From contig NZ_FNUS01000001.1 in NCBI RefSeq assembly GCF_900108025.1, positions 992,001 through 1,056,000 on the forward strand: 64,000 bases of DNA, read 5' to 3'. The DNA is from Halpernia humi. GTDB lineage: Bacteria; Bacteroidota; Bacteroidia; Flavobacteriales; Weeksellaceae. The notes under the pieces were generated by a model that was not told where the DNA came from, did not search any database, and saw only the letters and a list, made by a program, of their open reading frames with translations. Shown piece after piece: positions 1 to 64,000 of this stretch (the stretch's first letter is position 1; each line of letters opens with the position of its first letter). The translations under genes and the position numbers were made by a program.

Positions 1-2907
1 AGCATCAAAAAATTAGCATTTAATGCAAATAACAAAATTACTTTTACAGATAAAACCCAATTTTTTGATTTAAAAAATAAAGAAATTACCAGTCTCTCTT
101 TAGATAAAAATGGAAATATTTGGGCAGCAGCAAATGGTATTATAAGTAAATATATGCCTGCAAAAAATGGCATTTCTGAATCACATCAACTTTATACGAC
201 ACGAGATGGACTTCTAAATACGCAATATATTAGCAGTTTCTGCGACAGTGAAGGAAAACTATGGTTCGGTTCTAAAGAAGGTGTTTTAAAATATGACGAA
301 AAAACGAAGCTATTTCAAGAATTTACAGTTGCAGAAGGCTCGCCTGATAATGATGTAAGAAGCATCACAGAAGATAATTCTGGCAGTATTTGGTTTGGGA
401 CTTACGGGGGTGGACTTTGCAGATATGATGGCGAAAGTGTGATAAGTTACAGTAATAAACAAGGTCTTCCAGGAAAAGCAGTCTATGCTTCTGCGCAAGA
501 TAGTAAGGGCAATTTATGGTTCGCGCCCTCAGACGCAGGAATTGTAAAATTTGATATTAATACCTCTTCGAAACAACAAAAAATATTTACAAATTATACA
601 ACTAAACAAGGCCTAAAAAAAGGAGATATTTATGCAGCACTCGCAGATAATAGTGGAAATGTTTGGTTTGGTGGATATAATGGTATTTTTAAAATTAATG
701 AAAACAATATTACTAATTACAGCACGAATCAAGGATTATCAAGCCAAAACATCAATTCTATAAACAAAGACAAAGCAGGAAATTTATGGATTGGTACTTA
801 TGATGCTGGTGTGAGTAAATTTAATGGTAAAGCTTTCACCAATTTTTCCACAAATGAGGGATTGGTTCATAAAACCGTTTGGAGTATTTTAGAAGATAGT
901 GATGGAATTATTTGGATTGCAACAAGAGGTGGCCTAAGCAGATACGACCCAAAATTTAAAAATAAAGACGGAAGCGAAGGTTCTTTTATGAATTTTAAAA
1001 AAGAACAAGGACTTCCAGACAATAAACTTTCTACAGTGATGCAAGACCGCTTCGGCAATATTGTAATCGGAACTTGGGGTGGTGGTTTATCTGTAATTAA
1101 AAAAGAAAGGGCTAAAAAACTATTTTTACCAAGCAATTCAAAATCAAAAGAACCCATTTTCGAAAATTTTTCTTCGTCTAATGGCTTACCAAATGATATT
1201 ATTTATGGCATTATAGAAGATAAACTCGGCAATCTTGTTGTTGGAACGAGTGAAGGCTTCACCGTTTTTAAAAACGGAATAAAAAACGGTTTTAAAACGA
1301 TTAAAAATAACGATTTCGAGAATTTCAATACCAAAACAGGCTATCCAATAAAAGACATAAGCAATAACCACAGTATGTTTTGCGATGAAAAAGGGATAAT
1401 TTGGGCAGGAACTGGCGACAAATTAGTAAGATTTGATTATTCAAAAGTGCATCAAAATAAAAAACCAATTCATGTAGAAATTCAGCAAATTACTATTAAT
1501 AATGAAAAAATAAGTTGGCGAAGTCTTCATCATCAAAATGCGAATTCTATCTCAAAAAGCGATTTTCCAAATCCAGTTTCCACTTCCATAACCGATGAAT
1601 TGCTTGTTTTTGGTAGAAAACTTTCTAAAACCGAGAAAGATTCACTTGCACAAAAATTTAAAGATATAAAATTTGATAGCGTTTCGGCATTTAATAATTT
1701 GCCAGAAAATTTATCATTACCTTATAAAAACAACAATATTAGTTTTGATTTTAACGGCATCGTCACTACAAGACCTTCGCTTGTAAACTATCAATATAAA
1801 TTAGAAGGTTATGATAAAGAATGGTCTCCGGCAACACATAAAACCACCGCAAATTTTGGAAATATAAAAGAAGGAAATTACACCTTTCTTGTAAAAGCAC
1901 AGAATGGCACAAATTCTTGGAGCAAACCCACAGCTTTTCATTTTACAATAAGACCTCCATTACAACGAACTTGGGGCGCCTATTTTATTTATTTTTTATT
2001 GGTTCTTGGTGTCATTTACGCCATTGATAAATACCAACGAAACCGCATTCTGATAAAAGAACGCCAACGAAATATGCAAAAAGATTTGGATCATGCTAAA
2101 GAAATTGAAACCGCATACATCAATCTAAAAGCCACACAAAACCAACTTGTACATTCAGAAAAAATGGCAAGTTTGGGAGAATTAACGGCGGGCGTTGCAC
2201 ACGAAATACAAAATCCTCTGAATTTTGTGATGAATTTTTCCGAAGTTAGCGCCGATCTCTTGGCAGAAATGCAAGAAGAAATAAAAAAAGGCAACTTTGA
2301 AGATGCCGAAGATATTTTTAATGATATAAAACAAAATCTCAATAAAATAAAGCACCACGGCAAACGTGCGGATGATATTGTGAAAGGAATGCTGCAACAT
2401 TCTAGAAGCAGCACCGGAACAAAACAACCGACCAATTTGAACCAAATATGCGATGAATATTTAAGACTTTCCTACCACGGTTTGCGCGCAAAAGACAAAT
2501 CCTTCAACGCCACATTGAATTCTGATTTTGATGAAACGATAGGAGAAATCAATCTTAACGCACAAGATTTCGGTAGAGTTATCTTAAATTTGCTTACCAA
2601 CGCTTTTTACGCCGTAAATGAAAAAAGACAACAAAGTGCAGAAAACTACATGCCAACAGTTTCTATAAGCACAAAAAATGAAAATCAAAAAATATTAATT
2701 ACGGTAAGCGACAATGGAAATGGAATGCCACAAGAGATTATCGACAAAATTTTTCAACCATTTTTTACCACAAAACCTTCGGGGAAAGGAACTGGTTTGG
2801 GACTATCCATCAGTTTTGATATCATCACCAAAGGGCATAATGGGGAACTAAAAGTAGAATCAAAAGAAAATGAAGGAACTAAATTCACTATAATTTTACC
2901 TAATTAA
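1..2907 (+). CDS. Propeller-type sensor histidine kinase, 5' end cut by window edge
   Basis: The reading frame is open from base 1, so the true start lies outside the window. The N-terminal part is a string of two-component propeller repeats of the 'GNLWFGT..GGLCRYDG' type with 'NGLPND' and 'QGL' spacers. A Y_Y_Y domain follows (NYQYKLEGYDKEW), then one membrane segment at about 1977-2030 and a short coiled coil. The kinase core has the H-box 'GVAHEIQNP' (phospho-accepting His codon 2200-2202), an N-box 'LLTNAFYAV', the G1 box 'VSDNGNGMP', 'PFFTTK' and 'GTGLGLSIS'. The sensor half is probably periplasmic. There is no fused receiver or AraC domain, unlike hybrid two-component systems, so the two receivers just downstream are the likely phosphate acceptors. 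The ligand cannot be told from sequence. Confidence 0.93.
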   Translation, partial: SIKKLAFNANNKITFTDKTQFFDLKNKEITSLSLDKNGNIWAAANGIISKYMPAKNGISESHQLYTTRDGLLNTQYISSFCDSEGKLWFGSKEGVLKYDEKTKLFQEFTVAEGSPDNDVRSITEDNSGSIWFGTYGGGLCRYDGESVISYSNKQGLPGKAVYASAQDSKGNLWFAPSDAGIVKFDINTSSKQQKIFTNYTTKQGLKKGDIYAALADNSGNVWFGGYNGIFKINENNITNYSTNQGLSSQNINSINKDKAGNLWIGTYDAGVSKFNGKAFTNFSTNEGLVHKTVWSILEDSDGIIWIATRGGLSRYDPKFKNKDGSEGSFMNFKKEQGLPDNKLSTVMQDRFGNIVIGTWGGGLSVIKKERAKKLFLPSNSKSKEPIFENFSSSNGLPNDIIYGIIEDKLGNLVVGTSEGFTVFKNGIKNGFKTIKNNDFENFNTKTGYPIKDISNNHSMFCDEKGIIWAGTGDKLVRFDYSKVHQNKKPIHVEIQQITINNEKISWRSLHHQNANSISKSDFPNPVSTSITDELLVFGRKLSKTEKDSLAQKFKDIKFDSVSAFNNLPENLSLPYKNNNISFDFNGIVTTRPSLVNYQYKLEGYDKEWSPATHKTTANFGNIKEGNYTFLVKAQNGTNSWSKPTAFHFTIRPPLQRTWGAYFIYFLLVLGVIYAIDKYQRNRILIKERQRNMQKDLDHAKEIETAYINLKATQNQLVHSEKMASLGELTAGVAHEIQNPLNFVMNFSEVSADLLAEMQEEIKKGNFEDAEDIFNDIKQNLNKIKHHGKRADDIVKGMLQHSRSSTGTKQPTNLNQICDEYLRLSYHGLRAKDKSFNATLNSDFDETIGEINLNAQDFGRVILNLLTNAFYAVNEKRQQSAENYMPTVSISTKNENQKILITVSDNGNGMPQEIIDKIFQPFFTTKPSGKGTGLGLSISFDIITKGHNGELKVESKENEGTKFTIILPN

Positions 2908-3003
2908 AAAAATTATGAAATGAGAATGACCTAAAATAAGTTGCAAAACGCAATGTATGTGTTCGAATGAAATGCGATACTTAACACCAATAAATACCAA
3001 CAG

Positions 3004-3381
3004 ATGAAAATATTAGTAGTAGATGACGAGATGGACGTAAAAACACTTTTTGAACAGCGATTTCGGAAAGAAATTAAAAAGGCAGAAATAGACTTTCAAT
3101 TTGCATTTTCTGGTGAAGAAGCCATCACCTTTTTAAAAAACCACCAGCAAGAAGCCGTTTTGATTTTGTCTGATATCAATATGCCTGGGATGAGCGGTTT
3201 GACTTTATTAAAACACATAAAAGAACATTTTGAAAAACCGCCACCAATAGTGATGATGATTACTGCCTACGGAGATTCAGAAAATTATATCGAAGCAATG
3301 AAACTTGGTGCTGACGATTTTATGACCAAGCCAGTAGATTTTATTAAATTAAAAGAAAAATTAAAACATTTCATGGCATGA
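3004..3381 (+). CDS. Stand-alone response regulator receiver (CheY-like)
   Basis: This 125-residue protein is a single receiver domain with no output domain. The acidic pair is D7/D8, the phosphorylation site is D57 in 'LSDINMPGMSG', the switch Thr is T87 and the conserved Lys is K109 in 'TKP'. It begins 96 bases after the kinase, and its stop overlaps the start of the next receiver-cyclase gene by four bases (ATGA), so the two are translationally coupled. It could be a phosphate shuttle or sink between the kinase and the cyclase; that role is inferred from context only. Confidence 0.92.
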   Translation: MKILVVDDEMDVKTLFEQRFRKEIKKAEIDFQFAFSGEEAITFLKNHQQEAVLILSDINMPGMSGLTLLKHIKEHFEKPPPIVMMITAYGDSENYIEAMKLGADDFMTKPVDFIKLKEKLKHFMA

Positions 3382-4409
3382 CAAAAATTTTAGTGGCCGA
3401 TGATGAAGCCGATTTAGAAACGCTAATCCGTCAAAAATTTAGACAAAAAATTAGAGAAAAAACCTATGTATTTGTTTTTGCTGAAAACGGCCGCGTCGCA
3501 TTAGAAAAAATTGTTGCAGAAAACGATATCGATATTGTTTTGTGCGACATCAATATGCCCGAAATGGACGGTCTGACACTGCTTTCAAAAATCGGAGAAC
3601 AACATCCACTAATGAAAACCGTCATGGTTTCTGCTTACGGCGATATGGAAAACATTAGAGTTGCGATGAATTGTGGTGCATTTGATTTCATCACAAAACC
3701 CGTTAATTTCGATGATCTAGAAGTAACGATTGAAAAAACAATTGAGCAGGTTTTACAAATAAAAACTACGCTAAAAGCCATTAAAGAAAATAATATTCTG
3801 AAAATGTATGTAGATAAAAACGTGTTAAGTTTTATGGAAACACGGGAGTACGAATCATCTTTTACCGCCAATGAAATGATAGAAGCAACAGTGGCTTTTA
3901 TAGATATTTGTGGCTTCACATCCATCAGCGAAAAAGAATCACCAGATGCGGTAGTGAATTTATTAAACGATTATTTTGATGTGATGGTGAAGGAAATTAT
4001 CAATCAAAATGGCATTATAGATAAATTTATGGGCGATTGTGTGATGGCTGTTTTCAAAGGTGATTACCATTTAGATAGAGCAATAGATGCAAGTATTGCT
4101 ATTAAAAATCATATTAATAATTTGCCTAAAAATAATGGCTTCTCGCCTGAAGTTTCTATCGGCATTAACTCGGGTGAAATGATTTCTGGCAATATTGGCT
4201 CTGCCACTTTAAAAAGATTAGATTTTACGGTAATTGGCGATGTTGTGAATGTATCGCAACGCCTCCAAAGTGCCGCCAAAAAAGGACAAATTTTAATTCC
4301 TGAAGCTTGTTATGAAAAAGTAAAAAGTTCTTTTCAGTGTGAAAAAATTGGATCGATAAATTTAAAGAATAAAAGTGATGACATCGTGATATATGAAGTA
4401 ATTAGTTAA
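3378..4409 (+). CDS. Receiver-class III nucleotidyl cyclase fusion
   Basis: A 343-residue protein with a receiver at residues 1-120 (D8/D9, phospho-site D57 in 'LCDINMPEMDG', K107) and a class III adenylate/guanylate cyclase domain at about 165-340. The metal-binding aspartates are present (D176 in 'FIDICGFT', D220 in 'KFMGD'). So are the transition-state Asn and Arg (N291 and R295 in 'GDVVNVSQRL'). K216 and D282 occupy the positions that normally read the purine base; a Lys/Asp pair points to ATP and cAMP rather than GTP. All catalytic positions I can place are intact, so it is probably active and controlled by phosphorylation. It lies between a lone receiver and an HD-domain membrane protein. 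Confidence 0.9.
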   Translation: MTKILVADDEADLETLIRQKFRQKIREKTYVFVFAENGRVALEKIVAENDIDIVLCDINMPEMDGLTLLSKIGEQHPLMKTVMVSAYGDMENIRVAMNCGAFDFITKPVNFDDLEVTIEKTIEQVLQIKTTLKAIKENNILKMYVDKNVLSFMETREYESSFTANEMIEATVAFIDICGFTSISEKESPDAVVNLLNDYFDVMVKEIINQNGIIDKFMGDCVMAVFKGDYHLDRAIDASIAIKNHINNLPKNNGFSPEVSIGINSGEMISGNIGSATLKRLDFTVIGDVVNVSQRLQSAAKKGQILIPEACYEKVKSSFQCEKIGSINLKNKSDDIVIYEVIS

Positions 4410-4421
4410 TAAAAATAATTT

Positions 4422-5876
4422 ATGCAATACAAAGAACTCTACCAATTTGTAATACCTGAACTTGAAAATAATTTACCAGATAATCTAATTTATCACAAAG
4501 TAGAACACACCAAAACGGTGATTGAAAACGCAGTTTATATTGCTGAAAAAGAAGGTATTTCTGCGGAAGAACTACTGATTTTAAAAACCGCAGCCTTGCT
4601 TCACGATATCGGTTTTCTATCCACTTATAGCGGGCATGAAGTTTCGGGCTGCGATTTTGCGCGAAAAAATTTACCAAATTTTAATTATACTCCAGAACAA
4701 ATTGAAGCCATTTGCGAAATGATTATGGCTACCAAAATACCGCAAAATCCAAAAAATAAATTGAGCGAAATTTTGTGTGATGCCGATGTTTTTTACCTCG
4801 GAGGAGATCATTTCGACCACTATTCCGAAAAAATATTTTCAGAATTAAAAATAAATGGGTTTATAAAAAACAAAGTAGAGTTTAATAAAATGCAAATTGA
4901 TTTCTTAAACGCACACCATTTCTTTACAAAAACAGCAAACGAAGAAAGGAATCAAAATAAACAAGAAAACAAAGCCAAATTGGAAACAACAAACCCAAAC
5001 AAGAAACCTAAAAAAAATTATTCCAACGAAAATATTCAAGATTTTATTTCCGTTGTTTTTGGAGTCATAATTGCCGCTTTTGCCCTAAAATCTTTTCTCG
5101 TTCCCAATCAATTTTTCGATGGCGGCGTTACAGGAATGTCTTTATTAGTGCACGAAGTTTATCATTTTAATTTGGCGATTGTGATTGTGCTTTTAAATTT
5201 ACCTTTAATCATTATCAGTTATTTCACCGTTGGGAAACGTTTTGCTTATAAAACTTTTATGAGTGTTGTTTTTCTAGGGCTTTGTCTCTGGCAAATTCCA
5301 TCGGTTGATATTACAAACGATAAATTAATCGTCTCTATTTTTGGCGGTGCATTTTTGGGAATCGGCGTAGGTTTAGTAATGCGCGCCGGAGCGGCTTTAG
5401 ATGGCATTGAAGTTTTAGCATTATATACTTTGAAAAAAACTTCATTCACAATTACTGAAATTATTTTGGGTATTAATATTATTATTTTTGGCATCGCTGC
5501 TTTAAAATTTGGCGTCGAAACTTCCTTATATTCGGTTCTCACCTATTTTGCAGCGACAAGAACTATTGATTATGTAGTTGAAGGAATCCAAGCATTTACG
5601 GGCGTTACCATTATTTCTGCTAAAAGCGAAGAAATTAAAAACCAATTGGTGAATAGATTGGGACGCGGAATTACCATTTACAAAGGCGAGCGCGGCTTTC
5701 TTCCCGGAAAATTTGATGTGAGTTCAGATTGTGATATTATTTACACCGTTATTACGCGTTTGGAAATGCGAAGATTAAAAAATCTAATTTATGACATCGA
5801 TCCGGAAGCTTTTGTTTTTGCGAATACCATAAAAGAAGCGTCTGGCGGAATTATAAAAAGCAGAAAAAAGCATTAA
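4422..5876 (+). CDS. HD-domain phosphohydrolase fused to YitT-family membrane protein
   Basis: A 484-residue fusion. Residues 1-165 form an HD domain with metal-ligand motifs H25/H29 ('YHKVEH'), 'LLHDIGF' (H61, D62), 'GHE' (H72) and 'LCDADVFYLGG' (D120/D122). A charged Lys/Asn/Gln linker (about 171-205) leads to five or six membrane segments of the YitT/DUF161 family (about 207-400). These are followed by a cytosolic DUF2179-like tail (about 405-475) with 'FLPGKFDVSSDCDIIYTVITR'-type sequence. It follows the receiver-cyclase gene by 12 bases in the same operon. HD domains of this type hydrolyse phosphoesters; a cyclic or polyphosphorylated nucleotide is plausible but unproven. The transported solute of YitT proteins is unknown. 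Confidence 0.85.
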   Translation: MQYKELYQFVIPELENNLPDNLIYHKVEHTKTVIENAVYIAEKEGISAEELLILKTAALLHDIGFLSTYSGHEVSGCDFARKNLPNFNYTPEQIEAICEMIMATKIPQNPKNKLSEILCDADVFYLGGDHFDHYSEKIFSELKINGFIKNKVEFNKMQIDFLNAHHFFTKTANEERNQNKQENKAKLETTNPNKKPKKNYSNENIQDFISVVFGVIIAAFALKSFLVPNQFFDGGVTGMSLLVHEVYHFNLAIVIVLLNLPLIIISYFTVGKRFAYKTFMSVVFLGLCLWQIPSVDITNDKLIVSIFGGAFLGIGVGLVMRAGAALDGIEVLALYTLKKTSFTITEIILGINIIIFGIAALKFGVETSLYSVLTYFAATRTIDYVVEGIQAFTGVTIISAKSEEIKNQLVNRLGRGITIYKGERGFLPGKFDVSSDCDIIYTVITRLEMRRLKNLIYDIDPEAFVFANTIKEASGGIIKSRKKH

Positions 5877-5896
5877 AATTATTTATTGTCAAGATC

Positions 5897-5929
5897 AAAC
5901 CTTCAAGGTTTTAAAAACCTTGAAGGTTT
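5897..5929. terminator. Bidirectional hairpin terminator
   Basis: The 16-base arms at 5897-5912 and 5914-5929 are perfect reverse complements (core AACCTTCAAGGTT). They lie between the convergent HD-YitT and GNAT genes, and the right arm runs into the stop codon of the GNAT gene (5928-5930). The A/T-rich ends would act as U-tracts in either direction. Confidence 0.7.
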
Positions 5930-6449
5930 AGATTAATAAAAGTTTCATCAAAATATCTTGTTGCTCATCTTTCCCCAACATAAAAATATAATTTCCAAAT
6001 TCGCTAAAATTATTTCTTTTGTAGAATTTGATGGCTCTTAAATTCTCTGTCCAAACGCCCAGCCAGACATACGCTTTATCTGCATTTTTAGCAATTTCAA
6101 TGGCTTTCTCTAAAAGAAATTGCCCCACATTTTTGTTTTGATACTCTTTCGAAATATAAAGCCGTTCTATTTGAATCGCGCCGTGATCTTGCAAATGTGA
6201 TTGCGATTCGCGAAAATTTAGTTTTAAATAACCAATCACTTTCTGCTCAAACACCGCGAAATAAATATCAGAATTTTGGTCATTCAGTTCTAAAATTAAT
6301 TTTTCAGTAGAAAAATTACGGGCTAAATAAGTTTGCATATCTTCATCTGTATTTTCCGCTGAAAAGGTTTCGAAAAAGGTTTCGGAAGCAATCTTTTGCA
6401 ATTGTGGAAGATCTGTAAGATTTGCTTTTTCAATGGAAATTTTTAACAT
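5928..6449 (-). CDS. GNAT-family N-acetyltransferase
   Basis: A 173-residue single-domain GNAT. The acetyl-CoA motif A is seen in 'IERLYISKEYQNKNVGQFLL', where the usual Q/R-x-x-G-x-G/A loop reads QNKNVG, so the last Gly/Ala is replaced by Gln after the conserved Gly. Motif B is 'YVWLGVWTENLRAIKFYKR'. The overall pattern (FFETFSAENT near the N-terminus, W-x-GVWE-like strand) resembles the PaiA/YkkB-type polyamine or small-molecule acetyltransferases. The substrate cannot be assigned. It is convergent with the signalling operon and separated from rplQ by that operon's terminator, so it seems to be a single-gene unit. Confidence 0.85.
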   Translation of the reverse strand: MLKISIEKANLTDLPQLQKIASETFFETFSAENTDEDMQTYLARNFSTEKLILELNDQNSDIYFAVFEQKVIGYLKLNFRESQSHLQDHGAIQIERLYISKEYQNKNVGQFLLEKAIEIAKNADKAYVWLGVWTENLRAIKFYKRNNFSEFGNYIFMLGKDEQQDILMKLLLI

Positions 6450-6511
6450 TTACTACCTTCTATTTTAATATTTAAAAATAGCTAATATTTTTTCATAAAT
6501 CGCTAAAAACA

Positions 6512-6549
6512 AAAAAATCCGTCCCGAAAAATATTTGGGACGGATTTTT
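6512..6549 (-). terminator. Intrinsic terminator of the S10-spc-alpha cluster
   Basis: Perfect 13-base arms at 6513-6525 and 6537-6549 (core ATCCGTCCC / GGGACGGAT). Read on the minus strand, the stem is followed by a run of U residues. It sits 20 bases beyond the rplQ stop codon and closes the long ribosomal-protein transcription unit. Confidence 0.9.
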
Positions 6550-6569
6550 ATATCTAAAACTTCAGAAAA

Positions 6570-7163
6570 TTATTCTGCAGTTTTTTCTTCTGTTGTATCT
6601 GCAGCATCCACTTCTGGTGCATCTACAGTTGGTTCTTCAACTACTGCATCTGTTACAGTTTCTTCAACTTTTGCTTCCACTTTTTCAGATTTAGTATCTA
6701 ATTTTGCATCTGCAAGTGTTGCCACTTTTTCGGTTGCTTTTGGCGCTGCTGATCTTCTACTTCTTCTAGTAGTTTTCTTTTCAACTTCATTAGGATTGTA
6801 CATTTCATTGAAATCTACTAATTCTATCATTGCCATATCTGCTGCATCACCAAGTCTGAAGCCAGTTTTGATGATTCTTGTATAACCGCCAGGTCTGTCT
6901 GCAATTTTTGGAGCAACAGTTCTGAATAATTCAGTAACCGCTTCTTTGCTTTGAAGATACGAGAAAACTGTACGTCTGTTATGGGTAGAATCTTCTTTGG
7001 ATTTCGTTAAAATTGGTTCTACAAAAACTCTTAATGCTTTCGCTTTCGCAACTGTGGTGTTAATTCTTTTATGCTCAATAAGTGAACACGCCATATTAGA
7101 AAGCATTGCGCTTCTATGAGATGTAGTTCTGCTTAAGTGATTAAATTTTTTACCGTGTCTCAT
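6570..7163 (-). CDS. rplQ: 50S ribosomal protein L17 with long acidic tail
   Basis: The N-terminal 120 residues are a standard L17 ('[17 protein letters not shown]', '[12 protein letters not shown]', 'RPGGYTRI'), which lines the peptide exit region of the large subunit. The protein is 197 residues against about 120-130 in most bacteria. The extra tail (about 130-197) is made almost only of Glu, Asp, Ala, Thr, Val and Lys (for example '[18 protein letters not shown]') and is probably disordered. Longer acidic L17 tails are common in Bacteroidota. It is the last gene of the cluster, six bases after rpoA. Confidence 0.97.
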
Positions 7164-7169
7164 TGTAAT

Positions 7170-8165
7170 TTATTTATCTGCGTCTAATTTATATTTCGCT
7201 ACATCAAAGCCAAAGTTTAGCCCCTTTGCGTGCACTAATTCTTCTAGTTCTGTCAGAGATTTTTTACCAAAATTTCTGAATTTCATCAAATCAGACTTCG
7301 AATAAGAAACAAGTTCTCCTAAAGTTTCTACTTCTGCTGCTTTCAAACAATTTAGCGCTCTTACGGAAAGATCCATATCTGCTAATTTAGATTTTAAAAG
7401 TTGGCGTGTGTGAAGTGTTTCTTCGTCATACTGAATGGAGGCTTTCACGGCTTCTGTTTCCAAAGTAATTCTCTCATCGGAAAATAACATGAAATGATAA
7501 ATTAAAATTTTAGAAGCTTCTGTTAAAGCATTTTGAGGAGAGATGGAACCATCAGTCTCAATATCCAAGATCAGTTTTTCGTAGTCTGTTTTTTGCTCTA
7601 CACGGTAATTTTCAACAGTGTATTGTACTTTTTTGATAGGTGTGAAGATAGAATCTATTGCAATTGTACCAAGTGGCGCATTTGCAGATTTGTTTTGATC
7701 TGAAGGAACGTAACCTCTACCTTTTTCTATATTAAAAGTCATTTCAAAAGTAACTGCTTTTGTAAGATTGCAGATCACTAATTCTGGGTTTAAAACCTCA
7801 AAACCGCTTATTGAACTGCTAAAGTCTCCAGCTGTAATTACTTCTTTACCAGAAAGTTTTACAGAAACTTGTTCTGCAGAAGCGTTTTCAGTAGTTGCTT
7901 TAAGTCTTAATTGTTTAAGATTTAAAACTATTTCTGTAACATCTTCTATAACACCTTTGATAGTTGAAAATTCGTGCTCTACACCTTCTATTTTGATAGA
8001 AGAAATAGCATATCCTTCAAGAGAAGAAAGTAAAACTCTTCTCAAAGCATTACCGATTGTAAGTCCAAAACCAGACTCTAATGGTCTGAATTCGAACTGT
8101 CCTTTAAAATCATCAGATTTTATTAGTATTACTTTATCGGGTTTTATGAATGTTAAAATTGCCAT
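7170..8165 (-). CDS. rpoA: RNA polymerase alpha subunit
   Basis: A 331-residue alpha subunit. The N-terminal domain (about 1-235) carries the assembly motif '[20 protein letters not shown]'. The C-terminal domain (about 250-320) has the helix-hairpin-helix motif '[18 protein letters not shown]' used for contacts with DNA and activators. It lies between rpsD and rplQ as in most bacterial alpha operons. Length and motifs are normal. Confidence 0.98.
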
Positions 8166-8193
8166 ATAATTGGGTTGAGCAAAAATTTGATTA

Positions 8194-8802
8194 TTATTTA
8201 GAGTAAAGTTCGACGATCAACTGTTCTTTGATATCTTCAGGAATCTGAATTCTTTCAGGTGCTGAAGTAAAAGTACCAGTTTTAGTTTCGTCGTTGAAAT
8301 GTAACCACTCATAATTAGATTTATAAGCGAGAGAATCTGCGATGATCTCAAGAGATTTTGATTTCTCTCTAACCGCGATTTGATCTCCTGCTTTTACTGT
8401 GTAAGAAGGTATGTTTACCAATTCACCATTCACAGTAATGTGACGGTGAGAAACAAGTTGTCTTGCTCCAGCTCTACTTTTAGCAAAACCGAATCTATAA
8501 ACCACATTATCTAGACGGGATTCACAAAGTTGAAGTAAAACTTCACCTGTGATACCTTTGCTGCTGTGTGCTTTATCAAAAAGGTTAGAAAATTGTCTTT
8601 CCAAAATACCATAAGTATATTTCGCTTTTTGCTTTTCCATTAATTGGATTGCGTACTCGGATTTTTTAGCACCTCTTCTTCTGTTCGGGCCGTGTACTCC
8701 GGGCGGTTGGTTTTTTCTTTTTTCGAAGCTTTTATCATCTCCGTAGATTGCAGCGCCAAATTTGCGTGCAATTTTTGTTTTTGGTCCAATATATCTTGCC
8801 AT
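8194..8802 (-). CDS. rpsD: 30S ribosomal protein S4
   Basis: A 202-residue S4 that nucleates assembly of the 16S 5' domain. The N-terminus '[16 protein letters not shown]' lacks the four-cysteine zinc knuckle of the C+ form. The S4 RNA-binding motif is '[20 protein letters not shown]' followed by '[18 protein letters not shown]'. It lies 28 bases upstream of rpoA. In the gap before it (8812-8850) is a short run of ATTTTAG repeats, which is also seen before rpsC. Confidence 0.98.
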
Positions 8803-8811
8803 TGTTTTAGA

Positions 8812-8850
8812 TTTTAGATTCTAGATTTTAGATTTTAGATTTTAATAAAT
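8812..8850. repeat. ATTTTAG simple repeat between rpsK and rpsD
   Basis: About five imperfect copies of a 7-8 base unit (ATTTTAG / ATTCTAG) sit between rpsK and rpsD. A similar run is found at 16768-16786 between rpsC and rplP. They may be replication-slippage tracts; no regulatory role is visible. Confidence 0.5.
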
Positions 8851-8899
8851 ATGCGAAACGCCATTTAAAATTTAAAATTTAAAAATTTAAAATTATAGA

Positions 8900-9289
8900 T
8901 TATACTCTTCTTCTTTTTGGTGGTCTACATCCGTTGTGCGGCATTGGCGTAACGTCAATGATTTCGCTCACTTCAATTCCTGAATTGTGAATGGTTCTGA
9001 TTGCAGATTCTCTACCTGCACCAGGTCCTTTTACAAACACTTTTACTCTACGAAGTCCCAAATCGTGGGCCACTTGTGAGCAATTTTCTGCAGCCATCTG
9101 AGCCGCGAAGGGAGTATTCTTTTTAGAACCTCTAAATCCCATTTTACCAGCTGAAGCCCAAGAAATAACTTCTCCTGCTTTATTGGTTAAAGAAATAATG
9201 ATATTATTGAAGGTCGCTTGGATATGAGCCTCGCCGATTGCTTCAACTTTTACTTTTCTTTTTTTTGTTACTTTAGTCTGTTTTGCCAT
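8900..9289 (-). CDS. rpsK: 30S ribosomal protein S11
   Basis: A 129-residue S11, part of the platform of the small subunit near the mRNA exit site. Diagnostic segments are '[15 protein letters not shown]', '[20 protein letters not shown]' and the C-terminus '[13 protein letters not shown]'. It follows rpsM by 12 bases and precedes rpsD, the usual alpha-operon order. Confidence 0.98.
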
Positions 9290-9301
9290 AATTCTTACCG
9301 A

Positions 9302-9679
9302 TTATTTACTTGCTTTTTTCTTGTTAGCAACCGTTTTTCTTTTTCCTTTTCGGGTTCTAGAATTATTTTTAGTTCTTTGTCCTCTTAAAGGTAATCCAAG
9401 TCTGTGACGTATTCCTCGTTGGCAACCAATGTCCATCAATCGCTTGATGTTCAGTTGTGTTTCAGAACGCAATTCACCTTCTACTTTGATGTTTTCAGTG
9501 ATGTAGTTTCTGATTAATGCCAATTCATCGTCATTCCATTCGTTGACTTTCTTGTCTTCGCTGATCCCAGCTTTTTTCAAGATTTCGGCTGCTGTGCTTC
9601 TTCCTATTCCGAAGATGTAAGTAAGCCCAATAACGCCTCTTTTGTTTTTTGGTAAATCAATACCGGAGATTCTCGCCAT
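9302..9679 (-). CDS. rpsM: 30S ribosomal protein S13
   Basis: A 125-residue S13 of the 30S head, which contacts P-site tRNA and the large subunit. It shows '[15 protein letters not shown]', the helix-two-turn-helix '[16 protein letters not shown]' and the basic tail '[16 protein letters not shown]'. It is separated from rpmJ by three bases. Confidence 0.98.
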
Positions 9680-9682
9680 AAT

Positions 9683-9799
9683 TTAGCCTTGTCTTTGTTT
9701 AAATTTTGGGTTCTTTTTGTTGATCACGAAAAGCACGCCTTTGCGGCGAACGATTTTGCAATCAGCACTTCTTTTTTTAATAGATGCTCTAACTTTCAT
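9683..9799 (-). CDS. rpmJ: 50S ribosomal protein L36, zinc-free (C-) form
   Basis: A 38-residue protein read from ATG 9799-9797 to TAA 9685-9683. It begins [17 protein letters not shown] and ends NPKFKQRQG, which is diagnostic of L36. Of the four zinc ligands of the C+ form (C11, C14, C27, H33) only C14 remains; the others are Ser, Asn and Phe. It should therefore fold without zinc. It is in the expected place between infA and rpsM. Confidence 0.96.
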
Positions 9800-9986
9800 T
9801 TGTTTTCTTTTAATTTTTTTTAAAAGCTAAATGTAATCTTACGATTTCATTCTTTTTGTTTAATTTTCCAACGGTTAAATGCTCTCATTTTGATAACATC
9901 CCCTATCGTTTAAATATTTAAATGACAAACAAAATCCTAGGATTTCATTTTGTTTCCTTTTATAATAGTTTCAGAATAATCTGAAA

Positions 9987-10202
9987 TTAATATCGAAATG
10001 TGATTCTGCCTTTAGATAAATCATAAGGAGAAAGTTCTAAGCGAACTTTGTCTCCAGGCAAAAGTTTAATGTAATGCATTCTCATTTTGCCAGAAATATG
10101 CGCAATAAGCATGTGCCCATTTTCTAACTCTACGCGAAACTGCGCATTTGAAAGTGCTTCGGTAATTAAACCGTCTTGTTCTATATGTTTCTGTTTAGCC
10201 AT
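9987..10202 (-). CDS. infA: Translation initiation factor IF-1
   Basis: A 71-residue S1/OB-fold protein that occupies the ribosomal A site during initiation. Characteristic segments are '[20 protein letters not shown]', '[18 protein letters not shown]' and '[12 protein letters not shown]'. It lies three bases after secY; a methionine aminopeptidase gene, often found between the two, is absent. The 187-base gap to rpmJ is AT-rich and contains no recognisable gene. Confidence 0.98.
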
Positions 10203-10205
10203 AAA

Positions 10206-11585
10206 TTAATTGTTCGACGTTCTTGATAATTTAGATTGCATCAAACCGTCATAATGGTGATTTAATAGATAAGTATTAATTTGTTGAACTGTATCTAAAA
10301 CCACTCCCACCATAATCAAAAGTGAAGTACCGCCAAAAAATAGAGCAAATCCATCTGTTGAAACCAAAGTACCATGCACTAGTGCCGGAAGGATTGCAAA
10401 AATAGCTAAAAATATTGAACCGGGCAAGGTAATTTTTGACAAAATATTATCCAAATAATCAGCGGTTTCTTTCCCAGGTCTGACCTTTGGAACTAAGCCT
10501 CCATTTCTCTTTAAATCATCTGCCATTTGATTTACAGGAATCGTAATTGCTGTGTAGAAAAATGTAAATACGATGATTAAAAGGGCAAATAAAAGATTAT
10601 ATTGCCAAGAAAAAACATTTTTAAAGCCTGCCAGAAAAGTGTTTGATTCGTCTAAACCGGTTAATAATCCTGGTACAAACATTAATGCTTGTGCAAAAAT
10701 AATTGGCATTACACCTGCTGCATTTACTTTTAGCGGAATCCATTGTCTCGCGCCTTCCATTAAATTACGATTAACGCCACCTCTTGCTTGCGCGCGACTT
10801 ACGTATTGAATTGGAATTTTGCGAACCGCTACAGATAATACGATTGCTAATAAAATAACAACTAGCCAAAATAGGACTTCGATTAAAAGTACGATTGCAC
10901 CAGATCCTCCTGTAGTGGTTTTAGTGGTGAATTCCTGAATAAATGATTCTGGAAGTCTCGCTAAAATTCCGACCATAATCAAGATAGAGATACCATTTCC
11001 TATTCCTTTATCTGTAATTTTCTCTCCTAACCACATTGCAAAAACCGAGCCTGCAACGAGGATTACTATACTTGGTAACCAAAACATAACTGAGTTGGGA
11101 TCTACAAAATAAGCGGATTGAAATTGCTGATAAGGTAAAAATACTTTTGTAATAGAAGTAAGATAAGACGGCGCTTGCACAAGACAAACCCCAATTGTTA
11201 ACCATCTTGTAATTTGGTTTAATGTATTTCTACCACTTTCGCCATCATTTTGTAATTTCTTTAAGTAAGGTATAGCCATTCCCATAAGCTGCACAATAAT
11301 AGAGGCAGAAATGTAAGGCATAATTCCCAATGCCATTACAGAAGCACGGCTAAACGCTCCACCCGTAAATGAGGAAAGCAAACCAAGCAGACCTGCGCCT
11401 TGTTTGCTACCACCTTGGCTTTGATATTTATCTAAAAGATCACCTACTTCGGCCATATTTATGGCAGGTAAAGAAATAAAAGATGCGAATCTATACACTA
11501 AAATTAAAGATAAAGTAAGCAAAATTTTGTCTCTTAATTCCTTAAGACTCCAAATGTTTTTGAGTGTTTGTATAAATTCTTTCAT
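10206..11585 (-). CDS. secY: Preprotein translocase subunit SecY
   Basis: A 459-residue polytopic membrane protein with ten predicted membrane helices, the central channel of the Sec translocon. Recognisable are 'FISLPAINM' near the N-terminus, 'ALGIMPYISASIIVQLM' (helix 2, plug region), 'EKITDKGIGNGISI' (the conserved cytosolic C4 loop), 'IPIQYVSRAQARGG' and 'NRNLMEGARQWIPLKVNAAG'. It is in its normal position after rplO, making this a standard spc operon. Confidence 0.98.
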   Translation of the reverse strand: MKEFIQTLKNIWSLKELRDKILLTLSLILVYRFASFISLPAINMAEVGDLLDKYQSQGGSKQGAGLLGLLSSFTGGAFSRASVMALGIMPYISASIIVQLMGMAIPYLKKLQNDGESGRNTLNQITRWLTIGVCLVQAPSYLTSITKVFLPYQQFQSAYFVDPNSVMFWLPSIVILVAGSVFAMWLGEKITDKGIGNGISILIMVGILARLPESFIQEFTTKTTTGGSGAIVLLIEVLFWLVVILLAIVLSVAVRKIPIQYVSRAQARGGVNRNLMEGARQWIPLKVNAAGVMPIIFAQALMFVPGLLTGLDESNTFLAGFKNVFSWQYNLLFALLIIVFTFFYTAITIPVNQMADDLKRNGGLVPKVRPGKETADYLDNILSKITLPGSIFLAIFAILPALVHGTLVSTDGFALFFGGTSLLIMVGVVLDTVQQINTYLLNHHYDGLMQSKLSRTSNN

Positions 11586-11640
11586 TTGATATTTGTCTGT
11601 TTTTTAGGACAAATGTAATCTTTCGATTTCATTTTAAATA

Positions 11641-12087
11641 TTAAAGAGTAACCGCTTTGCCACCAGCTTTAGCAATAGCTTCTTCAGCAGATTTCGTAAA
11701 TTTGTGTGCAGAAATTGAAATACCAGTTTTCAATTCTCCTCTTCCCATAATTTTCACGATTTCGCTTTTTTTAGCTAATCCGTTTTGTACCAATACATCT
11801 TGGTTAATTTCGGTAATATTTTGGGTATCAGCCAATATTTGCAAGGTATCAATATTGATTCCTCGATACTCTTTTCTATTTACATTGGTAAAACCAAATT
11901 TTGGTAATCTTCTTTGAATTGGCATTTGTCCACCTTCAAAACCGATTTTTCTAGAGTATCCAGAACGAGATTTCTGCCCTTTATGTCCTTTTGCAGAAGT
12001 ACCGCCTTTGCCACTTCCTTGGCCACGACCCAATCTCTTGGAGTTGTGTGTTGCGCCTTTTGCAGGTTTAATTGTATTTAAGTTCAT
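11641..12087 (-). CDS. rplO: 50S ribosomal protein L15
   Basis: A 148-residue L15, a late assembly protein of the large subunit. The Gly-rich N-terminal extension 'GRGQGSGKGGTSAKGHKGQ' threads into 23S rRNA, and 'GFEGGQMPIQRRLPKFGF' is the family signature. It lies between rpmD and secY. Confidence 0.98.
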   Translation of the reverse strand: MNLNTIKPAKGATHNSKRLGRGQGSGKGGTSAKGHKGQKSRSGYSRKIGFEGGQMPIQRRLPKFGFTNVNRKEYRGINIDTLQILADTQNITEINQDVLVQNGLAKKSEIVKIMGRGELKTGISISAHKFTKSAEEAIAKAGGKAVTL

Positions 12088-12174
12088 TGCTTTTAATGAT
12101 TTAAAGATTAAAAAATTAAAAGATTAAAAAAATATTTACTAAAATTTTAATCTTTTAATATTCAAATTTTTTAT

Positions 12175-12351
12175 TTATTTAGTAACTTCTAAAAGATGTC
12201 CCACTGCGTTTACCATACCCATAATGGCTGGTGAATCGTCGTGCTCTACTACTTGGTGAAGTTTTTTTAAGCCTAATGCTTCAAGCGTTCTTTTTTGAGT
12301 TTTGTTTCTCCCAATAGCGCTTCTTACTTGTTTTATTTTAATTTTTGCCAT
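12175..12351 (-). CDS. rpmD: 50S ribosomal protein L30
   Basis: A 58-residue protein from ATG 12351-12349 to TAA 12177-12175. It begins MAKIKIKQVRSAIGRNKTQK and contains 'LEALGLKKLHQVVEHDDSP' and 'IMGMVNAVGHLLEV', all typical of L30. It lies between rpsE and rplO, as expected for the spc operon. Confidence 0.96.
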   Translation of the reverse strand: MAKIKIKQVRSAIGRNKTQKRTLEALGLKKLHQVVEHDDSPAIMGMVNAVGHLLEVTK

Positions 12352-12361
12352 TGTTTTATTA

Positions 12362-12883
12362 TTAACCGTTAAACACTTTATCTAAAGAAACTCCTCTCAT
12401 TCTTGCAATTTCTTCTGGTTTTCTTACCTCTAATAATGCTTTGAAAGTTGCCTTTACTACATTGTGAGGGTTAGAAGAACCTTTAGATTTTGAAAGTATA
12501 TCTTTAATACCTGCACTTTCTACTACGACACGTACTACACCACCCGCGATAACACCGGTACCTGCAGACGCTGGTCTTAAGAAAATATTTGCACCGCCAT
12601 ATCTTGCAGATGTTTGGTGAGGTATTGTACTATTAATTACAGGAACTTTTACTAAATTTTTCTTTGCATCATCTACCGCTTTTGAAATAGCTGAAGCTAC
12701 TTCTTTAGATTTCCCTAAACCAAAACCGATGATACCATCATTATTTCCCACTACCACAATAGCGGAAAAGCCGAAGGCTCTACCACCTTTGGTAACTTTC
12801 GTTACTCTGTTTACAGAAACCAAACGATCGGCTAGTTCTAGGCCACCTGGTTTTACTCTTTCTATATTGTCAAATCCTAACAT
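12362..12883 (-). CDS. rpsE: 30S ribosomal protein S5
   Basis: A 173-residue S5, which helps shape the mRNA entry tunnel and decoding fidelity. The family signature is seen in '[19 protein letters not shown]' and '[20 protein letters not shown]'; the C-terminal domain has '[19 protein letters not shown]'. It is 10 bases upstream of rpmD. Confidence 0.98.
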
Positions 12884-12895
12884 AATTCTTTAATT

Positions 12896-13249
12896 TTAAA
12901 ATTTCAAACCACCTTCTCTTGCACCGTCTGCTAAAGCTTTCACTCTACCGTGATACACGAAACCGTTTCTATCAAACACTATATTTTCTATACCAGCGGC
13001 TTTTGCTTTTTTAGCAATTTTTTTACCTACAGCGGCAGAAATTTCAATCTTTGTACCTTTAACATCTACACCTTTCTCTCTAGAGGAAGCTGAAGCTAAA
13101 GTTTTACCTTCTAAATCATCTACCAATTGAGCGTAGATTTCTTTATTACTTTTATATACAGACAATCTTGGTAATTCAGCAGTTCCGGAGATCTTACCTC
13201 TTACTCTATTTTTGATTCTGTTTCTTTTTTGGGTCTTTGTTAATGCCAT
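12896..13249 (-). CDS. rplR: 50S ribosomal protein L18
   Basis: A 117-residue L18 that binds 5S rRNA together with L5. It has the basic N-terminus '[20 protein letters not shown]', '[17 protein letters not shown]' and the C-terminus '[19 protein letters not shown]'. It lies between rplF and rpsE with gaps of 11 and 12 bases. Confidence 0.98.
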
Positions 13250-13260
13250 TTCTTTAAATT

Positions 13261-13806
13261 TTATGCAGATTTACCGGCTTTTCTTCTTACGATTTCTCCT
13301 ACGAATCTCACACCTTTTCCTTTGTATGGTTCTGGTTTTCTGAAAGATTTAATCTTTGCAGCAACCATTCCTAAAAGTTGCTTATCATAAGAATTTAAAG
13401 TAATGATTGGGTTCTTCCCTTTTTCAGTCAATGTTTCTACTGTTACTTCTTTTGGAAGATCTATTACGATACCATGTGAGAAGCCTAAAGACAAATCTAA
13501 TCTGTTACCTTGATTAGAGGCTCTATAACCTACACCTACTAATTCTAATTGTTTTGTGAAACCTGTTGCGGTTCCTACAATCATATTATTTATCAACGCT
13601 CTATAAAGACCGTGCAATGCTTTGTGTTGTTTAGATTCAGACGGACGGTTCATTGTGATGACACCATCTTTCTGCTCTAAAGTAATACCTTCCGTAAGAG
13701 TCTGCGTGAGTTCTCCTTTGGGACCTTTAACTGTTACTACGTCATCTTTTACGCTAACTGTAACACCGGCAGGAATTTCTATAATGGATTTACCAATTCT
13801 TGACAT
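13261..13806 (-). CDS. rplF: 50S ribosomal protein L6
   Basis: A 181-residue L6 located near the factor-binding site of the large subunit. The start at 13806 ([15 protein letters not shown]) is chosen because it matches the family N-terminus. An upstream in-frame start at 13839 would add eleven unmatched residues and overlap the end of rpsH. The C-terminal signature is '[19 protein letters not shown]'. A purine-rich GGAAGAA directly precedes the chosen ATG. Confidence 0.97.
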
Positions 13807-13823
13807 TTCTTCCTTTTTTACAA

Positions 13824-14222
13824 TTAATAAACATAGCAAATTACTTCACCACCTACTTTTTCTTTACGAGCAGTTTTATCTGTCATTAACCCTTTTGAGG
13901 TTGAGATAATTGCTACTCCAAGACCGTTTAGTACTCTTGGGAGTTCTTCTGAACCTTTGTACTGTCTTAAACCTGGTCTCGAAGCTCTTTGTATAGACTT
14001 GATGGCCGGTTTGCTCGTCTGCTTGTCATATTTAAGAGCGATTTTGATAGTCCCTTGAACAGCGTTATCCTCAAACTTATAGTTTAAGATATAACCTTGA
14101 TCAAATAAGATTTTCGTAATCTCCTTTTTAATATTCGATGCAGGAATTTCTACCACTTTGTGGCCTGCGCTTTGTGCGTTCCTTACTCTAGTTAGGAAAT
14201 CTGAAATTGGATCTGTTACCAT
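13824..14222 (-). CDS. rpsH: 30S ribosomal protein S8
   Basis: A 132-residue S8 that binds the central domain of 16S rRNA. It starts 'MVTDPISDFLTRVRNAQ' and ends with the diagnostic 'TDKTARKEKVGGEVICYVY'. In E. coli S8 also represses the spc operon by binding the rplE region; no similar site was tested here. Confidence 0.98.
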   Translation of the reverse strand: MVTDPISDFLTRVRNAQSAGHKVVEIPASNIKKEITKILFDQGYILNYKFEDNAVQGTIKIALKYDKQTSKPAIKSIQRASRPGLRQYKGSEELPRVLNGLGVAIISTSKGLMTDKTARKEKVGGEVICYVY

Positions 14223-14253
14223 TTTTTGATTTTCTTATTAATATTTATTGTTA

Positions 14254-14523
14254 TTACCAGCTTGCTTTTTTCACACCTGGGATTAGTCCTTTGTTCGCCA
14301 TTTCTCTAAAAGTTACTCTAGATATACCAAAAGTTCTCATGTAACCTCTTGGTCTTCCTGTAAGTTTACATCTGTTGTGTAATCTTACTGGTGAAGCGTC
14401 TTTTGGTAATTTTTGAAGTCCTTCAAAATCACCTGCTTCTTTTAGCGCTTTTCTTTTTTCTGCGTATTTGGCTACTGTAGCCTCTCTTTTGCGCTCACGC
14501 GCTTTCATTGATTCTTTTGCCAT
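14254..14523 (-). CDS. rpsN: 30S ribosomal protein S14, zinc-free (C-) form
   Basis: An 89-residue S14 of the long, zinc-independent type. The C+ form has a CxxC..CxxC knuckle, whereas here only one Cys remains in '[19 protein letters not shown]'. The C-terminus '[20 protein letters not shown]' is diagnostic. It lies between rplE (3 bases) and rpsH. Confidence 0.97.
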
Positions 14524-14526
14524 TTC

Positions 14527-15078
14527 TTAGTTCTTTTTAAAAGGTAATCCGAAATGAGCAAGTAAAGATTTTGCTTCTTTATCGGTTTTCGCTGATGTTA
14601 CAAAAGTGATATCCATACCTTGGATTTTCTTTACTTTATCAATTGCTATCTCTGGGAAGATGATTTGCTCTGTGATCCCAAGATTATAGTTTCCTCTACC
14701 ATCAAAACCATCGGCTTTGATTCCAGAAAAATCTCTGATTCTTGGTAGTGCAGAAGAAGTTAAACGATCTAGAAATTCATACATTTTATCTGATCTTAGT
14801 GTAACTCTTGCGCCTACAGGCATTCCTTTTCTTAATTTAAAAGCAGCCTCATCTTTCTTGGAGATAGTACCTACGGCTTTTTGCCCTGTAATCTGTGTCA
14901 TTTCTTCTACAGCGTAATCTACAATTTTTTTATCGGCCGTTGCTTCACCTAAACCTTGAGAAAGGCAAATTTTAACTAATTTTGGAACTTGCATTACAGA
15001 TTTGTATCCAAATTCTTCCATCATTGCAGGAACGATTTTTTCTTTATAGTTTAGCTTTGGTCTTGCTATATATTCCAT
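14527..15078 (-). CDS. rplE: 50S ribosomal protein L5
   Basis: A 183-residue L5 that binds 5S rRNA and contacts the P-site tRNA. The signatures are '[20 protein letters not shown]', '[20 protein letters not shown]' and '[20 protein letters not shown]'. It follows rplX by 11 bases. Confidence 0.98.
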
Positions 15079-15089
15079 CTTCTTAATTA

Positions 15090-15419
15090 TTATAAAGTGT
15101 TACCTGATGATTTTGAGATTCTTACTTTCTTGTCACCTTCTATTTTGTAACCTACTTTTGTTCCTTTTTTAGTTTTGGGATCTAATAGCATTACGTTAGA
15201 AATGTGCACTGAAGCTTCTTTTTCTACAATACCGCCTTGTGGGTTTCCCGCAGATGGTTTTGTGTGTCTTTTCACGATGTTTAAACCGGCAACAATTACT
15301 CTAGCGTCCTTGTTTTCTTTTCTTATCACTTCTATAACTTCACCTGTTTTACCTTTGATTTCTTTTCTTCCGGTAGTGATGATAACGTTATCTCCTCTTT
15401 TGATTTTTAACTTTGTCAT
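15090..15419 (-). CDS. rplX: 50S ribosomal protein L24
   Basis: A 109-residue assembly-initiator protein with the KOW motif '[20 protein letters not shown]' and '[20 protein letters not shown]'. It lies between rplN and rplE. Length is normal. Confidence 0.98.
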
Positions 15420-15436
15420 TTTTTTAAATTTAAAAT

Positions 15437-15805
15437 TTATAAAACCTCAGGGGCCAATGAAATGATTTTCATATATTCTTTATCTCGCAATTCTCTGGCA
15501 ACTGGGCCAAAAACGCGAGTTCCTCTCATTTCTCCGGTAGTATTAAGAAGTACACATGCATTATCATCAAATTTGATGTAAGATCCGTCTTTTCTTCTTA
15601 CCGCTTTTTTGGTGCGGATTACTACTGCTTTAGAAACTTGTCCTTTTTTTGCAGTTCCTGATGGGCTAGATTCTTTGATGGTTACTACCACTTTATCACC
15701 TACTGAAGCATATCTTCTTCTTGTTCCACCGAGAACTCTGATTACCAATACTTCTTTTGCACCGGTGTTATCAGCTACTTTTATTCTTGATTCTGTCTGT
15801 AACAT
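15437..15805 (-). CDS. rplN: 50S ribosomal protein L14
   Basis: A 122-residue L14 at the subunit interface. It begins '[20 protein letters not shown]' and has '[16 protein letters not shown]' and '[20 protein letters not shown]', all diagnostic. Its first base is also the last base of the rpsQ stop codon, so the two genes touch. Confidence 0.98.
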
Positions 15806-16059
15806 TATTTAGCTTTTTCAATGATTCTTACTAGTCTCCATCTCTTGCTCTTGCTCAAAGGTCTTGTTTCAGTAATTTCTACTGTATCACCTTCGTTGCA
15901 TTCGTTATTTTCATCGTGGGCGGTATATTTTTTCGTTTTTAATACGAATTTACCGTACATTGGATGTTTTACTCTAGTGGTCTCACTCACAACAATGGTT
16001 TTTTCCATTTTATTGCTGGAAACTACTCCAATTCTTTCTTTTCTTAAATTTCTATCCAT
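15805..16059 (-). CDS. rpsQ: 30S ribosomal protein S17
   Basis: An 84-residue OB-fold protein of the 30S body. '[20 protein letters not shown]' and '[20 protein letters not shown]' are the family signatures. It lies between rpmC and rplN and shares one base with rplN. Confidence 0.98.
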
Positions 16060-16073
16060 GATAAAATGAAATT

Positions 16074-16262
16074 CTATTGTTGTTTAGTGGTTAATTCCGT
16101 TTGAAGTCTTGCGATTGTTCTTCTCAAGTCTTTAATTTGAATAGGATTTTCCAGTGGACTGATGCTGTGCGATAATTTTAATTTATTAAAATCTGCTTTC
16201 ACTTCAGCCAATTTGTTCTGAATATCCTCTACGCTTAAATTTTTGATGTCAGCTTGTTTCAT
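16074..16262 (-). CDS. rpmC: 50S ribosomal protein L29
   Basis: A 62-residue two-helix protein at the exit tunnel. It has the typical '[20 protein letters not shown]' and '[19 protein letters not shown]' pattern. It lies 11 bases after rplP in the usual order rplP-rpmC-rpsQ. Confidence 0.97.
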
Positions 16263-16273
16263 TTCTAAATTAA

Positions 16274-16699
16274 TTATTGAGGTTTAACGAAATCATTCGC
16301 TACTACAAATCTTGTAGTTACAGGAAGTTTTTGAGCAGCAAGACGCAATGCTTCTTTTGCTACGTCATAAGGAACACCTCCTACTTCGAACATTATTTTA
16401 CCAGGTTTTACTACAGATACCCAATATTCCACAGCACCTTTACCTTTCCCCATACGTACTTCCGCAGGTTTTTTAGTAATTGGCTTGTCTGGAAATATTT
16501 TGATCCAAAGTTGACCTTCTCTTTTCATGTATCTTGTTGCAGCAATACGTGCTGCTTCAATTTGTCTTGCAGTAACCCAAGCGCCTTCATTGGCTTTGAT
16601 ACCGAAAGTTCCATAAGCAAGTTGATTTCCTCTTTGGGCAATCCCCTTCATTTTCATCTTATGAACTTTCCGGAACTTGGTTCTTTTTGGTTGTAACAT
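16274..16699 (-). CDS. rplP: 50S ribosomal protein L16
   Basis: A 141-residue L16 close to the A-site tRNA elbow. It starts '[19 protein letters not shown]' and has 'GFG'-like '[20 protein letters not shown]' and '[19 protein letters not shown]', which are diagnostic. It is separated from rpsC by a 129-base AT-rich spacer, the longest gap in the S10 part of the cluster. Confidence 0.98.
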
Positions 16700-16828
16700 A
16701 ATTTAAATTTTAGATTTAATTTACTCACGAATTCTTATTTTAATTTTGAGTTCGTGAATGCTTCGCATTTTAGATTTTAGATTTTAAAAAAGTAACGGTC
16801 GTTTAAAATGGTTGTCTAAAATTTTGAA

Positions 16829-17560
16829 TTATTTTCTGTCTCTTGATGGTCTTCTTTCTCTACGGTCATTGTCTCTATTTCCTCCAGCAGATGGTCCTTT
16901 TTTCTGTTGCCCAACTAATGGTGTGAGATCTCTTTTACCATAAACTTCGCCTTTCATAATCCATACTTTAACCCCCAATTTACCATAGGTAGTGTTGGCT
17001 TCAGCAATGTGATAATCGATATCTGCTCTAAATGTAGATAAAGGAATTCTACCTTCTTTAAAGTTTTCAGATCTTGCCATCTCTGCTCCGTTTAATCTAC
17101 CAGAAATTTGCACTTTAATCCCTTCCGCGCCCATTCTCATAGTACTTGCGATAGACATTTTTACTGCTCTTCTGTAAGAAATACGGTTTTCGATTTGTTT
17201 TGCGATACTATCTGCCACTAAAACGGCATCAAGCTCTGGTCTTTTGATTTCAAAAATATTGATTTGAATATCTTTACCAGTTAATTTCTTTAATTCTTCT
17301 TTCAGTTTATCTACTTCAGAACCACCTTTCCCAATAATTAGACCCGGTCTTGCGGTAGTAATAGTAACTGTAACAAGTTTTAAAGTTCTTTCTATATAAA
17401 TTTTAGAAATTCCACCTTTAGACAATCTTGCCTCAAGGTATCTTCTGATTTTATAGTCTTCTGCGATTCTGTCTCCATAATCTTTCCCACCATACCAGTT
17501 AGAATCCCATCCTTTGATGATTCCTAATCTATTACCAATTGGATTTGTTTTTTGTCCCAT
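16829..17560 (-). CDS. rpsC: 30S ribosomal protein S3
   Basis: A 243-residue S3 at the mRNA entry site. It starts '[20 protein letters not shown]', has a type II KH domain with '[20 protein letters not shown]' and the C-terminal domain motif '[20 protein letters not shown]'. The tail (about 218-243) is very basic and Arg/Asp-rich, ending '[11 protein letters not shown]'. Confidence 0.98.
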
Positions 17561-17567
17561 ACCTTGA

Positions 17568-17972
17568 TTATTGATTTACTGTTTTATCACCTAAAATTAA
17601 GGTAATGTGGTTAGATCTTTTTCTAATTCTATGGCCTCTACCTTGTGGTGCAGGGCGCAATCTTTTCAATTGTCTTGCGCTATCTACCATAATTTCTTTT
17701 ACGATAAGATTTGCTGCTTCAATATCTTGTCCTTCGTTTTTAGATTGCCAGTTAGCCATTGCAGAAAGCAATACTTTTTCCAATTTAATAGAAGCACCTT
17801 TTTTTGAGAATTTTAGAATAGATAAAGCTTTATCTACTTCTACTCCTCGGATGATATCTGCAACTAATCGCATTTTTCTTGGAGAAGAAGGGCAATCATT
17901 ATATAAGGATTTTGCCACATCTTGATTTGCTATTTTACGTGCTAATGCACTTTCTCTTTTTCTTGATCCCAT
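17568..17972 (-). CDS. rplV: 50S ribosomal protein L22
   Basis: A 134-residue L22 whose beta-hairpin lines the exit tunnel (macrolide resistance site). It has '[20 protein letters not shown]' and the hairpin and C-terminal signature '[20 protein letters not shown]'. It shares one base with the rpsS stop codon. Confidence 0.98.
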
Positions 17973-18250
17973 TATCTGCTTCCTTTATTTTTGTTACCAC
18001 CATGACCTCTAAAAGATCTTGTAGGTGAGAATTCTCCTAATTTATGACCAACCATATTTTCTGTAACATAAACAGGGATAAAAGATTTCCCGTTGTGCAC
18101 TGCGAAAGTTTGCCCTACAAAGTCTGGAGATATCATTGATGCTCGAGACCAAGTTTTTATAACTGTCTTTTTATTAGACTCTATATTTGCTGCGACCTTT
18201 TTCTCTAATGTATAGTGAATAAATGGTCCTTTTTTAAGTGATCTAGACAT
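17972..18250 (-). CDS. rpsS: 30S ribosomal protein S19
   Basis: A 92-residue S19 of the 30S head. It starts '[19 protein letters not shown]' and ends '[19 protein letters not shown]' plus a short basic tail. It lies two bases after rplB. Confidence 0.98.
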
Positions 18251-18252
18251 AA

Positions 18253-19074
18253 TTATTTTCTTTTAGATAAAATGAAACGGTTAGACGCTTTGTTTTTAGT
18301 TCTAGTTTTGAAACCTTTAGAAGGTTGCCCGTTTCTAGATCTTGGGTGTCCACCAGAAGATTTACCTTCACCACCACCCATTGGGTGATCTACAGGGTTC
18401 ATTACTACTGGTCTTGTTCTTGGTCTTCTACCTAGCCATCTGCTTCTACCTGCTTTACCAGATACTGTAAGTTGATGATCGCCATTGGAAACCGAACCTA
18501 CCATTGCGATACATTCTACTAAAATCATTCTAGATTCACCAGAAGGCAATTTTACGATAGCATATCTTCCATCTCTGGAAGTAAGTTGTGCGGATGAACC
18601 TGCACTTCTCGCCATAATTGCGCCTTGCCCAGGTTTAAGTTCAATACAAGAAATTGTTGTTCCCAAAGGAATATTTTTCAATTTCATTGCGTTCCCCACT
18701 TCTGGTTCTACGCTTTCTCCTGAAACTACTTTTTGATCTACTTTAATACCATGTGGAGCGATAATATATCTTTTCTCTCCGTCTGCATATTCTAGCAAAG
18801 CAATAAACGCAGTTCTGTTTGGATCATACTCTACAGATTTTACTGTCGCTTCAACATTGAATTTATTTCTTTTGAAGTCGATAATTCTGTATTTCTTTTT
18901 GTGTCCACCTCCGGTGTAACGCATGGTCATTTTACCAGTATTGTTACGACCACCTGATTTACTAAGACCAACGGTTAGAGATTTCTCTGGTTTGTTGGTA
19001 GTAATTTCCTCAAAGTTGTTTACAACTCTGAATCTCTGTCCCGGGGTGATAGGTTTTAATTTTCTAACAGACAT
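18253..19074 (-). CDS. rplB: 50S ribosomal protein L2
   Basis: A 273-residue L2, required for subunit joining and near the peptidyl-transferase centre. It has '[20 protein letters not shown]', the SH3-like '[11 protein letters not shown]'-type segment and the signature '[20 protein letters not shown]' with the conserved His. Length is normal. Confidence 0.98.
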
Positions 19075-19089
19075 TACAATTGTTATTTA

Positions 19090-19380
19090 TTAATTAGTTG
19101 CAAAAATGTCAATAACTTCTCCTCCAGCGAGGGAAACTACTGCTTTTTTCAATTTGTTGGTTTTCCCAACCTGAAGTCCTTTTTTTGTTTGTTTCGCAGT
19201 AACTTTCGGCGCATAAATCATAGTTCTTACGTCTGTTACTTTTACTCCGTAGGCTGCTTCTACCGCATTTCTGATTTGGATTTTATTCGCTTTTGGGTTC
19301 ACCAAAAAAGAATAAGCACCTCTCAAATCTTGCAGATAATTGGCCTTTTCTGAAATAATTGGTTTAATGATAATCGACAT
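19090..19380 (-). CDS. rplW: 50S ribosomal protein L23
   Basis: A 96-residue L23, the docking site for trigger factor and SRP at the exit tunnel. It begins 'MSIIIKPIISEKANYLQD' and has 'YSFLVNPKANKIQIRNAVEA', typical of the family. It lies three bases after rplD. Confidence 0.97.
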   Translation of the reverse strand: MSIIIKPIISEKANYLQDLRGAYSFLVNPKANKIQIRNAVEAAYGVKVTDVRTMIYAPKVTAKQTKKGLQVGKTNKLKKAVVSLAGGEVIDIFATN

Positions 19381-19383
19381 GAT

Positions 19384-20013
19384 TTATTTCTTTAAGTTAT
19401 CTTGAAATTTCTCTATTGCACCTTCCATGAAGATTACTTCACCAGCATGAACGATGTCGTAAGAACTAATTTCGTTATAGTTCATTACTTTCGTTTTAGG
19501 CAAATTTCTTGAGGATAAATACACATTTTTATTAGCTTCTGGAAGAATAAACAATGCTTTTTTACCAGTCAACTCAAAAGCGGATAACAACTTAATGAAA
19601 TCTTTGGTTTTTGGTGCATCGAAAGATAAATCTTCCATTACTCTTATGCTGTTTTCTCTCATTTTTTGGGAGATTACAGATTTTTTTGCTAATCTTTTTA
19701 GAGATTTATTTAGTTTGAATCTATAGTCTCTTGGTTTCGGTCCGAATACACGACCACCACCTTTAAAGACAGGAGATTTTATATCACCGTATCTTGCAGA
19801 TCCGGATCCTTTTTGTTTTTTCAACTTTTTAGTTGATCCAACTATTTCACTTCTTTCTTTAGACTTGTGAGTCCCTTGTCTCTGTGCAGCAAGATATTGC
19901 TTCACTTCTAAGTAAACCGCGTGCTGGTTTGGCTCAATACCAAAAATGGCATCATCAAACTCTACTTTTCTTCCGGTTTCTTTTCCTGATGTATTTAAAA
20001 CTACTAATTCCAT
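19384..20013 (-). CDS. rplD: 50S ribosomal protein L4
   Basis: A 209-residue L4 with a tunnel-lining extended loop ('[20 protein letters not shown]', '[20 protein letters not shown]'). In E. coli L4 also represses the S10 operon through its leader. It overlaps the end of rplC by ten bases. Confidence 0.98.
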
Positions 20014-20630
20014 TTTCTAACTATTACATAAGAATTTTTTGCTCCCGGAATCGCGCCTTTTACTATTAAAAGGTTTTGCTCTTCGTCTACTTTTAACACT
20101 TGAAGATTTTGAACAGTTACTTTTTCACCGCCCATTCTTCCTGCCATTCTCATTCCTTTAAATACTCTTGAAGGATCGGAACCTGCACCGATAGAACCTG
20201 GGGCTCTTAATCTGTTGTGCTGCCCGTGAGAGGCTTGCATTACGCCTCCAAAATTGTGTCTTTTCACAACACCTTGGAAACCTTTTCCTTTTGAAGTTCC
20301 TGTAACATCTACATATTCACCTTCAGCGAATAAATTTACTTTCACTTCGTCTCCTACTTTTAGCTTGTCAACAAATTCATGATAGAATTCTACTAACTTC
20401 GCTTTAGGAGTAGAACCTGCCTTTTTAAAATGGCCGGCTAACGCTTTACCAACGTTCTTTTCACTCTTGTCATCGAAACCAAGTTGGGCCGCTTTGTACC
20501 CATCTTTTTCTACGGTTCTGACCTGTAAAACCGAGCAAGGACCTGCCTGGATAACGGTGCACGGCATATTTTTGCCGTTTGCGTCAAACAGAGAAGTCAT
20601 CCCGATTTTTTTTCCAATAATACCTGACAT
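20004..20630 (-). CDS. rplC: 50S ribosomal protein L3
   Basis: A 208-residue L3, an assembly initiator. It has '[20 protein letters not shown]', '[19 protein letters not shown]' and '[20 protein letters not shown]'. It is the first gene of the minus-strand ribosomal cluster. The gene that normally precedes it, rpsJ, is instead at 53915-54220 on the plus strand, so the superoperon is broken exactly here. Confidence 0.98.
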
Positions 20631-20699
20631 TATTTATATATATCTATTTATATTCTGGTTGCCTCACTTAAGTTTCGGTGATTTCTACATTTGAAATAG

Positions 20700-20727
20700 G
20701 CACACTTCTTCCTTAAATTGAGTGTGC
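20700..20727 (-). promoter_or_regulatory. Leader hairpin of the rplC operon
   Basis: Seven-base arms GCACACT (20700-20706) and AGTGTGC (20721-20727) form a hairpin just downstream of the promoter, in the 5' untranslated region of rplC. It could be a target for autogenous control by a ribosomal protein such as L4, by analogy with the E. coli S10 leader; only the hairpin itself is visible. Confidence 0.4.
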
Positions 20728-20756
20728 AAATGTAAGAATATATTTTTAATTGACAA
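20727..20756 (-). promoter_or_regulatory. Promoter of the rplC-rplQ ribosomal cluster
   Basis: On the minus strand a TTG (20756-20754), 19 bases, then TACATTTG (20734-20727) match the Bacteroidota consensus TTG-N19-TAnnTTTG exactly. It lies about 97 bases upstream of the rplC start, and the sequence from 20735 to 20753 is AT-rich. It is likely to be the promoter that replaced the read-through from fusA-rpsJ after rplC was separated from them. Confidence 0.75.
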
Positions 20757-20805
20757 TGAGGGAATTAAAAATTTTTTAATAAATTTTTGGGGGTTGAAAA
20801 AGAAA

Positions 20806-20830
20806 AACATCTCCTTACTAAAGAGGTGTT
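20806..20830 (-). terminator. Terminator after cassette B
   Basis: Read on the minus strand an imperfect stem (CACCTCTT / AAGGAGATG) is followed by a run of T. It lies 47 bases beyond the last GLPGLI gene and uses the same AAGGAGAT arm as the terminator after cassette A (22865-22888), as expected if the two cassettes are duplicates. Confidence 0.55.
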
Positions 20831-20876
20831 ATTTAATTAAACAGCAATTTTGAAAATCGGGGTTCGGTATCAGTTT

Positions 20877-21662
20877 CTATTTTATCCATATTACTCCTTT
20901 TTCAATAGGATTATCATGTGCATTCATCCATTCCCAAAAATTTTCATTAATGCTTTCAATAATTTCTTTATCAGAACTTTGCCTTCCATTAAATGATACT
21001 GATACTTTTAAGTTCCCCTGCGCCAGATTTTGTTTATATTGAGAAGCTGGTTCCTTTATTAGATTTCGCTTGAAGGTTTTTTCTTTTTCTAAATCCCCCA
21101 TCGGAATTGCCTGAAATGCTTTTACTTCGTCAGATTTTTTTTCAATACTTCTGGCAAAAAATTCATAATCATTATCTTTTGAACGTATTTCCAATATCAG
21201 ACCTGGAAGCCCTGAAAATTTATATGGCCCGTCTTGGATAGGGATTTCCGCTGTGTACCAAGCCGTCCATTGTCTCCCACCGAATGAAATAGAAGCATTT
21301 TCACATACATGTCCCAAGATTTCTTTCTTTTGCTTTAAAAGTTCCCAATTTGCAGTAAATAAGTAATCAGAAGAATAGAATTTATATAAAATCATTTCAT
21401 ACTTTTTAAAAATGTTTTTTGAATTATTTTTAAAAATATTTGAATTAAAGTCGCTGTGATTTAAGTCTTGAAATTTAAAGAATGACTCTTTTGTTTCGGT
21501 GTTTATGTTTAAAAGGTATTTTTCAGATACTTTGGCACTATCGTCAACTTTTGGTCGGTATTTTACATCGTATCCAATGGTGTAATTTTGAGAAAATATA
21601 AAATTCCCACTGAAAACAATTAAAAAAAAAAGAAATTTTATCTTGTAATTTATTTTTCCCAT
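20877..21662 (-). CDS. GLPGLI-family exported protein (cassette B, second)
   Basis: A 261-residue protein with a signal peptide (hydrophobic segment about 8-24, ending FIFSQ) and the family core 'FGGRQWTAWYTAEIP' followed by 'GPYKFSGLPGLILEI', with the name-giving motif at 151-156. The GLPGLI family (TIGR01200) is a Bacteroidota-specific group of exported proteins with no known function. Its start overlaps the upstream GLPGLI gene by 13 bases, so the pair is co-translated. The C-terminus 'NPIEKGVIWIK' closely resembles that of the gene at 22925, its counterpart in cassette A. Confidence 0.88.
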   Translation of the reverse strand: MGKINYKIKFLFFLIVFSGNFIFSQNYTIGYDVKYRPKVDDSAKVSEKYLLNINTETKESFFKFQDLNHSDFNSNIFKNNSKNIFKKYEMILYKFYSSDYLFTANWELLKQKKEILGHVCENASISFGGRQWTAWYTAEIPIQDGPYKFSGLPGLILEIRSKDNDYEFFARSIEKKSDEVKAFQAIPMGDLEKEKTFKRNLIKEPASQYKQNLAQGNLKVSVSFNGRQSSDKEIIESINENFWEWMNAHDNPIEKGVIWIK

Positions 21663-22384
21663 TCAAATTCTGTTTCTAAACCATTTCTTTCTTGCTCGAA
21701 AACTTGGTTATTAGGGATTTTCTCCAATTCTTTCTTTAATTCTGGTGTGATACCATATCTTAAAATTGGATATTGATGAAAAGACACAATCTCGCCTTTA
21801 TAGGAATCAAATGGATTTTTTATTTCCTCTGAATTTTCATTGAAATTAAGTAAAGACCATTTAAAGTTATTTGCATCGTCATAAACTTCATAAATGAGTC
21901 CTGGTGTATTTTTAAATTTCCACGGACCTACTGGTATTTTGACCTTTTCATCATACCATGCAAAGTAATGACGTCCTCTAAAATCTGTTTCGGCTTTACG
22001 TAATTTTATTTTATTTACTATTTTAAATTCTGACGATAAAATCCAACTCATCTCATAATCGTCGTTCAAGACATAATCTTTCTCTTTTACATTCGGAATA
22101 TTTTCAAAAATGAGGGTTTTCTCACCTGGCTTTGAATAAATATAATATAAAGGTGTTTTTTTAGAAATAAAATATGTTTCAGGTGTACCTTCATTTGGTT
22201 TGATACCAAATTGAACTTTGTAAAACTTTATTTTAGTTTTTATTTCAAACTTTAAATTAGCGGGGAATACAAATGTTTTTCTTAAGTCTTTATTATAAAC
22301 ATTGAAATTATAATTTGCGTTAAAAGTTTGAGAACGACATCCGAAACTCATTACGCAAAATATTATATAAAAGTAATTCTTCAT
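21650..22384 (-). CDS. GLPGLI-family exported protein, variant motif (cassette B, first)
   Basis: A 244-residue protein with a short signal sequence (MKNYFYIIFCVMSFGCRSQ; the Cys at 16 could also be a lipobox). The family core is divergent: 'FRGRHYFAWYDEKVKIPVG' and 'PWKFKNTPGLIYEV', with NTPGLI in place of GLPGLI. The same FRGR..Y / GPWKF subtype is found in the first GLPGLI gene of cassette A (23736), so each cassette pairs one variant and one canonical member. It follows the short secreted peptide gene after a hairpin. Confidence 0.82.
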   Translation of the reverse strand: MKNYFYIIFCVMSFGCRSQTFNANYNFNVYNKDLRKTFVFPANLKFEIKTKIKFYKVQFGIKPNEGTPETYFISKKTPLYYIYSKPGEKTLIFENIPNVKEKDYVLNDDYEMSWILSSEFKIVNKIKLRKAETDFRGRHYFAWYDEKVKIPVGPWKFKNTPGLIYEVYDDANNFKWSLLNFNENSEEIKNPFDSYKGEIVSFHQYPILRYGITPELKKELEKIPNNQVFEQERNGLETEFEWEK

Positions 22385-22396
22385 AGAAAGGTAAAT

Positions 22397-22428
22397 AACA
22401 AATTGGCTTTTAAAAATGCCAATTTGTT
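22397..22428 (-). terminator. Hairpin (possible attenuator) between peptide and GLPGLI genes, cassette B
   Basis: Eleven-base perfect arms AACAAATTGGC (22397-22407) and GCCAATTTGTT (22418-22428) lie between the stop of the peptide gene and the start of the next GLPGLI gene. The following U-tract on the minus strand is weak, so partial read-through is expected. Confidence 0.5.
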
Positions 22429-22433
22429 TTAAA

Positions 22434-22712
22434 TTAAATATATTTATACTGTCCTGCTAATTGAGCATCCATCAACACGATTTGCGCATGTAATCTACAA
22501 AATTTTTCATCGGGTTGAAGACTAACATCTGTTTTAACTACCGTTTGACTTCCATCTGCATAAATACGGTAAATTGTAGTAACACATAATAAATTTACTT
22601 GGTGATTAGTGCTCGTTAGAAGACTCTGATTTGAGGTAGAGTTTTGTGACGTGGTTTTAGCACTCATCATTCCCGCAACTCCAAAGGCTGCTAATAATAA
22701 AACTTTTTTCAT
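22434..22712 (-). CDS. Short secreted peptide (cassette B)
   Basis: A 92-residue protein I do not recognise as a named family. Residues 1-19 (MKKVLLLAAFGVAGMMSAK) are a signal peptide and match the peptide of cassette A almost residue for residue. The remaining 70 or so residues are unrelated in sequence, Ser/Thr/Asn-rich at first and with two cysteines ('LLCVTT', 'KFCRLH') that could form one disulfide. Start and promoter lie in a sequence duplicated at 24753-24909. It heads an operon with two GLPGLI genes. Confidence 0.8.
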   Translation of the reverse strand: MKKVLLLAAFGVAGMMSAKTTSQNSTSNQSLLTSTNHQVNLLCVTTIYRIYADGSQTVVKTDVSLQPDEKFCRLHAQIVLMDAQLAGQYKYI

Positions 22713-22755
22713 AATACATTGTTTTTATTGGTTAATGTTTTACGAACCTAAAACT

Positions 22756-22864
22756 AAAACTACGCAAGTTATTTTATAAACTTTAACAAAATAATCGCAA
22801 TTTGTAAACAATTAAAATAATTTCTCCAAAGTTATTTCCCTTTTATTTTAATAAATTTGAAAAT
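22756..22864. repeat. 109-bp direct repeat, copy 1 (promoter region of cassette B)
   Basis: Bases 22756-22864 match 24801-24909 at 108 of 109 positions (the one difference is T at 22774 against G). Similarity continues in weaker form into the signal-peptide codons of the two peptide genes. The spacing of 2045 bases equals the length of one peptide-GLPGLI-GLPGLI cassette, marking a tandem duplication. Confidence 0.95.
22827..22834 (-). promoter_or_regulatory. Putative -7 element of cassette B promoter
   Basis: TAACTTTG on the minus strand fits TAnnTTTG. A TTG at the ideal distance is not seen, so the -33 part is weak. It implies a leader of about 110 bases before the peptide gene. The identical motif lies in the other repeat copy. 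Confidence 0.45.
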
Positions 22865-22888
22865 AAAAAATCTCCTTGAAAGGAGATC
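22865..22888 (-). terminator. Terminator after cassette A
   Basis: Inverted repeat TCTCCTT / AAGGAGA (22871-22877 and 22880-22886) followed on the minus strand by a T-rich run. It separates the end of cassette A from the promoter repeat of cassette B. Confidence 0.75.
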
Positions 22889-22924
22889 TAACAAAATGTT
22901 GATTACATCCAAAATTTTTAATGA

Positions 22925-23755
22925 TTATTGAATCCAACTTATCCCTTTTTCAATGGGATTATTATGATTATTCTGAAAATTTCTGAATTCATTTGTGACT
23001 CTTTTGTAAAGATCATTGGCACTCATGTCGCTGCCACTGGTGTCTTTCATTTTAACGTTTTTATACTTTAAGAATGTTTCACGGGTAAACATTGCGGGAT
23101 CTTGTACCAGTTTATCTACAAGTTTAATATATTTCTCCGAAGTTGTCGAAATCAGATTTCCTGGCAGAATTATTTTGTTGGTGTTTTTTTCGATACCTTT
23201 TGCCCAAAAAGTATAATCACCTTTAGAATCTGAAATTTCTAAAATTAAACCGGGCAAACCATAAAATTTATATGGACCTTCACTAATTGGGATTTCTGGC
23301 GCATACCATGCTGTCCAACTTCTTCCGCCAAAATTCACAACTGCTTTTTTAACGCTATAATTGAAAATTGTTTTTTCGGAATCCATAAATTTCCATTTTA
23401 ATTTAGGTTTAGGAATTTCAAAAGCAAAATTTTTACCTGCGATATTGCTAATTTCAGTGAACTTTTCTTTTTTGAAATCTTTAAAAATACCAAATTTTAA
23501 TTCATATTTCATGGAAACACTCGGAGAAACTCCTGTTTTAGCATATTGTGCAGTTACTTGGTCATAAATAGAATCTAATTTAAATTTTGTTAAATTATAA
23601 AAATAAGATGTGCCATTATCAATTGACAACATCATTTCTTCAGTATTAAAATACATTTTTGTTGAGTCAGGTTTATATTTCACTTCATAAGAAATCTTTA
23701 TCTGAGAAGAAAAAAAAGAAGAACTCAATAAAATGCTAATAAATAACACCCTCAT
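22925..23755 (-). CDS. GLPGLI-family exported protein (cassette A, second)
   Basis: A 276-residue protein. The start at 23755 is chosen because it gives a clean signal peptide (MRVLFISILLSSSFFSSQ); an in-frame start at 23884 would lie deep inside the preceding gene. The family core is 'FGGRSWTAWYAPEIPISEG' and 'PYKFYGLPGLILEISDSKG'. The end 'NPIEKGISWIQ' matches the cassette B counterpart. It overlaps the upstream GLPGLI gene by 20 bases. Confidence 0.88.
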   Translation of the reverse strand: MRVLFISILLSSSFFSSQIKISYEVKYKPDSTKMYFNTEEMMLSIDNGTSYFYNLTKFKLDSIYDQVTAQYAKTGVSPSVSMKYELKFGIFKDFKKEKFTEISNIAGKNFAFEIPKPKLKWKFMDSEKTIFNYSVKKAVVNFGGRSWTAWYAPEIPISEGPYKFYGLPGLILEISDSKGDYTFWAKGIEKNTNKIILPGNLISTTSEKYIKLVDKLVQDPAMFTRETFLKYKNVKMKDTSGSDMSANDLYKRVTNEFRNFQNNHNNPIEKGISWIQ

Positions 23756-24446
23756 CGTGAAGTTTAGGATAAATTTTTTCAATTTTGGTAATTTTGAATA
23801 TATTCCCGCCATCCTTTGAACAATTGCAACTCTCATCTTTAATAAATGTATCAATGTCATTTTTATAAACTTCCGCGTAGTCACTCCAGGTTTGGAAAGT
23901 ATTATTTTTAAAAATCTCGTTTATGTAAGCCATATCTAATTTTTGATATTTTTCATTATTAATTTTTGTTGCTGTGAACTCATAATCATCATCTACGCTT
24001 TTCACGTACAAAACAAGCCCATCTAGACCTCTGAATTTCCACGGACCCAAATCTGTTTTTATTTGTTCCGTATAAAAAGCAATATAATTTCTACCCCTGA
24101 AATTTGTTGAAGCAGATTTGCATTTATATCCTAAAATTTCTTTTGTTTCACTTCCTTTTTGCCAAATCATAATTTCGCTATCCAATGTAAAAATTCTTTT
24201 ACTTAATGTCTTGTCATTTGCAAAAACTTTATTGTCTTTTACTACAAAAAAATCTGTTTTTTTATTACCGCGAACCGTATCCCCCTTTGCATCTACTTTT
24301 TTTCTCCATTGTGACATGTTATCCTTCTGATCGATTACCAACTGATAATCTAAAACTGCATCATTGTTTCTAAATTTATAATCTACAACTTGCGTAAAAG
24401 ATTTGCTAAATAAAAATACTGATAAAAATACTATTAAATTCTTCAT
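23736..24446 (-). CDS. GLPGLI-family exported protein, variant motif (cassette A, first)
   Basis: A 236-residue protein with a signal peptide (MKNLIVFLSVFLFSKSFTQ). The core is 'FRGRNYIAFYTEQIKTDLG' and 'PWKFRGLDGLVLYVKS', so the GLPGLI motif reads GLDGLV. It contains a CxC ('ESCNCSKDGG') not seen in the other members. It pairs with the canonical member at 22925 exactly as 21650 pairs with 20877. Confidence 0.82.
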   Translation of the reverse strand: MKNLIVFLSVFLFSKSFTQVVDYKFRNNDAVLDYQLVIDQKDNMSQWRKKVDAKGDTVRGNKKTDFFVVKDNKVFANDKTLSKRIFTLDSEIMIWQKGSETKEILGYKCKSASTNFRGRNYIAFYTEQIKTDLGPWKFRGLDGLVLYVKSVDDDYEFTATKINNEKYQKLDMAYINEIFKNNTFQTWSDYAEVYKNDIDTFIKDESCNCSKDGGNIFKITKIEKIYPKLHDEGVIY

Positions 24447-24454
24447 ATTAATCT

Positions 24455-24482
24455 AAAAAAATCTGCCCTTAAAAAGGGCAGA
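24455..24482 (-). terminator. Strong hairpin terminator between peptide and GLPGLI genes, cassette A
   Basis: Perfect nine-base arms TCTGCCCTT (24462-24470) and AAGGGCAGA (24474-24482) followed on the minus strand by seven U. This is a canonical intrinsic terminator placed right after the peptide stop codon and before the GLPGLI start at 24446, implying that most transcripts contain the peptide gene only. Confidence 0.85.
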
Positions 24483-24488
24483 ATGTTA

Positions 24489-24752
24489 TTAATGCTGTCC
24501 TGGATCTTCTTCTAAACCACAGGCTTTTCTCAATTTAGCCGCCGCACAATCATACGCTTCTTGATATGTAGTCCTACAACAAGTTACCGAAACATTGTCT
24601 CCATCTTCGTCTTGAGACGATTGTGTGTTGCATTCTGTTGCAACTATTTCTTCACCACTAATATTTAATAAAGTTGATGTACAAATTTCTGCACTCTTCG
24701 CACTGATCATTCCTGCAACTCCAAAGGCTGCTAATAATAATACTTTTTTCAT
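24489..24752 (-). CDS. Short cysteine-rich secreted peptide (cassette A)
   Basis: An 87-residue protein with the signal peptide MKKVLLLAAFGVAGMISAK shared with the cassette B peptide. The exported part (about 68 residues) is acidic and has six cysteines: 'EICTS', 'TECNT', 'TCCRT', 'YDCAA' and 'KACGL'. That is enough for three disulfides. No known family is recognised. Like its counterpart it is the first gene of an operon, followed by a terminator and two GLPGLI genes. A toxin, pheromone or structural peptide are all possible; nothing in the sequence decides. Confidence 0.8.
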   Translation of the reverse strand: MKKVLLLAAFGVAGMISAKSAEICTSTLLNISGEEIVATECNTQSSQDEDGDNVSVTCCRTTYQEAYDCAAAKLRKACGLEEDPGQH

Positions 24753-24800
24753 AATACATTTTGGTTAATGTATCACGAAATTAAAACTAAAAATAAAATT

Positions 24801-24909
24801 AAAACTACGCAAGTTATTTGATAAACTTTAACAAAATAATCGCAATTTGTAAACAATTAAAATAATTTCTCCAAAGTTATTTCCCTTTTATTTTAATAAA
24901 TTTGAAAAT
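24801..24909. repeat. 109-bp direct repeat, copy 2 (promoter region of cassette A)
   Basis: The partner of 22756-22864. Its right end coincides with the start codon (24908-24910) of the divergent lipoprotein gene, so this copy is probably the original intergenic region and copy 1 the duplicate. It holds the same TAACTTTG element (24879-24872, minus strand). Confidence 0.95.
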
Positions 24910-25879
24910 GAAAAAATTGTTTCTTTTTTTATTACTAATAATGCTCTTTTCCTGCGACAAAATAAATCCGCACGAGCATACTTTCTATTATTGGCGCACT
25001 AATTTAAGTTTAAACCAAGCAGAAAAAAAAGCACTTTCAACGGCTAAAATCCCGCTTTTATATACGCGCTTTTTTGATATTGATAAAATTAATGGCAAAT
25101 TTCAGCCAGTGGCTGTCGTTACAAAAGATTCAAGTTTTGTAACCGATAAAAAAATAGTGCCGGTTGTTTTCATTAAAAACGAGGTTTTGTATGATGTTAC
25201 ACCAGATGAAATTAATTTTTTGGCAAAAAGCATCGATAATTTAATTACCAGAAAAAGTAAGGAACTGCAACTTCAGATCACTGATGAAATTCAGATCGAC
25301 TGCGATTGGACGGCAGGAACCAACGAAGAGTACTTCGATTTTCTAAAGGTTTTGAAAGACATTTCACATAAAAATATCACCTGCACTTTAAGACTGCACC
25401 AAGTGAAAGACCGTTCACTCATCGGTGAACCGCCGGTGGATAAAGTTTATCTGATGTGTTACGTGACTTCTTCGCCATTAGAAAATTCTACAAAAAATTC
25501 AATTTTAGATGTTCCAACCTTAAAAAATTATCTCGTTCGCCTCAACAAATATCCTATAAAAATGGATGTTGCGTTACCAATTTATTCTTGGGGAATTGTA
25601 ACCAATCATTTAGGTAAACATAAATTAATCAACGCTTTAAGTTTGTCGGATTTAGAAAATAATATTAATTTTAAAAAAATATCTAAAGACAATTTTGTAG
25701 TTCTAAAAGATGGCTTTTACTACGGAATATATCTTAGCAAAGGCTTTAATGTAAAAATAGAAACCGTTTCGCAGCAAGACTTAAACGAAACTTTAGATTT
25801 TATTAATGAAAAACTTACTTTTTATAACATTATATATTACCAACTCGATAGCCGTTTTATAAAAAATTACAAATTATAA
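24908..25879 (+). CDS. Putative lipoprotein, possible glycoside-hydrolase-like TIM barrel
   Basis: A 323-residue lipoprotein with a clear lipobox (LLLIMLFSC, Cys 15). The ATG at 24908 is preferred to a TTG two codons earlier. 'IQIDCDWTAGTNEEYFDFLK' followed by 'ITCTLRLHQVKDR' and 'KVYLMCYVTSSP' looks like the strands of a TIM barrel, of the kind seen in uncharacterised GH-like DUF3142 proteins; this is a tentative match. It is divergent from cassette A and is followed after 61 bases by a long secreted protein, probably in one operon. Confidence 0.75.
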   Translation: MKKLFLFLLLIMLFSCDKINPHEHTFYYWRTNLSLNQAEKKALSTAKIPLLYTRFFDIDKINGKFQPVAVVTKDSSFVTDKKIVPVVFIKNEVLYDVTPDEINFLAKSIDNLITRKSKELQLQITDEIQIDCDWTAGTNEEYFDFLKVLKDISHKNITCTLRLHQVKDRSLIGEPPVDKVYLMCYVTSSPLENSTKNSILDVPTLKNYLVRLNKYPIKMDVALPIYSWGIVTNHLGKHKLINALSLSDLENNINFKKISKDNFVVLKDGFYYGIYLSKGFNVKIETVSQQDLNETLDFINEKLTFYNIIYYQLDSRFIKNYKL

Positions 25880-25940
25880 AATCACAATTGAAGTGAAAAT
25901 TACGACTGATTTTGAACAAAATAAATACAAATAAATACCA

Positions 25941-28430
25941 ATGAAAAAATTAATAATCCTCGCCATAATAATATTTTACGGAAACACAAAAGCCTGCTCG
26001 TGGTATGATGCAGATTACGAATATTTTAATCTTTTCACGCAAAGTTTAATTCCGAATAAAGCATATTTGCCTTTTTTGCTAACCTACTCCAATGCCTTTT
26101 ATGAAAACAAAAACATTCAAATTCCGGATGAAAACATCAAAGCGTGGCAAAGTTTTTTTAAAAATGAACTGTCTTATGACGAAACCGAAGCTTTGGTGAA
26201 CAAAATAGACATCAAACATCTAAATAATTTAAAAGCTGGAAAAATTACTAACGATTTATTTAAAAAATTGGGCCTTGGTTTTTACACAAAAAATAAAGAA
26301 GCGCTAGATTATTTAATAGAAGCGAAATATTTGCAACCTTATATGCGCATTAGTTTTGAAGGAGACCCCGATTCTTTTTACGAAACCGAACCTTCAACTT
26401 TAAAAAATGCCACGCAACTCAATTATCAAAAAACAAATGCGGCGCTGCAAAATCTCTATAAAGCAGCGAAAAACCCAGAAATAAAATTGCGTTACGCCTA
26501 CCAAATTGTGCGTTTTAACCATTACACAAGACATTTTAGCCAAGCGATAAAAGCCTTCACAACTTATGTGGAACCTTTGAAAAACGACACGCCCATTTAT
26601 TGGTATGCTTTAGACCAAAAAGCGGGTGCAGAAAGAGGTTTAAAAATGTTTAATGAGGCGAATTGGGATTTTTTTCAGGTATTTATTCATTCTAAAAATA
26701 AAAAAGAAAGCGCTTATAAATCTATGTTTTTAGCAACAGATAAAGATTTTAATTGGCTTCTTCAAAAATCTAAAACATCTGAAGAAAAAAATATGGCCTA
26801 TTTTCTTTTGGCTTATGCCGATTACAGCAACCCAGTTCCTTTAATGGAAAAAATGCTCGCGAATAATGCCGACTCGGATATTTTGAAAGTCTTGGTTTCT
26901 CGCGCTATAAATCAATTAGAGCGGTCTTATTTGCCTATTTATATAACTTGTGACGATCCAAATTGCAAGGACAAAGACAAGCGACTTCCTGTTTATTCGG
27001 AAACTTATTTACTTGATGACGGAAAAAGCAAAGATTTTGCCGCGCAATTAAGCGATTTCATTGCAAAAGCGCGTGCGGAATCTGACGGTGATTTTTGGCA
27101 AATGGCAGATGCTTATGTTCAGTTTTTAAATAAAAATTATTCTAAAAGCCAAGACATTTTAAGCAAAATAAAAACAACAGATGCCCAATTTTTAGCAGAA
27201 ATAAAAAAAATGAAAATGCTGAACGACATCGTTTCTCAACCAAAAATTGACGCCGCTTTTGAAACTAAAATGATGCAAAACTATGCGGATTTTTTTAATA
27301 CAGCCAAAAAGAAAAACACAGACTCTTATATGGATTTGCCCGATACGGAAGATTTTCTAAGAGATATTCTCGCAAACCGCTATTTTTTGCAAGCAGAAGA
27401 CGGAAAATCTTTTTTAATGAACAATCAACTTTCTGATTTGCAATATAATCCTAATTCTAACTTGGTGAAAAAAGTAGAAGAATTCTATAGAAAACCAAAT
27501 AAAAATGACTTTGAAAAATATATCGCAAAAAACCTCAACGACGTTGGTGATACAGATGCTTTCTTTAATGTAATTTATGGTGATTTTGCCATGCGACAAG
27601 CGGATTTTGAATTGGCTAAAAATTATTATGAAAAATCTAAAAACTTTAGCGGAATCCCTCGCGTGAATTATGATTGGTCTGAAGATACGCGAACTGAAAG
27701 TCCTTTAAAATATAAACCTTCTCAATACGACGGTTTTCATAATATTTCTAGTTCGATTTTCGGCCATAATGTTTGGGAAAGTTTTCAGAGCCCAGAGAAA
27801 GTTTCAATGCAAGCCGAAAAAATGAGCGATTTTTCCTTCATAAAAAATAATATGAATAAATTAGAATTGGCAGAAAATGCCATTCAACTTAATGCTATTG
27901 CACAAGAAAATTCAGAAAAAAGTGCAATAGCCAACCAACTTCTCGGGAATTTGATTTACAACACTTCTATTTTGGGTTATTATCGGCAAACTTTTGTGAT
28001 GGATATTAATAATGAAAACGGTCCTAAATTTCACTTTGGTAATTCTGAAAATACCTTTCATTTTTATTATAAAAATTTCTCTCAAAGCAGTTTTATCGAA
28101 CCCGATAATTTTGATCTCTCCATCAATTATTATAAAAAAGCATTGGCTTTAAATAAAAACAAAGAAGACCAGGCCAGAATTTTATTTCAAATGGCGAGTG
28201 CAGAACAGGGAAAATATTACCAATATGAAGCAAAAGGTGAACTCCCAATCAACTACGACGATCCAAAATGGGACGAAAAAGAAAAGCAAAGACAAGCAAA
28301 ATTTGATCAAATAAAAAATGCGCAGTTCAGAACTTATTTTGCCAATTTAAAGAAAGATTACGCAGACACTAAAACCGTGAAAGGTTTAAGAAGTAGCTGT
28401 TTGTATTTTGATTATTATATGAAAAAGTAA
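25941..28430 (+). CDS. Large exported protein of unknown function, probably helical-repeat
   Basis: An 829-residue protein with a signal peptide (MKKLIILAIIIFYGNTKA) that continues 'CSWYDADYEYFNLFTQSLI'. I do not recognise a named family. Much of it is predicted helical with TPR-like pairs (for example 'AYQIVRFNHYTRHFSQAIKA', 'DFAMRQADFELAKNYYEKS' and 'LSINYYKKALALNKNKEDQA'), so it may be a protein-interaction scaffold. A Cys-rich patch 'CDDPNCKDKDKR' occurs near residue 338. It sits downstream of the lipoprotein gene and ends at a strong terminator. Confidence 0.75.
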   Translation: MKKLIILAIIIFYGNTKACSWYDADYEYFNLFTQSLIPNKAYLPFLLTYSNAFYENKNIQIPDENIKAWQSFFKNELSYDETEALVNKIDIKHLNNLKAGKITNDLFKKLGLGFYTKNKEALDYLIEAKYLQPYMRISFEGDPDSFYETEPSTLKNATQLNYQKTNAALQNLYKAAKNPEIKLRYAYQIVRFNHYTRHFSQAIKAFTTYVEPLKNDTPIYWYALDQKAGAERGLKMFNEANWDFFQVFIHSKNKKESAYKSMFLATDKDFNWLLQKSKTSEEKNMAYFLLAYADYSNPVPLMEKMLANNADSDILKVLVSRAINQLERSYLPIYITCDDPNCKDKDKRLPVYSETYLLDDGKSKDFAAQLSDFIAKARAESDGDFWQMADAYVQFLNKNYSKSQDILSKIKTTDAQFLAEIKKMKMLNDIVSQPKIDAAFETKMMQNYADFFNTAKKKNTDSYMDLPDTEDFLRDILANRYFLQAEDGKSFLMNNQLSDLQYNPNSNLVKKVEEFYRKPNKNDFEKYIAKNLNDVGDTDAFFNVIYGDFAMRQADFELAKNYYEKSKNFSGIPRVNYDWSEDTRTESPLKYKPSQYDGFHNISSSIFGHNVWESFQSPEKVSMQAEKMSDFSFIKNNMNKLELAENAIQLNAIAQENSEKSAIANQLLGNLIYNTSILGYYRQTFVMDINNENGPKFHFGNSENTFHFYYKNFSQSSFIEPDNFDLSINYYKKALALNKNKEDQARILFQMASAEQGKYYQYEAKGELPINYDDPKWDEKEKQRQAKFDQIKNAQFRTYFANLKKDYADTKTVKGLRSSCLYFDYYMKK

Positions 28431-28447
28431 CTACGAAAATTGCAATA

Positions 28448-28484
28448 AAAAAGGATGTTTCAAATCGTTTGAAACATCCTTTTT
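28448..28484. terminator. Bidirectional terminator
   Basis: Seventeen-base arms (28448-28464 and 28468-28484; core GGATGTTTCAAA / TTTGAAACATCC) with A-tract and T-tract flanks and a three-base loop. It lies between the convergent 829-residue protein gene and the metalloprotease gene and can serve both. Confidence 0.9.
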
Positions 28485-28503
28485 ATTAATTAATTATTTG
28501 AAA

Positions 28504-30717
28504 TTATTCTTTAATAAATTTAGATTGTTGTGCTTTTCCGTCTGTGTTCAGAGTAATAACATAAACACCTTTTGGCAAATTGTTTACTTTAATTTCTGTT
28601 CCATTTAAGTTTCCGGAAGCAACTAATTTACCCGTCGTGTCATAAATTTTATAGGTAGATTTCGCAGATATATTTTTGACATTTAATACATCTTTCGCGG
28701 GATTTGGATAAAGTTGTAATTTATTTACTTTTGTTTCGCTAGTTTTCAAGGTAGCGGCAGTCAGCGTTACTTTATTTACGGCAAAAAAAACGTTTCCAAT
28801 AGCAGAAACCCTCACGTAAGGCGTAGAAGCACCTAAAGTATCTGGGAAAGTGACGCTCGCTGTTCCATTGTTTGCGGTAGAATTGCTCAAAACCGTCCAA
28901 GTTGCACCATCATCATTTGTATAATCTATTTTCACATTTGCAACATTATAAGGCGAAGCTGTTGTGCCAGAAACTGCCCAATTAATATCAATAGGAGAAC
29001 CGGCTTCACCAGACGCAGCATCAACGGTAAATGCAGCAGCAGAGCCTACTGTAATTGTGTTAGAAGCAAAAGCGGTTTGTTGTTGTGTTACATCTGGATT
29101 ATTATCTCTTACGGTTAATCTAAAATTCATAGTTCTTGCAACAGTAGAAGCCGCTTCCCAATCAGAAGTGCTTTTTAAACTTCCAGATAAAACTGTACTT
29201 AATTTTGGAAAATATCTAGTCGGTGAAGTAGTTGGTGTCCAAACTCTAAAGTCTGCTCCATTGGTTTTATTTCCTAGATTTGCTATGGTACTTTTACTAG
29301 TCGCATCATTGGTTTGTTCCCAAATGTAAGTTAGCGGGTCGCCTTCTGCATCTGTAGCGCTTCCAGTTAAAACGAAGGCTGTTGATTTCGGAATGGTATA
29401 ATTTGTTAATGCTGCCACAACTGGCGGATTATTGGTGATAGCGGTTTCAACATCACAAGTTTTTGATCCTAAAGCTAAGTTTGTTTGAATTTGAGAAATA
29501 TTTAAAGTGTGAAACAATGCGTCTGAATGCGCTTGCACGTCTGTTGCGCCAGTAATACCTGCGTATCCCATAATAGTGGAACCAGAGCCAGGCTCTGCTT
29601 GCACTGTTGAACCACTTTCTATTCCGAATGACCAAGTATGATTCGCTCCCAATTGGTGTCCCATTTCATGAACGACATAGTCAATGTCAAAATTATCACC
29701 AAATGGTTTACCATCAGCTGGAGAAGTAAAGCCACTTCCTTTGTAAGAATTTGTAGCACCTCCACCAGTAGATAAAGTATTGTTACAAACGCAACCAATA
29801 CAACCTGCGTTTCCACCGCCACCCGAAGCTCCAAAAAGATGCCCAATATCAAAATTAGCATCACCAACAACAGAGTGTAAAGTATTCATTAACTCCGTGT
29901 TCCATGCACCTCCCGCTCCTGTTGATGCAGCTGAGTAAGGGTCCGTAGAAGGATTTGTGTAAATAATAGTAGTATTATTGATCATATTCAAATGTAGTCC
30001 CAAATCTTTTTCTAGAACCCCATTTACTCTGGTCATTGTAGCATTCATTTGTGTTAGAGCACCTGCAACACCTCCAAAATATTGGGTATATTCTCCCGTT
30101 ACTGATAATGCCAAACGCATAGTTCGGTATTTCTTATCTGAACTTTGTGCTTTGAACAAATCTCCGTTCACATAATTATTACCTTTTTGTAACAAATTAT
30201 CAATTTCTTTTTGTGAATTTATGGGTTCATCAGTAGAGCAGAAAAAACCTTTTGTACCAGATTTGTCTGTTTTTAAATGTATGCCATATACGGTTTTACC
30301 TAAATTCGCAGGTTCTATAAATTCTAAACCACTCGTTCTAAAAACCGTAGATTGAAAATCGTTTGGCGCCACACTAAAACGCACTGTTGCAGTAGGATCT
30401 GTTTTACTTACACCATAATACGATCCTAATTGATATTGGCTTGCCAAAGTTTCATCCATTACAGGGAAACTATAAACTTCAAATTTCTCCATTTTACCCT
30501 CTATATTTGGTAAAGAGATTTCAACTGGCGCATTTTTGCTACTCATTCTCTTCGCTGTAGATAATTGCGACCGCAATTGCGACAAATCCAAAGAATAATA
30601 GGCTTTATCTTTTACCGTTTCGCTTACCAATTTGCCATGAAATGAAGTTTTGCGCCATTGCGCAAATGAGAACGAAACCATAGAAAGACATAGTAAAGTT
30701 GTAAAAATATTTTTCAT
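28504..30717 (-). CDS. Secreted reprolysin-like zinc metalloprotease with T9SS sorting domain
   Basis: A 737-residue protein with a signal peptide (ending SFSFAQ), a propeptide-like region, and a metzincin catalytic domain. The zinc-binding motif HEMGHQLGANH (HExxHxxGxxH) is at about residues 350-360 and is followed by a Met-turn-like 'GSTIMGYAGITG'. Downstream is an Ig/PKD-like region ('NNPPVVAALTNYTIPKSTAF') and a type A T9SS C-terminal domain ('LQLYPNPAKDVLNVKN', ending 'GKAQQSKFIKE'). It should cross the outer membrane by type IX secretion. The substrate is unknown; such proteins are usually extracellular proteases. Confidence 0.92.
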   Translation of the reverse strand: MKNIFTTLLCLSMVSFSFAQWRKTSFHGKLVSETVKDKAYYSLDLSQLRSQLSTAKRMSSKNAPVEISLPNIEGKMEKFEVYSFPVMDETLASQYQLGSYYGVSKTDPTATVRFSVAPNDFQSTVFRTSGLEFIEPANLGKTVYGIHLKTDKSGTKGFFCSTDEPINSQKEIDNLLQKGNNYVNGDLFKAQSSDKKYRTMRLALSVTGEYTQYFGGVAGALTQMNATMTRVNGVLEKDLGLHLNMINNTTIIYTNPSTDPYSAASTGAGGAWNTELMNTLHSVVGDANFDIGHLFGASGGGGNAGCIGCVCNNTLSTGGGATNSYKGSGFTSPADGKPFGDNFDIDYVVHEMGHQLGANHTWSFGIESGSTVQAEPGSGSTIMGYAGITGATDVQAHSDALFHTLNISQIQTNLALGSKTCDVETAITNNPPVVAALTNYTIPKSTAFVLTGSATDAEGDPLTYIWEQTNDATSKSTIANLGNKTNGADFRVWTPTTSPTRYFPKLSTVLSGSLKSTSDWEAASTVARTMNFRLTVRDNNPDVTQQQTAFASNTITVGSAAAFTVDAASGEAGSPIDINWAVSGTTASPYNVANVKIDYTNDDGATWTVLSNSTANNGTASVTFPDTLGASTPYVRVSAIGNVFFAVNKVTLTAATLKTSETKVNKLQLYPNPAKDVLNVKNISAKSTYKIYDTTGKLVASGNLNGTEIKVNNLPKGVYVITLNTDGKAQQSKFIKE

Positions 30718-30814
30718 ATATTGATTAATTAATGTTAATTTGCGAAATTAATTTAAAATTTTTAAATAAATACATTTTTAATTCAAATAATTCAAAACTT
30801 AGATTAAAATTAAT

Positions 30815-31636
30815 TTAGTTTTCAGGATACTTCAACGCCTTATCGCGCTCTATCACATTATTATTTTTACGGATGTATTTTTGATAACTTTTTGTAGCAT
30901 CATTTATTTGATCTTTAGAAGTGATGCGAACGTTCATTAATTTTATAGTTTCATCTGGTTTATAGACGAAATTTTCTCTAATCTCGTGATAAGGATCATT
31001 ATAAAAATCCAGTTTAATTTTATCTAAAGTTGCTTTGGTTACTAATAATGGCTTTTTATCCATTTGTGTTTCCAAAAAATCCATCGTTTTGTACGTTGAA
31101 GCTAATTGGTAACTTTTTATTAATTTAAAAATAAATTGCTGTTGCGAATCTGAAATTTCAAAAATTAAACCCGGAAGCCCTCGAAATTTATACGGCCCTT
31201 CATTAAGGGGTATTTCTGGATTAAACCACGCCGTCCAATTTCTGCCACCAAAATTGCTTGTGGCTTTCTGCAAATTATATTGGCCAACTTTTTTAGTTTC
31301 TGGTGAAAGTTTCCAATCAATTTTATCTATTGATTTGTATGCAAAATAATCGTTTAGAAGTTCAAAATTTAGATTTTCATTAGAATTTTTCTTCCTAACA
31401 ATTGCGGGCGTGTCGTTCCAAATATAGTTTTTATAATCTCTAAGTTTGTTGATGGAATCATTTTTTGCATAATCATAATCATAAAACTTCACATCTACTG
31501 GGTTGATATCTAAAACCATATTCGTTTTTTCATAATCGGCCGAAGTAGAATCTGTTTTAAACTGGTATTCATAAATAAAACGATGCGTTTGCGCCGAAAA
31601 TAAAAAAGGCAGAACAAGAAAAACTAATCTTTTCAT
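30815..31636 (-). CDS. GLPGLI-family exported protein
   Basis: A 273-residue protein with signal peptide (MKRLVFLVLPFLFSAQ) and core 'FGGRNWTAWFNPEIPLNEG' and 'PYKFRGLPGLIFEISDSQ'. It is closest to the GLPGLI gene at 54492: both begin the mature part with 'QTHRFIYE', have 'LDINP' and use 'WKLS...LGQY/VGQY'. It stands alone, with no peptide gene next to it. Confidence 0.88.
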   Translation of the reverse strand: MKRLVFLVLPFLFSAQTHRFIYEYQFKTDSTSADYEKTNMVLDINPVDVKFYDYDYAKNDSINKLRDYKNYIWNDTPAIVRKKNSNENLNFELLNDYFAYKSIDKIDWKLSPETKKVGQYNLQKATSNFGGRNWTAWFNPEIPLNEGPYKFRGLPGLIFEISDSQQQFIFKLIKSYQLASTYKTMDFLETQMDKKPLLVTKATLDKIKLDFYNDPYHEIRENFVYKPDETIKLMNVRITSKDQINDATKSYQKYIRKNNNVIERDKALKYPEN

Positions 31637-31812
31637 TAGGTAATTTTTAATAAAAATAGAAAAAAATCATAAAAACGTTGGCTTTAATTCTGTTTGCAAG
31701 ACAAAATCTTTAGCGCATTTGCTCCAAAAAGATATTATTTATGACTCAAAAGCCACAATATTATCATCATAAAAAAAAATGAAATGTTTTCGTTTTGGAA
31801 TTTCATTCAAGT

Positions 31813-33036
31813 TTATTCCGTCACCAGACTAAAATCTTCCCAAAATTGCGGATAAGATTTTTCTACCACTTCCGGATTTTCGATATTAATTTCTTTCACT
31901 AAAGCAAACGGTGCAAAACTCATCGCCATTCGGTGATCGTTATAGGTTTTAATTAAAATAGTTTCGTCTGGCGTGAAAAATTTTGTAGATTTTATTTCAT
32001 CTTCCGTGATTTCTGTAACGCAACCAATTTTAAATAATTCATTTTTCAAGGCTTCTAAACGGTCGGTTTCTTTCACTTTTAGAGTTGCCAAACCTGTTAA
32101 ATGAAAAGGAATTTGCATTGCAGTTGCCGTCACACAAATGGTTTGTGCAATATCTGGAGAATCGTTTAAATCGAGAACAATTTCAGAGGGTTTCTCGTAA
32201 TTATAATTAGGCAAAAGTGAAATTTTATGCTCTCCACTTTCTGAAATGGTATTGATGCCAAAATATTTCCAGAAAATATTTTGCAATACGGAATCACCCT
32301 GAATGGAATCTGATAAAAATTTCTGCAACACTATAGTTTCTCGCCCAATTGCGGCTAGAGAATAAAAATAAGACGCCGAAGACCAATCGCTTTCTACGGT
32401 GAAATGCTCAGTTGCGAGGTTTTCTCCTTTATTAGAAAAATTTTTAACGCTAATTAAAGTATCAGAAATTTCACATTCTATTCCGAGTTCTGTTAAAATT
32501 TCTCGTGTCATCTCCAAATACGGACGAGACGTGATTTTGCCTTCTAAATTGATGCGAATTCCGTTTTCTAATTTGGCACCGATCAACATTAATGATGTGA
32601 TAAATTGGCTAGAAACCTTTGCATTAATGGAAACAGAATTTTTTACAATTTTTTTACCCGTAATTTTCAAAGGTGGAAATCCTTCGTTTTCCATATATTC
32701 TATCTCTGCGCCCAAACTTTTCAAAGCCGTTACCAAATCTTTTATGGGCCGCTGTTTCATTCGTTCAGAGCCTGTTAAAATTGTGGTTTTTCCTTCTTTT
32801 ATAGATAAATAAGAAGTTAAAAAACGCATCGCTGTTCCGGCGTGATGAATGTCTAAAATATCACTTTCAGACTCTAACGCTTTTTTTAAAAGCTCTGTAT
32901 CCTGCGAATTAGAAAGATTGTGAATTTTAAAATGGGCAAAAAGATGATTTAATATTAACAAACGGTTAGAAATACTTTTCGAACCGCTTATTTTTATGGT
33001 TTTGTTTGCTAATAATTTTCTTTTTTCTAATTTCAT
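31813..33036 (-). CDS. aroA: 3-phosphoshikimate 1-carboxyvinyltransferase (EPSP synthase)
   Basis: A 407-residue enzyme of the shikimate pathway joining shikimate-3-phosphate and phosphoenolpyruvate. Motifs in order: 'ISGSKSISNRLLIL', 'HHAGTAMRFLTSYL' (glyphosate-binding region), 'RMKQRPIKDLV', 'VSSQFITSLML', 'LNDSPDIAQT' (catalytic Asp), 'KVKETDRLEALKNEL' and 'DHRMAMSFA'. No other shikimate gene is adjacent. Length is slightly short but within the range for Bacteroidota. Confidence 0.95.
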   Translation of the reverse strand: MKLEKRKLLANKTIKISGSKSISNRLLILNHLFAHFKIHNLSNSQDTELLKKALESESDILDIHHAGTAMRFLTSYLSIKEGKTTILTGSERMKQRPIKDLVTALKSLGAEIEYMENEGFPPLKITGKKIVKNSVSINAKVSSQFITSLMLIGAKLENGIRINLEGKITSRPYLEMTREILTELGIECEISDTLISVKNFSNKGENLATEHFTVESDWSSASYFYSLAAIGRETIVLQKFLSDSIQGDSVLQNIFWKYFGINTISESGEHKISLLPNYNYEKPSEIVLDLNDSPDIAQTICVTATAMQIPFHLTGLATLKVKETDRLEALKNELFKIGCVTEITEDEIKSTKFFTPDETILIKTYNDHRMAMSFAPFALVKEINIENPEVVEKSYPQFWEDFSLVTE

Positions 33037-33159
33037 AAAGGGAATAATTTATGTCTGAAAGACGCAAAGATTTTCACGCTAAGTTTGCAAAGATTTATCT
33101 TAATGTTCTGTCAAAAGTATATTTTTAAGATTGTATTTAATTTATTTGTATTAAAAATT

Positions 33160-33486
33160 TCATTTCAACTTCTTATTATTTTGATGTCTTTCAAAATCGC
33201 GTTCCGTATTTTTCTTCATCTTTTTATTAAAAGCATCTTGCAAATCAACACCAGTTTGGTTGGCTAAACATAAAGTAACGAATAAAACATCTGCTAATTC
33301 TTCGCCTAAATCTTTGTTTTTATCAGATTCTTTTTCAGATTGTTCGCCGTATCTTCTGGCAATAATTCTTGCTACTTCGCCCGTTTCTTCGGTTAAAATT
33401 GCCATATTCGTCAGTTCGTTGTAATAGCGAACGCCAAAAGTTTTTATCCAAAGATCAACTTGTTTTTGAAGTGCGGTGATTTCCAT
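33160..33486 (-). CDS. MazG-like nucleotide pyrophosphohydrolase
   Basis: A 108-residue all-alpha NTP pyrophosphohydrolase of the single-domain MazG-like type. The Mg-binding ExxE..ExxD pattern is visible in 'LTEETGEVARIIARR' and 'DLGEELADVLFVTLCLAN'. Members remove abnormal or excess NTPs (house-cleaning). It lies between aroA and the lipoprotein gene with no obvious co-transcribed partner. Confidence 0.88.
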   Translation of the reverse strand: MEITALQKQVDLWIKTFGVRYYNELTNMAILTEETGEVARIIARRYGEQSEKESDKNKDLGEELADVLFVTLCLANQTGVDLQDAFNKKMKKNTERDFERHQNNKKLK

Positions 33487-33547
33487 TTTTTTTAAAATAA
33501 ATGATAATTAATTTTTAAAAAGTGCTAAATCAATTATCAAACAATAC

Positions 33548-34954
33548 TTATTGATAAGCGCCTAAAGTGGGATTTGTAGTTCTAGAATTTTTCTGAATAT
33601 CTAAAGGCACAGAAGCCGCTGCGGTAGGGTTTCCTTTGCCTCGAACTGGCGAATCTGTTTTTACACGAAGATTTAATTTTTGTGTGTAATAATTTTCAAA
33701 TAATGGGTTTTCGTTTTTTATAGAATTTATAATATTACCGTTGGTATCAAAATTAAATCCAGCGGAAGAAGTATTATATTTCAACAAAGAATTTAAAATA
33801 GTATAAGTAAAACTTTGCCCAGAAATAGGTTTTAAAACCATTGCATTATCACTTTGCCCATAAAGAATAGAGTTTTTAATACTTAAAGTTAAAGCGCCAT
33901 TTTCTGTTCCACCCGCAGCATTTTGATATTCGTTTGTGGCGAAAATCGACAAAAACGGAAGCGAACTAGAGTCGAAATTTTCAAAAGCGGCCAAAGTAGA
34001 ATGGGTTAAATTATAAATTCCGCCTTTAAAAATCCCGAAATCTGCTTGTCCACAATTGTTCATCACCAGATTTTCTGCTGTTATATTAGAATTTACGGCA
34101 TAAATACCAAAATCTTGAAAGGTGTGAATAATTGAATTTTTAATATTCGCCGTTCCATTATTAAACTCTAAACCAGAAGTTCCGCCAAAGACTTTCGCAT
34201 AATTCATATTCAATTTTGCTTGGTCTAAAAAATTAATAGAATTCCAATTCACAGGAATGGTGTCGTATTTCGTATCGCTTCTATCCCCTCGGAAAGTGAC
34301 TTCTGCACCCAAATCTCCGTTTACGTTAAGAATAGAATTTTTCCCAATCGTCATTCCACTGTTTTTATGAAAATAGATTTTCGTCCCTTTTTCTATATTT
34401 AAAGTTTTGCCGTCGGCTAAAGACAAATCTCCGAAAATCACTTTCACTTTATCATTAGTCCAAGTTGTATTATTTGCCAAAACATTCGGATTGGTCTTGG
34501 TTTGAATAAAATATTCTGCATCTTGCACCACAGAAAAAAGTGTAATATGCTGATTTCCCGCAGGAGATTCTATTTTGATTTGGTCCTCTGCAATCGCTTC
34601 GGGCGCATTTGCAATGGGCGCAATTTCTACAAAAATGTACAAACTGTCTTTTTTTCTTAAAGTAACGTTGCTGAAATCTGTTCCTGGTTTTCCGTCCACA
34701 TTAATTCTATATAAGGAAGCCGCGCCATTTCCCAAATAAATTCTTGGGATTTGGATGTCTTTATCTTCGTTATTATAAATTTTCACGTCGTAAGTTTCGG
34801 ACCGCGCTTGGCTGTAAACCGTGTCGCAGAAGACGGTATCTTTAGAAAAACGAAGCATTTGGCTTGGCGAATCAAAGGTAATTTCGTCTCTATTGCACGA
34901 GATTAGGATTAATGCAAGCCAAAAACAAAGGGCAGTTAATATTTTAAATTTCAC
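33548..34954 (-). CDS. Lipoprotein with right-handed beta-helix
   Basis: A 468-residue lipoprotein (lipobox LALILISC, Cys 20) starting with GTG at 34954-34952; there is no ATG that would keep the signal. The N-terminal 150 residues look like an Ig-type domain ('TYDVKIYNNEDKDIQI'). From about residue 165 there are repeated short strands of the parallel beta-helix kind ('NGTANIKNSIIHTFQDFGIY', 'ITAENLVMNNCGQADFGIF'). The function is not known; similar Bacteroidota proteins are annotated only as right-handed parallel beta-helix proteins. The GTG codon lies in a tandem repeat. Confidence 0.8.
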   Translation of the reverse strand: MKFKILTALCFWLALILISCNRDEITFDSPSQMLRFSKDTVFCDTVYSQARSETYDVKIYNNEDKDIQIPRIYLGNGAASLYRINVDGKPGTDFSNVTLRKKDSLYIFVEIAPIANAPEAIAEDQIKIESPAGNQHITLFSVVQDAEYFIQTKTNPNVLANNTTWTNDKVKVIFGDLSLADGKTLNIEKGTKIYFHKNSGMTIGKNSILNVNGDLGAEVTFRGDRSDTKYDTIPVNWNSINFLDQAKLNMNYAKVFGGTSGLEFNNGTANIKNSIIHTFQDFGIYAVNSNITAENLVMNNCGQADFGIFKGGIYNLTHSTLAAFENFDSSSLPFLSIFATNEYQNAAGGTENGALTLSIKNSILYGQSDNAMVLKPISGQSFTYTILNSLLKYNTSSAGFNFDTNGNIINSIKNENPLFENYYTQKLNLRVKTDSPVRGKGNPTAAASVPLDIQKNSRTTNPTLGAYQ

Positions 34955-35145
34955 GTGTATTTATTTATTATTTTTAATTGTCACGTGTTATCGCCTCTTC
35001 TCGCAAGTATTTCTAAGGAAATTTAGAACGGGCGATTTCACGTGTATTTATTTATTATTTTTAATTGTCACATATTTTCGCCTATTTTCGCAGTATTTGC
35101 GAACTATATTATAAAAGGCGATTTCAGTTCATTATTTATAAATTC
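34949..35145. repeat. Tandem repeat of about 87 bp in the 34955-35302 intergenic region
   Basis: Unit 1 is 34949-35035 and unit 2 is 35036-35121, with a partial third unit after it. The first 36 bases of each unit (34949-34984 and 35036-35071) are identical apart from the unit's edges. Each unit carries facing TCGCC and GGCGA arms, so it can fold back. The start codon of the beta-helix lipoprotein lies in unit 1. The rest of this 348-base gap holds the rpmE2 promoter and nothing else I can see. Confidence 0.85.
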
Positions 35146-35197
35146 AAATTTAATTAAAATAGTTGAATTGTAAAGTTAAAATATCCAAAACAAGTCT

Positions 35198-35227
35198 TTG
35201 CAGATTAAATAATATTTCTTACTTTTG
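35198..35227 (+). promoter_or_regulatory. Promoter of rpmE2
   Basis: TTG (35198-35200), 19 bases, then TACTTTTG (35220-35227), an exact fit to TTG-N19-TAnnTTTG, about 75 bases upstream of the rpmE2 start. No zinc-uptake-regulator box is obvious, but I cannot exclude one. Confidence 0.8.
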
Positions 35228-35302
35228 CGGTCTAAAATTTACCAGAAAAATAGCCATTACTATTTTTCAAAATAATTTTTATTAAATATTTATAAAATTC
35301 TT

Positions 35303-35554
35303 ATGAAAAAAGATATCCACCCAAGTAATTACAGACTTGTTGCTTTTAAAGATATGAGTAACGACGAAATGTTTATCTGCAAATCTACCGCAGAAACAAA
35401 AGATACAATCGAGCATGAAGGAATTGAATATCCACTAGTAAAAATGGAGATTTCTTCTACATCTCACCCTTTCTACACTGGGAAAACCAAATTGGTTGAT
35501 ACCGCAGGTAGAGTTGATAAATTCATGAACAAATACAAGAAATTCGCGAAATAA
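35303..35554 (+). CDS. rpmE2: 50S ribosomal protein L31, type B (zinc-free)
   Basis: An 83-residue type B L31 ('[18 protein letters not shown]', '[20 protein letters not shown]', '[13 protein letters not shown]'). It lacks the CxxC zinc motif of type A L31. In many bacteria the type B form is induced on zinc starvation, but in Flavobacteriia it is usually the only L31. It is a single-gene unit with its own promoter and terminator. Confidence 0.96.
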
Positions 35555-35575
35555 TTTTCGGATTTTTAAGATATA

Positions 35576-35607
35576 AGAAAGTCTTTCATTTTATGGAAGA
35601 CTTTTTT
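35576..35607 (+). terminator. Terminator of rpmE2
   Basis: Arms AAAGTCTT.CAT (35578-35589) and ATG.AAGACTTT (35593-35604) followed by T residues, 22 bases after the rpmE2 stop. Confidence 0.8.
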
Positions 35608-35830
35608 AGTGCTTTTTAACCGCAAAAGAGTCAAAAGTGCCATCCAAAAACAAGTAATTTTAAAGGTGGCAAAATGTGATGTTTTGAATTTTACATTTTG
35701 CACTCTTTGTTAAACTTTAATTTGCAAAAATCTTTTGTTTCTTTTGCCGCTAAAATAATAAAGTCATTTTTTTTGATTAATTTTCCGCTGAAATCAATCA
35801 TTTTTTATCAACAATCAATTATATAAAGAT

Positions 35831-36991
35831 ATGCAACTCGTTTTTTCTGACGCTCAATTTTGGGAAAATTTTCTTCCACTTACATACACAAGACCAACCG
35901 CAGAACTACGTTGCGGGATTTTAACCTTTTCAGAAAGATGGCAAAAATTATTAGAAAGTTCTGAAGTTTCTTTTATTACAGAAGATTATTTACAAGAAAA
36001 ATTTCCAAAACCTGAGAAAGTAGAATCTTTATTTTTAGTTCCCAATTTTCTGCCGAGCGAATCGGTTTTAGATCAAATTAAGGGTTTAAAATTGGGTGAA
36101 GCCTTGGTTTACGAAGATGAATTGCTAGCCGCAAAAGTCGATATGCAAGATTTTTCTTTAAAACAAATTGAGAAAATGACGGATATTACGGAAGAATTAA
36201 TTTTCTTTAAAAATGCAACCGATTTATTTTCTTTAAATGAAAAAGCCATCAATTTTGATTTTGAATTGTTGACTAAAAATAAAACGTCGCAGAAATTATC
36301 TTCAACGAATGGATTTTTGGGCGATGAAAAAGATTTATTCATAGAAGAAGGCGCGGAAATAGAATTTGCAACCATCAATTGCAAAACCGGAAAAATCTAT
36401 ATTGGGAAAAACGCAGAGATCATGGAAGGTTCCAACGTTCGCGGCCCATTGTCTTTAGGTGAAAATTCCAAAATAAATATGGGCGCAAAAATTTATGGCG
36501 CAACTACAATCGGTCCGCAATGTAAAGTGGGCGGCGAAGTGAATAATATCGTAATTTTTGGTTTTTCAAATAAAGGTCACGAAGGATTTTTAGGAAATTC
36601 TGTGCTTGGTGAATGGTGCAATATCGGTGCAGATACGAATTCTTCAAACCTAAAAAATAATTACGCAATGGTAAAATTATGGAATTATAAAACTAAAAAA
36701 TTCCAGAATACAGGTTTGCAATTTTGTGGTTTAATTATGGGCGATCATTCTAAAGCAGCTATTAATACACAATTTAACACTGGAACTGTTGTCGGCGTTG
36801 GTGCGAATATTTTTAAAAGTGGTTTTCCACCAAATTTAATTGAAAATTTTTCTTGGGGCGGCATGAAAGGCGATTCGAAATTTAATTTAGAAAAAGCCTA
36901 CGAAGTGGCGGAAAAAGCGATGGAAAGACGAAAATTGCCTTTAACGGAAATTGATAAAGGTATTTTGAAGTTTGTTTATAGTAATTATTAA
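35831..36991 (+). CDS. GlmU-like sugar-nucleotidyltransferase/acetyltransferase (TIGR03991 type)
   Basis: A 386-residue protein of the alternative Bacteroidota GlmU-like family. The N-terminal half ('FSDAQFWENFLPLTYTRPTA', 'LRCGILTFSERW') replaces the usual nucleotidyltransferase signature. The C-terminal half is a left-handed beta-helix of hexapeptide repeats ('IYIGKNAEIMEGSNVRGPLS', 'GATTIGPQCKVGGEVNNIVI') ending with 'NTGTVVGVGANIFKSGFPP'. It is thought to supply UDP-GlcNAc for cell envelope synthesis, by family knowledge. A small secreted protein gene follows after two bases. Confidence 0.85.
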   Translation: MQLVFSDAQFWENFLPLTYTRPTAELRCGILTFSERWQKLLESSEVSFITEDYLQEKFPKPEKVESLFLVPNFLPSESVLDQIKGLKLGEALVYEDELLAAKVDMQDFSLKQIEKMTDITEELIFFKNATDLFSLNEKAINFDFELLTKNKTSQKLSSTNGFLGDEKDLFIEEGAEIEFATINCKTGKIYIGKNAEIMEGSNVRGPLSLGENSKINMGAKIYGATTIGPQCKVGGEVNNIVIFGFSNKGHEGFLGNSVLGEWCNIGADTNSSNLKNNYAMVKLWNYKTKKFQNTGLQFCGLIMGDHSKAAINTQFNTGTVVGVGANIFKSGFPPNLIENFSWGGMKGDSKFNLEKAYEVAEKAMERRKLPLTEIDKGILKFVYSNY

Positions 36992-36993
36992 AT

Positions 36994-37356
36994 ATGAAAA
37001 TATTTTTTTTATTTGCATTTTTTCTATCAAATTATTGTTTGAGTCAAGTAAAAATTAATAATTTTGAAATTAAAGATTTAAGTGATAGCATAAAAACAAG
37101 CAATTATTTACATAAAGTGAATAATTGTGATTTATTACTTTTTGCGAATAAAAACTATAAGTTTTTCGCAGATCCAAATAACACTAAAAAGACTCAATTG
37201 ATTTTTTCTGAAATATCTAAAAGGACCAAACAAGATATTTTTATTTTGGTTCGTTCAAGATTTGGAAATGAATTTATTAAAACTTTAAGAGAAAAAAATC
37301 TAAAGGAACAAATTGAATTCTTAATTAAGCACAATAAATGTTCTAAAAAAGTATAA
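36994..37356 (+). CDS. Small exported protein of unknown function
   Basis: A 120-residue protein with a signal peptide (MKIFFLFAFFLSNYCLSQ). The mature part is basic, with two cysteines ('NNCDLL', 'HNKCSKK') and no recognised domain. It starts two bases after the GlmU-like stop codon, so it is probably translated from the same mRNA. The block of palindromic repeats follows immediately. Confidence 0.65.
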   Translation: MKIFFLFAFFLSNYCLSQVKINNFEIKDLSDSIKTSNYLHKVNNCDLLLFANKNYKFFADPNNTKKTQLIFSEISKRTKQDIFILVRSRFGNEFIKTLREKNLKEQIEFLIKHNKCSKKV

Positions 37357-37379
37357 AAGCAACATCATTTTTTTTAAAA

Positions 37380-38190
37380 CCCTGAAAGGGTGAAATTTTT
37401 ATAAACCAACCATCCTGCGTGTCCTTAAAACCCTGAAAGGGTGACACAAAAACAATTCCACCCCTTCGGGATTCATTTCTTAATGATTCTGGTTTTATAA
37501 CAATTTCATCCCTTCGGGATTCATTTTTTAATGATTTTGGTTTTATAATAATTCCATCCCTTCGGGATTCATTTTTTATGATTCTGATTTTACAACAATT
37601 TCATCCCTTCGGGATTTATTTCTTAATGATTCTGGTTTTATAATAATTTCATCCCTTCGGGATTTTCCCTTATCTCATTAAGGTTTTATAATAATTTCAT
37701 CCCTTCGGGATTTTCCCTTATCTCATTAAGGTTTTATAACAATTTCATCCCTTCGGGATTCACGCCGTCATAATAACTGCTAAAAAACAATTACATTCAA
37801 TTTAATCAGTTTTTAAATTGATGTTAAGTAAACCCTGAAAGGGTGAAATTTTTATAAACCGACCATCCTGCGTGTCCTTAAAACCCTGAAAGGGTGACAC
37901 AAAAACAATTCCACCCCTTCGGGATTCATTTCTTAATGATTCTGGTTTTATAATAATTTTATCCCTTCGGGATTTTCCCTTATCTCATTAAGGTTTTATA
38001 ACAATTTCATCCCTTCGGGATTCACGCCGTCATAATAACTGCAAAAAACAATTACATTCAATTTAATCAGGTTCTAAATTGATTTTAGATAAACCCTGAA
38101 AGGGTGAAATTTTTATCATAAAAATAATTTCATCCCTCCGGGAATCTTGCCATAAAGAGTATTTTTTTATAACAATTTCATGCCTTCGGG
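37380..38190. repeat. Array of palindromic repeats with 48-bp period
   Basis: Twelve copies of a palindromic core CCCTTCGGG (at 37462, 37510, 37558, 37605, 37653, 37701, 37749; 37915, 37963, 38011; 38134, 38182; the last two are variants). Within a block the spacing is 47 or 48 bases. The bases between cores are also similar (TTATAATAATTTCAT, CATTTCTTAATGATTCTGG). Five copies of a second palindrome CCCTGAAAGGG (37380, 37431, 37833, 37884, 38094) frame the blocks, in pairs 51 bases apart. Bases 37380-37500 and 37833-37953 are near identical (one difference), so the block has been duplicated with different unit numbers. No gene is seen in this 1071-base gap. Confidence 0.92.
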
Positions 38191-38242
38191 ATATGAAAAA
38201 CTTGCTTGATTAAAGATAAACTTTAATTTTTGCGAAATTTGC

Positions 38243-38375
38243 AGCCCGACTTGAGTGGAGCTCTTTTTTTGTGGAGCGCAGCGGAACAAAAAAAAGCGGG
38301 AACGGAAGGCGGAAAATGCTGCCCAAAAAATTCGTCATAAAACAATAGATTGCTACGCTTTACTCGCAATGACGT
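38243..38375. repeat. Probable dispersed intergenic repeat element
   Basis: A higher-GC stretch with facing segments (CTTTTTTTGT and ACAAAAAAAAG around GGAGCGCAGCGG) then GCGGGAACGGAAGGCGG and a tail ATTGCTACGCTTTACTCGCAATGAC that is itself a stem. It looks unlike the surrounding DNA, does not read as a real protein in any frame and resembles multicopy intergenic elements of Flavobacteriia. Copy number cannot be seen here. Confidence 0.5.
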
Positions 38376-38385
38376 TAGAATTTCT

Positions 38386-38393
38386 TATCTTTG
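38386..38393 (+). promoter_or_regulatory. Putative -7 element of trhO
   Basis: TATCTTTG fits TAnnTTTG and lies 34 bases upstream of the trhO start. No TTG is found 19 bases before it, so the assignment is weak. Confidence 0.4.
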
Positions 38394-38427
38394 CCGAAAT
38401 ATTTTTCTCACTTAAAACGTTGATAGC

Positions 38428-39780
38428 ATGCAACTGTATAACAAATTAAGCGCAGAAGAAAGAGCCAAACTTATTGATGAAGCCGGAAAACAGCGGCTCA
38501 CATTGTCTTTCTACGCGTACGCCAAAATCTTAGATCCCAAAAAATTTCGCGATGAATTATTTATAGCCTGGAATGCACTCGATGCACTCGGTAGAATTTA
38601 CGTGGCCAATGAAGGCATTAACGCGCAAATGAGTATTCCTGCGGATCAATTTGAAGAATTTCGCGAGACTTTGGAAGTTTATGATTTTATGAAAGGAATT
38701 CGCCTAAATGTCGCGGTAGAACAAGATGATCATTCTTTTTTAAAACTAACGATAAAAGTTCGACACAAAATTGTTGCCGATGGTTTAATTGATGAAACTT
38801 TTGACGTCACAAATAAAGGAATTCACGTTAAAGCGCAAGAATTCAATGAATTACTAGAAAATCCGAACACAATTGTGGTTGATTTTAGAAATCATTATGA
38901 AAGTGAAGTTGGGCATTTTCAAGGTGCAATTACGCCAGATGTGGAAACTTTTAGAGAAAGTTTGCCGATAATTAATGAACAATTGCAAGATTTCAAGGAA
39001 GATAAAAATCTTTTGATGTATTGCACAGGCGGAATTCGCTGTGAGAAAGCGAGTGCTTATTTTAAACATCAAGGTTTTAAAAATGTGTTCCAGTTAGAAG
39101 GCGGCATTATTGAATATGCGCGCCAAATAAAGGAAGAAGCAATCCCAAGTAAATTTATCGGGAAAAACTTTGTATTCGACAATAGATTGGGCGAAAGAAT
39201 TACAGATGATATCATTGCGCAATGCCACCAATGTGGGAAACCTTGTGATAATCACACCAATTGCGCAAATGATGCGTGCCATTTATTATTTATACAATGC
39301 GATGATTGCAAAGCAGTTATGGAAAATTGTTGCTCTAGCAAATGTTTAGAAACCATTCATTTGCCCGAAGAAGAGCAAGTGAAATTGAGAAGAGGTTTAC
39401 AAGTTGGTAACAAAGTGTTTAGAAAAGGAAAATCTGAAGATTTGAAATTTAAGCATTCTGGCGATTTACCGGAACAAGCTTTAGCAAAAGTAAATTCAAA
39501 GAATATTCGCAAAAAAACTAGGGTTAAAAAAGTGTTGGTCGGCAAAGCGGAACATTATTTTACAAAATCTAAAATTGCACAGTTTTTGGTTGAAAAAGAA
39601 ATATCAGTTGGAGATAAAATTTTAATTTCTGGGCCAACAACTGGAGAGCAAGAATTAATTTTAACGGAAATTTTTGCTAATGGAAAGTCTTGCGAAACGG
39701 GGAAAAAGGGAGATCAAATCACATTTGAAACTCCATTTAGAATTCGTTTGAGTGATAAATTGTATAAAATTTTAGACTAA
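38428..39780 (+). CDS. trhO: tRNA uridine(34) hydroxylase with extra C-terminal domain
   Basis: A 450-residue rhodanese-family enzyme that makes 5-hydroxyuridine at tRNA position 34. Residues 1-100 form the acylphosphatase-like domain ('YVANEGINAQMSIP'), 125-240 the rhodanese domain with catalytic C199 ('LMYCTGGIRCEKASAYF'), and 260-306 a Cys-rich segment (HQCGKPCDNHTNC, CDDCKAV, CCSSKC). Most TrhO proteins end near residue 330. Here residues 368-450 add a beta-barrel-like domain ('VGKAEHYFTKSKIAQFLVEK', 'ISVGDKILISGPTTGEQ') resembling the C-terminal domain of U32 peptidase/TrhP proteins. Confidence 0.93.
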   Translation: MQLYNKLSAEERAKLIDEAGKQRLTLSFYAYAKILDPKKFRDELFIAWNALDALGRIYVANEGINAQMSIPADQFEEFRETLEVYDFMKGIRLNVAVEQDDHSFLKLTIKVRHKIVADGLIDETFDVTNKGIHVKAQEFNELLENPNTIVVDFRNHYESEVGHFQGAITPDVETFRESLPIINEQLQDFKEDKNLLMYCTGGIRCEKASAYFKHQGFKNVFQLEGGIIEYARQIKEEAIPSKFIGKNFVFDNRLGERITDDIIAQCHQCGKPCDNHTNCANDACHLLFIQCDDCKAVMENCCSSKCLETIHLPEEEQVKLRRGLQVGNKVFRKGKSEDLKFKHSGDLPEQALAKVNSKNIRKKTRVKKVLVGKAEHYFTKSKIAQFLVEKEISVGDKILISGPTTGEQELILTEIFANGKSCETGKKGDQITFETPFRIRLSDKLYKILD

Positions 39781-39834
39781 TACTTTTATTAATACTAAAA
39801 TTGAAAACCGTCTTCATTATGTGAACGCGAAAAG

Positions 39835-39869
39835 GAAGCCGTTTCATAACTTTATGAAACGGCTTCTTT
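39835..39869 (+). terminator. Terminator of trhO
   Basis: Perfect 14-base arms GAAGCCGTTTCATA (39835-39848) and TATGAAACGGCTTC (39853-39866) followed by T, 55 bases beyond the trhO stop. Confidence 0.85.
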
Positions 39870-39907
39870 AAGGTAAGGAAAATAGTTTCATTAAAAAGCC
39901 ACTAAAT

Positions 39908-40510
39908 ATGTTCTCTAATACTTCGACTAAAGAAATTCTGCGGAAAGTTTATTTAAAGGAAAGAATGGCTTTTTCAGATGAAGAATTGGAAGATTATTCG
40001 AAATTAATTTTTGAAAATTTCAAAAAAGGTTTTGAAGTTTCCGCAGGCATTAATATTTCAATTTTTCTCCCGATTAAAAAATTTAATGAAATAAACACGC
40101 GATACTTTATAGATTTTTTATGGGAAAATAAGGTAAATGTTTTTGTGCCGAAAATTTTTAATGGAGAAATGATTTCTGTAAAAATAGAACCATCAACAGA
40201 ATTAGTAAAAAATTCTTGGGGTGTTTTGGAGCCAAAAACTAATGATGATTTTTCTGATAATTATTTTGATATTGTGTTTACACCATTATTGTATTGCGAC
40301 CACAACGGAAACAGAATTGGCTATGGAAAGGGCTTTTATGATCGTTTTTTCAAAAAAATAAATAGAGATACACTAAAAATTGGTCTTAATATCTTTACAC
40401 CAAATGAGGAGATTTCTGATATCACTGCCGAAGATGAACGATTAGATTATCTGCTAACGCCTACAGAAACACTATCTTTCTTTACAGGAACATCAAAATT
40501 TACAAAATAA
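39908..40510 (+). CDS. 5-formyltetrahydrofolate cyclo-ligase
   Basis: A 200-residue enzyme of folate one-carbon metabolism that converts 5-formyl-THF to 5,10-methenyl-THF with ATP. The ATP-binding signature is 'NRIGYGKGFYDRFF'; other family segments are 'ISIFLPIKKFNEINTR', 'VFVPKIFNGEM' and 'DIVFTPLLYCDHNGNR'. The E. coli homologue is YgfA (FAU1). Its last 64 bases overlap the convergent lipoprotein gene. Confidence 0.92.
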   Translation: MFSNTSTKEILRKVYLKERMAFSDEELEDYSKLIFENFKKGFEVSAGINISIFLPIKKFNEINTRYFIDFLWENKVNVFVPKIFNGEMISVKIEPSTELVKNSWGVLEPKTNDDFSDNYFDIVFTPLLYCDHNGNRIGYGKGFYDRFFKKINRDTLKIGLNIFTPNEEISDITAEDERLDYLLTPTETLSFFTGTSKFTK

Positions 40511-41028
40511 AATTTGAATTCTTTTTTAAATTTAACGGGGTAAGCTTTTAGAATATATTGCGCGTTTTTATCAAAACTGCCGATTAATTTATTGTCTTTA
40601 TCATAGTACTCCACATTAAATTTTGCAAAATCTAAAGTGTCTTTCTTATTAAGTTCTTTAGAAACTTCTATATTGCCAACTTTCACTGTTTTTACTTTAA
40701 AACTATCTAATTGTTGCAATATTGGTTTTAATTTTAGAGAATCTGGTGTAAGAAAATAACCATTCATTTGCGCATATATTACAGAATCAATTTCAGTATC
40801 TCGGTGCCCAGAAGTATAAAGGGTAGAAAGATCAAACAGTTCTTGTATTTTTTGTTTTGTGATAAAGGATATGGCTTGCGCACTATCCATCTTGGCAACA
40901 GGATAACTTATTTTATTATTGTTTTTTCGAAGTGTATCTAAATCGCTTATATTAGAATTTTCCTTTTTACAAGAAAAAACCATCATGGTTAGTAATAATC
41001 CGAAAAATACGTTAGTTAGAATTTTCAT
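40447..41028 (-). CDS. Lipoprotein of unknown function
   Basis: A 193-residue lipoprotein (lipobox MMVFSC, Cys 20, followed by KKENSN). No domain is recognised; it has an extended beta-rich C-terminal half. Its start overlaps the end of the membrane protein gene at 41012 by 17 bases, so both are in one operon. Its 3' end runs 64 bases antisense into the cyclo-ligase gene. Confidence 0.78.
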   Translation of the reverse strand: MKILTNVFFGLLLTMMVFSCKKENSNISDLDTLRKNNNKISYPVAKMDSAQAISFITKQKIQELFDLSTLYTSGHRDTEIDSVIYAQMNGYFLTPDSLKLKPILQQLDSFKVKTVKVGNIEVSKELNKKDTLDFAKFNVEYYDKDNKLIGSFDKNAQYILKAYPVKFKKEFKFYFVNFDVPVKKDSVSVGVSR

Positions 41029-42151
41029 CTTTTCCTATTTTAAATTTTATCATATCTATTTTCCCCTGGCTATTGGTTTTGGTATCTATCACATCCAATT
41101 TTTCTAAGGAGTTAGAAGGCAAAGTAACCAAGTTAATATATCTTTGTTTGTCCATCGTTTCTACACCATATGTCTCATTATCATATACTTGGTAAATTAA
41201 GGCATTGTCGCTAATCAAATAATTTAATCTTTCTCTTTTTTTCTTTAAATCTTTTAGAGATTTAGAATAATAAAAAAGCATAAAAGCATAATCATTCGGT
41301 TTTAGTTCAATATTTTCTGTCCGCTGCGCCGTTTCTAGATTTCTTTGGATGGTATCCGTTTTATAATAAGGCGAAGAAACGACCATTGTTAAAGTTTTAG
41401 ATTTTGTAGTGTACACAAAAGGAACATTTGGTTTTGCCACATACAAAATGGGCGACTCGTCATCTTTTAGTATTTGAACTTGTAATTCTGCATTTATTTT
41501 CGAATTTCTATCTGCATCAATAAAACTAAAATAATATTCTCTACTAAAAATTTCATCTTTAAATCCTAAAATTCCCACCACAATAAGTAAAAGTGAAGAA
41601 ATTCCTAACCAAAGATATTTTTTTACAAAAGAAAATTTAGTGTTAGAATGCGGAACACTTTCCAAACTCAAATTTGATTCAACTACTTGGTTAACAGAAT
41701 TATTATTTTGTAAAACAGATTTTTCCGCACTTTTAAAACTAGATTTTTCAGTCCTTTTAAGATTATAATCACTTTCCTCTGAAATATCTAAATTTTCATC
41801 TGAAATGTTTTTCATCTCAGAATCATTTTCTTCATTTTCCTTTAGTATTTCGTCGGCAAAAAGATGGGCTTTTTTAAAAGCATACCAAGTTTCGTATCCT
41901 GCATAAACAGAAAGAAGATTGAGCATATCTATTCTGGGCAATTTACTTACTGGAGCGTTTTTAAAATAGGTATAAAAAGACTTCTCGCTAATGTTACCTT
42001 TTGCGATTTTTCGCAGGTCTTCTTGGAAGTAAATAATATCAATACCCTTCCATTTTGAAATATCATCAAAGGAAGGTGTGTGATTTTCGATATATTTGGC
42101 CTGAACTTTAGATTTCAGTTGCTCAAAATGCAATAATTCTAAATCTGTCAA
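41012..42151 (-). CDS. Membrane-anchored protein with HTH-like N-terminus
   Basis: A 379-residue single-pass protein. Residues 1-100 contain a helical region common in Bacteroidota regulators ('ISEKSFYTYFKNAPVSKLPR', 'LLSVYAGYETWYAFKK'), which resembles a helix-turn-helix. Residues 100-172 form an acidic Ser/Asn-rich linker, residues 178-196 a membrane segment, and the rest a probable periplasmic domain. The layout (cytosolic DNA-binding-like head, periplasmic tail) suits a one-component sensor that signals through the membrane, though no target is visible. It is divergent from a small lipoprotein gene. Confidence 0.78.
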   Translation of the reverse strand: MTDLELLHFEQLKSKVQAKYIENHTPSFDDISKWKGIDIIYFQEDLRKIAKGNISEKSFYTYFKNAPVSKLPRIDMLNLLSVYAGYETWYAFKKAHLFADEILKENEENDSEMKNISDENLDISEESDYNLKRTEKSSFKSAEKSVLQNNNSVNQVVESNLSLESVPHSNTKFSFVKKYLWLGISSLLLIVVGILGFKDEIFSREYYFSFIDADRNSKINAELQVQILKDDESPILYVAKPNVPFVYTTKSKTLTMVVSSPYYKTDTIQRNLETAQRTENIELKPNDYAFMLFYYSKSLKDLKKKRERLNYLISDNALIYQVYDNETYGVETMDKQRYINLVTLPSNSLEKLDVIDTKTNSQGKIDMIKFKIGKDENSN

Positions 42152-42211
42152 AATACTATATTGCGGTTAATTGTTTGATTATCAGTAATAATTATTTGTA
42201 AAACTGTTTTA

Positions 42212-42219
42212 CAAAGATA
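42212..42219 (-). promoter_or_regulatory. Putative -7 element, 41012-42151 gene
   Basis: TATCTTTG read on the minus strand, 61 bases before the start. It is back to back with the plus-strand element at 42258-42265 in the divergent region. No good -33 TTG. Confidence 0.4.
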
Positions 42220-42257
42220 TTACAATTAATTTTCTAATAAAATTTTTTTTAGGGTTC

Positions 42258-42265
42258 TATCTTTG
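42258..42265 (+). promoter_or_regulatory. Putative -7 element, small lipoprotein gene
   Basis: TATCTTTG on the plus strand, 76 bases before the lipoprotein start. The same octamer lies on the opposite strand at 42212-42219. Confidence 0.45.
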
Positions 42266-42341
42266 TCCCGTTGAAATGATATAACAATCGCTACAACAGA
42301 ACAATTTAAAAACAAAGTAAAACAATTTAATTTAATTTATT

Positions 42342-42569
42342 ATGAAAAAATCATTATTCGTAGCTGCTATTGCTGCTATTTCTTTAGTTGCTTGTAAAAA
42401 AACTGAAACAGTTGATACAGCAAACGCTACAGATTCTACTGCTTCTGCAATGACAGATTCTACTGCTGCTCCTGTAACTGATTCTACTGCTTCTGCAGTT
42501 GATTCTACTGCAGCTGTAACTCCTGAAGCTAAAGGTGCAGTAAAAGATTCTACAGCTACAAAAAAATAA
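42342..42569 (+). CDS. Small Thr/Ser/Ala-rich repeat lipoprotein
   Basis: A 75-residue lipoprotein (lipobox ISLVAC, Cys 18) whose mature part is four imperfect copies of an eight-residue unit (T)DSTA(S/A)(A/P)(M/V). It has no predicted fold. Similar very short lipoproteins are common and highly expressed in Chryseobacterium relatives, but no function is known. It has its own promoter element and terminator, so it is monocistronic. Confidence 0.85.
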   Translation: MKKSLFVAAIAAISLVACKKTETVDTANATDSTASAMTDSTAAPVTDSTASAVDSTAAVTPEAKGAVKDSTATKK

Positions 42570-42590
42570 TTTATCACCAAGATAAATTGA

Positions 42591-42615
42591 AACCCACTCT
42601 CGAGTGGGTTTTTTT
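42591..42615 (+). terminator. Terminator of the small lipoprotein gene
   Basis: Nine-base arms AACCCACTC (42591-42599) and GAGTGGGTT (42602-42610) followed by a T run, 21 bases after the stop. It is a canonical intrinsic terminator. Confidence 0.9.
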
Positions 42616-42637
42616 GTGTTTAAAAACCAGAAAATAT

Positions 42638-43405
42638 TTAAATATTTCTTTGTCTAACTATTTCGTAACAGGAAATCGCAACTGCATTGCTTAAATTTAA
42701 AGAATCTATACTTCCCGCCATTGGGATTAGCACATTTTCGCCTTTCTCGTCCCAAAACTGCGAAAGACCGCTATGTTCCGTACCGAACAACAACGCGCTT
42801 TTTTTTGTGAAATCAATTTGTGAAATATCTTTGGCGTTTTGATGCATATTTGTTGTGAAAATTTGAAATTTATTCTTTTGTAGAAAATTATAAGCGGTTT
42901 CATTATCACTTTGAAAAACATTCATTCCGAAAAGACATCCGACGCTAGAACGAATGACATTCGGGTTATAAATATCAACCTTGGTATCGGTAATAATTAG
43001 CATTTCAATTCCGAAAGCTTCGCAACTTCTTAAAATAGCGCCAAGATTTCCTGGCTTTTCTACACTTTCAATAATAATTGCGGTGGCGTTTTCGCTTGGT
43101 GAATAGTTGTTTATATTTTTGCCTTTGGTTTCGTAAATACCAATTACACCTTCAGAAGATCCACGGTAGGCTAATTTTTCGTAAACTTTTTCGGAGACCA
43201 AAGTGATTTTTCCTTTCGGAAAATCTTCATTAAATATACTTTCACAGATAAAGAATTCTTGCGAAAGATATCCAAATTTAATTGCTCTTTCGTTTTCTTG
43301 TTTGCCTTCAACTACAAATAATCCAGATTTTTTACGAAAACGATTGTCTGTAATTAATCGGGCTAAATTTTTCACCTTCTCGTTTTGGGTACTTTCTATA
43401 AGCAT
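42638..43405 (-). CDS. TrmH/SpoU-family RNA 2'-O-methyltransferase
   Basis: A 255-residue SPOUT methyltransferase. The N-terminal substrate-binding domain (RFRKKSGLFVVEG) is followed by the knotted SAM domain with motif 1 'VEKPGNLGAILRSC', motif 2 'LLFGTEHSGLS' and motif 3 'IPMAGSIDSLNLSNAVAI'. This is the RlmB/TsnR-like subgroup that methylates rRNA riboses; the exact nucleotide is not known. It lies 13 bases after rmuC, probably in the same operon. Confidence 0.9.
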   Translation of the reverse strand: MLIESTQNEKVKNLARLITDNRFRKKSGLFVVEGKQENERAIKFGYLSQEFFICESIFNEDFPKGKITLVSEKVYEKLAYRGSSEGVIGIYETKGKNINNYSPSENATAIIIESVEKPGNLGAILRSCEAFGIEMLIITDTKVDIYNPNVIRSSVGCLFGMNVFQSDNETAYNFLQKNKFQIFTTNMHQNAKDISQIDFTKKSALLFGTEHSGLSQFWDEKGENVLIPMAGSIDSLNLSNAVAISCYEIVRQRNI

Positions 43406-43418
43406 ATTTTGTTTGGTT

Positions 43419-44774
43419 TTAGGCTTCTAATTCATCAGAATTAGCTCTCAAAATAATATTTTCTGGTAAGGACTTCTTTGCTTTTGCACCCATTTTTTTC
43501 AATTTTTCTACGCTTGTGATTAGGTTTCCACGGCCATCCACCAATTTATTCATCGCATTATCGTATTCCGCTTTTGAGTCTTTTATTTTGTTGCCTATTT
43601 TTACTAAATCTGTAACAAATCCTTCAAATTTATCGTATAAAGCGCCGGCTTGCCTTGCAATTTCAAAGGCATTCTCTTGTTGTTTTTGGTTCGTCCACAT
43701 ACTATCAATCGTTCGCAAAGTGGCTAGAAGCGTAGATGGCGTAACGATTACAATATTTTTTTCAAAGGCTTTATTATAAAGATAGGTGTCTTCATTTAAA
43801 GCAATGGCGAAAGCAGGCTCTATTGGAATGAAAAGCAGCACAAAATCTGGGCTTTCCATCGCGTATAAATTTTGGTAATTTTTATTACCGAGTTGCTCCA
43901 CGTGTCTTTTTATAGAAGAAATATGCTCTTTTAAATAATAACTTTTTTGTTCGTCTTCCTCCTCGTTTGTATATTTTTCATATGCATTAAGTGAAACTTT
44001 AGAATCTATTATCATTTTTTTGCCATCGGGCAAATTAATCACTACATCGGGAAGCACTCTGTTTCCATCTTCGTTGATGTGGCTTTTTTGCACCTCATAT
44101 TCCCTGCCTTTTTCTAAACCAGACTTTTCTAAAACCCTTTCCAAAACTAGTTCTCCCCAATTTCCTTGTATTTTGCTATCTCCTTTTAATGCTTTTGTAA
44201 GATTCACGGTTTCTTTGCTCATTTGGAGATTCAAATCTTTTAAACCAATAATTTGCTGCCGAAGCGCGGCATGATAATCAATACTTTCTTTGTGTGTGGT
44301 CTCCACTTTTTTCTCGAAATTGTTTATTTTTTCTTGAAGTGGATTTAGAATATTTTTTAAATTTAATTGGTTTTGTTCCGTGAATTTCAAACTCTTTTTC
44401 TCTAAAATTTCATTGGCTAAGTTTTCAAATTGAAGTTTTGCATCTTCTTGCAGTTTTTTTAAATCTTCTTTTTGTGTATCTAAAAGAAGTTGTAAATTTT
44501 CATTTTGGGCAGAGAAGTTAGAATTCGCAGCAATTAATTTATTTAATTCTAAATTCTTCTGAATATTGATTTCTTTTTCAGAGTTTAAAGAAACGTTTAA
44601 CTCTTCAATTTTCTTTTGAGCATTTTCTAAATCCGAATTGGATTTAATAAAATTACTATTCAATTCATCAAAATCTTTCCTTAAAACATGGGATGATTTT
44701 AATATTAAATAAATAATTATCGCGCCTAAAACGGCGCCTAAAATTGTAGAAATGATTGTATAAGTGATTTCCAT
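43419..44774 (-). CDS. rmuC: DNA recombination protein RmuC
   Basis: A 451-residue protein with one N-terminal membrane segment (about 5-25), a long coiled coil (28-190) and the RmuC nuclease-like domain ('GDSKIQGNWGELVLERVLEK', 'LPDVVINLPDGKKMIIDSKV', 'PSTLLATLRTIDSMW'). RmuC limits inversions at short inverted repeats in E. coli by genetic evidence. Length is normal. Confidence 0.93.
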   Translation of the reverse strand: MEITYTIISTILGAVLGAIIIYLILKSSHVLRKDFDELNSNFIKSNSDLENAQKKIEELNVSLNSEKEINIQKNLELNKLIAANSNFSAQNENLQLLLDTQKEDLKKLQEDAKLQFENLANEILEKKSLKFTEQNQLNLKNILNPLQEKINNFEKKVETTHKESIDYHAALRQQIIGLKDLNLQMSKETVNLTKALKGDSKIQGNWGELVLERVLEKSGLEKGREYEVQKSHINEDGNRVLPDVVINLPDGKKMIIDSKVSLNAYEKYTNEEEDEQKSYYLKEHISSIKRHVEQLGNKNYQNLYAMESPDFVLLFIPIEPAFAIALNEDTYLYNKAFEKNIVIVTPSTLLATLRTIDSMWTNQKQQENAFEIARQAGALYDKFEGFVTDLVKIGNKIKDSKAEYDNAMNKLVDGRGNLITSVEKLKKMGAKAKKSLPENIILRANSDELEA

Positions 44775-44832
44775 TTTTCAAAATTACAAAAAGATTAATT
44801 CTGAAACTTGTTTTTTGGAAAAGTTATATAAA

Positions 44833-44864
44833 TAAAAAACTTCCAGAAAATTTTCTGGAAGTTT
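44833..44864 (-). terminator. Terminator of the porin gene
   Basis: A perfect 28-base palindrome at 44837-44864 (AAACTTCCAGAAAA / TTTTCTGGAAGTTT) followed on the minus strand by a T-rich run, 23 bases after the porin stop. Confidence 0.85.
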
Positions 44865-44887
44865 CCCAATATTAATAAATATGGTCT

Positions 44888-45973
44888 TTAAAAACTATAA
44901 AGGGCGGCAATAAGAAAGTTGCCAGAACTTTTCAACGGTTTTCCATGTACATCAGCATAAATTTTTTCTGATGAGTTTTCGAACCTAAATTCTGGTTTTA
45001 ACTGAAAGCTACCTTTACTTAAAGTCGCAGAAATAGTATTTGCAAAAACTGTATTTCCAACGCTTTGCCCTAGTCCCAAATAGTTGTCTTTATTGTCTAA
45101 ATATTCTGCTCGGTAATTTAAAGCCAATAGATCTGAAACTTGGTATTTTAAATAACCTACGTATGAACTCCATTTTTGTTTTGTAGAATTGGAGTCATAA
45201 GTAATATCTACTAAAGTAGCATTTGCGCCTATTTTAAATTTATCGGTTACTTGATAAGTTCCCACAAAATCAAACTGCGAAACATTGCTGTCAGAAGGGT
45301 TATTGCTGCCTTGTTGCCCATTTAAATATAGCGCTAATTTATCTTTAGCATAACCAAGTTGCCAAATAAAATATTTGTTGTCAAAGTTTTTTCCAGCATC
45401 TCTTTTGAAGGAGGATCTTAAGTCAGTAGGATTTGCAACACCCGCCATAATATTAAAACTTCCTTCTGTGTAATTGGCTTTTAAACCGGTATGAAAAAAG
45501 GGACCGTAAGAAAATGCATAAGACATGCTATAAATATCATTATCTGGAGCGTCTAGCAACTCGTATCCGATATGAGTAGTCCAAGAACCAGCAGTTAATT
45601 TTAATTTATCAGTAGCATTATAATCTATGTACAGTTGTTTAATTAACAAATTTGTACCACTTTCTGCATAATCAAAAGCTTCTATTTTACTACCTAAACC
45701 CAAATCTGCTGTTGCGGAAAATTTTCCAGAAGTATGTACCAATTTTAAAGAAAACATAGCGGGTTCTATAGAATTATCTGGTACTGTGAAAGAAGTTTTT
45801 GTATTATCTCCGTTCTTATTAAAATCGGCTTTGTAGAAAATATCTGCGTATCCAGAAATTTTTAAATTTTTAAAGAAACTATCGCCATCTGTTTGTGCAA
45901 ATACCATTTCGGTGCTGAACAAAGCTACAAGCAGTAATGTGATCCTAAAGTAAAGATTTTTCATGTTTTTCAA
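44888..45973 (-). CDS. Outer-membrane beta-barrel porin (BBP2-like)
   Basis: A 361-residue outer-membrane protein with a signal peptide (ending STEMVFAQ), amphipathic strands throughout ('LKISGYADIFYKADFNKNGD', 'QLGYAKDKLALYLNGQQG') and a terminal aromatic residue ('LIAALYSF'). It belongs to the BBP2-type porins that in Flavobacteriia often sit next to ammonium transporters. It lies 95 bases after amtB on the same strand, which supports a role in ammonium or small nitrogen compound uptake; that is inference. Confidence 0.85.
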   Translation of the reverse strand: MKNMKNLYFRITLLLVALFSTEMVFAQTDGDSFFKNLKISGYADIFYKADFNKNGDNTKTSFTVPDNSIEPAMFSLKLVHTSGKFSATADLGLGSKIEAFDYAESGTNLLIKQLYIDYNATDKLKLTAGSWTTHIGYELLDAPDNDIYSMSYAFSYGPFFHTGLKANYTEGSFNIMAGVANPTDLRSSFKRDAGKNFDNKYFIWQLGYAKDKLALYLNGQQGSNNPSDSNVSQFDFVGTYQVTDKFKIGANATLVDITYDSNSTKQKWSSYVGYLKYQVSDLLALNYRAEYLDNKDNYLGLGQSVGNTVFANTISATLSKGSFQLKPEFRFENSSEKIYADVHGKPLKSSGNFLIAALYSF

Positions 45974-46068
45974 GTTTTAGTTATTATTTTAATTTTGAAC
46001 ATTATTCTACAGCTCTGAAATATTTTTCAGATTAAAACAGAACTGTAAAATAATTGTCTTTTTTTGAA

Positions 46069-47385
46069 TTATAAAGATTCGCCGTGTTGAGATTTATCTA
46101 AACCTTCTACTTCATATTCCTCGGTTACTCGTAGTGGAGTAATTAAATTGGTAATGTAAAGTAGAATATAAGAGCCTCCAAAAGCAAATATTGATACGCC
46201 GACTAAAGCAATGATGTGTTTAAAGAATAAATGATATTCTCCAAAAATAAGTCCAGGCTCAGCAACAGCAGAATTAATAGCTGGGGAAGCAAAAACGCCG
46301 GTAAGTATCATCCCAACAAGACCACCAACTCCGTGGCAAGGAAAAACATCTAAAGTATCATCAATATTAGTTTTAGATCTTAAATCTACCATGTAACTAC
46401 TTACTGTAACTGCAATTATACCTATCAATATAGAATGAGCAACACTCACAAATCCCGCAGCAGGTGTAATTGCAACCAAACCTACAACTGCGCCGATACA
46501 AACACCCATAGCAGATATTTTTTTGCCTTTAATTTTTTCTAAAAATCCCCAAGCAATTGCAGCAGCTGCAGAAGCCACAGTGGTATTTACAAAAGCTTGA
46601 ACAGCAAGCGAATTAGAAGCCAAAGCAGAACCGGCATTAAAACCAAACCAACCAAACCACAACAAAGCAGTTCCCAGTATTACGTAAGAAATTCTACTCG
46701 GCTCAGATACCTTTTCTTTTCTTGGTCCTAAAAATATTGCTCCTGCCAAAGCAGCCCAACCAGCGCTCATGTGAACCACAGTTCCACCCGCAAAGTCTAA
46801 AACACCATACTTAAATAGTAGCCCATCTGGATGCCAAACCATGTGTGCTAAAGGCGCATAAATAAATAATGAAAATAAAGTAATAAATAAAATATAGCCC
46901 CAAAATCTTATTCTTTCCGCAAAAGCGCCTGAAATTAATGCTGGCGTAATGATTGCAAATTTCATTTGGAATACCGCAAACAATATTAAGGGAATTGTTG
47001 GCGCTAAAGACCAAGCGGTGGTAGTTCCTACATTATGGAAAAACAAATAAGGCGTTGGATTTCCGAAAAAACCACCAACTGAAGGCCCAAAAGCAACACC
47101 AAAACCTACAATTACCCAAAGAATAGAAATGATGCCCATTGCAATAAAACTTTGCAAAATAGTACTAATCACATTTTTTTTTCGAACCATACCGCCATAA
47201 AAGAAGCCTAATCCAGGCGTCATAATCAAAACCATTGCAGAAGCAACAAGCATCCAAGAAATGTCTGCACTGTCAAATTTTGGAAGATTTTTTTGATCTA
47301 CCGGTAATTCAGGAAATAAGTTGTGTGAAAAAAGGCATATCAAACTGATCACAACCAATACGCCTAGCAAAATCCATTTTCTCAT
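46069..47385 (-). CDS. amtB: Ammonium transporter
   Basis: A 438-residue Amt/MEP channel. After a short signal-like N-terminus there are eleven membrane helices with 'TPGLGFFYGGMVRKKN', the twin pore histidines in 'GGTVVHMSAGWAALAGA' and 'DVFPCHGVGGLVG', and 'LLWFGWFGFNAGSALA'. It has its own promoter. No glnK/PII gene is found next to it, unlike in most bacteria. Confidence 0.96.
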   Translation of the reverse strand: MRKWILLGVLVVISLICLFSHNLFPELPVDQKNLPKFDSADISWMLVASAMVLIMTPGLGFFYGGMVRKKNVISTILQSFIAMGIISILWVIVGFGVAFGPSVGGFFGNPTPYLFFHNVGTTTAWSLAPTIPLILFAVFQMKFAIITPALISGAFAERIRFWGYILFITLFSLFIYAPLAHMVWHPDGLLFKYGVLDFAGGTVVHMSAGWAALAGAIFLGPRKEKVSEPSRISYVILGTALLWFGWFGFNAGSALASNSLAVQAFVNTTVASAAAAIAWGFLEKIKGKKISAMGVCIGAVVGLVAITPAAGFVSVAHSILIGIIAVTVSSYMVDLRSKTNIDDTLDVFPCHGVGGLVGMILTGVFASPAINSAVAEPGLIFGEYHLFFKHIIALVGVSIFAFGGSYILLYITNLITPLRVTEEYEVEGLDKSQHGESL

Positions 47386-47410
47386 GTTATTTGTTTTAAA
47401 AATTATTCGT

Positions 47411-47440
47411 CAAAATTATAAATAAAAATTAAACCCCCAA
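47411..47440 (-). promoter_or_regulatory. Promoter of amtB
   Basis: On the minus strand TTG (47440-47438), 19 bases, TAATTTTG (47418-47411), an exact consensus match, 26 bases before the amtB start. A CCCC..GGGG inverted repeat (about 47434-47452) straddles the TTG and could be an operator. Confidence 0.75.
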
Positions 47441-47484
47441 ATAAAAAAGGGGTCAATTGTAAAAAATATTCAAAAAATAGATAA

Positions 47485-47749
47485 AATGTATGTAAATTTA
47501 GAGGGTAAAAAGAAATAAACCTTAAATTAATTACAATTTAAGGTTTATTTGAAACTTTTAAGTTTCCTTTTTTGAAATGGTGATTGAAAAAGTTCGAAAT
47601 AAATGAAAACAAGTAAAATACATCTAAATTTAGAGGGCTAAAATAAAAAACAATGAAATAATTGCAATTTCATTGTTTTTTGAAAACTTTTAGGTTTCTT
47701 TCTTTTTAAATGTAGATTAAAGAAGTTCGAAATAAATGAAAACAAGCCC
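47485..47749. repeat. Two tandem copies of a hairpin-bearing element
   Basis: Two copies of about 130 bases lie between amtB and pncB (47485-47613 and 47618-47749). They share TAAATTTAGAGGG at one end and AGTTCGAAATAAATGAAAAC at the other. The central hairpins (arms 47513-47528/47535-47550 and 47645-47659/47667-47681) have different stem sequences (CCTTAAA against AATGAAA) that both pair perfectly, around a conserved loop AATTAC/AATTGC. On the minus strand each could terminate pncB, as runs of T follow. No gene is seen in this 390-base gap. Confidence 0.8.
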
Positions 47750-47775
47750 AAAAAAATGTTTAAAGGCCTAAGAAT

Positions 47776-48954
47776 TTAATCATTAATTCTTAAAAATTCT
47801 TTTGCAAGTTCTATCATTTTGGGATCGCCAGTGTATTTTCCTTTTTCGTCAGAAAGTTTTACCGTGGGAATCCAATCTTTATTTGGCGCTTGCACACCAA
47901 TGAGTTTCATTACGATATTCATAGGCCGTAAGCCCACATCGTTGGTTAGATTAGTACCAATCCCAAAAGAAATACCGATTTTTCCGCGGCAAGCTTTCGT
48001 GATTTCATCTACTTTTTCCAGATTCAGTCCATCAGAAAAAATAATATATTTATACAAAGGATTGATGCCGTTTTCCTCATAATGTTGAATGGTCTTTTGC
48101 GCAAATTCTATCGGATCGCCACTATCGTGACGAACACCATCAAATAATTTTGTGAATTTTTTATCAAATTGTTTAAAAAAAACTTCAGTTGTAAAAGTAT
48201 CAGAAAGTGCTACTCCCAAATCACCACGGTAAATATCTACCCAATGCTCTAGCGCAATTTCATTAGCCATTTTAAATCCATATTCTGCTGCATGAAACAT
48301 AAACCATTCGTGTGCGTGCGTGCCAATGGGTCTAGTTTTATAGAGCATTGCCATGTGCACATTAGAAGTACCAATAAATGTAGAGTTTCTATCTCTTGTA
48401 AGTGCATCTAAAACCAAACGCTGCACGTTATACGAATGCCTTCTTCTTGTACCAAATTCCGCAAAAGTGACACCGAGATATTTCATGTGTCGCGCTTTGT
48501 CTAAAGTATTTTCGATAACAATTTCGTTTGAATTTCGCTCCAGATTGCCCATTGCATAATTAAGTTCGCTAATTAGAGAAAGAATAGGCACTTCCCATAA
48601 AATTGTGCGATACCAAAGCCCTTCTACTGTTACTTCCAATTCAGAGCCGTTTTGTGAAATATGCACTTCGGAGGGATCGTAGCGGTAACCTTCTAAAAAA
48701 TCTAAATAAGGCAAATCTATGTAAGGACAGGTTTTCGCCATAAACATTTTTTCATCTTTGGTCAATTGTAATTTTGCCAAAGCATCTACAGATTTTCGAA
48801 GTTCTTCGCCAAAATTCTCTGGAAACTGATGCGCTCCTCGATTAATAAATTGATATTTCACCACTTGGCTGGGGAATAATTTCACTACAGCATTTTGCAT
48901 GGTGATTTTGTAAAAATCATTATCGAGTATAGAATTTAATTTTACTAAAGGCAT
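47776..48954 (-). CDS. pncB: Nicotinate phosphoribosyltransferase
   Basis: A 392-residue enzyme that converts nicotinate and PRPP to nicotinate mononucleotide in NAD salvage. It shows 'LNSILDNDFYKITMQNAVVK', 'GVTFAEFGTRRRHSYNVQRL', the activated His region 'RPIGTHAHEWFMFH' and 'FDGVRHDSGDPIEFAQKTI', all diagnostic. It has no NAD-related neighbour. Confidence 0.95.
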   Translation of the reverse strand: MPLVKLNSILDNDFYKITMQNAVVKLFPSQVVKYQFINRGAHQFPENFGEELRKSVDALAKLQLTKDEKMFMAKTCPYIDLPYLDFLEGYRYDPSEVHISQNGSELEVTVEGLWYRTILWEVPILSLISELNYAMGNLERNSNEIVIENTLDKARHMKYLGVTFAEFGTRRRHSYNVQRLVLDALTRDRNSTFIGTSNVHMAMLYKTRPIGTHAHEWFMFHAAEYGFKMANEIALEHWVDIYRGDLGVALSDTFTTEVFFKQFDKKFTKLFDGVRHDSGDPIEFAQKTIQHYEENGINPLYKYIIFSDGLNLEKVDEITKACRGKIGISFGIGTNLTNDVGLRPMNIVMKLIGVQAPNKDWIPTVKLSDEKGKYTGDPKMIELAKEFLRIND

Positions 48955-49077
48955 TTCACAAAAATTTTAGCGAAAGATAGGGAATTTTCCGATTTAGGCC
49001 CGAATTTTTGCGACTAATTATTTATAGACCAAGTCTAAATTTTAAAGTAAAACCTGAGCAATTTTTAGATAATACAA

Positions 49078-50715
49078 CTACTTTTTAATAAATTTAAAAG
49101 TTTTGTTTCCAGCAGTTGTTTTTATTAGAATTAGATATGCGCCACTAGGAAAAGCACGCACATTCACTCTATCCTTAGAATTTCCAGAGTCTGTAAAAAT
49201 AACTTTCCCGCTCATATCAAAGATAGAGATGCTTTCTATTTTTTCGTTAATCGCTCTCACAAACAAAATATCTGCTGTTGGATTGGGATAAATACTTAAA
49301 TTTTTTGAAAGTTCGGCCGTCGCTAAAGTTGAATTAATTATTATTGGTTCCCGAAAAAATGAAATTTCTAGAAAATAATCTGGATAATTTTTTGCGAAAT
49401 AAGCTTCGCAAGTATAATCGGTAAAATCTTCAACTTTTATATTATTGATATAATAATTATCGGCAGAACCCGCTTGCTTTTCATCTAGATTTTTAAACCA
49501 CGTAAATTGATAATCTGTGCCGGAAAGTGATTGTTTCAATGTAACATTTTCTCCCAAAACTGCGGACACCGAAACAGGCTCATCATATCTTTGTGGCGAA
49601 TAAGTAAAATCTGTGAATTTGGGCTTGGTATCTAGAAAATTTTTAATGTCTTCTAAAGAATATTTATTGTTATCTACAAAAGTTAGCGCAGGTATTGTGG
49701 TAGGAATTGCACCAGAAAGTTGATTACCTGTTAGCGACAACATTTGCAATTTTGGGAGTTGCAAAAGTTCCACCGGAAAATTATCTTTTAATAAATTATG
49801 GTTTAAAAAAAGTTGTTCCAGATTTTTTAAATCTACCAGACCAGATAAATTACTGGAAATTAAATTTCTTCCTAAATTAAGATGTATTAATTTGGTGAAT
49901 CTTCCTATATTATTAGGTATGTTTTCTAATAAATTATTTTCTAAAGAAAGCCATTCTAGATTTGTTAGATTGTTTAATGGCGTTTCGTAGTTTGTAGCGA
50001 GGGAATTTCGGCTTAAATTTAAAGTGGTGAGTTGTGATAAATTCCCCAGTTCTGCAGGTAAAGTCTCCAATTGGTTCCCGGCAAGGCTAAATTCTTTTAA
50101 ATTACTTAAAGTAGAAAGATTTTCAAAACCAGTTTTAAGTTGATTATCGCTTAAATCAAGTGATTCTAAATCATTAAATGTTGAAATTTTTTGAGGAACT
50201 GCTGTAAGATTTAGGCTGGCTATGTCTAATGATTTTAAATGCGAAAAATTTTGTAGAAATCCATCGATATTATTAATTACAAATAAATTATGACCAATAA
50301 AAAGTTCCGTAAGCGATGCAAGAGAACCAATACTTGAAGATGGATCACCCGTAAGTTGATTGTCATTAATACTTAAAGAAATAAGTTTCGACAAACTACC
50401 TATTGAAGGAGAAACCTCACCGCTAAGATTATTATTACTTAAATCTAAAACCTCAAGATTTGCAAACGTTGCTAAAGTTGCAGGGAAAATTCCAGCCAAA
50501 GCATTTCCACGCAAATTTATTTCAGTGACACTGTGGTTTTTAATTTTAATGCCATACCAGTTTTGCGGGTCTTTACTTAAGTCCCAAGATTGGCTCCATT
50601 TTTCTCCATTTGTGGAATTATAAATGGAAACCAAAGCACTTCTTTCCGCAGTAGATATGCTGTACTGGGAAAAGGCGAAATTAGATAGCAATAGAAATAA
50701 TAAAAGTTTTTTCAC
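49078..50715 (-). CDS. Leucine-rich-repeat protein with T9SS sorting domain
   Basis: A 545-residue secreted protein with a signal peptide (ending LSNFAFSQ), an N-terminal cap of the plant-like LRR kind ('TNGEKWSQSWDLSKDPQNWY'), about ten leucine-rich repeats (for example 'LEVLDLSNNNLSGEVSPSIG'), an Ig-like region near 370-460, and a type A T9SS C-terminal domain ('LSIYPNPTADILFVRA', ending 'GNKTFKFIKK'). It is expected on the cell surface or in the medium. The binding partner is unknown. It is divergent from rpsL. Confidence 0.9.
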   Translation of the reverse strand: MKKLLLFLLLSNFAFSQYSISTAERSALVSIYNSTNGEKWSQSWDLSKDPQNWYGIKIKNHSVTEINLRGNALAGIFPATLATFANLEVLDLSNNNLSGEVSPSIGSLSKLISLSINDNQLTGDPSSSIGSLASLTELFIGHNLFVINNIDGFLQNFSHLKSLDIASLNLTAVPQKISTFNDLESLDLSDNQLKTGFENLSTLSNLKEFSLAGNQLETLPAELGNLSQLTTLNLSRNSLATNYETPLNNLTNLEWLSLENNLLENIPNNIGRFTKLIHLNLGRNLISSNLSGLVDLKNLEQLFLNHNLLKDNFPVELLQLPKLQMLSLTGNQLSGAIPTTIPALTFVDNNKYSLEDIKNFLDTKPKFTDFTYSPQRYDEPVSVSAVLGENVTLKQSLSGTDYQFTWFKNLDEKQAGSADNYYINNIKVEDFTDYTCEAYFAKNYPDYFLEISFFREPIIINSTLATAELSKNLSIYPNPTADILFVRAINEKIESISIFDMSGKVIFTDSGNSKDRVNVRAFPSGAYLILIKTTAGNKTFKFIKK

Positions 50716-50741
50716 CTATATAAAAGATTAGATAATTGCTG

Positions 50742-50749
50742 CAAATGTA
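50742..50749 (-). promoter_or_regulatory. Putative -7 element of the LRR protein gene
   Basis: TACATTTG on the minus strand, 27 bases upstream of the start. A TTG at the right distance is missing. Confidence 0.4.
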
Positions 50750-50811
50750 TTTAAAATCTATTATAATATTAAAAATATTTTCAATTGATTTATAAAAAGT
50801 TACGTAATATA

Positions 50812-50841
50812 TTGTCCAATCAAAAATATTTCTTATTTTTG
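50812..50841 (+). promoter_or_regulatory. Promoter of the str operon
   Basis: TTG (50812-50814), 19 bases, TATTTTTG (50834-50841), an exact match to the Bacteroidota consensus, 33 bases before the rpsL start. Confidence 0.85.
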
Positions 50842-50874
50842 CACCCTGAATTATAAAAAACAAAAAGCAATTTA

Positions 50875-51276
50875 ATGCCTACTATTCAACAACTAGTAAG
50901 AAAAGGAAGAGTCGCACTCACCAAGAAGAGTAAATCGGCTGCTTTGGATTCTTGTCCACAAAAACGAGGTGTTTGTACGAGAGTATACACCACAACTCCT
51001 AAGAAACCTAACTCCGCACTACGTAAAGTAGCAAGGGTAAGACTTTCTAACGGAAAAGAAGTTAACGCCTACATCCCGGGCGAAGGACACAACCTCCAAG
51101 AGCACTCGATAGTATTGGTACGCGGCGGAAGGGTGAAAGACCTACCGGGAGTAAGATACCACATCGTAAGAGGTGCATTAGACACCGCAGGTGTAAGTGG
51201 AAGAACGCAGAGACGTTCTAAATATGGAGCAAAACGCCCTAAACCAGGAGCAGCAGCACCAGCCAAGAAAAAATAA
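50875..51276 (+). CDS. rpsL: 30S ribosomal protein S12
   Basis: A 133-residue decoding-centre protein. It starts '[12 protein letters not shown]' and has '[20 protein letters not shown]' (the Lys that is replaced in streptomycin-resistant mutants is present) and '[19 protein letters not shown]'. It has an Ala/Pro/Lys-rich tail. First gene of the str operon. Confidence 0.98.
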
Positions 51277-51298
51277 TCATTAAAAAGGTAAAGAAACA

Positions 51299-51775
51299 AT
51301 GAGAAAGACAAAAGCGAAAAAAAGACCGTTGTTGCCAGATCCAAAATTTAATGATCAATTGGTAACTAGATTTGTGAATAACTTAATGTTTGATGGTAAA
51401 AAATCCATCGCATTCAAAATATTTTACGATGCATTAGAAATCGTAGAAAGTAAAAAAGGAGACAATGAAAAAACTTCTTTAGAAATTTGGAAAGACGCTC
51501 TTACTAATGTGATGCCTCACGTAGAAGTAAGATCGAAAAGAGTTGGTGGCGCAAACTTCCAAATCCCTATGCCAATTCGTGCTGATAGAAAAATCTCTAT
51601 GGCAATGAAATGGTTAATAAAATATTCTACTGCAAGAAATGATAAATCTATGGCTAATAAATTAGCTGCAGAAATTATTGCTGCTGCAAAAGAAGAGGGT
51701 GCTGCTGTGAAGAAAAAAACAGACACTCACAAAATGGCAGAAGCGAACAAAGCATTTTCACACTTTAGATTCTAA
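51299..51775 (+). CDS. rpsG: 30S ribosomal protein S7
   Basis: A 158-residue assembly initiator of the 30S head ('[20 protein letters not shown]', '[20 protein letters not shown]', 'NKAFSHFRF'). It lies 22 bases after rpsL. In E. coli S7 represses this operon; no site was tested here. Confidence 0.98.
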
Positions 51776-51778
51776 AAA

Positions 51779-53896
51779 ATGAGTAGAGACTTAAAATTTA
51801 CACGTAATATAGGAATTGCCGCGCATATTGATGCTGGTAAAACTACAACTACGGAAAGAATATTATTTTACACTGGTGTAAACCATAAAATTGGCGAAGT
51901 ACATGATGGCGCTTCTACAATGGACTGGATGGAGCAAGAAGCAGAAAGAGGTATTACCATTACATCTGCAGCAACTACTTGCCAGTGGAATTTTCCTACA
52001 AATCAAGGTAAACCATTACCTGAAACAAAGCCTTACCACTTTAACATTATTGATACACCAGGACACGTAGATTTTACGGTTGAGGTAAACAGATCCTTAA
52101 GAGTTTTAGATGGTTTAGTATTTTTATTCTCCGCAGTTGATGGTGTAGAACCACAATCTGAAACCAACTGGAGACTAGCAGACAACTATAAAGTAGCGCG
52201 TTTAGGATTCGTGAATAAAATGGATCGTCAAGGTGCAGATTTCTTAATGGTAGTCAATCAAGTAAAAGAAATGTTAGGTTCTAATGCAGTCCCTATCGTT
52301 TTGCCAATTGGTTCCGAAGAAGATTTCAAAGGCGTTGTAGATTTAATTAAAAATAGAGCAATCGTTTGGGATGAAGCAGGGCAAGGTGCAACTTACGAAG
52401 TTGTAGATATTCCTGAAGATATGAAAGCAGAAGTTCTAGAATACAGAGAAAAATTAGTAGAAGCTGTTGCAGATTATGATGATACTTTGATGGAGAAATT
52501 CTTCGAAGATCCAGATTCAATTTCTGAAGACGAAATTAATGAAGCCTTAAGAAAAGCAACCATTGATTTATCTATTATCCCAATGACTTGTGGTTCTTCA
52601 TTTAAAAACAAAGGCGTACAATTTATGTTGGATGCAGTTTGTAAATATCTTCCTTCCCCAATGGATAAAGATGATATTGTTGGTACAAACCCAGATACTG
52701 AAGAGGAAGTTTCTAGAAAGCCAAGTGTTAACGAGCCATTTTCAGCTTTAGCATTTAAAATCGCAACCGATCCTTTCGTAGGAAGATTAGCATTTTTTAG
52801 AGCATACTCCGGAAGACTTGATGCTGGTTCTTATGTTTTAAACACTAGATCAAACAGCAAAGAAAGAATTTCGCGTATCTATCAAATGCACGCTAACAAG
52901 CAAAATCCGGTAGAATATATTGAAGCAGGAGATATTGGTGCAGCAGTTGGATTTAAATCCATTAAAACTGGTGATACTTTATGTGATGAAAAACACCCGA
53001 TTGTTTTAGAATCTATGGTTTTCCCAGATCCAGTAATTGGTATCGCGGTAGAGCCTAAAACTAAAGCAGATCAAGATAAAATGGGAAATGCTTTAGCTAA
53101 ATTAGCAGAAGAAGATCCTACTTTCCAAGTTAAAACTGATGAAGCTTCTGGGCAAACAATCATTTCTGGAATGGGTGAATTACACCTAGACATTTTGGTT
53201 GACAGAATGCGTAGAGAATTTAAAGTTGAAGTAAACCAAGGTGAGCCTCAAGTAGAATACAAAGAAAATCTTACAGCAACTACAAACCATAGAGAAGTTT
53301 ACAAAAAACAATCTGGTGGACGTGGTAAATTTGCAGACATCGTATTTACACTCGGACCTGCAGAAGATAACAAACCAGGTTTAGAATTTGTAAACGAAAT
53401 TAAAGGTGGTAACGTTCCAAAAGAATTTATACCAGCAGTAGAAAAAGGCTTCAAAGAAAGTTTGAAAAACGGACCTTTAGCAGGCTTTGAAGTAGAAGGA
53501 TTTAAAGTTGTTCTGAAAGATGGCTCTTTCCACCCTGTAGATTCTGATGCATTATCTTTTGAATTGGCTGCAAAATTAGGCTTCCGTGAAGCAGGGCGCG
53601 CTGCGAAACCAGTCATTATGGAACCAATCATGAAACTAGAAGTCGTTACGCCAGAAGAATACATGGGAGATATCGTAGGTGACCTTAACAGAAGAAGAGG
53701 AACCATCAACGGAATGGACGACAGAAATAATGCGAAAATCATTAAAGCTTTCGTACCTTTAGCAGAAATGTTTGGATACGTAACTTCACTTAGAACACTT
53801 TCCTCTGGTAGAGCAACTTCTACAATGGAATTTGAAAAATATGAAGCTGCGCCTTCAAATGTTGCCGAAAACGTAATTGCAAAAGCAAAAGGTTAA
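51779..53896 (+). CDS. fusA: Elongation factor G
   Basis: A 705-residue translocase GTPase. The G domain has the P-loop '[16 protein letters not shown]', '[11 protein letters not shown]', 'DTPGHVDFT' and '[10 protein letters not shown]'. Domains II-V follow, with '[14 protein letters not shown]' and '[16 protein letters not shown]' near the end. It lies three bases after rpsG. No tuf gene follows, as is usual in Bacteroidota. Confidence 0.98.
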
Positions 53897-53914
53897 TCTC
53901 TAAATTAAAGTAAA

Positions 53915-54220
53915 ATGTCACAAAGAATAAGAATAAAATTAAAATCTTACGATTACAATTTAGTAGATAAATCTGCTGAAAAAATCGTGAGAACTGTAAA
54001 ATCTACAGGTGCAGTGGTAAACGGACCAATTCCATTGCCAACTAACAAGAGAATCTTCACAGTGCTGAAATCTCCGCACGTTAACAAAAAAGCAAGAGAG
54101 CAATTTCAATTATCTGCACACAAAAGATTGATGGATATCTATTCATCTTCTTCTAAAACTGTAGATGCATTAATGAAATTAGAATTGCCTTCAGGCGTTG
54201 ATGTAGAAATCAAAGTATGA
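53915..54220 (+). CDS. rpsJ: 30S ribosomal protein S10
   Basis: A 101-residue S10 (also NusE in transcription antitermination): '[20 protein letters not shown]', '[20 protein letters not shown]' and '[10 protein letters not shown]'. It ends the str operon here and is followed by a terminator. Elsewhere in the class rplC normally comes directly after it. Confidence 0.98.
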
Positions 54221-54258
54221 TGCAATTTGCTTCGGCAAAACATCAAAACTTATATTAT

Positions 54259-54293
54259 AAAATCCCATTTCTTTAAGATTTGGGATTTTTTTT
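54259..54293 (+). terminator. Terminator after rpsJ
   Basis: Arms AAAATCCCA (54259-54267) and TGGGATTTT (54281-54289), with the loop TTTCTTTAAGATT and a U tail. Nearly the same terminator sequence recurs at 55418-55452 after the GLPGLI gene. Confidence 0.85.
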
Positions 54294-54323
54294 GGAGCAT
54301 CCTAATTTTACATCGTCCGAAAA

Positions 54324-54431
54324 CTCTACCTGCTATCCACTCTATCTTTTTCTTTTTTTGTTAAAAAAAGAAAAAGGATGCCGTTCCTATCAGGGCTAGG
54401 TTCGGGTTTATTTTTTCTTTCAAAAAATAAA
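54324..54431. repeat. Probable dispersed intergenic repeat element
   Basis: A segment with the palindromic core TCTTTTTCTTTTTTT..AAAAAAAGAAAAAGGA flanked by CTCTACCTGCTATCCACTC and GATGCCGTTCCTATC..GGGCTAGGTTCGGG. It resembles multicopy intergenic elements of Flavobacteriia and is of the same general kind as 38243-38375. It lies at the right-hand joint of the proposed inversion. Confidence 0.5.
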
Positions 54432-54491
54432 ATCTCACTAAACCTTGAATCTTGATACCAAAAATTCACTATTTTTATCAAAATTTAACTA

Positions 54492-55328
54492 ATGAAACAC
54501 TTTATTGCAGTCTTCTTATTCTTGTATATTGGAACTTCCGCTCAAACCCACCGTTTCATTTATGAAGTAAATTATAAAAAAGATTCTACATCAAATATAA
54601 TAACTAAAGAATTTTACCATTTGGATATAAACCCGGAAAATGTAGAATATTATGGCAGAGATTATTTTATCATGGATTCTCTTATGACCAATAATGTGCA
54701 GATGACGGAGCAGAATAGTAAAGGCAGTCTGGGTGATATCATAATTCACGATAAAAACAGCCAAAATTATGACAATTATGAGTTGTTGCAATATGATATG
54801 ATCCATCTAAAATCTGTGGACAAACAGAAATGGAAACTTTCTAAAGATAAAAAAACGCTCGGTCAATACAGTGTTCAAAAGGCAGAAACCAGTTGGGGAG
54901 GAAGACATTGGACGGCTTGGTTTGCAGAAGCAATTCCGTTTCCCGAAGGACCATACAAATTTAATGGGCTTCCGGGCATTATAATGGAATTATCTGATTC
55001 GAAGGGAAATTATAATTTTAAATTGATAAGATCTGAAAATTTTCCGGAAACCGTAAAAAGTCCTGTTCCTTCATTTTTTATATCAAAAGCAGTGTTAATC
55101 CTTAAAGAAAAATATGTCAAAACCAAAATGATGTATTATAATGATCCTTTGGCTTTTTTAAAAAATATGAATATCACATTAACGTCAGATAATTATGCAA
55201 TACTAAAAGATGGAACAAAAGTCACATTAAATAACCAAAAAGAAGTAATCGCTAAACAACAAAAATTAATCAGAGATTACAATAATCCCATCGAATTAGA
55301 CCAAGCGATTAATTATCCTTCAAAATAA
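54492..55328 (+). CDS. GLPGLI-family exported protein
   Basis: A 278-residue protein with signal peptide (MKHFIAVFLFLYIGTSAQ) and core 'WGGRHWTAWFAEAIPFPEG' and 'PYKFNGLPGIIMELSDSKG'; the motif reads GLPGII. It is the nearest relative of the GLPGLI gene at 30815 ('QTHRFIYE', 'LDINPENVEYYGRDY'). It lies directly after the rpsJ unit, while another GLPGLI gene (20877, opposite orientation) lies directly before rplC. Confidence 0.88.
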   Translation: MKHFIAVFLFLYIGTSAQTHRFIYEVNYKKDSTSNIITKEFYHLDINPENVEYYGRDYFIMDSLMTNNVQMTEQNSKGSLGDIIIHDKNSQNYDNYELLQYDMIHLKSVDKQKWKLSKDKKTLGQYSVQKAETSWGGRHWTAWFAEAIPFPEGPYKFNGLPGIIMELSDSKGNYNFKLIRSENFPETVKSPVPSFFISKAVLILKEKYVKTKMMYYNDPLAFLKNMNITLTSDNYAILKDGTKVTLNNQKEVIAKQQKLIRDYNNPIELDQAINYPSK

Positions 55329-55417
55329 CTTTTTAAATTAATTTTATAAAAACAAGAAAATATTACATTATTTTAAGCTTAAATAAACCAAAACATTCAA
55401 ATTAAAAATAAAATCAT

Positions 55418-55452
55418 AAAATCCCATTTCTTTAAGATCAGGGATTTTTTTT
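55418..55452 (+). terminator. Terminator after the GLPGLI gene
   Basis: Arms AAAATCCC (55418-55425) and GGGATTTT (55441-55448) with a U tail and a loop TTTCTTTAAGATC that matches the terminator after rpsJ. It is a duplicate of that element. The remainder of the 396-base gap up to 55724 is AT-rich and, apart from a -7 element before the next gene, empty. Confidence 0.75.
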
Positions 55453-55698
55453 GACCAAAAAAATTCCTAATTATAGAAGAAAATGATAGCCGTAAATTCA
55501 ACAAAAATCACAAAAATTGAATCCTGAACAAAAAAGATTGATTTAAACTTTCACCATCAAAATTCTAAAATTTATGAACAATCTCTTTAACGTTCCATCA
55601 ATTAAAAAAATCATACTATTTGCGTCGAAATTCAGATTTTTATTTCATATCTACTTTAACTATTAATAATTATAACTTTTAAAACATAAAACTTTTAC

Positions 55699-55706
55699 TA
55701 CTTTTG
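55699..55706 (+). promoter_or_regulatory. Putative -7 element of the phosphatase gene
   Basis: TACTTTTG, 18 bases before the start codon; TTTT rather than TTG lies at the -33 position. Confidence 0.5.
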
Positions 55707-55724
55707 TGGTCTAAAATCTAATAA

Positions 55725-56555
55725 ATGAAATTCCATAAAATTGCCATTTTACCCGTTCTACTATTGCTAATGACTTCTTGCAAAGTATCCATCAATACAT
55801 TGCCAGAAAATCAAAAGGCAACGTCGGGCAAATCATTAAATAATATTACACTTAACGGAAAAATTTATTCTGCCCTTTGGCAGCAAAATGCGGGCGAATT
55901 TCGTGCACTTTGTTACCAAGCCTACAATATTGCACAAATGAGAATTGATGAAAATCTGCAAACAAAATCTACAAAACCTTTGGCTATAATTACCGATATT
56001 GATGAGACTTTTTTAGATAATTCCCCCTACGCCGTAACCGAAGCAGAAAACGGAAAAGACTACAACCCACAAACTTGGAAAAATTGGACGGCCAAAGCAG
56101 AAGCAAAAGCCTATCCCGGTTCATTAAATTTATTCAATTACGCCGCATCAAAAAACATCACCGTTTTTTATATCACCAATCGAGACGAAAATGACAGAGC
56201 CGGCACTTTAAAAAACCTTCAAAACCTAGGTTTTCCCTTTGCAGACGAAGCGCATTTACTAACCAAAACTACAACGTCCGACAAAGAAGCACGACGACTA
56301 GAAGTTCTAAAAAATTATAATGTTATTATCTATCTAGGCGATAATTTAGCAGATTTTTCTAAAATTTTTAATAAAAAACCACAAGCAGAACGCAATGCGT
56401 TGGTTGATGAAAACGCTAAACAATTCGGGAAAAAATTCATAGTTTTACCAAATTCTGGCTATGGCGATTGGGAACCCGCCTTGCCAGGTTTCAATTACCA
56501 ATTGACGCCTTCAGAAAAAGACAAAGTTATTTTGGATAATTTGCGCGGATATTAG
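55725..56555 (+). CDS. Acid phosphatase/5'-nucleotidase, lipoprotein e(P4) family
   Basis: A 276-residue HAD-superfamily lipoprotein (lipobox LLMTSC, Cys 19). The catalytic DxD is D91/D93 in 'IITDIDETFLDNS'; further motifs are 'FYITNRDEND' and 'VIIYLGDNLADF'. e(P4) enzymes of the outer membrane release nucleosides from NMN or nucleotides for uptake. It starts a run of plus-strand genes. All key residues are present. Confidence 0.92.
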   Translation: MKFHKIAILPVLLLLMTSCKVSINTLPENQKATSGKSLNNITLNGKIYSALWQQNAGEFRALCYQAYNIAQMRIDENLQTKSTKPLAIITDIDETFLDNSPYAVTEAENGKDYNPQTWKNWTAKAEAKAYPGSLNLFNYAASKNITVFYITNRDENDRAGTLKNLQNLGFPFADEAHLLTKTTTSDKEARRLEVLKNYNVIIYLGDNLADFSKIFNKKPQAERNALVDENAKQFGKKFIVLPNSGYGDWEPALPGFNYQLTPSEKDKVILDNLRGY

Positions 56556-56622
56556 ATTTCAACTTAAGGTTTTTACAAAATAACGCACAAACTTTTTAAA
56601 TTTTACTTTTTACTTAAAATTA

Positions 56623-57411
56623 ATGACAATAATTATCACAGGAAGTTCCGCCGGAATCGGTTTTGCTCTTGCAGAATATTTTGGTAAAAAAGGACATCAA
56701 GTTTTCGGCTTGAGCAGAACTTTTACGGAAAATCAATATTTCACCTCTATCTCCGCAGATGTTACTAAAAAAGAATCAATTTCAAATGCGATTTCCGAAA
56801 TTTTAAAAGAAACTCAAAATATTGATCTACTTATAAATAATGCTGGAATCGGCATGGTTGGCCCTATAGAAGACGCATCGCAAGAAGATATATTAAAATT
56901 ATTTAATCTAAATTTAGCCGGTTCTGTCATGATGATGAGCGCCGTTTTACCAAATATGCGTGCGCAAAAAAATGGAAGAATCATAAATATTTCAAGTATT
57001 GGATCCGAAATGGGCTTGCCTTTTCGCGGCTTCTATTCTGCCTCAAAATCGGCTTTAGATAAAGTAACAGAAGCCATTCGCTACGAAGTTTCACCTTGGA
57101 ATATTGAAGTTTGCAGTTTGCATTTGGGCGATATCAAAACAAATATTGCAGAAAACAGAGTTCAAACAAAAGTTTCCGAAGCCTACAAAACTGTTTTTGA
57201 AAAAGTGTACGCGCAAATGAACAGCCACGTAAAAGATGGCACAGCGCCGATTGAAGTTGCGCATTTTGTAGAAAACTTAATCCATAAAAAATCCTGGAAA
57301 GCGCATTATTATTTTGGCAAATTTGGGCAAAAAATTGGCGTACCTTTAAAATGGATTTTACCACAGAATTTCTATGAAAAACTAATGCGGAATTATAATA
57401 AATTAGATTAA
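56623..57411 (+). CDS. Short-chain dehydrogenase/reductase
   Basis: A 262-residue classical SDR. The NAD(P) motif is TGSSAGIG (residues 6-13), 'NNAG' at 72-75, catalytic Ser125 ('NISS') and Tyr138/Lys142 ('FYSASKSALDK'). An Arg in 'GLSRTF' suggests NADPH. The substrate is not known. It lies 67 bases after the phosphatase gene, so the two may be co-transcribed. Confidence 0.9.
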   Translation: MTIIITGSSAGIGFALAEYFGKKGHQVFGLSRTFTENQYFTSISADVTKKESISNAISEILKETQNIDLLINNAGIGMVGPIEDASQEDILKLFNLNLAGSVMMMSAVLPNMRAQKNGRIINISSIGSEMGLPFRGFYSASKSALDKVTEAIRYEVSPWNIEVCSLHLGDIKTNIAENRVQTKVSEAYKTVFEKVYAQMNSHVKDGTAPIEVAHFVENLIHKKSWKAHYYFGKFGQKIGVPLKWILPQNFYEKLMRNYNKLD

Positions 57412-57534
57412 ATATTGTTTTTAGTTAAACACAAAAGTGCAAATTTTTACAATATAAATCACATTATGCTGCAAGTTAAATATTGTTCTTTTGAGAAAAT
57501 AAAATTAAATATCAATTTTAATTAAATTAAATTA

Positions 57535-59133
57535 TTGAAATATCTTCTCTACTTTTTCTTATTTATTTGTAATTTTTCTTTGCACGCGCAAGAAAAAAAA
57601 TTCATTCTGATTGATATTCAAAATAATCAAAAAAAAGTAGTTTCAGATTCGCTTTCGGCAGCAAAATTTTTAGATTCGCTTTCGCAGAATTCTTATTATT
57701 TAACGGAAGTTACGAACGTAAAAAAAACTAAAAACACCACAGAAATTTTCTTTGATAAAAAACAAAATTTCAATATTGCAGAAGTTCATCTTTCAGATTC
57801 TTTGGCGAAACAACTCAATTTATCAGAAAATTTTACAACCAAAAATTTAGATTCTTTAAAGCAAAATATCAATCAAAAATACCGCGACAAAGGCTATTCT
57901 TTTAATCGTGTAAAAACAAAATTTAAAGGTTTTAAAAACAAAATTCCGCAAGTAGATCTAGAAATTTCACTTTCAGAAAAACGCACAATTGATAAGTTTG
58001 TTTTAAAAGATTACGACAAAGTTCCAAAGCGATTTGTGAGAAATTTGGAGCAAGATTTTTTGCATAAAACTTATGACGATAAAACTTTACTTAAAATAAA
58101 CAGCAGCCTGCAAAATCACCCATTTGTGCTTCTAGAAAGGCCGCCGCAAACTTTATTTAAAAGAGATTCTACAGAAATATATTTATTTTTAAAGAAAAAA
58201 GTCAACAGCACTTTTGACGGAATTATCGGCTTTGGGAATGACAAAACAGATAAATTCACTTTAAATGGCTCATTAAATTTGAATTTAAAAAATATTTTCA
58301 ACGGCTTTGAAACCATTGGTTTATTCTGGCAAAGAAATCCGGATAGCGGACAAACGTTCAATTTAGGAACGGATATTCCGTATTTATTTAATTCAAAAAT
58401 TGGCTTAAATTTAAACGTAAATATTTACCGACAAGATTCCACATTTGCGACTGTGAAAGCTATTCCAGGTTTTTATTATCATATTTCGAGCAATCAAAAA
58501 ATCGGAATTCGTGGCACTTTTGAAACATCTGCGGTTTTAGATTCGCTTTACACGGCCGGAAAAGATTATACAAAGCAAGGCATTGGCATTTGGTATCAAT
58601 TTACGAAACCAACAGAAACTGAAATTTTTCAATATCAAACGCGCGTCATTACAAATATCGATTATTTACGCGCCAATTATACGGATCAAAAATTTAATCA
58701 AATTCAATATTTTCTAAGCGCGGAAAATAATTTTCATTTGTCGGGAAACCATTACCTCAATCTCAATGGAGAATCGGCACTCATCAATGCCAAAAACGAA
58801 CTTAATACGAATGAATTATTCCGCTTTGGCGGCTGGAATTCTTTGCGCGGTTTTAATGAAAACTCTTTGTACGCAGACTTTTACGCGTACGGCGGTGCAG
58901 AATACCGTTATCTTGTAAATCCACAAACTTTCTTTGATGTTTTTGGCCAATACGCGATTCTGAACAACCCAACTTTAGCAGGACAAGTTAAATTATACAG
59001 TTTGGGATTTGGCTTTAAATTCTTTTTGCCCATCGGATTAATGAGTTTACAGATTTCTAATGGTTCACAATTTGGCGAGGCTTTTAATTTGAAATCTACC
59101 AAAATTTCTTGGGGAATTTTGAGCCGTTTTTAA
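57535..59133 (+). CDS. Omp85/BamA-family outer-membrane protein
   Basis: A 532-residue protein with a signal peptide (YLLYFFLFICNFSLHAQ). An in-frame stop (57523-57525) lies just upstream and no ATG is available before the signal, so TTG at 57535 is the start. Residues 60-215 carry POTRA-like segments ('LKQNINQKYRDKGYSFNRV'), and 215-532 form the 16-strand barrel with the loop-6 signature 'GWNSLRGFNENS' (RGF) and an aromatic C-terminus. It could act in secretion or surface display; partners are not visible. Confidence 0.85.
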   Translation: MKYLLYFFLFICNFSLHAQEKKFILIDIQNNQKKVVSDSLSAAKFLDSLSQNSYYLTEVTNVKKTKNTTEIFFDKKQNFNIAEVHLSDSLAKQLNLSENFTTKNLDSLKQNINQKYRDKGYSFNRVKTKFKGFKNKIPQVDLEISLSEKRTIDKFVLKDYDKVPKRFVRNLEQDFLHKTYDDKTLLKINSSLQNHPFVLLERPPQTLFKRDSTEIYLFLKKKVNSTFDGIIGFGNDKTDKFTLNGSLNLNLKNIFNGFETIGLFWQRNPDSGQTFNLGTDIPYLFNSKIGLNLNVNIYRQDSTFATVKAIPGFYYHISSNQKIGIRGTFETSAVLDSLYTAGKDYTKQGIGIWYQFTKPTETEIFQYQTRVITNIDYLRANYTDQKFNQIQYFLSAENNFHLSGNHYLNLNGESALINAKNELNTNELFRFGGWNSLRGFNENSLYADFYAYGGAEYRYLVNPQTFFDVFGQYAILNNPTLAGQVKLYSLGFGFKFFLPIGLMSLQISNGSQFGEAFNLKSTKISWGILSRF

Positions 59134-59235
59134 AGTGTTTATTTCACAAAAATTTTAGCAAACTTCTTTTAAAATTTATTTTGACTACATAAAAATTTTT
59201 TACCATTTTTTAAAATAACTTTTTAACTTTAGCAA

Positions 59236-61674
59236 ATGGTAAAATTTTTATTTGGGATTGCGCTTTTTCTTTGCACCCCATTTTCAGCACAATCGGTCGC
59301 AAATAGTTCTTCCGAAGTCTATGACGATTTACTTCGCTTGCAAAATAATACGACAGTAATGTATTTGGCAGCACATCCGGACGATGAAAACACCAAAATA
59401 ATTTCTTGGTTGACGCACGAAAAACACGTAGATGCGGTTTATTTATCTTTAAACCGAGGCGGCGGCGGACAAAATCTCATCGGGACAGAAAAAGGCGCCT
59501 TACTTGGTTTGCTCCGCACTCAAGAACTTTTGGAAGCCCGAAAAGTAGATCAAGGCAGACAATGGTTTACAAGAGCGATGGATTTTGGGTTTTCTAAAAC
59601 AGCAAATGAAACCTTTGGATTTTGGGACAAACAGAAAGTTTTGTCGGATGTGGTTTGGGCGATTCGCAAAAATCGACCAGAAATTATTATTACCCGTTTC
59701 GATCCGAATTCTAATGGCCAAACACATGGCCATCACACGGCATCCGCAATTTTGGCGATGGAAGCCTTCGATTTGGCAGGTGACAAAAACGCATTCCCAG
59801 AACAGTTGAAATATGTGAAAATTTGGCAACCAAAAAGGTTATTTTTTAATACAAGTTGGTGGTTTTATGGCAGCAAAGAAAATTTTGATAAAGCAGATAA
59901 AAAAGATTTAATTTCTATCAATGTGGGTAATTACTATCCACTTTTGGGGATTTCTAATAATGAAATTTCTTCTAAAAGCCGCAGCAAGCACGCTTGCCAA
60001 GGTTTCGGAATGGCTTTGGAAAGAGGTAACGATTTAGAATATTTGAAACTTTTGAAAGGCGACCCACCAAAAACGAATGATATTTTTGATGGCATAAATT
60101 TAAAATCAGAATATAAACCTTTGCAAAACCAGATCGATAAAACTGTCGCAGATTATAATTTTAAAAATCCTGAACTTTCATTAAATAATTTGCTACAACT
60201 ATACGATTTACTTCAAAAAGACAATCCCAAAGATTTAAAATTAGAAGCGGTAAAAGATTTAATTTTAAAATCCCAAGGTATTTATTTTGAATGGACTACG
60301 AAAAACACTTTCGGAACTTTAAATGAAGAAATCCCGACCATCATAGAAATTGCAAATAGAAGTGGTAAAAATCTGAAGTTTTCCTTTGATGATGCTTCTA
60401 CAAAAGAAATTTCCGCAGGAGAAGATTTTAAAGAAAATCAAAAATATAAAATCACGAACGAAAAAATTTCTAATCCTTATTATCTTAAGAAATTGCCAAA
60501 AGACAATTTGTATGTTGTAGAAAACCAAGAAGATATTGGTTTACCGGAGATTTCAACCGCGATTAATAAAAAAATCACAATCGATTTTGGTTCTACAAAA
60601 ATTGATTTTAATGTTCCGCTTCAGCAAAAAACAACAAATCCTTCTATTGGTGAACGATACGAACCATTTTACACCGTTCCGGCTTTTGTCGCTAATTTCG
60701 AACAGGAAAACTATATATTTAACGCCAAAGCGAAAGAAATTACAATAGAATTACAAAATTTTAGTGGGAATTCTAAAGCAAAAGTTTCATTAAAATCTGA
60801 TAAAGATTGGAAAATTTCGCCTTCCCAAAACGTAAATTTCAAAGAAATTGGAGAAAAGAAAAAATTAATTTTCACTGTGGAGCCCCTTTCGAAAAATACG
60901 ACTTCAAATTTAGAAGCCGTTGTAGAATCAAATGGTAAAACTTACAACCAATCATTAAATGTTGTTGATTATCCGCATATAAAGAGACAAATTTGGATTA
61001 AAAATGCGCAAGTGAAAATTCAAAATTTAGATTTAAAAATTCCCGATGTTAAAATTGCTTATATTAAAGGTTCGGGAGACGAAATTCCATCATCATTGCG
61101 CGCCATTGGTTTGCCGGTTAAAGAATTAGACATAAAAACCTGGAATCCCTCTCTTTTGAAAAATTATGATGTTCTAATTTTGGGGATTCGTTCTTACAAC
61201 GTTAATTCTGAAATGGCAGTTATTAACAAAGATATTTGGAAGTTTGTAGAAAACGGAGGTTTGATAGTGAATCAATATCAAACAAATCGAGGACTTTTAA
61301 CCGATGAAATTGCGCCATTACAATTAAAATTGGGTGGAAATAGAATTTCTGAGGAAGATGCAAAATTAAAAATGCTGGTTTCAAATCATCCTGTTTTTAA
61401 TACTCCAAATAAAATTTCTGAGCAAGATTTTGATAATTGGATTCAAGAAAGAGGTTTGTATTTTGCGGACAGTTGGGATAAAAAATTTGTTCCGCTTTTA
61501 GAAGGAAATGATGCGGGAGAATCTCCGAAACAAGGGATTTTATTAGTGGCAAAATATGGAAAAGGTACTTATGTTTACACAGGATTGTCTTTCTTCAGAG
61601 AATTGCCTGCAGGTGTTCCGGGTGCTTATAAATTGTTTATGAATATTTTGGCTTTGGGAAATACCAAAAAATAG
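59236..61674 (+). CDS. Secreted PIG-L family deacetylase with C-terminal GATase-like domain
   Basis: An 812-residue exported protein (signal ends PFSAQS). Residues 40-250 are a PIG-L/LmbE zinc deacetylase with 'AAHPDDENTK' (H47, D49, D50) and 'NGQTHGHHTAS' (H164, H166, H167). A long beta-rich middle region follows. Residues 610-810 resemble a class I glutamine amidotransferase-like/ThuA-type fold ('NYDVLILGIRSYN', 'ENGGLIVNQYQT'). Family members remove N-acetyl groups from GlcNAc-type sugars. The next genes are a small membrane peptide and a sodium:solute symporter, which suggests import of the released compound. Confidence 0.85.
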   Translation: MVKFLFGIALFLCTPFSAQSVANSSSEVYDDLLRLQNNTTVMYLAAHPDDENTKIISWLTHEKHVDAVYLSLNRGGGGQNLIGTEKGALLGLLRTQELLEARKVDQGRQWFTRAMDFGFSKTANETFGFWDKQKVLSDVVWAIRKNRPEIIITRFDPNSNGQTHGHHTASAILAMEAFDLAGDKNAFPEQLKYVKIWQPKRLFFNTSWWFYGSKENFDKADKKDLISINVGNYYPLLGISNNEISSKSRSKHACQGFGMALERGNDLEYLKLLKGDPPKTNDIFDGINLKSEYKPLQNQIDKTVADYNFKNPELSLNNLLQLYDLLQKDNPKDLKLEAVKDLILKSQGIYFEWTTKNTFGTLNEEIPTIIEIANRSGKNLKFSFDDASTKEISAGEDFKENQKYKITNEKISNPYYLKKLPKDNLYVVENQEDIGLPEISTAINKKITIDFGSTKIDFNVPLQQKTTNPSIGERYEPFYTVPAFVANFEQENYIFNAKAKEITIELQNFSGNSKAKVSLKSDKDWKISPSQNVNFKEIGEKKKLIFTVEPLSKNTTSNLEAVVESNGKTYNQSLNVVDYPHIKRQIWIKNAQVKIQNLDLKIPDVKIAYIKGSGDEIPSSLRAIGLPVKELDIKTWNPSLLKNYDVLILGIRSYNVNSEMAVINKDIWKFVENGGLIVNQYQTNRGLLTDEIAPLQLKLGGNRISEEDAKLKMLVSNHPVFNTPNKISEQDFDNWIQERGLYFADSWDKKFVPLLEGNDAGESPKQGILLVAKYGKGTYVYTGLSFFRELPAGVPGAYKLFMNILALGNTKK

Positions 61675-61690
61675 ATATTAAAAAAATCGT

Positions 61691-61811
61691 ACACAGATTT
61701 CACGGATTTCCACAGATTTTTTTTTCGTTACGATAGGAAAAAGTTATTTTTAATTTCTAAAATTAAAGTTTTAAATAATTTTTAATCTGTGAAAATCTGT
61801 GAAATCTGTGT
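61691..61811. repeat. Long inverted repeat between PIG-L and symporter genes
   Basis: 28-base arms at 61691-61718 and 61784-61811, differing at two positions (ACACAGATTTCACGG.. / ..TGTGAAATCTGTGT), separated by 65 AT-rich bases. The arms are built of CACAGATTT units. Similar sequences are common in intergenic regions of Flavobacteriia. Confidence 0.75.
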
Positions 61812-61842
61812 GCTGATAATTATAAATAAAAGGTGTTTAAAT

Positions 61843-61950
61843 ATGAACGAAGAAAAAAATACAAACTGGAAAAAACTTTATATTTCACTTTTGATGTTTA
61901 CTTTTTTGTTGATCATCGCGATGCTAATTTTTCAAAATCATTATAAATGA
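61843..61950 (+). CDS. 35-residue single-pass membrane peptide
   Basis: A small reading frame from ATG 61843 to TGA 61948-61950 encoding a 35-residue peptide: a charged head (MNEEKNTNWKKL) and one membrane helix (about 12-30), ending HYK. It overlaps the symporter start by four bases (ATGA), which implies coupled translation. It may be a small subunit or stabiliser of the symporter, as inferred from the coupling. Confidence 0.7.
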   Translation: MNEEKNTNWKKLYISLLMFTFLLIIAMLIFQNHYK

Positions 61951-63611
61951 AGCAATTAGACTGGTTAGTTCTCATTTTCGTTTTGCTATTTATTGTGATT
62001 TATGGCATTTATAAATCGAAAAAAATAAAAACTTCCGAATCATTTCTAGGCGGAAAAACCAATCCGTGGTGGATGGTTGGGTTGAGTATTATGGCGACTC
62101 AAGCGAGTGCAATTACTTTTCTATCTACGCCTGGGCAAGCCTATAATGATGGTTTGGGATTTGTGCAATTCTATTTTGGTTTACCGATTGCAATGGTTAT
62201 TTTATGCGTTTGGGTGCTTCCCAAGTTCTTCAAAATGAACGTTTTAACGGCTTATGAATATTTAGAAAAAAGATTCGGACTTTCTACCAGAATTTTAACC
62301 GCCATTTTATTTTTAATTCAAAGAGGTTTGGCCGCAGGAATAACCATTTTTGCGCCTGCCATAATCTTGTCAACAATTTTAGGTTGGAATCTAATGTTGA
62401 CCAATATTGTTATCGGCAGTTTGGTGACGATTTACACTTTGGCTGGTGGAACGGAAGCGGTAAGCCAAACGCAAAAACAGCAGATGATTGTGATTTTTAT
62501 CGGGATGTTTTTGGCGTTTTTTTTAATTCTAAAAAATTTACCTTTAGATTTGAACGACGCTCTTTTATATTCTGGTTCTATGGGCAAAATAAACCCCGTA
62601 AGTTTTAAATTTGATCTAAATAGCCGCTACAATATTTGGTCTGCGTTATTGGGTGGAACTTTTTTATTTTTGAGTTATTTTGGGACCGATCAGAGCCAAG
62701 TTCAGCGATATTTAACTGGGAAAAGTTTAAAAGAAGCGAGATTGGGACTGCTTTTTAATGGTTTATTTAAAATCCCAATGCAGTTTTTTATTCTTTTTAT
62801 TGGCGTGATGGTTTTCGTTTTTTTCCAGTTTGAAAAAACGCCTTTAAACTTTAATCCATTATCTCAAAAACTTCAAAATAATACTGAATACAAATCATTA
62901 AATGCAGATTTTGATAAAATTTATCAAGAGAAAAAAGAAAAAATAGCAGAATGGGAAAATGGGCATTCAGACGCTGTAATGTCGGAATTAAAAGTTTTGC
63001 AAGCAAAGGAAGTGGTGATTCGGGAAGATGCTAAAAAAATAATTGACAAGGCTGCGCCAGACATCGAATCTAATGACAAAGATTATGTTTTTATCTATTA
63101 CATTTTACATTATTTGCCAACGGGCATTGTAGGTTTATTAATTGCCGTAATCCTCTCTGCTGCGATGAGTTCTACTTCTTCGGAACTGAATGCTTTGGCA
63201 ACAACAACGGTAGTAGATATTTACAAAAGAAATTTTGTGCCGAATATTTCCGATAAAAAATATTTATATGCGTCACGACTTTTTACATTAATGTGGGGAA
63301 TGATCGCCGTCTTTTTCGCCGTCAATGCGAGTTTATTTGAAAATTTAATTCAGGCCGTGAATATTATTGGTTCTTTATTTTACGGAACTATTCTAGGTGT
63401 CTTTGCGATTGCCTTTCTACTTCCCAAAATTGGTGGGAAAGCGACAATGTGGAGTATTTTAATAGTAGAACCGATCATTATTTTGCTTTATTTTTTAAAT
63501 GTAACAGAAGTCATTAAGTTAGAATTTCTATGGCTAAATCCGATTGGGTGTTTGTTGATGATTGGGGTTGCGGGGGTTTTGGAGAGATTCGTACGCAGAG
63601 AAGTGACGTAG
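61947..63611 (+). CDS. Sodium:solute symporter family protein
   Basis: A 554-residue SSS/SLC5-type transporter with about 13 membrane helices. It shows 'WWMVGLSIMATQASAITFLS', 'GLGFVQFYFGLPIAMVILC', 'GGTEAVSQTQKQQM' and 'LSYFGTDQSQVQRYLTG'. A hydrophilic helical insert (about 310-375, 'DKIYQEKKEKIAEWENGH') interrupts the core. Such symporters are often annotated for sugars or amino acids, but the substrate is unknown. It is translated together with the 35-residue peptide and lies downstream of the PIG-L deacetylase. Confidence 0.9.
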   Translation: MKQLDWLVLIFVLLFIVIYGIYKSKKIKTSESFLGGKTNPWWMVGLSIMATQASAITFLSTPGQAYNDGLGFVQFYFGLPIAMVILCVWVLPKFFKMNVLTAYEYLEKRFGLSTRILTAILFLIQRGLAAGITIFAPAIILSTILGWNLMLTNIVIGSLVTIYTLAGGTEAVSQTQKQQMIVIFIGMFLAFFLILKNLPLDLNDALLYSGSMGKINPVSFKFDLNSRYNIWSALLGGTFLFLSYFGTDQSQVQRYLTGKSLKEARLGLLFNGLFKIPMQFFILFIGVMVFVFFQFEKTPLNFNPLSQKLQNNTEYKSLNADFDKIYQEKKEKIAEWENGHSDAVMSELKVLQAKEVVIREDAKKIIDKAAPDIESNDKDYVFIYYILHYLPTGIVGLLIAVILSAAMSSTSSELNALATTTVVDIYKRNFVPNISDKKYLYASRLFTLMWGMIAVFFAVNASLFENLIQAVNIIGSLFYGTILGVFAIAFLLPKIGGKATMWSILIVEPIIILLYFLNVTEVIKLEFLWLNPIGCLLMIGVAGVLERFVRREVT

Positions 63612-63664
63612 AAAATTAAGAATGATAAATTAAGGAACTATTTAACATTTGAAAAAATAAAGTA

Positions 63665-64000
63665 TTAACTTTTTAAGTTAAAGATTGTATCCAAATGATA
63701 TTGAAGAAATTCTTTTTTAGGCAAATAGCGCTGAGGAAGTGATATCAATTTGTTCTCTAAACTTTCAAAATACTTGGCATAGTAATCTTCATCTTTCCTC
63801 TTTCTTAACTTTTCAGAGATTAAAATCTTATATTTTTCATTGATCCCGATTAGACCTTTGTCAAATGCCTTATCATAAAGTGCAGACAAACAAATTCCAT
63901 TTTCGGGATTTAATCTTTCTTCTTCATTTTTTGACCAAGGAATGATGTGACTCGCAAAAAGTAATTCTGGTAAATCAATACCTGAAATTGCACATTTAAC
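63665..64000 (-). CDS. HNH endonuclease domain protein, N-terminus cut by window edge
   Basis: The frame is open to the right-hand end of the window, giving 111 C-terminal residues. 'CAISGIDLPELLFASHIIPW' then 'NPENGICLSALYDKAFDKGL' are the typical end of HNH_2-type restriction-like endonucleases, with the HNH histidine and asparagine residues visible. Such proteins occur in phage-defence loci or as lone nucleases; the missing N-terminal part would decide. Confidence 0.85.
   Translation of the reverse strand, partial: VKCAISGIDLPELLFASHIIPWSKNEEERLNPENGICLSALYDKAFDKGLIGINEKYKILISEKLRKRKDEDYYAKYFESLENKLISLPQRYLPKKEFLQYHLDTIFNLKS

Follow-up and report, generated by a model that had tools for sequence, protein, structure and literature searches.

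A palindromic array in Halpernia humi is probably a REP-like cluster of subclass 1.2 TnpAY1 transposases

Results

We analyzed a 64,000-nucleotide stretch of the Halpernia humi genome (the window), in which an array of short hairpins occupies 37379-38192. We consider it likely that this array is a REP-like cluster of TnpAY1 subclass 1.2; in our proposal the transposase would bind and join the units and would have spread them in trans, and the period would reflect a ruler of about 50 nt. Judged from sequence comparisons, its identity as the REP-type element of subclass 1.2 transposases is well supported. The proposed frame of the unit is a leader (consensus TATAATMATKNC), a variable 5-bp stem, a T[T/A]C triloop, and a trailing T, and the loci compared below show an element of this frame flanking genes assigned to subclass 1.2 across Bacteroidota, with stems that vary and a frame that stays. 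The original prediction had suggested that the array binds proteins, forms a series of hairpins in RNA, or belongs to a family of mobile repeats. Recurrence beside TnpA genes favors the last of these three readings, and protein binding comes with it, since the hairpin is probably bound, as single-stranded DNA, by a Y1 (HUH) transposase.

Within the window, the palindrome CCCTTCGGG has 10 exact copies, every one inside the array (37462-38019), compared to an expectation of 0.16 in shuffled sequence; none of 100 shuffles reached 10 copies. The twelve palindromes originally counted are completed by CCCTCCGGG at 38134 and GCCTTCGGG at 38182, both degenerate. Their steps are 48, 48, 47, 48, 48, and 48 bases in block 1, 48 and 48 in block 2, and 48 in block 3, which agrees with the predicted period of 48, once 47, in three blocks. 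A second palindrome, CCCTGAAAGGG, has five copies, all exact (expectation in shuffles, 0.41 with one mismatch allowed). It had been described as a distinct element that frames the blocks in pairs 51 bases apart. Two such pairs are present, the fifth copy is single, and the distinction itself did not hold: on the minus strand CCCTGAAAGGG reads ACCCT-TTC-AGGGT, with leader and loop as in the CCCTTCGGG units, and what had been taken for two palindromes is a single element facing either way. Read on its own strand, the window unit consists of the leader TATAA(T/C/A)AATTTC, a 5-bp stem, a TTC loop, the returning stem, and T; the stem is ATCCC/GGGAT in plus-strand units and ACCCT/AGGGT in minus-strand ones. 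The leader is worn in two of the five minus-strand copies and in two plus-strand copies. Plus-strand hairpins lie 47 to 48 bases apart, and the paired minus-strand ones 51.

The array is made of three hairpin clusters, each led by minus-strand units and continued by tandem plus-strand units (Table 1). Cluster 1 has two minus and seven plus units, cluster 2 has two and three, and cluster 3 has one and two, both plus units being degenerate. These clusters are duplicates of one another that differ in unit number. As predicted, 37380-37500 and 37833-37953 are nearly identical (120 of 121 positions) while the numbers of units that follow are 7 versus 3, and a longer duplication of 195 bases (37377-37571 and 37830-38024) retains 92% identity. 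A second hairpin noted in each 48-base unit ("hairpin 1") is not general, being missing from most other arrays, and is outside our claim.

TABLE 1 Hairpin units of the array and the adjacent RNA motif (window positions; R1 is the covariance model described in the text)
Feature	Position	Strand	Support
Hairpin ACCCT-TTC-AGGGT, leader TATAAAAATTTC	37379..37391	-	R1, 35.6 bits
Hairpin ACCCT-TTC-AGGGT, degenerate leader, 51 bases from first	37430..37442	-	R1, 19.4 bits
Hairpin ACCCC-TTC-GGGAT, 4 of 5 pairs	37460..37472	+	R1, 20.8 bits
Hairpin ATCCC-TTC-GGGAT	37508..37520	+	R1, 41.0 bits
Hairpin ATCCC-TTC-GGGAT	37556..37568	+	R1, 42.3 bits
Hairpin ATCCC-TTC-GGGAT, single 47-base step	37603..37615	+	R1, 40.0 bits
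Hairpin ATCCC-TTC-GGGAT, leader TATAATAATTTC	37651..37663	+	R1, 43.3 bits
Hairpin ATCCC-TTC-GGGAT, leader TATAATAATTTC	37699..37711	+	R1, 43.3 bits
Hairpin ATCCC-TTC-GGGAT	37747..37759	+	R1, 41.0 bits
Hairpin, block 2	37832..37844	-	R1, 35.6 bits
Hairpin, block 2, 51 bases from partner	37883..37895	-	R1, 19.4 bits
Hairpin ACCCC-TTC-GGGAT, 4 of 5 pairs	37913..37925	+	R1, 20.8 bits
Hairpin ATCCC-TTC-GGGAT	37961..37973	+	R1, 39.2 bits
Hairpin ATCCC-TTC-GGGAT	38009..38021	+	R1, 41.0 bits
Hairpin, block 3	38093..38105	-	R1, 32.9 bits
Degenerate unit ATCCC-TCC-GGGAA	38132..38144	+	Sequence
Degenerate unit ATGCC-TTC-GGGAT	38180..38192	+	R1, 26.5 bits
Flavo-1-like RNA motif upstream of trhO, outside array	38236..38320	+	Rfam, 36.2 bits

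The genome contains six Y1_Tnp matches, five of them above the cut-off. Four short proteins among them (L019 to L022) fit TnpAY1 subclass 1.2, an assignment made here, as for all linked proteins, by the motifs defined in PMC6006769: all four have Y---Q--HH and WQ, and the strict DHVH occurs only in L021, the others reading DHFH, DHLH, and DHCH. A contig scan with these four proteins found 476 relatives; the best of them make up a set of 80 transposase loci, which come from many Bacteroidota and from a small number of metagenome-assembled genomes (MAGs) labelled otherwise. Y---Q--HH is present in 75 of the 80 and WQ in 79; the HUH motif, published as DH[IV]H, is present in 68 in the looser form DH[VIFLC]H. 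Four of the loci (L078, L083, L085, and L104) lie on MAG contigs labelled Chloroflexi, Anaerolineales, or Brocadia and carry this transposase with the same hairpins, which may reflect transfer or binning error.

Around these 80 genes, hairpins with a 5-bp stem and a triloop are concentrated. Within 400 bases of the gene we counted 395 in 61,706 bases (6.40/kb), compared to 383 in 555,674 bases (0.69/kb) at more than 1.5 kb, about nine times sparser. TTC (145) and TAC (105) are the commonest triloops near the genes; far from them TTC accounts for 36, AAA and TTT lead, and TAC is outside the ten types listed. Hairpins with 4-base loops, which served as a control for intergenic composition, are not enriched (0.76/kb near versus 0.72/kb far). 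At least one TTC or TAC hairpin lies within 500 bases in 62 of the 80 loci, for a total of 278, and such hairpins are present in 55 of the 67 loci whose flanks are both complete. Among the 18 loci that have none, at least seven carry other triloops and the rest have truncated flanks or no hairpins. The hairpins tend to point away from the transposase gene: of 133 upstream copies, 99 lie on the minus strand, and of 145 downstream copies, 89 lie on the plus strand. The leader emerges from these flanking hairpins even though it was not a selection criterion. Perfect stems were one, and for that reason we make no claim of covariation from alignment A2.

In family genomes, T[T/A]C hairpins occur within 400 bases of 28 of 30 subclass 1.2 genes, the L021 locus of our genome included (102 hairpins in 24,000 bases). 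They occur at 1 of 30 control Y1 genes, which are subclass 2.6-like and include our own L023 locus, the protein with which they were found (2 hairpins in 24,000 bases), and at 2 of 22 TrhO-match loci (2 hairpins). Of the four subclass 1.2-like genes in H. humi, L021, L022, and, with other leaders, L019 are flanked by stem-T[T/A]C-stem hairpins. The remaining one, L020 (C3:66991-67422), has another palindrome in its flanks, AACGGGCTTTAGCCCGTT, and the repeats of the group are therefore of more than one type. No TnpA gene of this genome is flanked by exactly the stems of the array. The TnpA at C3:258943-259380 (L021) is, by sequence likeness, the most likely server of the window array, since its flanking hairpins, ATAATTTC-ACTGC-TTC-GCAGT, share the TTC loop and the ATAATTTC leader and differ in their stems. 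Elsewhere, one TnpA gene (L066) is preceded by ACCCTTTCAGGGT and ATCCCTTCGGGAT, 51 bases apart, which have the window's two stems, ACCCT and ATCCC.

Loop type follows the transposase tree. On a quick tree of 82 transposases, in which 43 of 79 inner branches are open and one row (L143) is very long, the TTC or TAC loop of the 58 rows with a clear type required 8 changes, compared to a mean of 19.0 and a minimum of 14 in 200 shuffles; the other 22 of the 80 locus rows were left out, 18 having no TTC or TAC hairpins and 4 being mixed. Loop type may mark enzyme clades. PMC8266576 describes loop bases as essential in two of three class-2 systems, which makes it reasonable to suppose, by analogy, that subclass 1.2 enzymes would recognize the loop as well. 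Six loci (L091, L094, L113, L116, L131, and L140) have similar spacing with other triloops, among them AGC, AGA, GCT, and TTT; by eye, the AGC/AGT hairpins of L116 stand mostly at steps of 48 to 51 bases and the AGA/ATA hairpins of L113 at 51 to 52.

A covariance model, R1, was built from 88 hairpins of TnpA loci, none of them from the window. When R1 was run on the whole genome, the window units ranked first (43.3 bits, E = 1.3e-6); the best hits were the window array and an array on contig C10, followed by the L021 flanks. There were 24 hits at E <= 0.01 and 53 at E <= 10, on several contigs. Across 120 family genomes, 42 had R1 hits, 62 had TnpA, and 36 had both; these hit counts are minima, as scoring was limited to the best candidates. 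Hits were found in 36 of the 62 genomes with TnpA versus 6 of the 58 without (Fisher P = 3e-8), and 12 of the 13 genomes with at least five hits have TnpA (Fisher P = 0.002), P values that come from hand counts, ignore kinship, and include a contribution from the flanking copies themselves. One genome (G014) had nine hits although it is among the 58 without TnpA.

The spacing of the units recurs beyond the window. Same-orientation neighbors up to 150 bases apart in the 80 loci are separated by 47 to 53 bases in 104 of 152 cases, with a mode of 51, and this period is present in 47 of the 80 loci; in 29 family loci the corresponding count is 32 of 54. The ruler of about 50 nt is not purely same-strand. 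No plus-then-minus pair is at about 50 bases (0 of 31), and 6 of 25 minus-then-plus pairs are at 50 to 52 bases, four of the six coming from the related loci L095 and L100. The spacers themselves have an identity of 0.37 between loci, compared to 0.36 when shuffled. Conserved length without conserved sequence suggests that the distance is read by the enzyme. R1 also found a dispersed element of about 140 bases with two same-orientation hairpins 51 bases apart, GAACTCC-TTC-GGAGTTC and GCTCC-TAC-GGAGC, which was aligned at seven places (L168, L169, L171, L172, L173, L176, and L177) and seen again in L170. It looks like a would-be minimal pair element; equally possibly it is a DDE-type MITE that carries the hairpins, since its ends resemble imperfect inverted repeats.

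It is possible, though we think it distinctly less probable, that the array is a passive relic, in which units that once came from a TnpA-linked locus now change in number only by slippage or unequal recombination and the transposase has no current role. Within a locus, spacers frequently resemble each other (identity of at least 0.7 in 47 of 200 pairs, versus 0 of 1,570 pairs sampled between loci), blocks 1 and 2 of the window are near copies, and the TnpA genes of this genome do not have the array's stems, all of which is consistent with such a relic. Yet 21 of the 47 loci with the period hold at least two unrelated spacers at the 47- to 53-base step, which simple duplication does not give. 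The period is also found again in unrelated species, and genomes rich in units mostly have TnpA.

Counting copies genome-wide, as the original prediction proposed, gave 18 near-exact units (at most one mismatch) in the 3.12-Mb genome (G000), in addition to the R1 hits above. They are confined to three places: the window, on contig C2; the stretch upstream of purA that holds the second array (C10:30628-31064); and the interval from murG to ftsW, which has two copies (C5:164420-164493) (purA, murG, and ftsW are names read from open reading frames [ORFs]). An exact 14-mer was present in 16 of 320 family genomes, mostly at single sites, and formed arrays only in this genome; one of the sites (L043) resembles coding sequence. 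Exact 14-mer searches are too narrow for the frame of the element: the exact unit sequence is rare, and its frame is not. In G001, the one other genome of the genus that we compared, the array is missing at the orthologous place upstream of trhO while trhO is kept, and the second large array is likewise missing at the matching place upstream of purA. G001 has no subclass 1.2 gene at E = 1e-10 and two R1 hits. The difference between the two genomes may be a gain in G000 or a loss in G001. An ORF upstream of the array (36994-37356; a 120-aa exported protein with no match in Pfam or NCBIfam) is absent from G001 together with the array.

The place of the units between genes would also suit an element that acts as RNA: a transcribed chain of hairpins, lying between trhO and the ORF upstream, that serves as terminator, stabilizer, or signal for processing. 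We consider this reading of the prediction improbable. The transcript does fold better than shuffles (z = -4.9), but inverted repeats of any kind would be expected to do so. Units are found in either orientation, and they accompany TnpA genes rather than a single class of target gene; G001 retains trhO and lacks the array; and for the array no Rfam family reaches its cut-off. Weak microRNA matches from Rfam were set aside as chance.

The interval between the array and trhO, originally described as having no other gene, holds the Flavo-1-like motif of Table 1, whose score is under the Rfam cut-off of 42 bits. By eye, the motif is kept upstream of trhO in G001, where it persists without the array, and for L025 Rfam reported no Flavo-1 match at E <= 0.1; on both counts we dropped Flavo-1 as a marker of array sites. 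Another match in the window lies at 54322-54401 on the minus strand. Flavo-1 (RF01705) behaves as a dispersed repeat in this genome, with at least 62 matches in 3.1 Mb, 51 of them above the Rfam cut-off, among the 150 of 1,001 candidates that were scored. Our search of the literature found nothing on Flavo-1. The window also contains a 132-base direct repeat in two copies (47482-47746; 81% matches).

We give very little weight to the idea that the array is junk sequence expanded by chance and belongs to no family. The prediction had named as its refutation an array that is absent from related strains and never recurs. The absence was found at the orthologous place in G001, the single relative compared from the genus, and the narrow distribution of the exact 14-mer points the same way. 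Recurrence decides the matter: the unit returns in the same genome, in the 42 family genomes with R1 hits, and beside the TnpA genes of 62 loci, the same leader, loop, and spacing are found in many genomes, and R1 recovers the array independently. A CRISPR-like immune array, suggested by evenly placed repeats (about 26 nt) and the spacers separating them (about 22 to 24 nt), is most implausible: the array contains the same spacers more than once, its hairpins face both ways, units also lie scattered as single copies, and the gene linked to them encodes a Y1 transposase.

Discussion

Given the analogy with IS200/IS605 and REP transposases, we propose that the subclass 1.2 transposase would bind the hairpin in single-stranded DNA and cut and join beside it. 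In H. humi, TnpA would have spread the array units in trans, and their number may change through slippage, recombination, or the action of the transposase. The 48-base period would be one local case of a wider ruler that keeps same-strand hairpins about 50 nt apart. This distance may be fixed by a transposase dimer bound to two hairpins of a single strand, as the IS200/IS605 enzymes suggest. More tentatively, the ruler might be functional, such that the dimer needs two same-strand hairpins at a fixed distance. Each neighboring pair might then be a minimal single-strand transposon that leaves or enters as a circle of about 50 nt, arrays like that of the window might be a record of such events, and stems and loops might mark the transposase that owns each array across the phylum. 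We regard this further proposal, with all its parts taken jointly, as somewhat doubtful.

Subclass 1.2 has been described as lacking both REPs and IS ends, and the pairing proposed here, if true, would give it a first known substrate. It would also add a REP type distinct in foot, loop, and tandem arrangement, and would provide natural variants, from many species, in which the loop changes along with the transposase. A fixed distance with unrelated spacers would be a quantitative clue to how the enzyme works. Searches of the literature by subject words or by sequence, with most subscription journals and bioRxiv outside their scope, returned no report of the present repeat type among the papers listed, and the word Bacteroidetes is absent from the searched text of PMC8266576 and PMC2817692.

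The linked proteins resemble subclass 1.2 as surveyed by Quentin et al. (2018; PMC6006769) in their Y---Q--HH and WQ motifs, their length of about 150 aa, and their occurrence in Bacteroidetes. In that survey, a table enters "no" under REP for the subclass, which is said generally to be without typical terminal IS200 structures, whereas here most of the genes have hairpin clusters. The automatic REP search of the survey reported hairpins with a GT[AG]G foot. REP and BIME sequences of class-2 TnpAREP (RAYT) are alike in that short palindromes flank a Y1 gene and are scattered or clustered elsewhere, the loop or foot being recognized by the enzyme (PMC8266576, PMC6006769). They differ from the present element in transposase class and in foot: that of the flanking hairpins is AT[GT]NC, and in the window TTTC, TTCC, or TGTC, with no GT[AG]G. 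They differ in geometry as well. BIMEs are inverted pairs, while the present units are mostly tandem and in the same orientation on a ruler of about 50 nt. Inverse-pair geometry, as in BIMEs and REPINs, is approached where the window clusters join minus and plus units; most neighbors in the 80 loci are in the same orientation (152, versus 31 and 25 opposed).

The closest solved structures of the linked proteins, 2xm3, 2a6m, and 2vhg, place them near the IS200/IS605 transposases of IS608 and ISDra2. In IS608 and ISDra2, both end hairpins act on one strand. Those elements have one hairpin at each end in the same orientation, whereas here clusters of hairpins point outward from the gene. PMC8266576 describes contacts to a T of the hairpin loop for IS608 as well as ISDra2.

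CGTC-tagged palindromes are also found in Bacteroidetes, where PMC3733652 reports them without a dedicated transposase. The foot here is often TGTC, a listed variant of CGTC, and an A-T pair at the stem base is shared as well (PMC3733652). Those palindromes have a stem of 8 to 9 bp, a loop of 4 to 5 bases, and the tail CCA, whereas the present unit has a 5-bp core, a triloop, and the tail T, and its loop reaches 5 bases only when the closing C-G pair is taken to be unpaired. CGTC palindromes form mostly head-to-head dimers, with head-to-tail arrangements described as negligible (PMC3733652); the element described here forms head-to-tail arrays and has a linked transposase.
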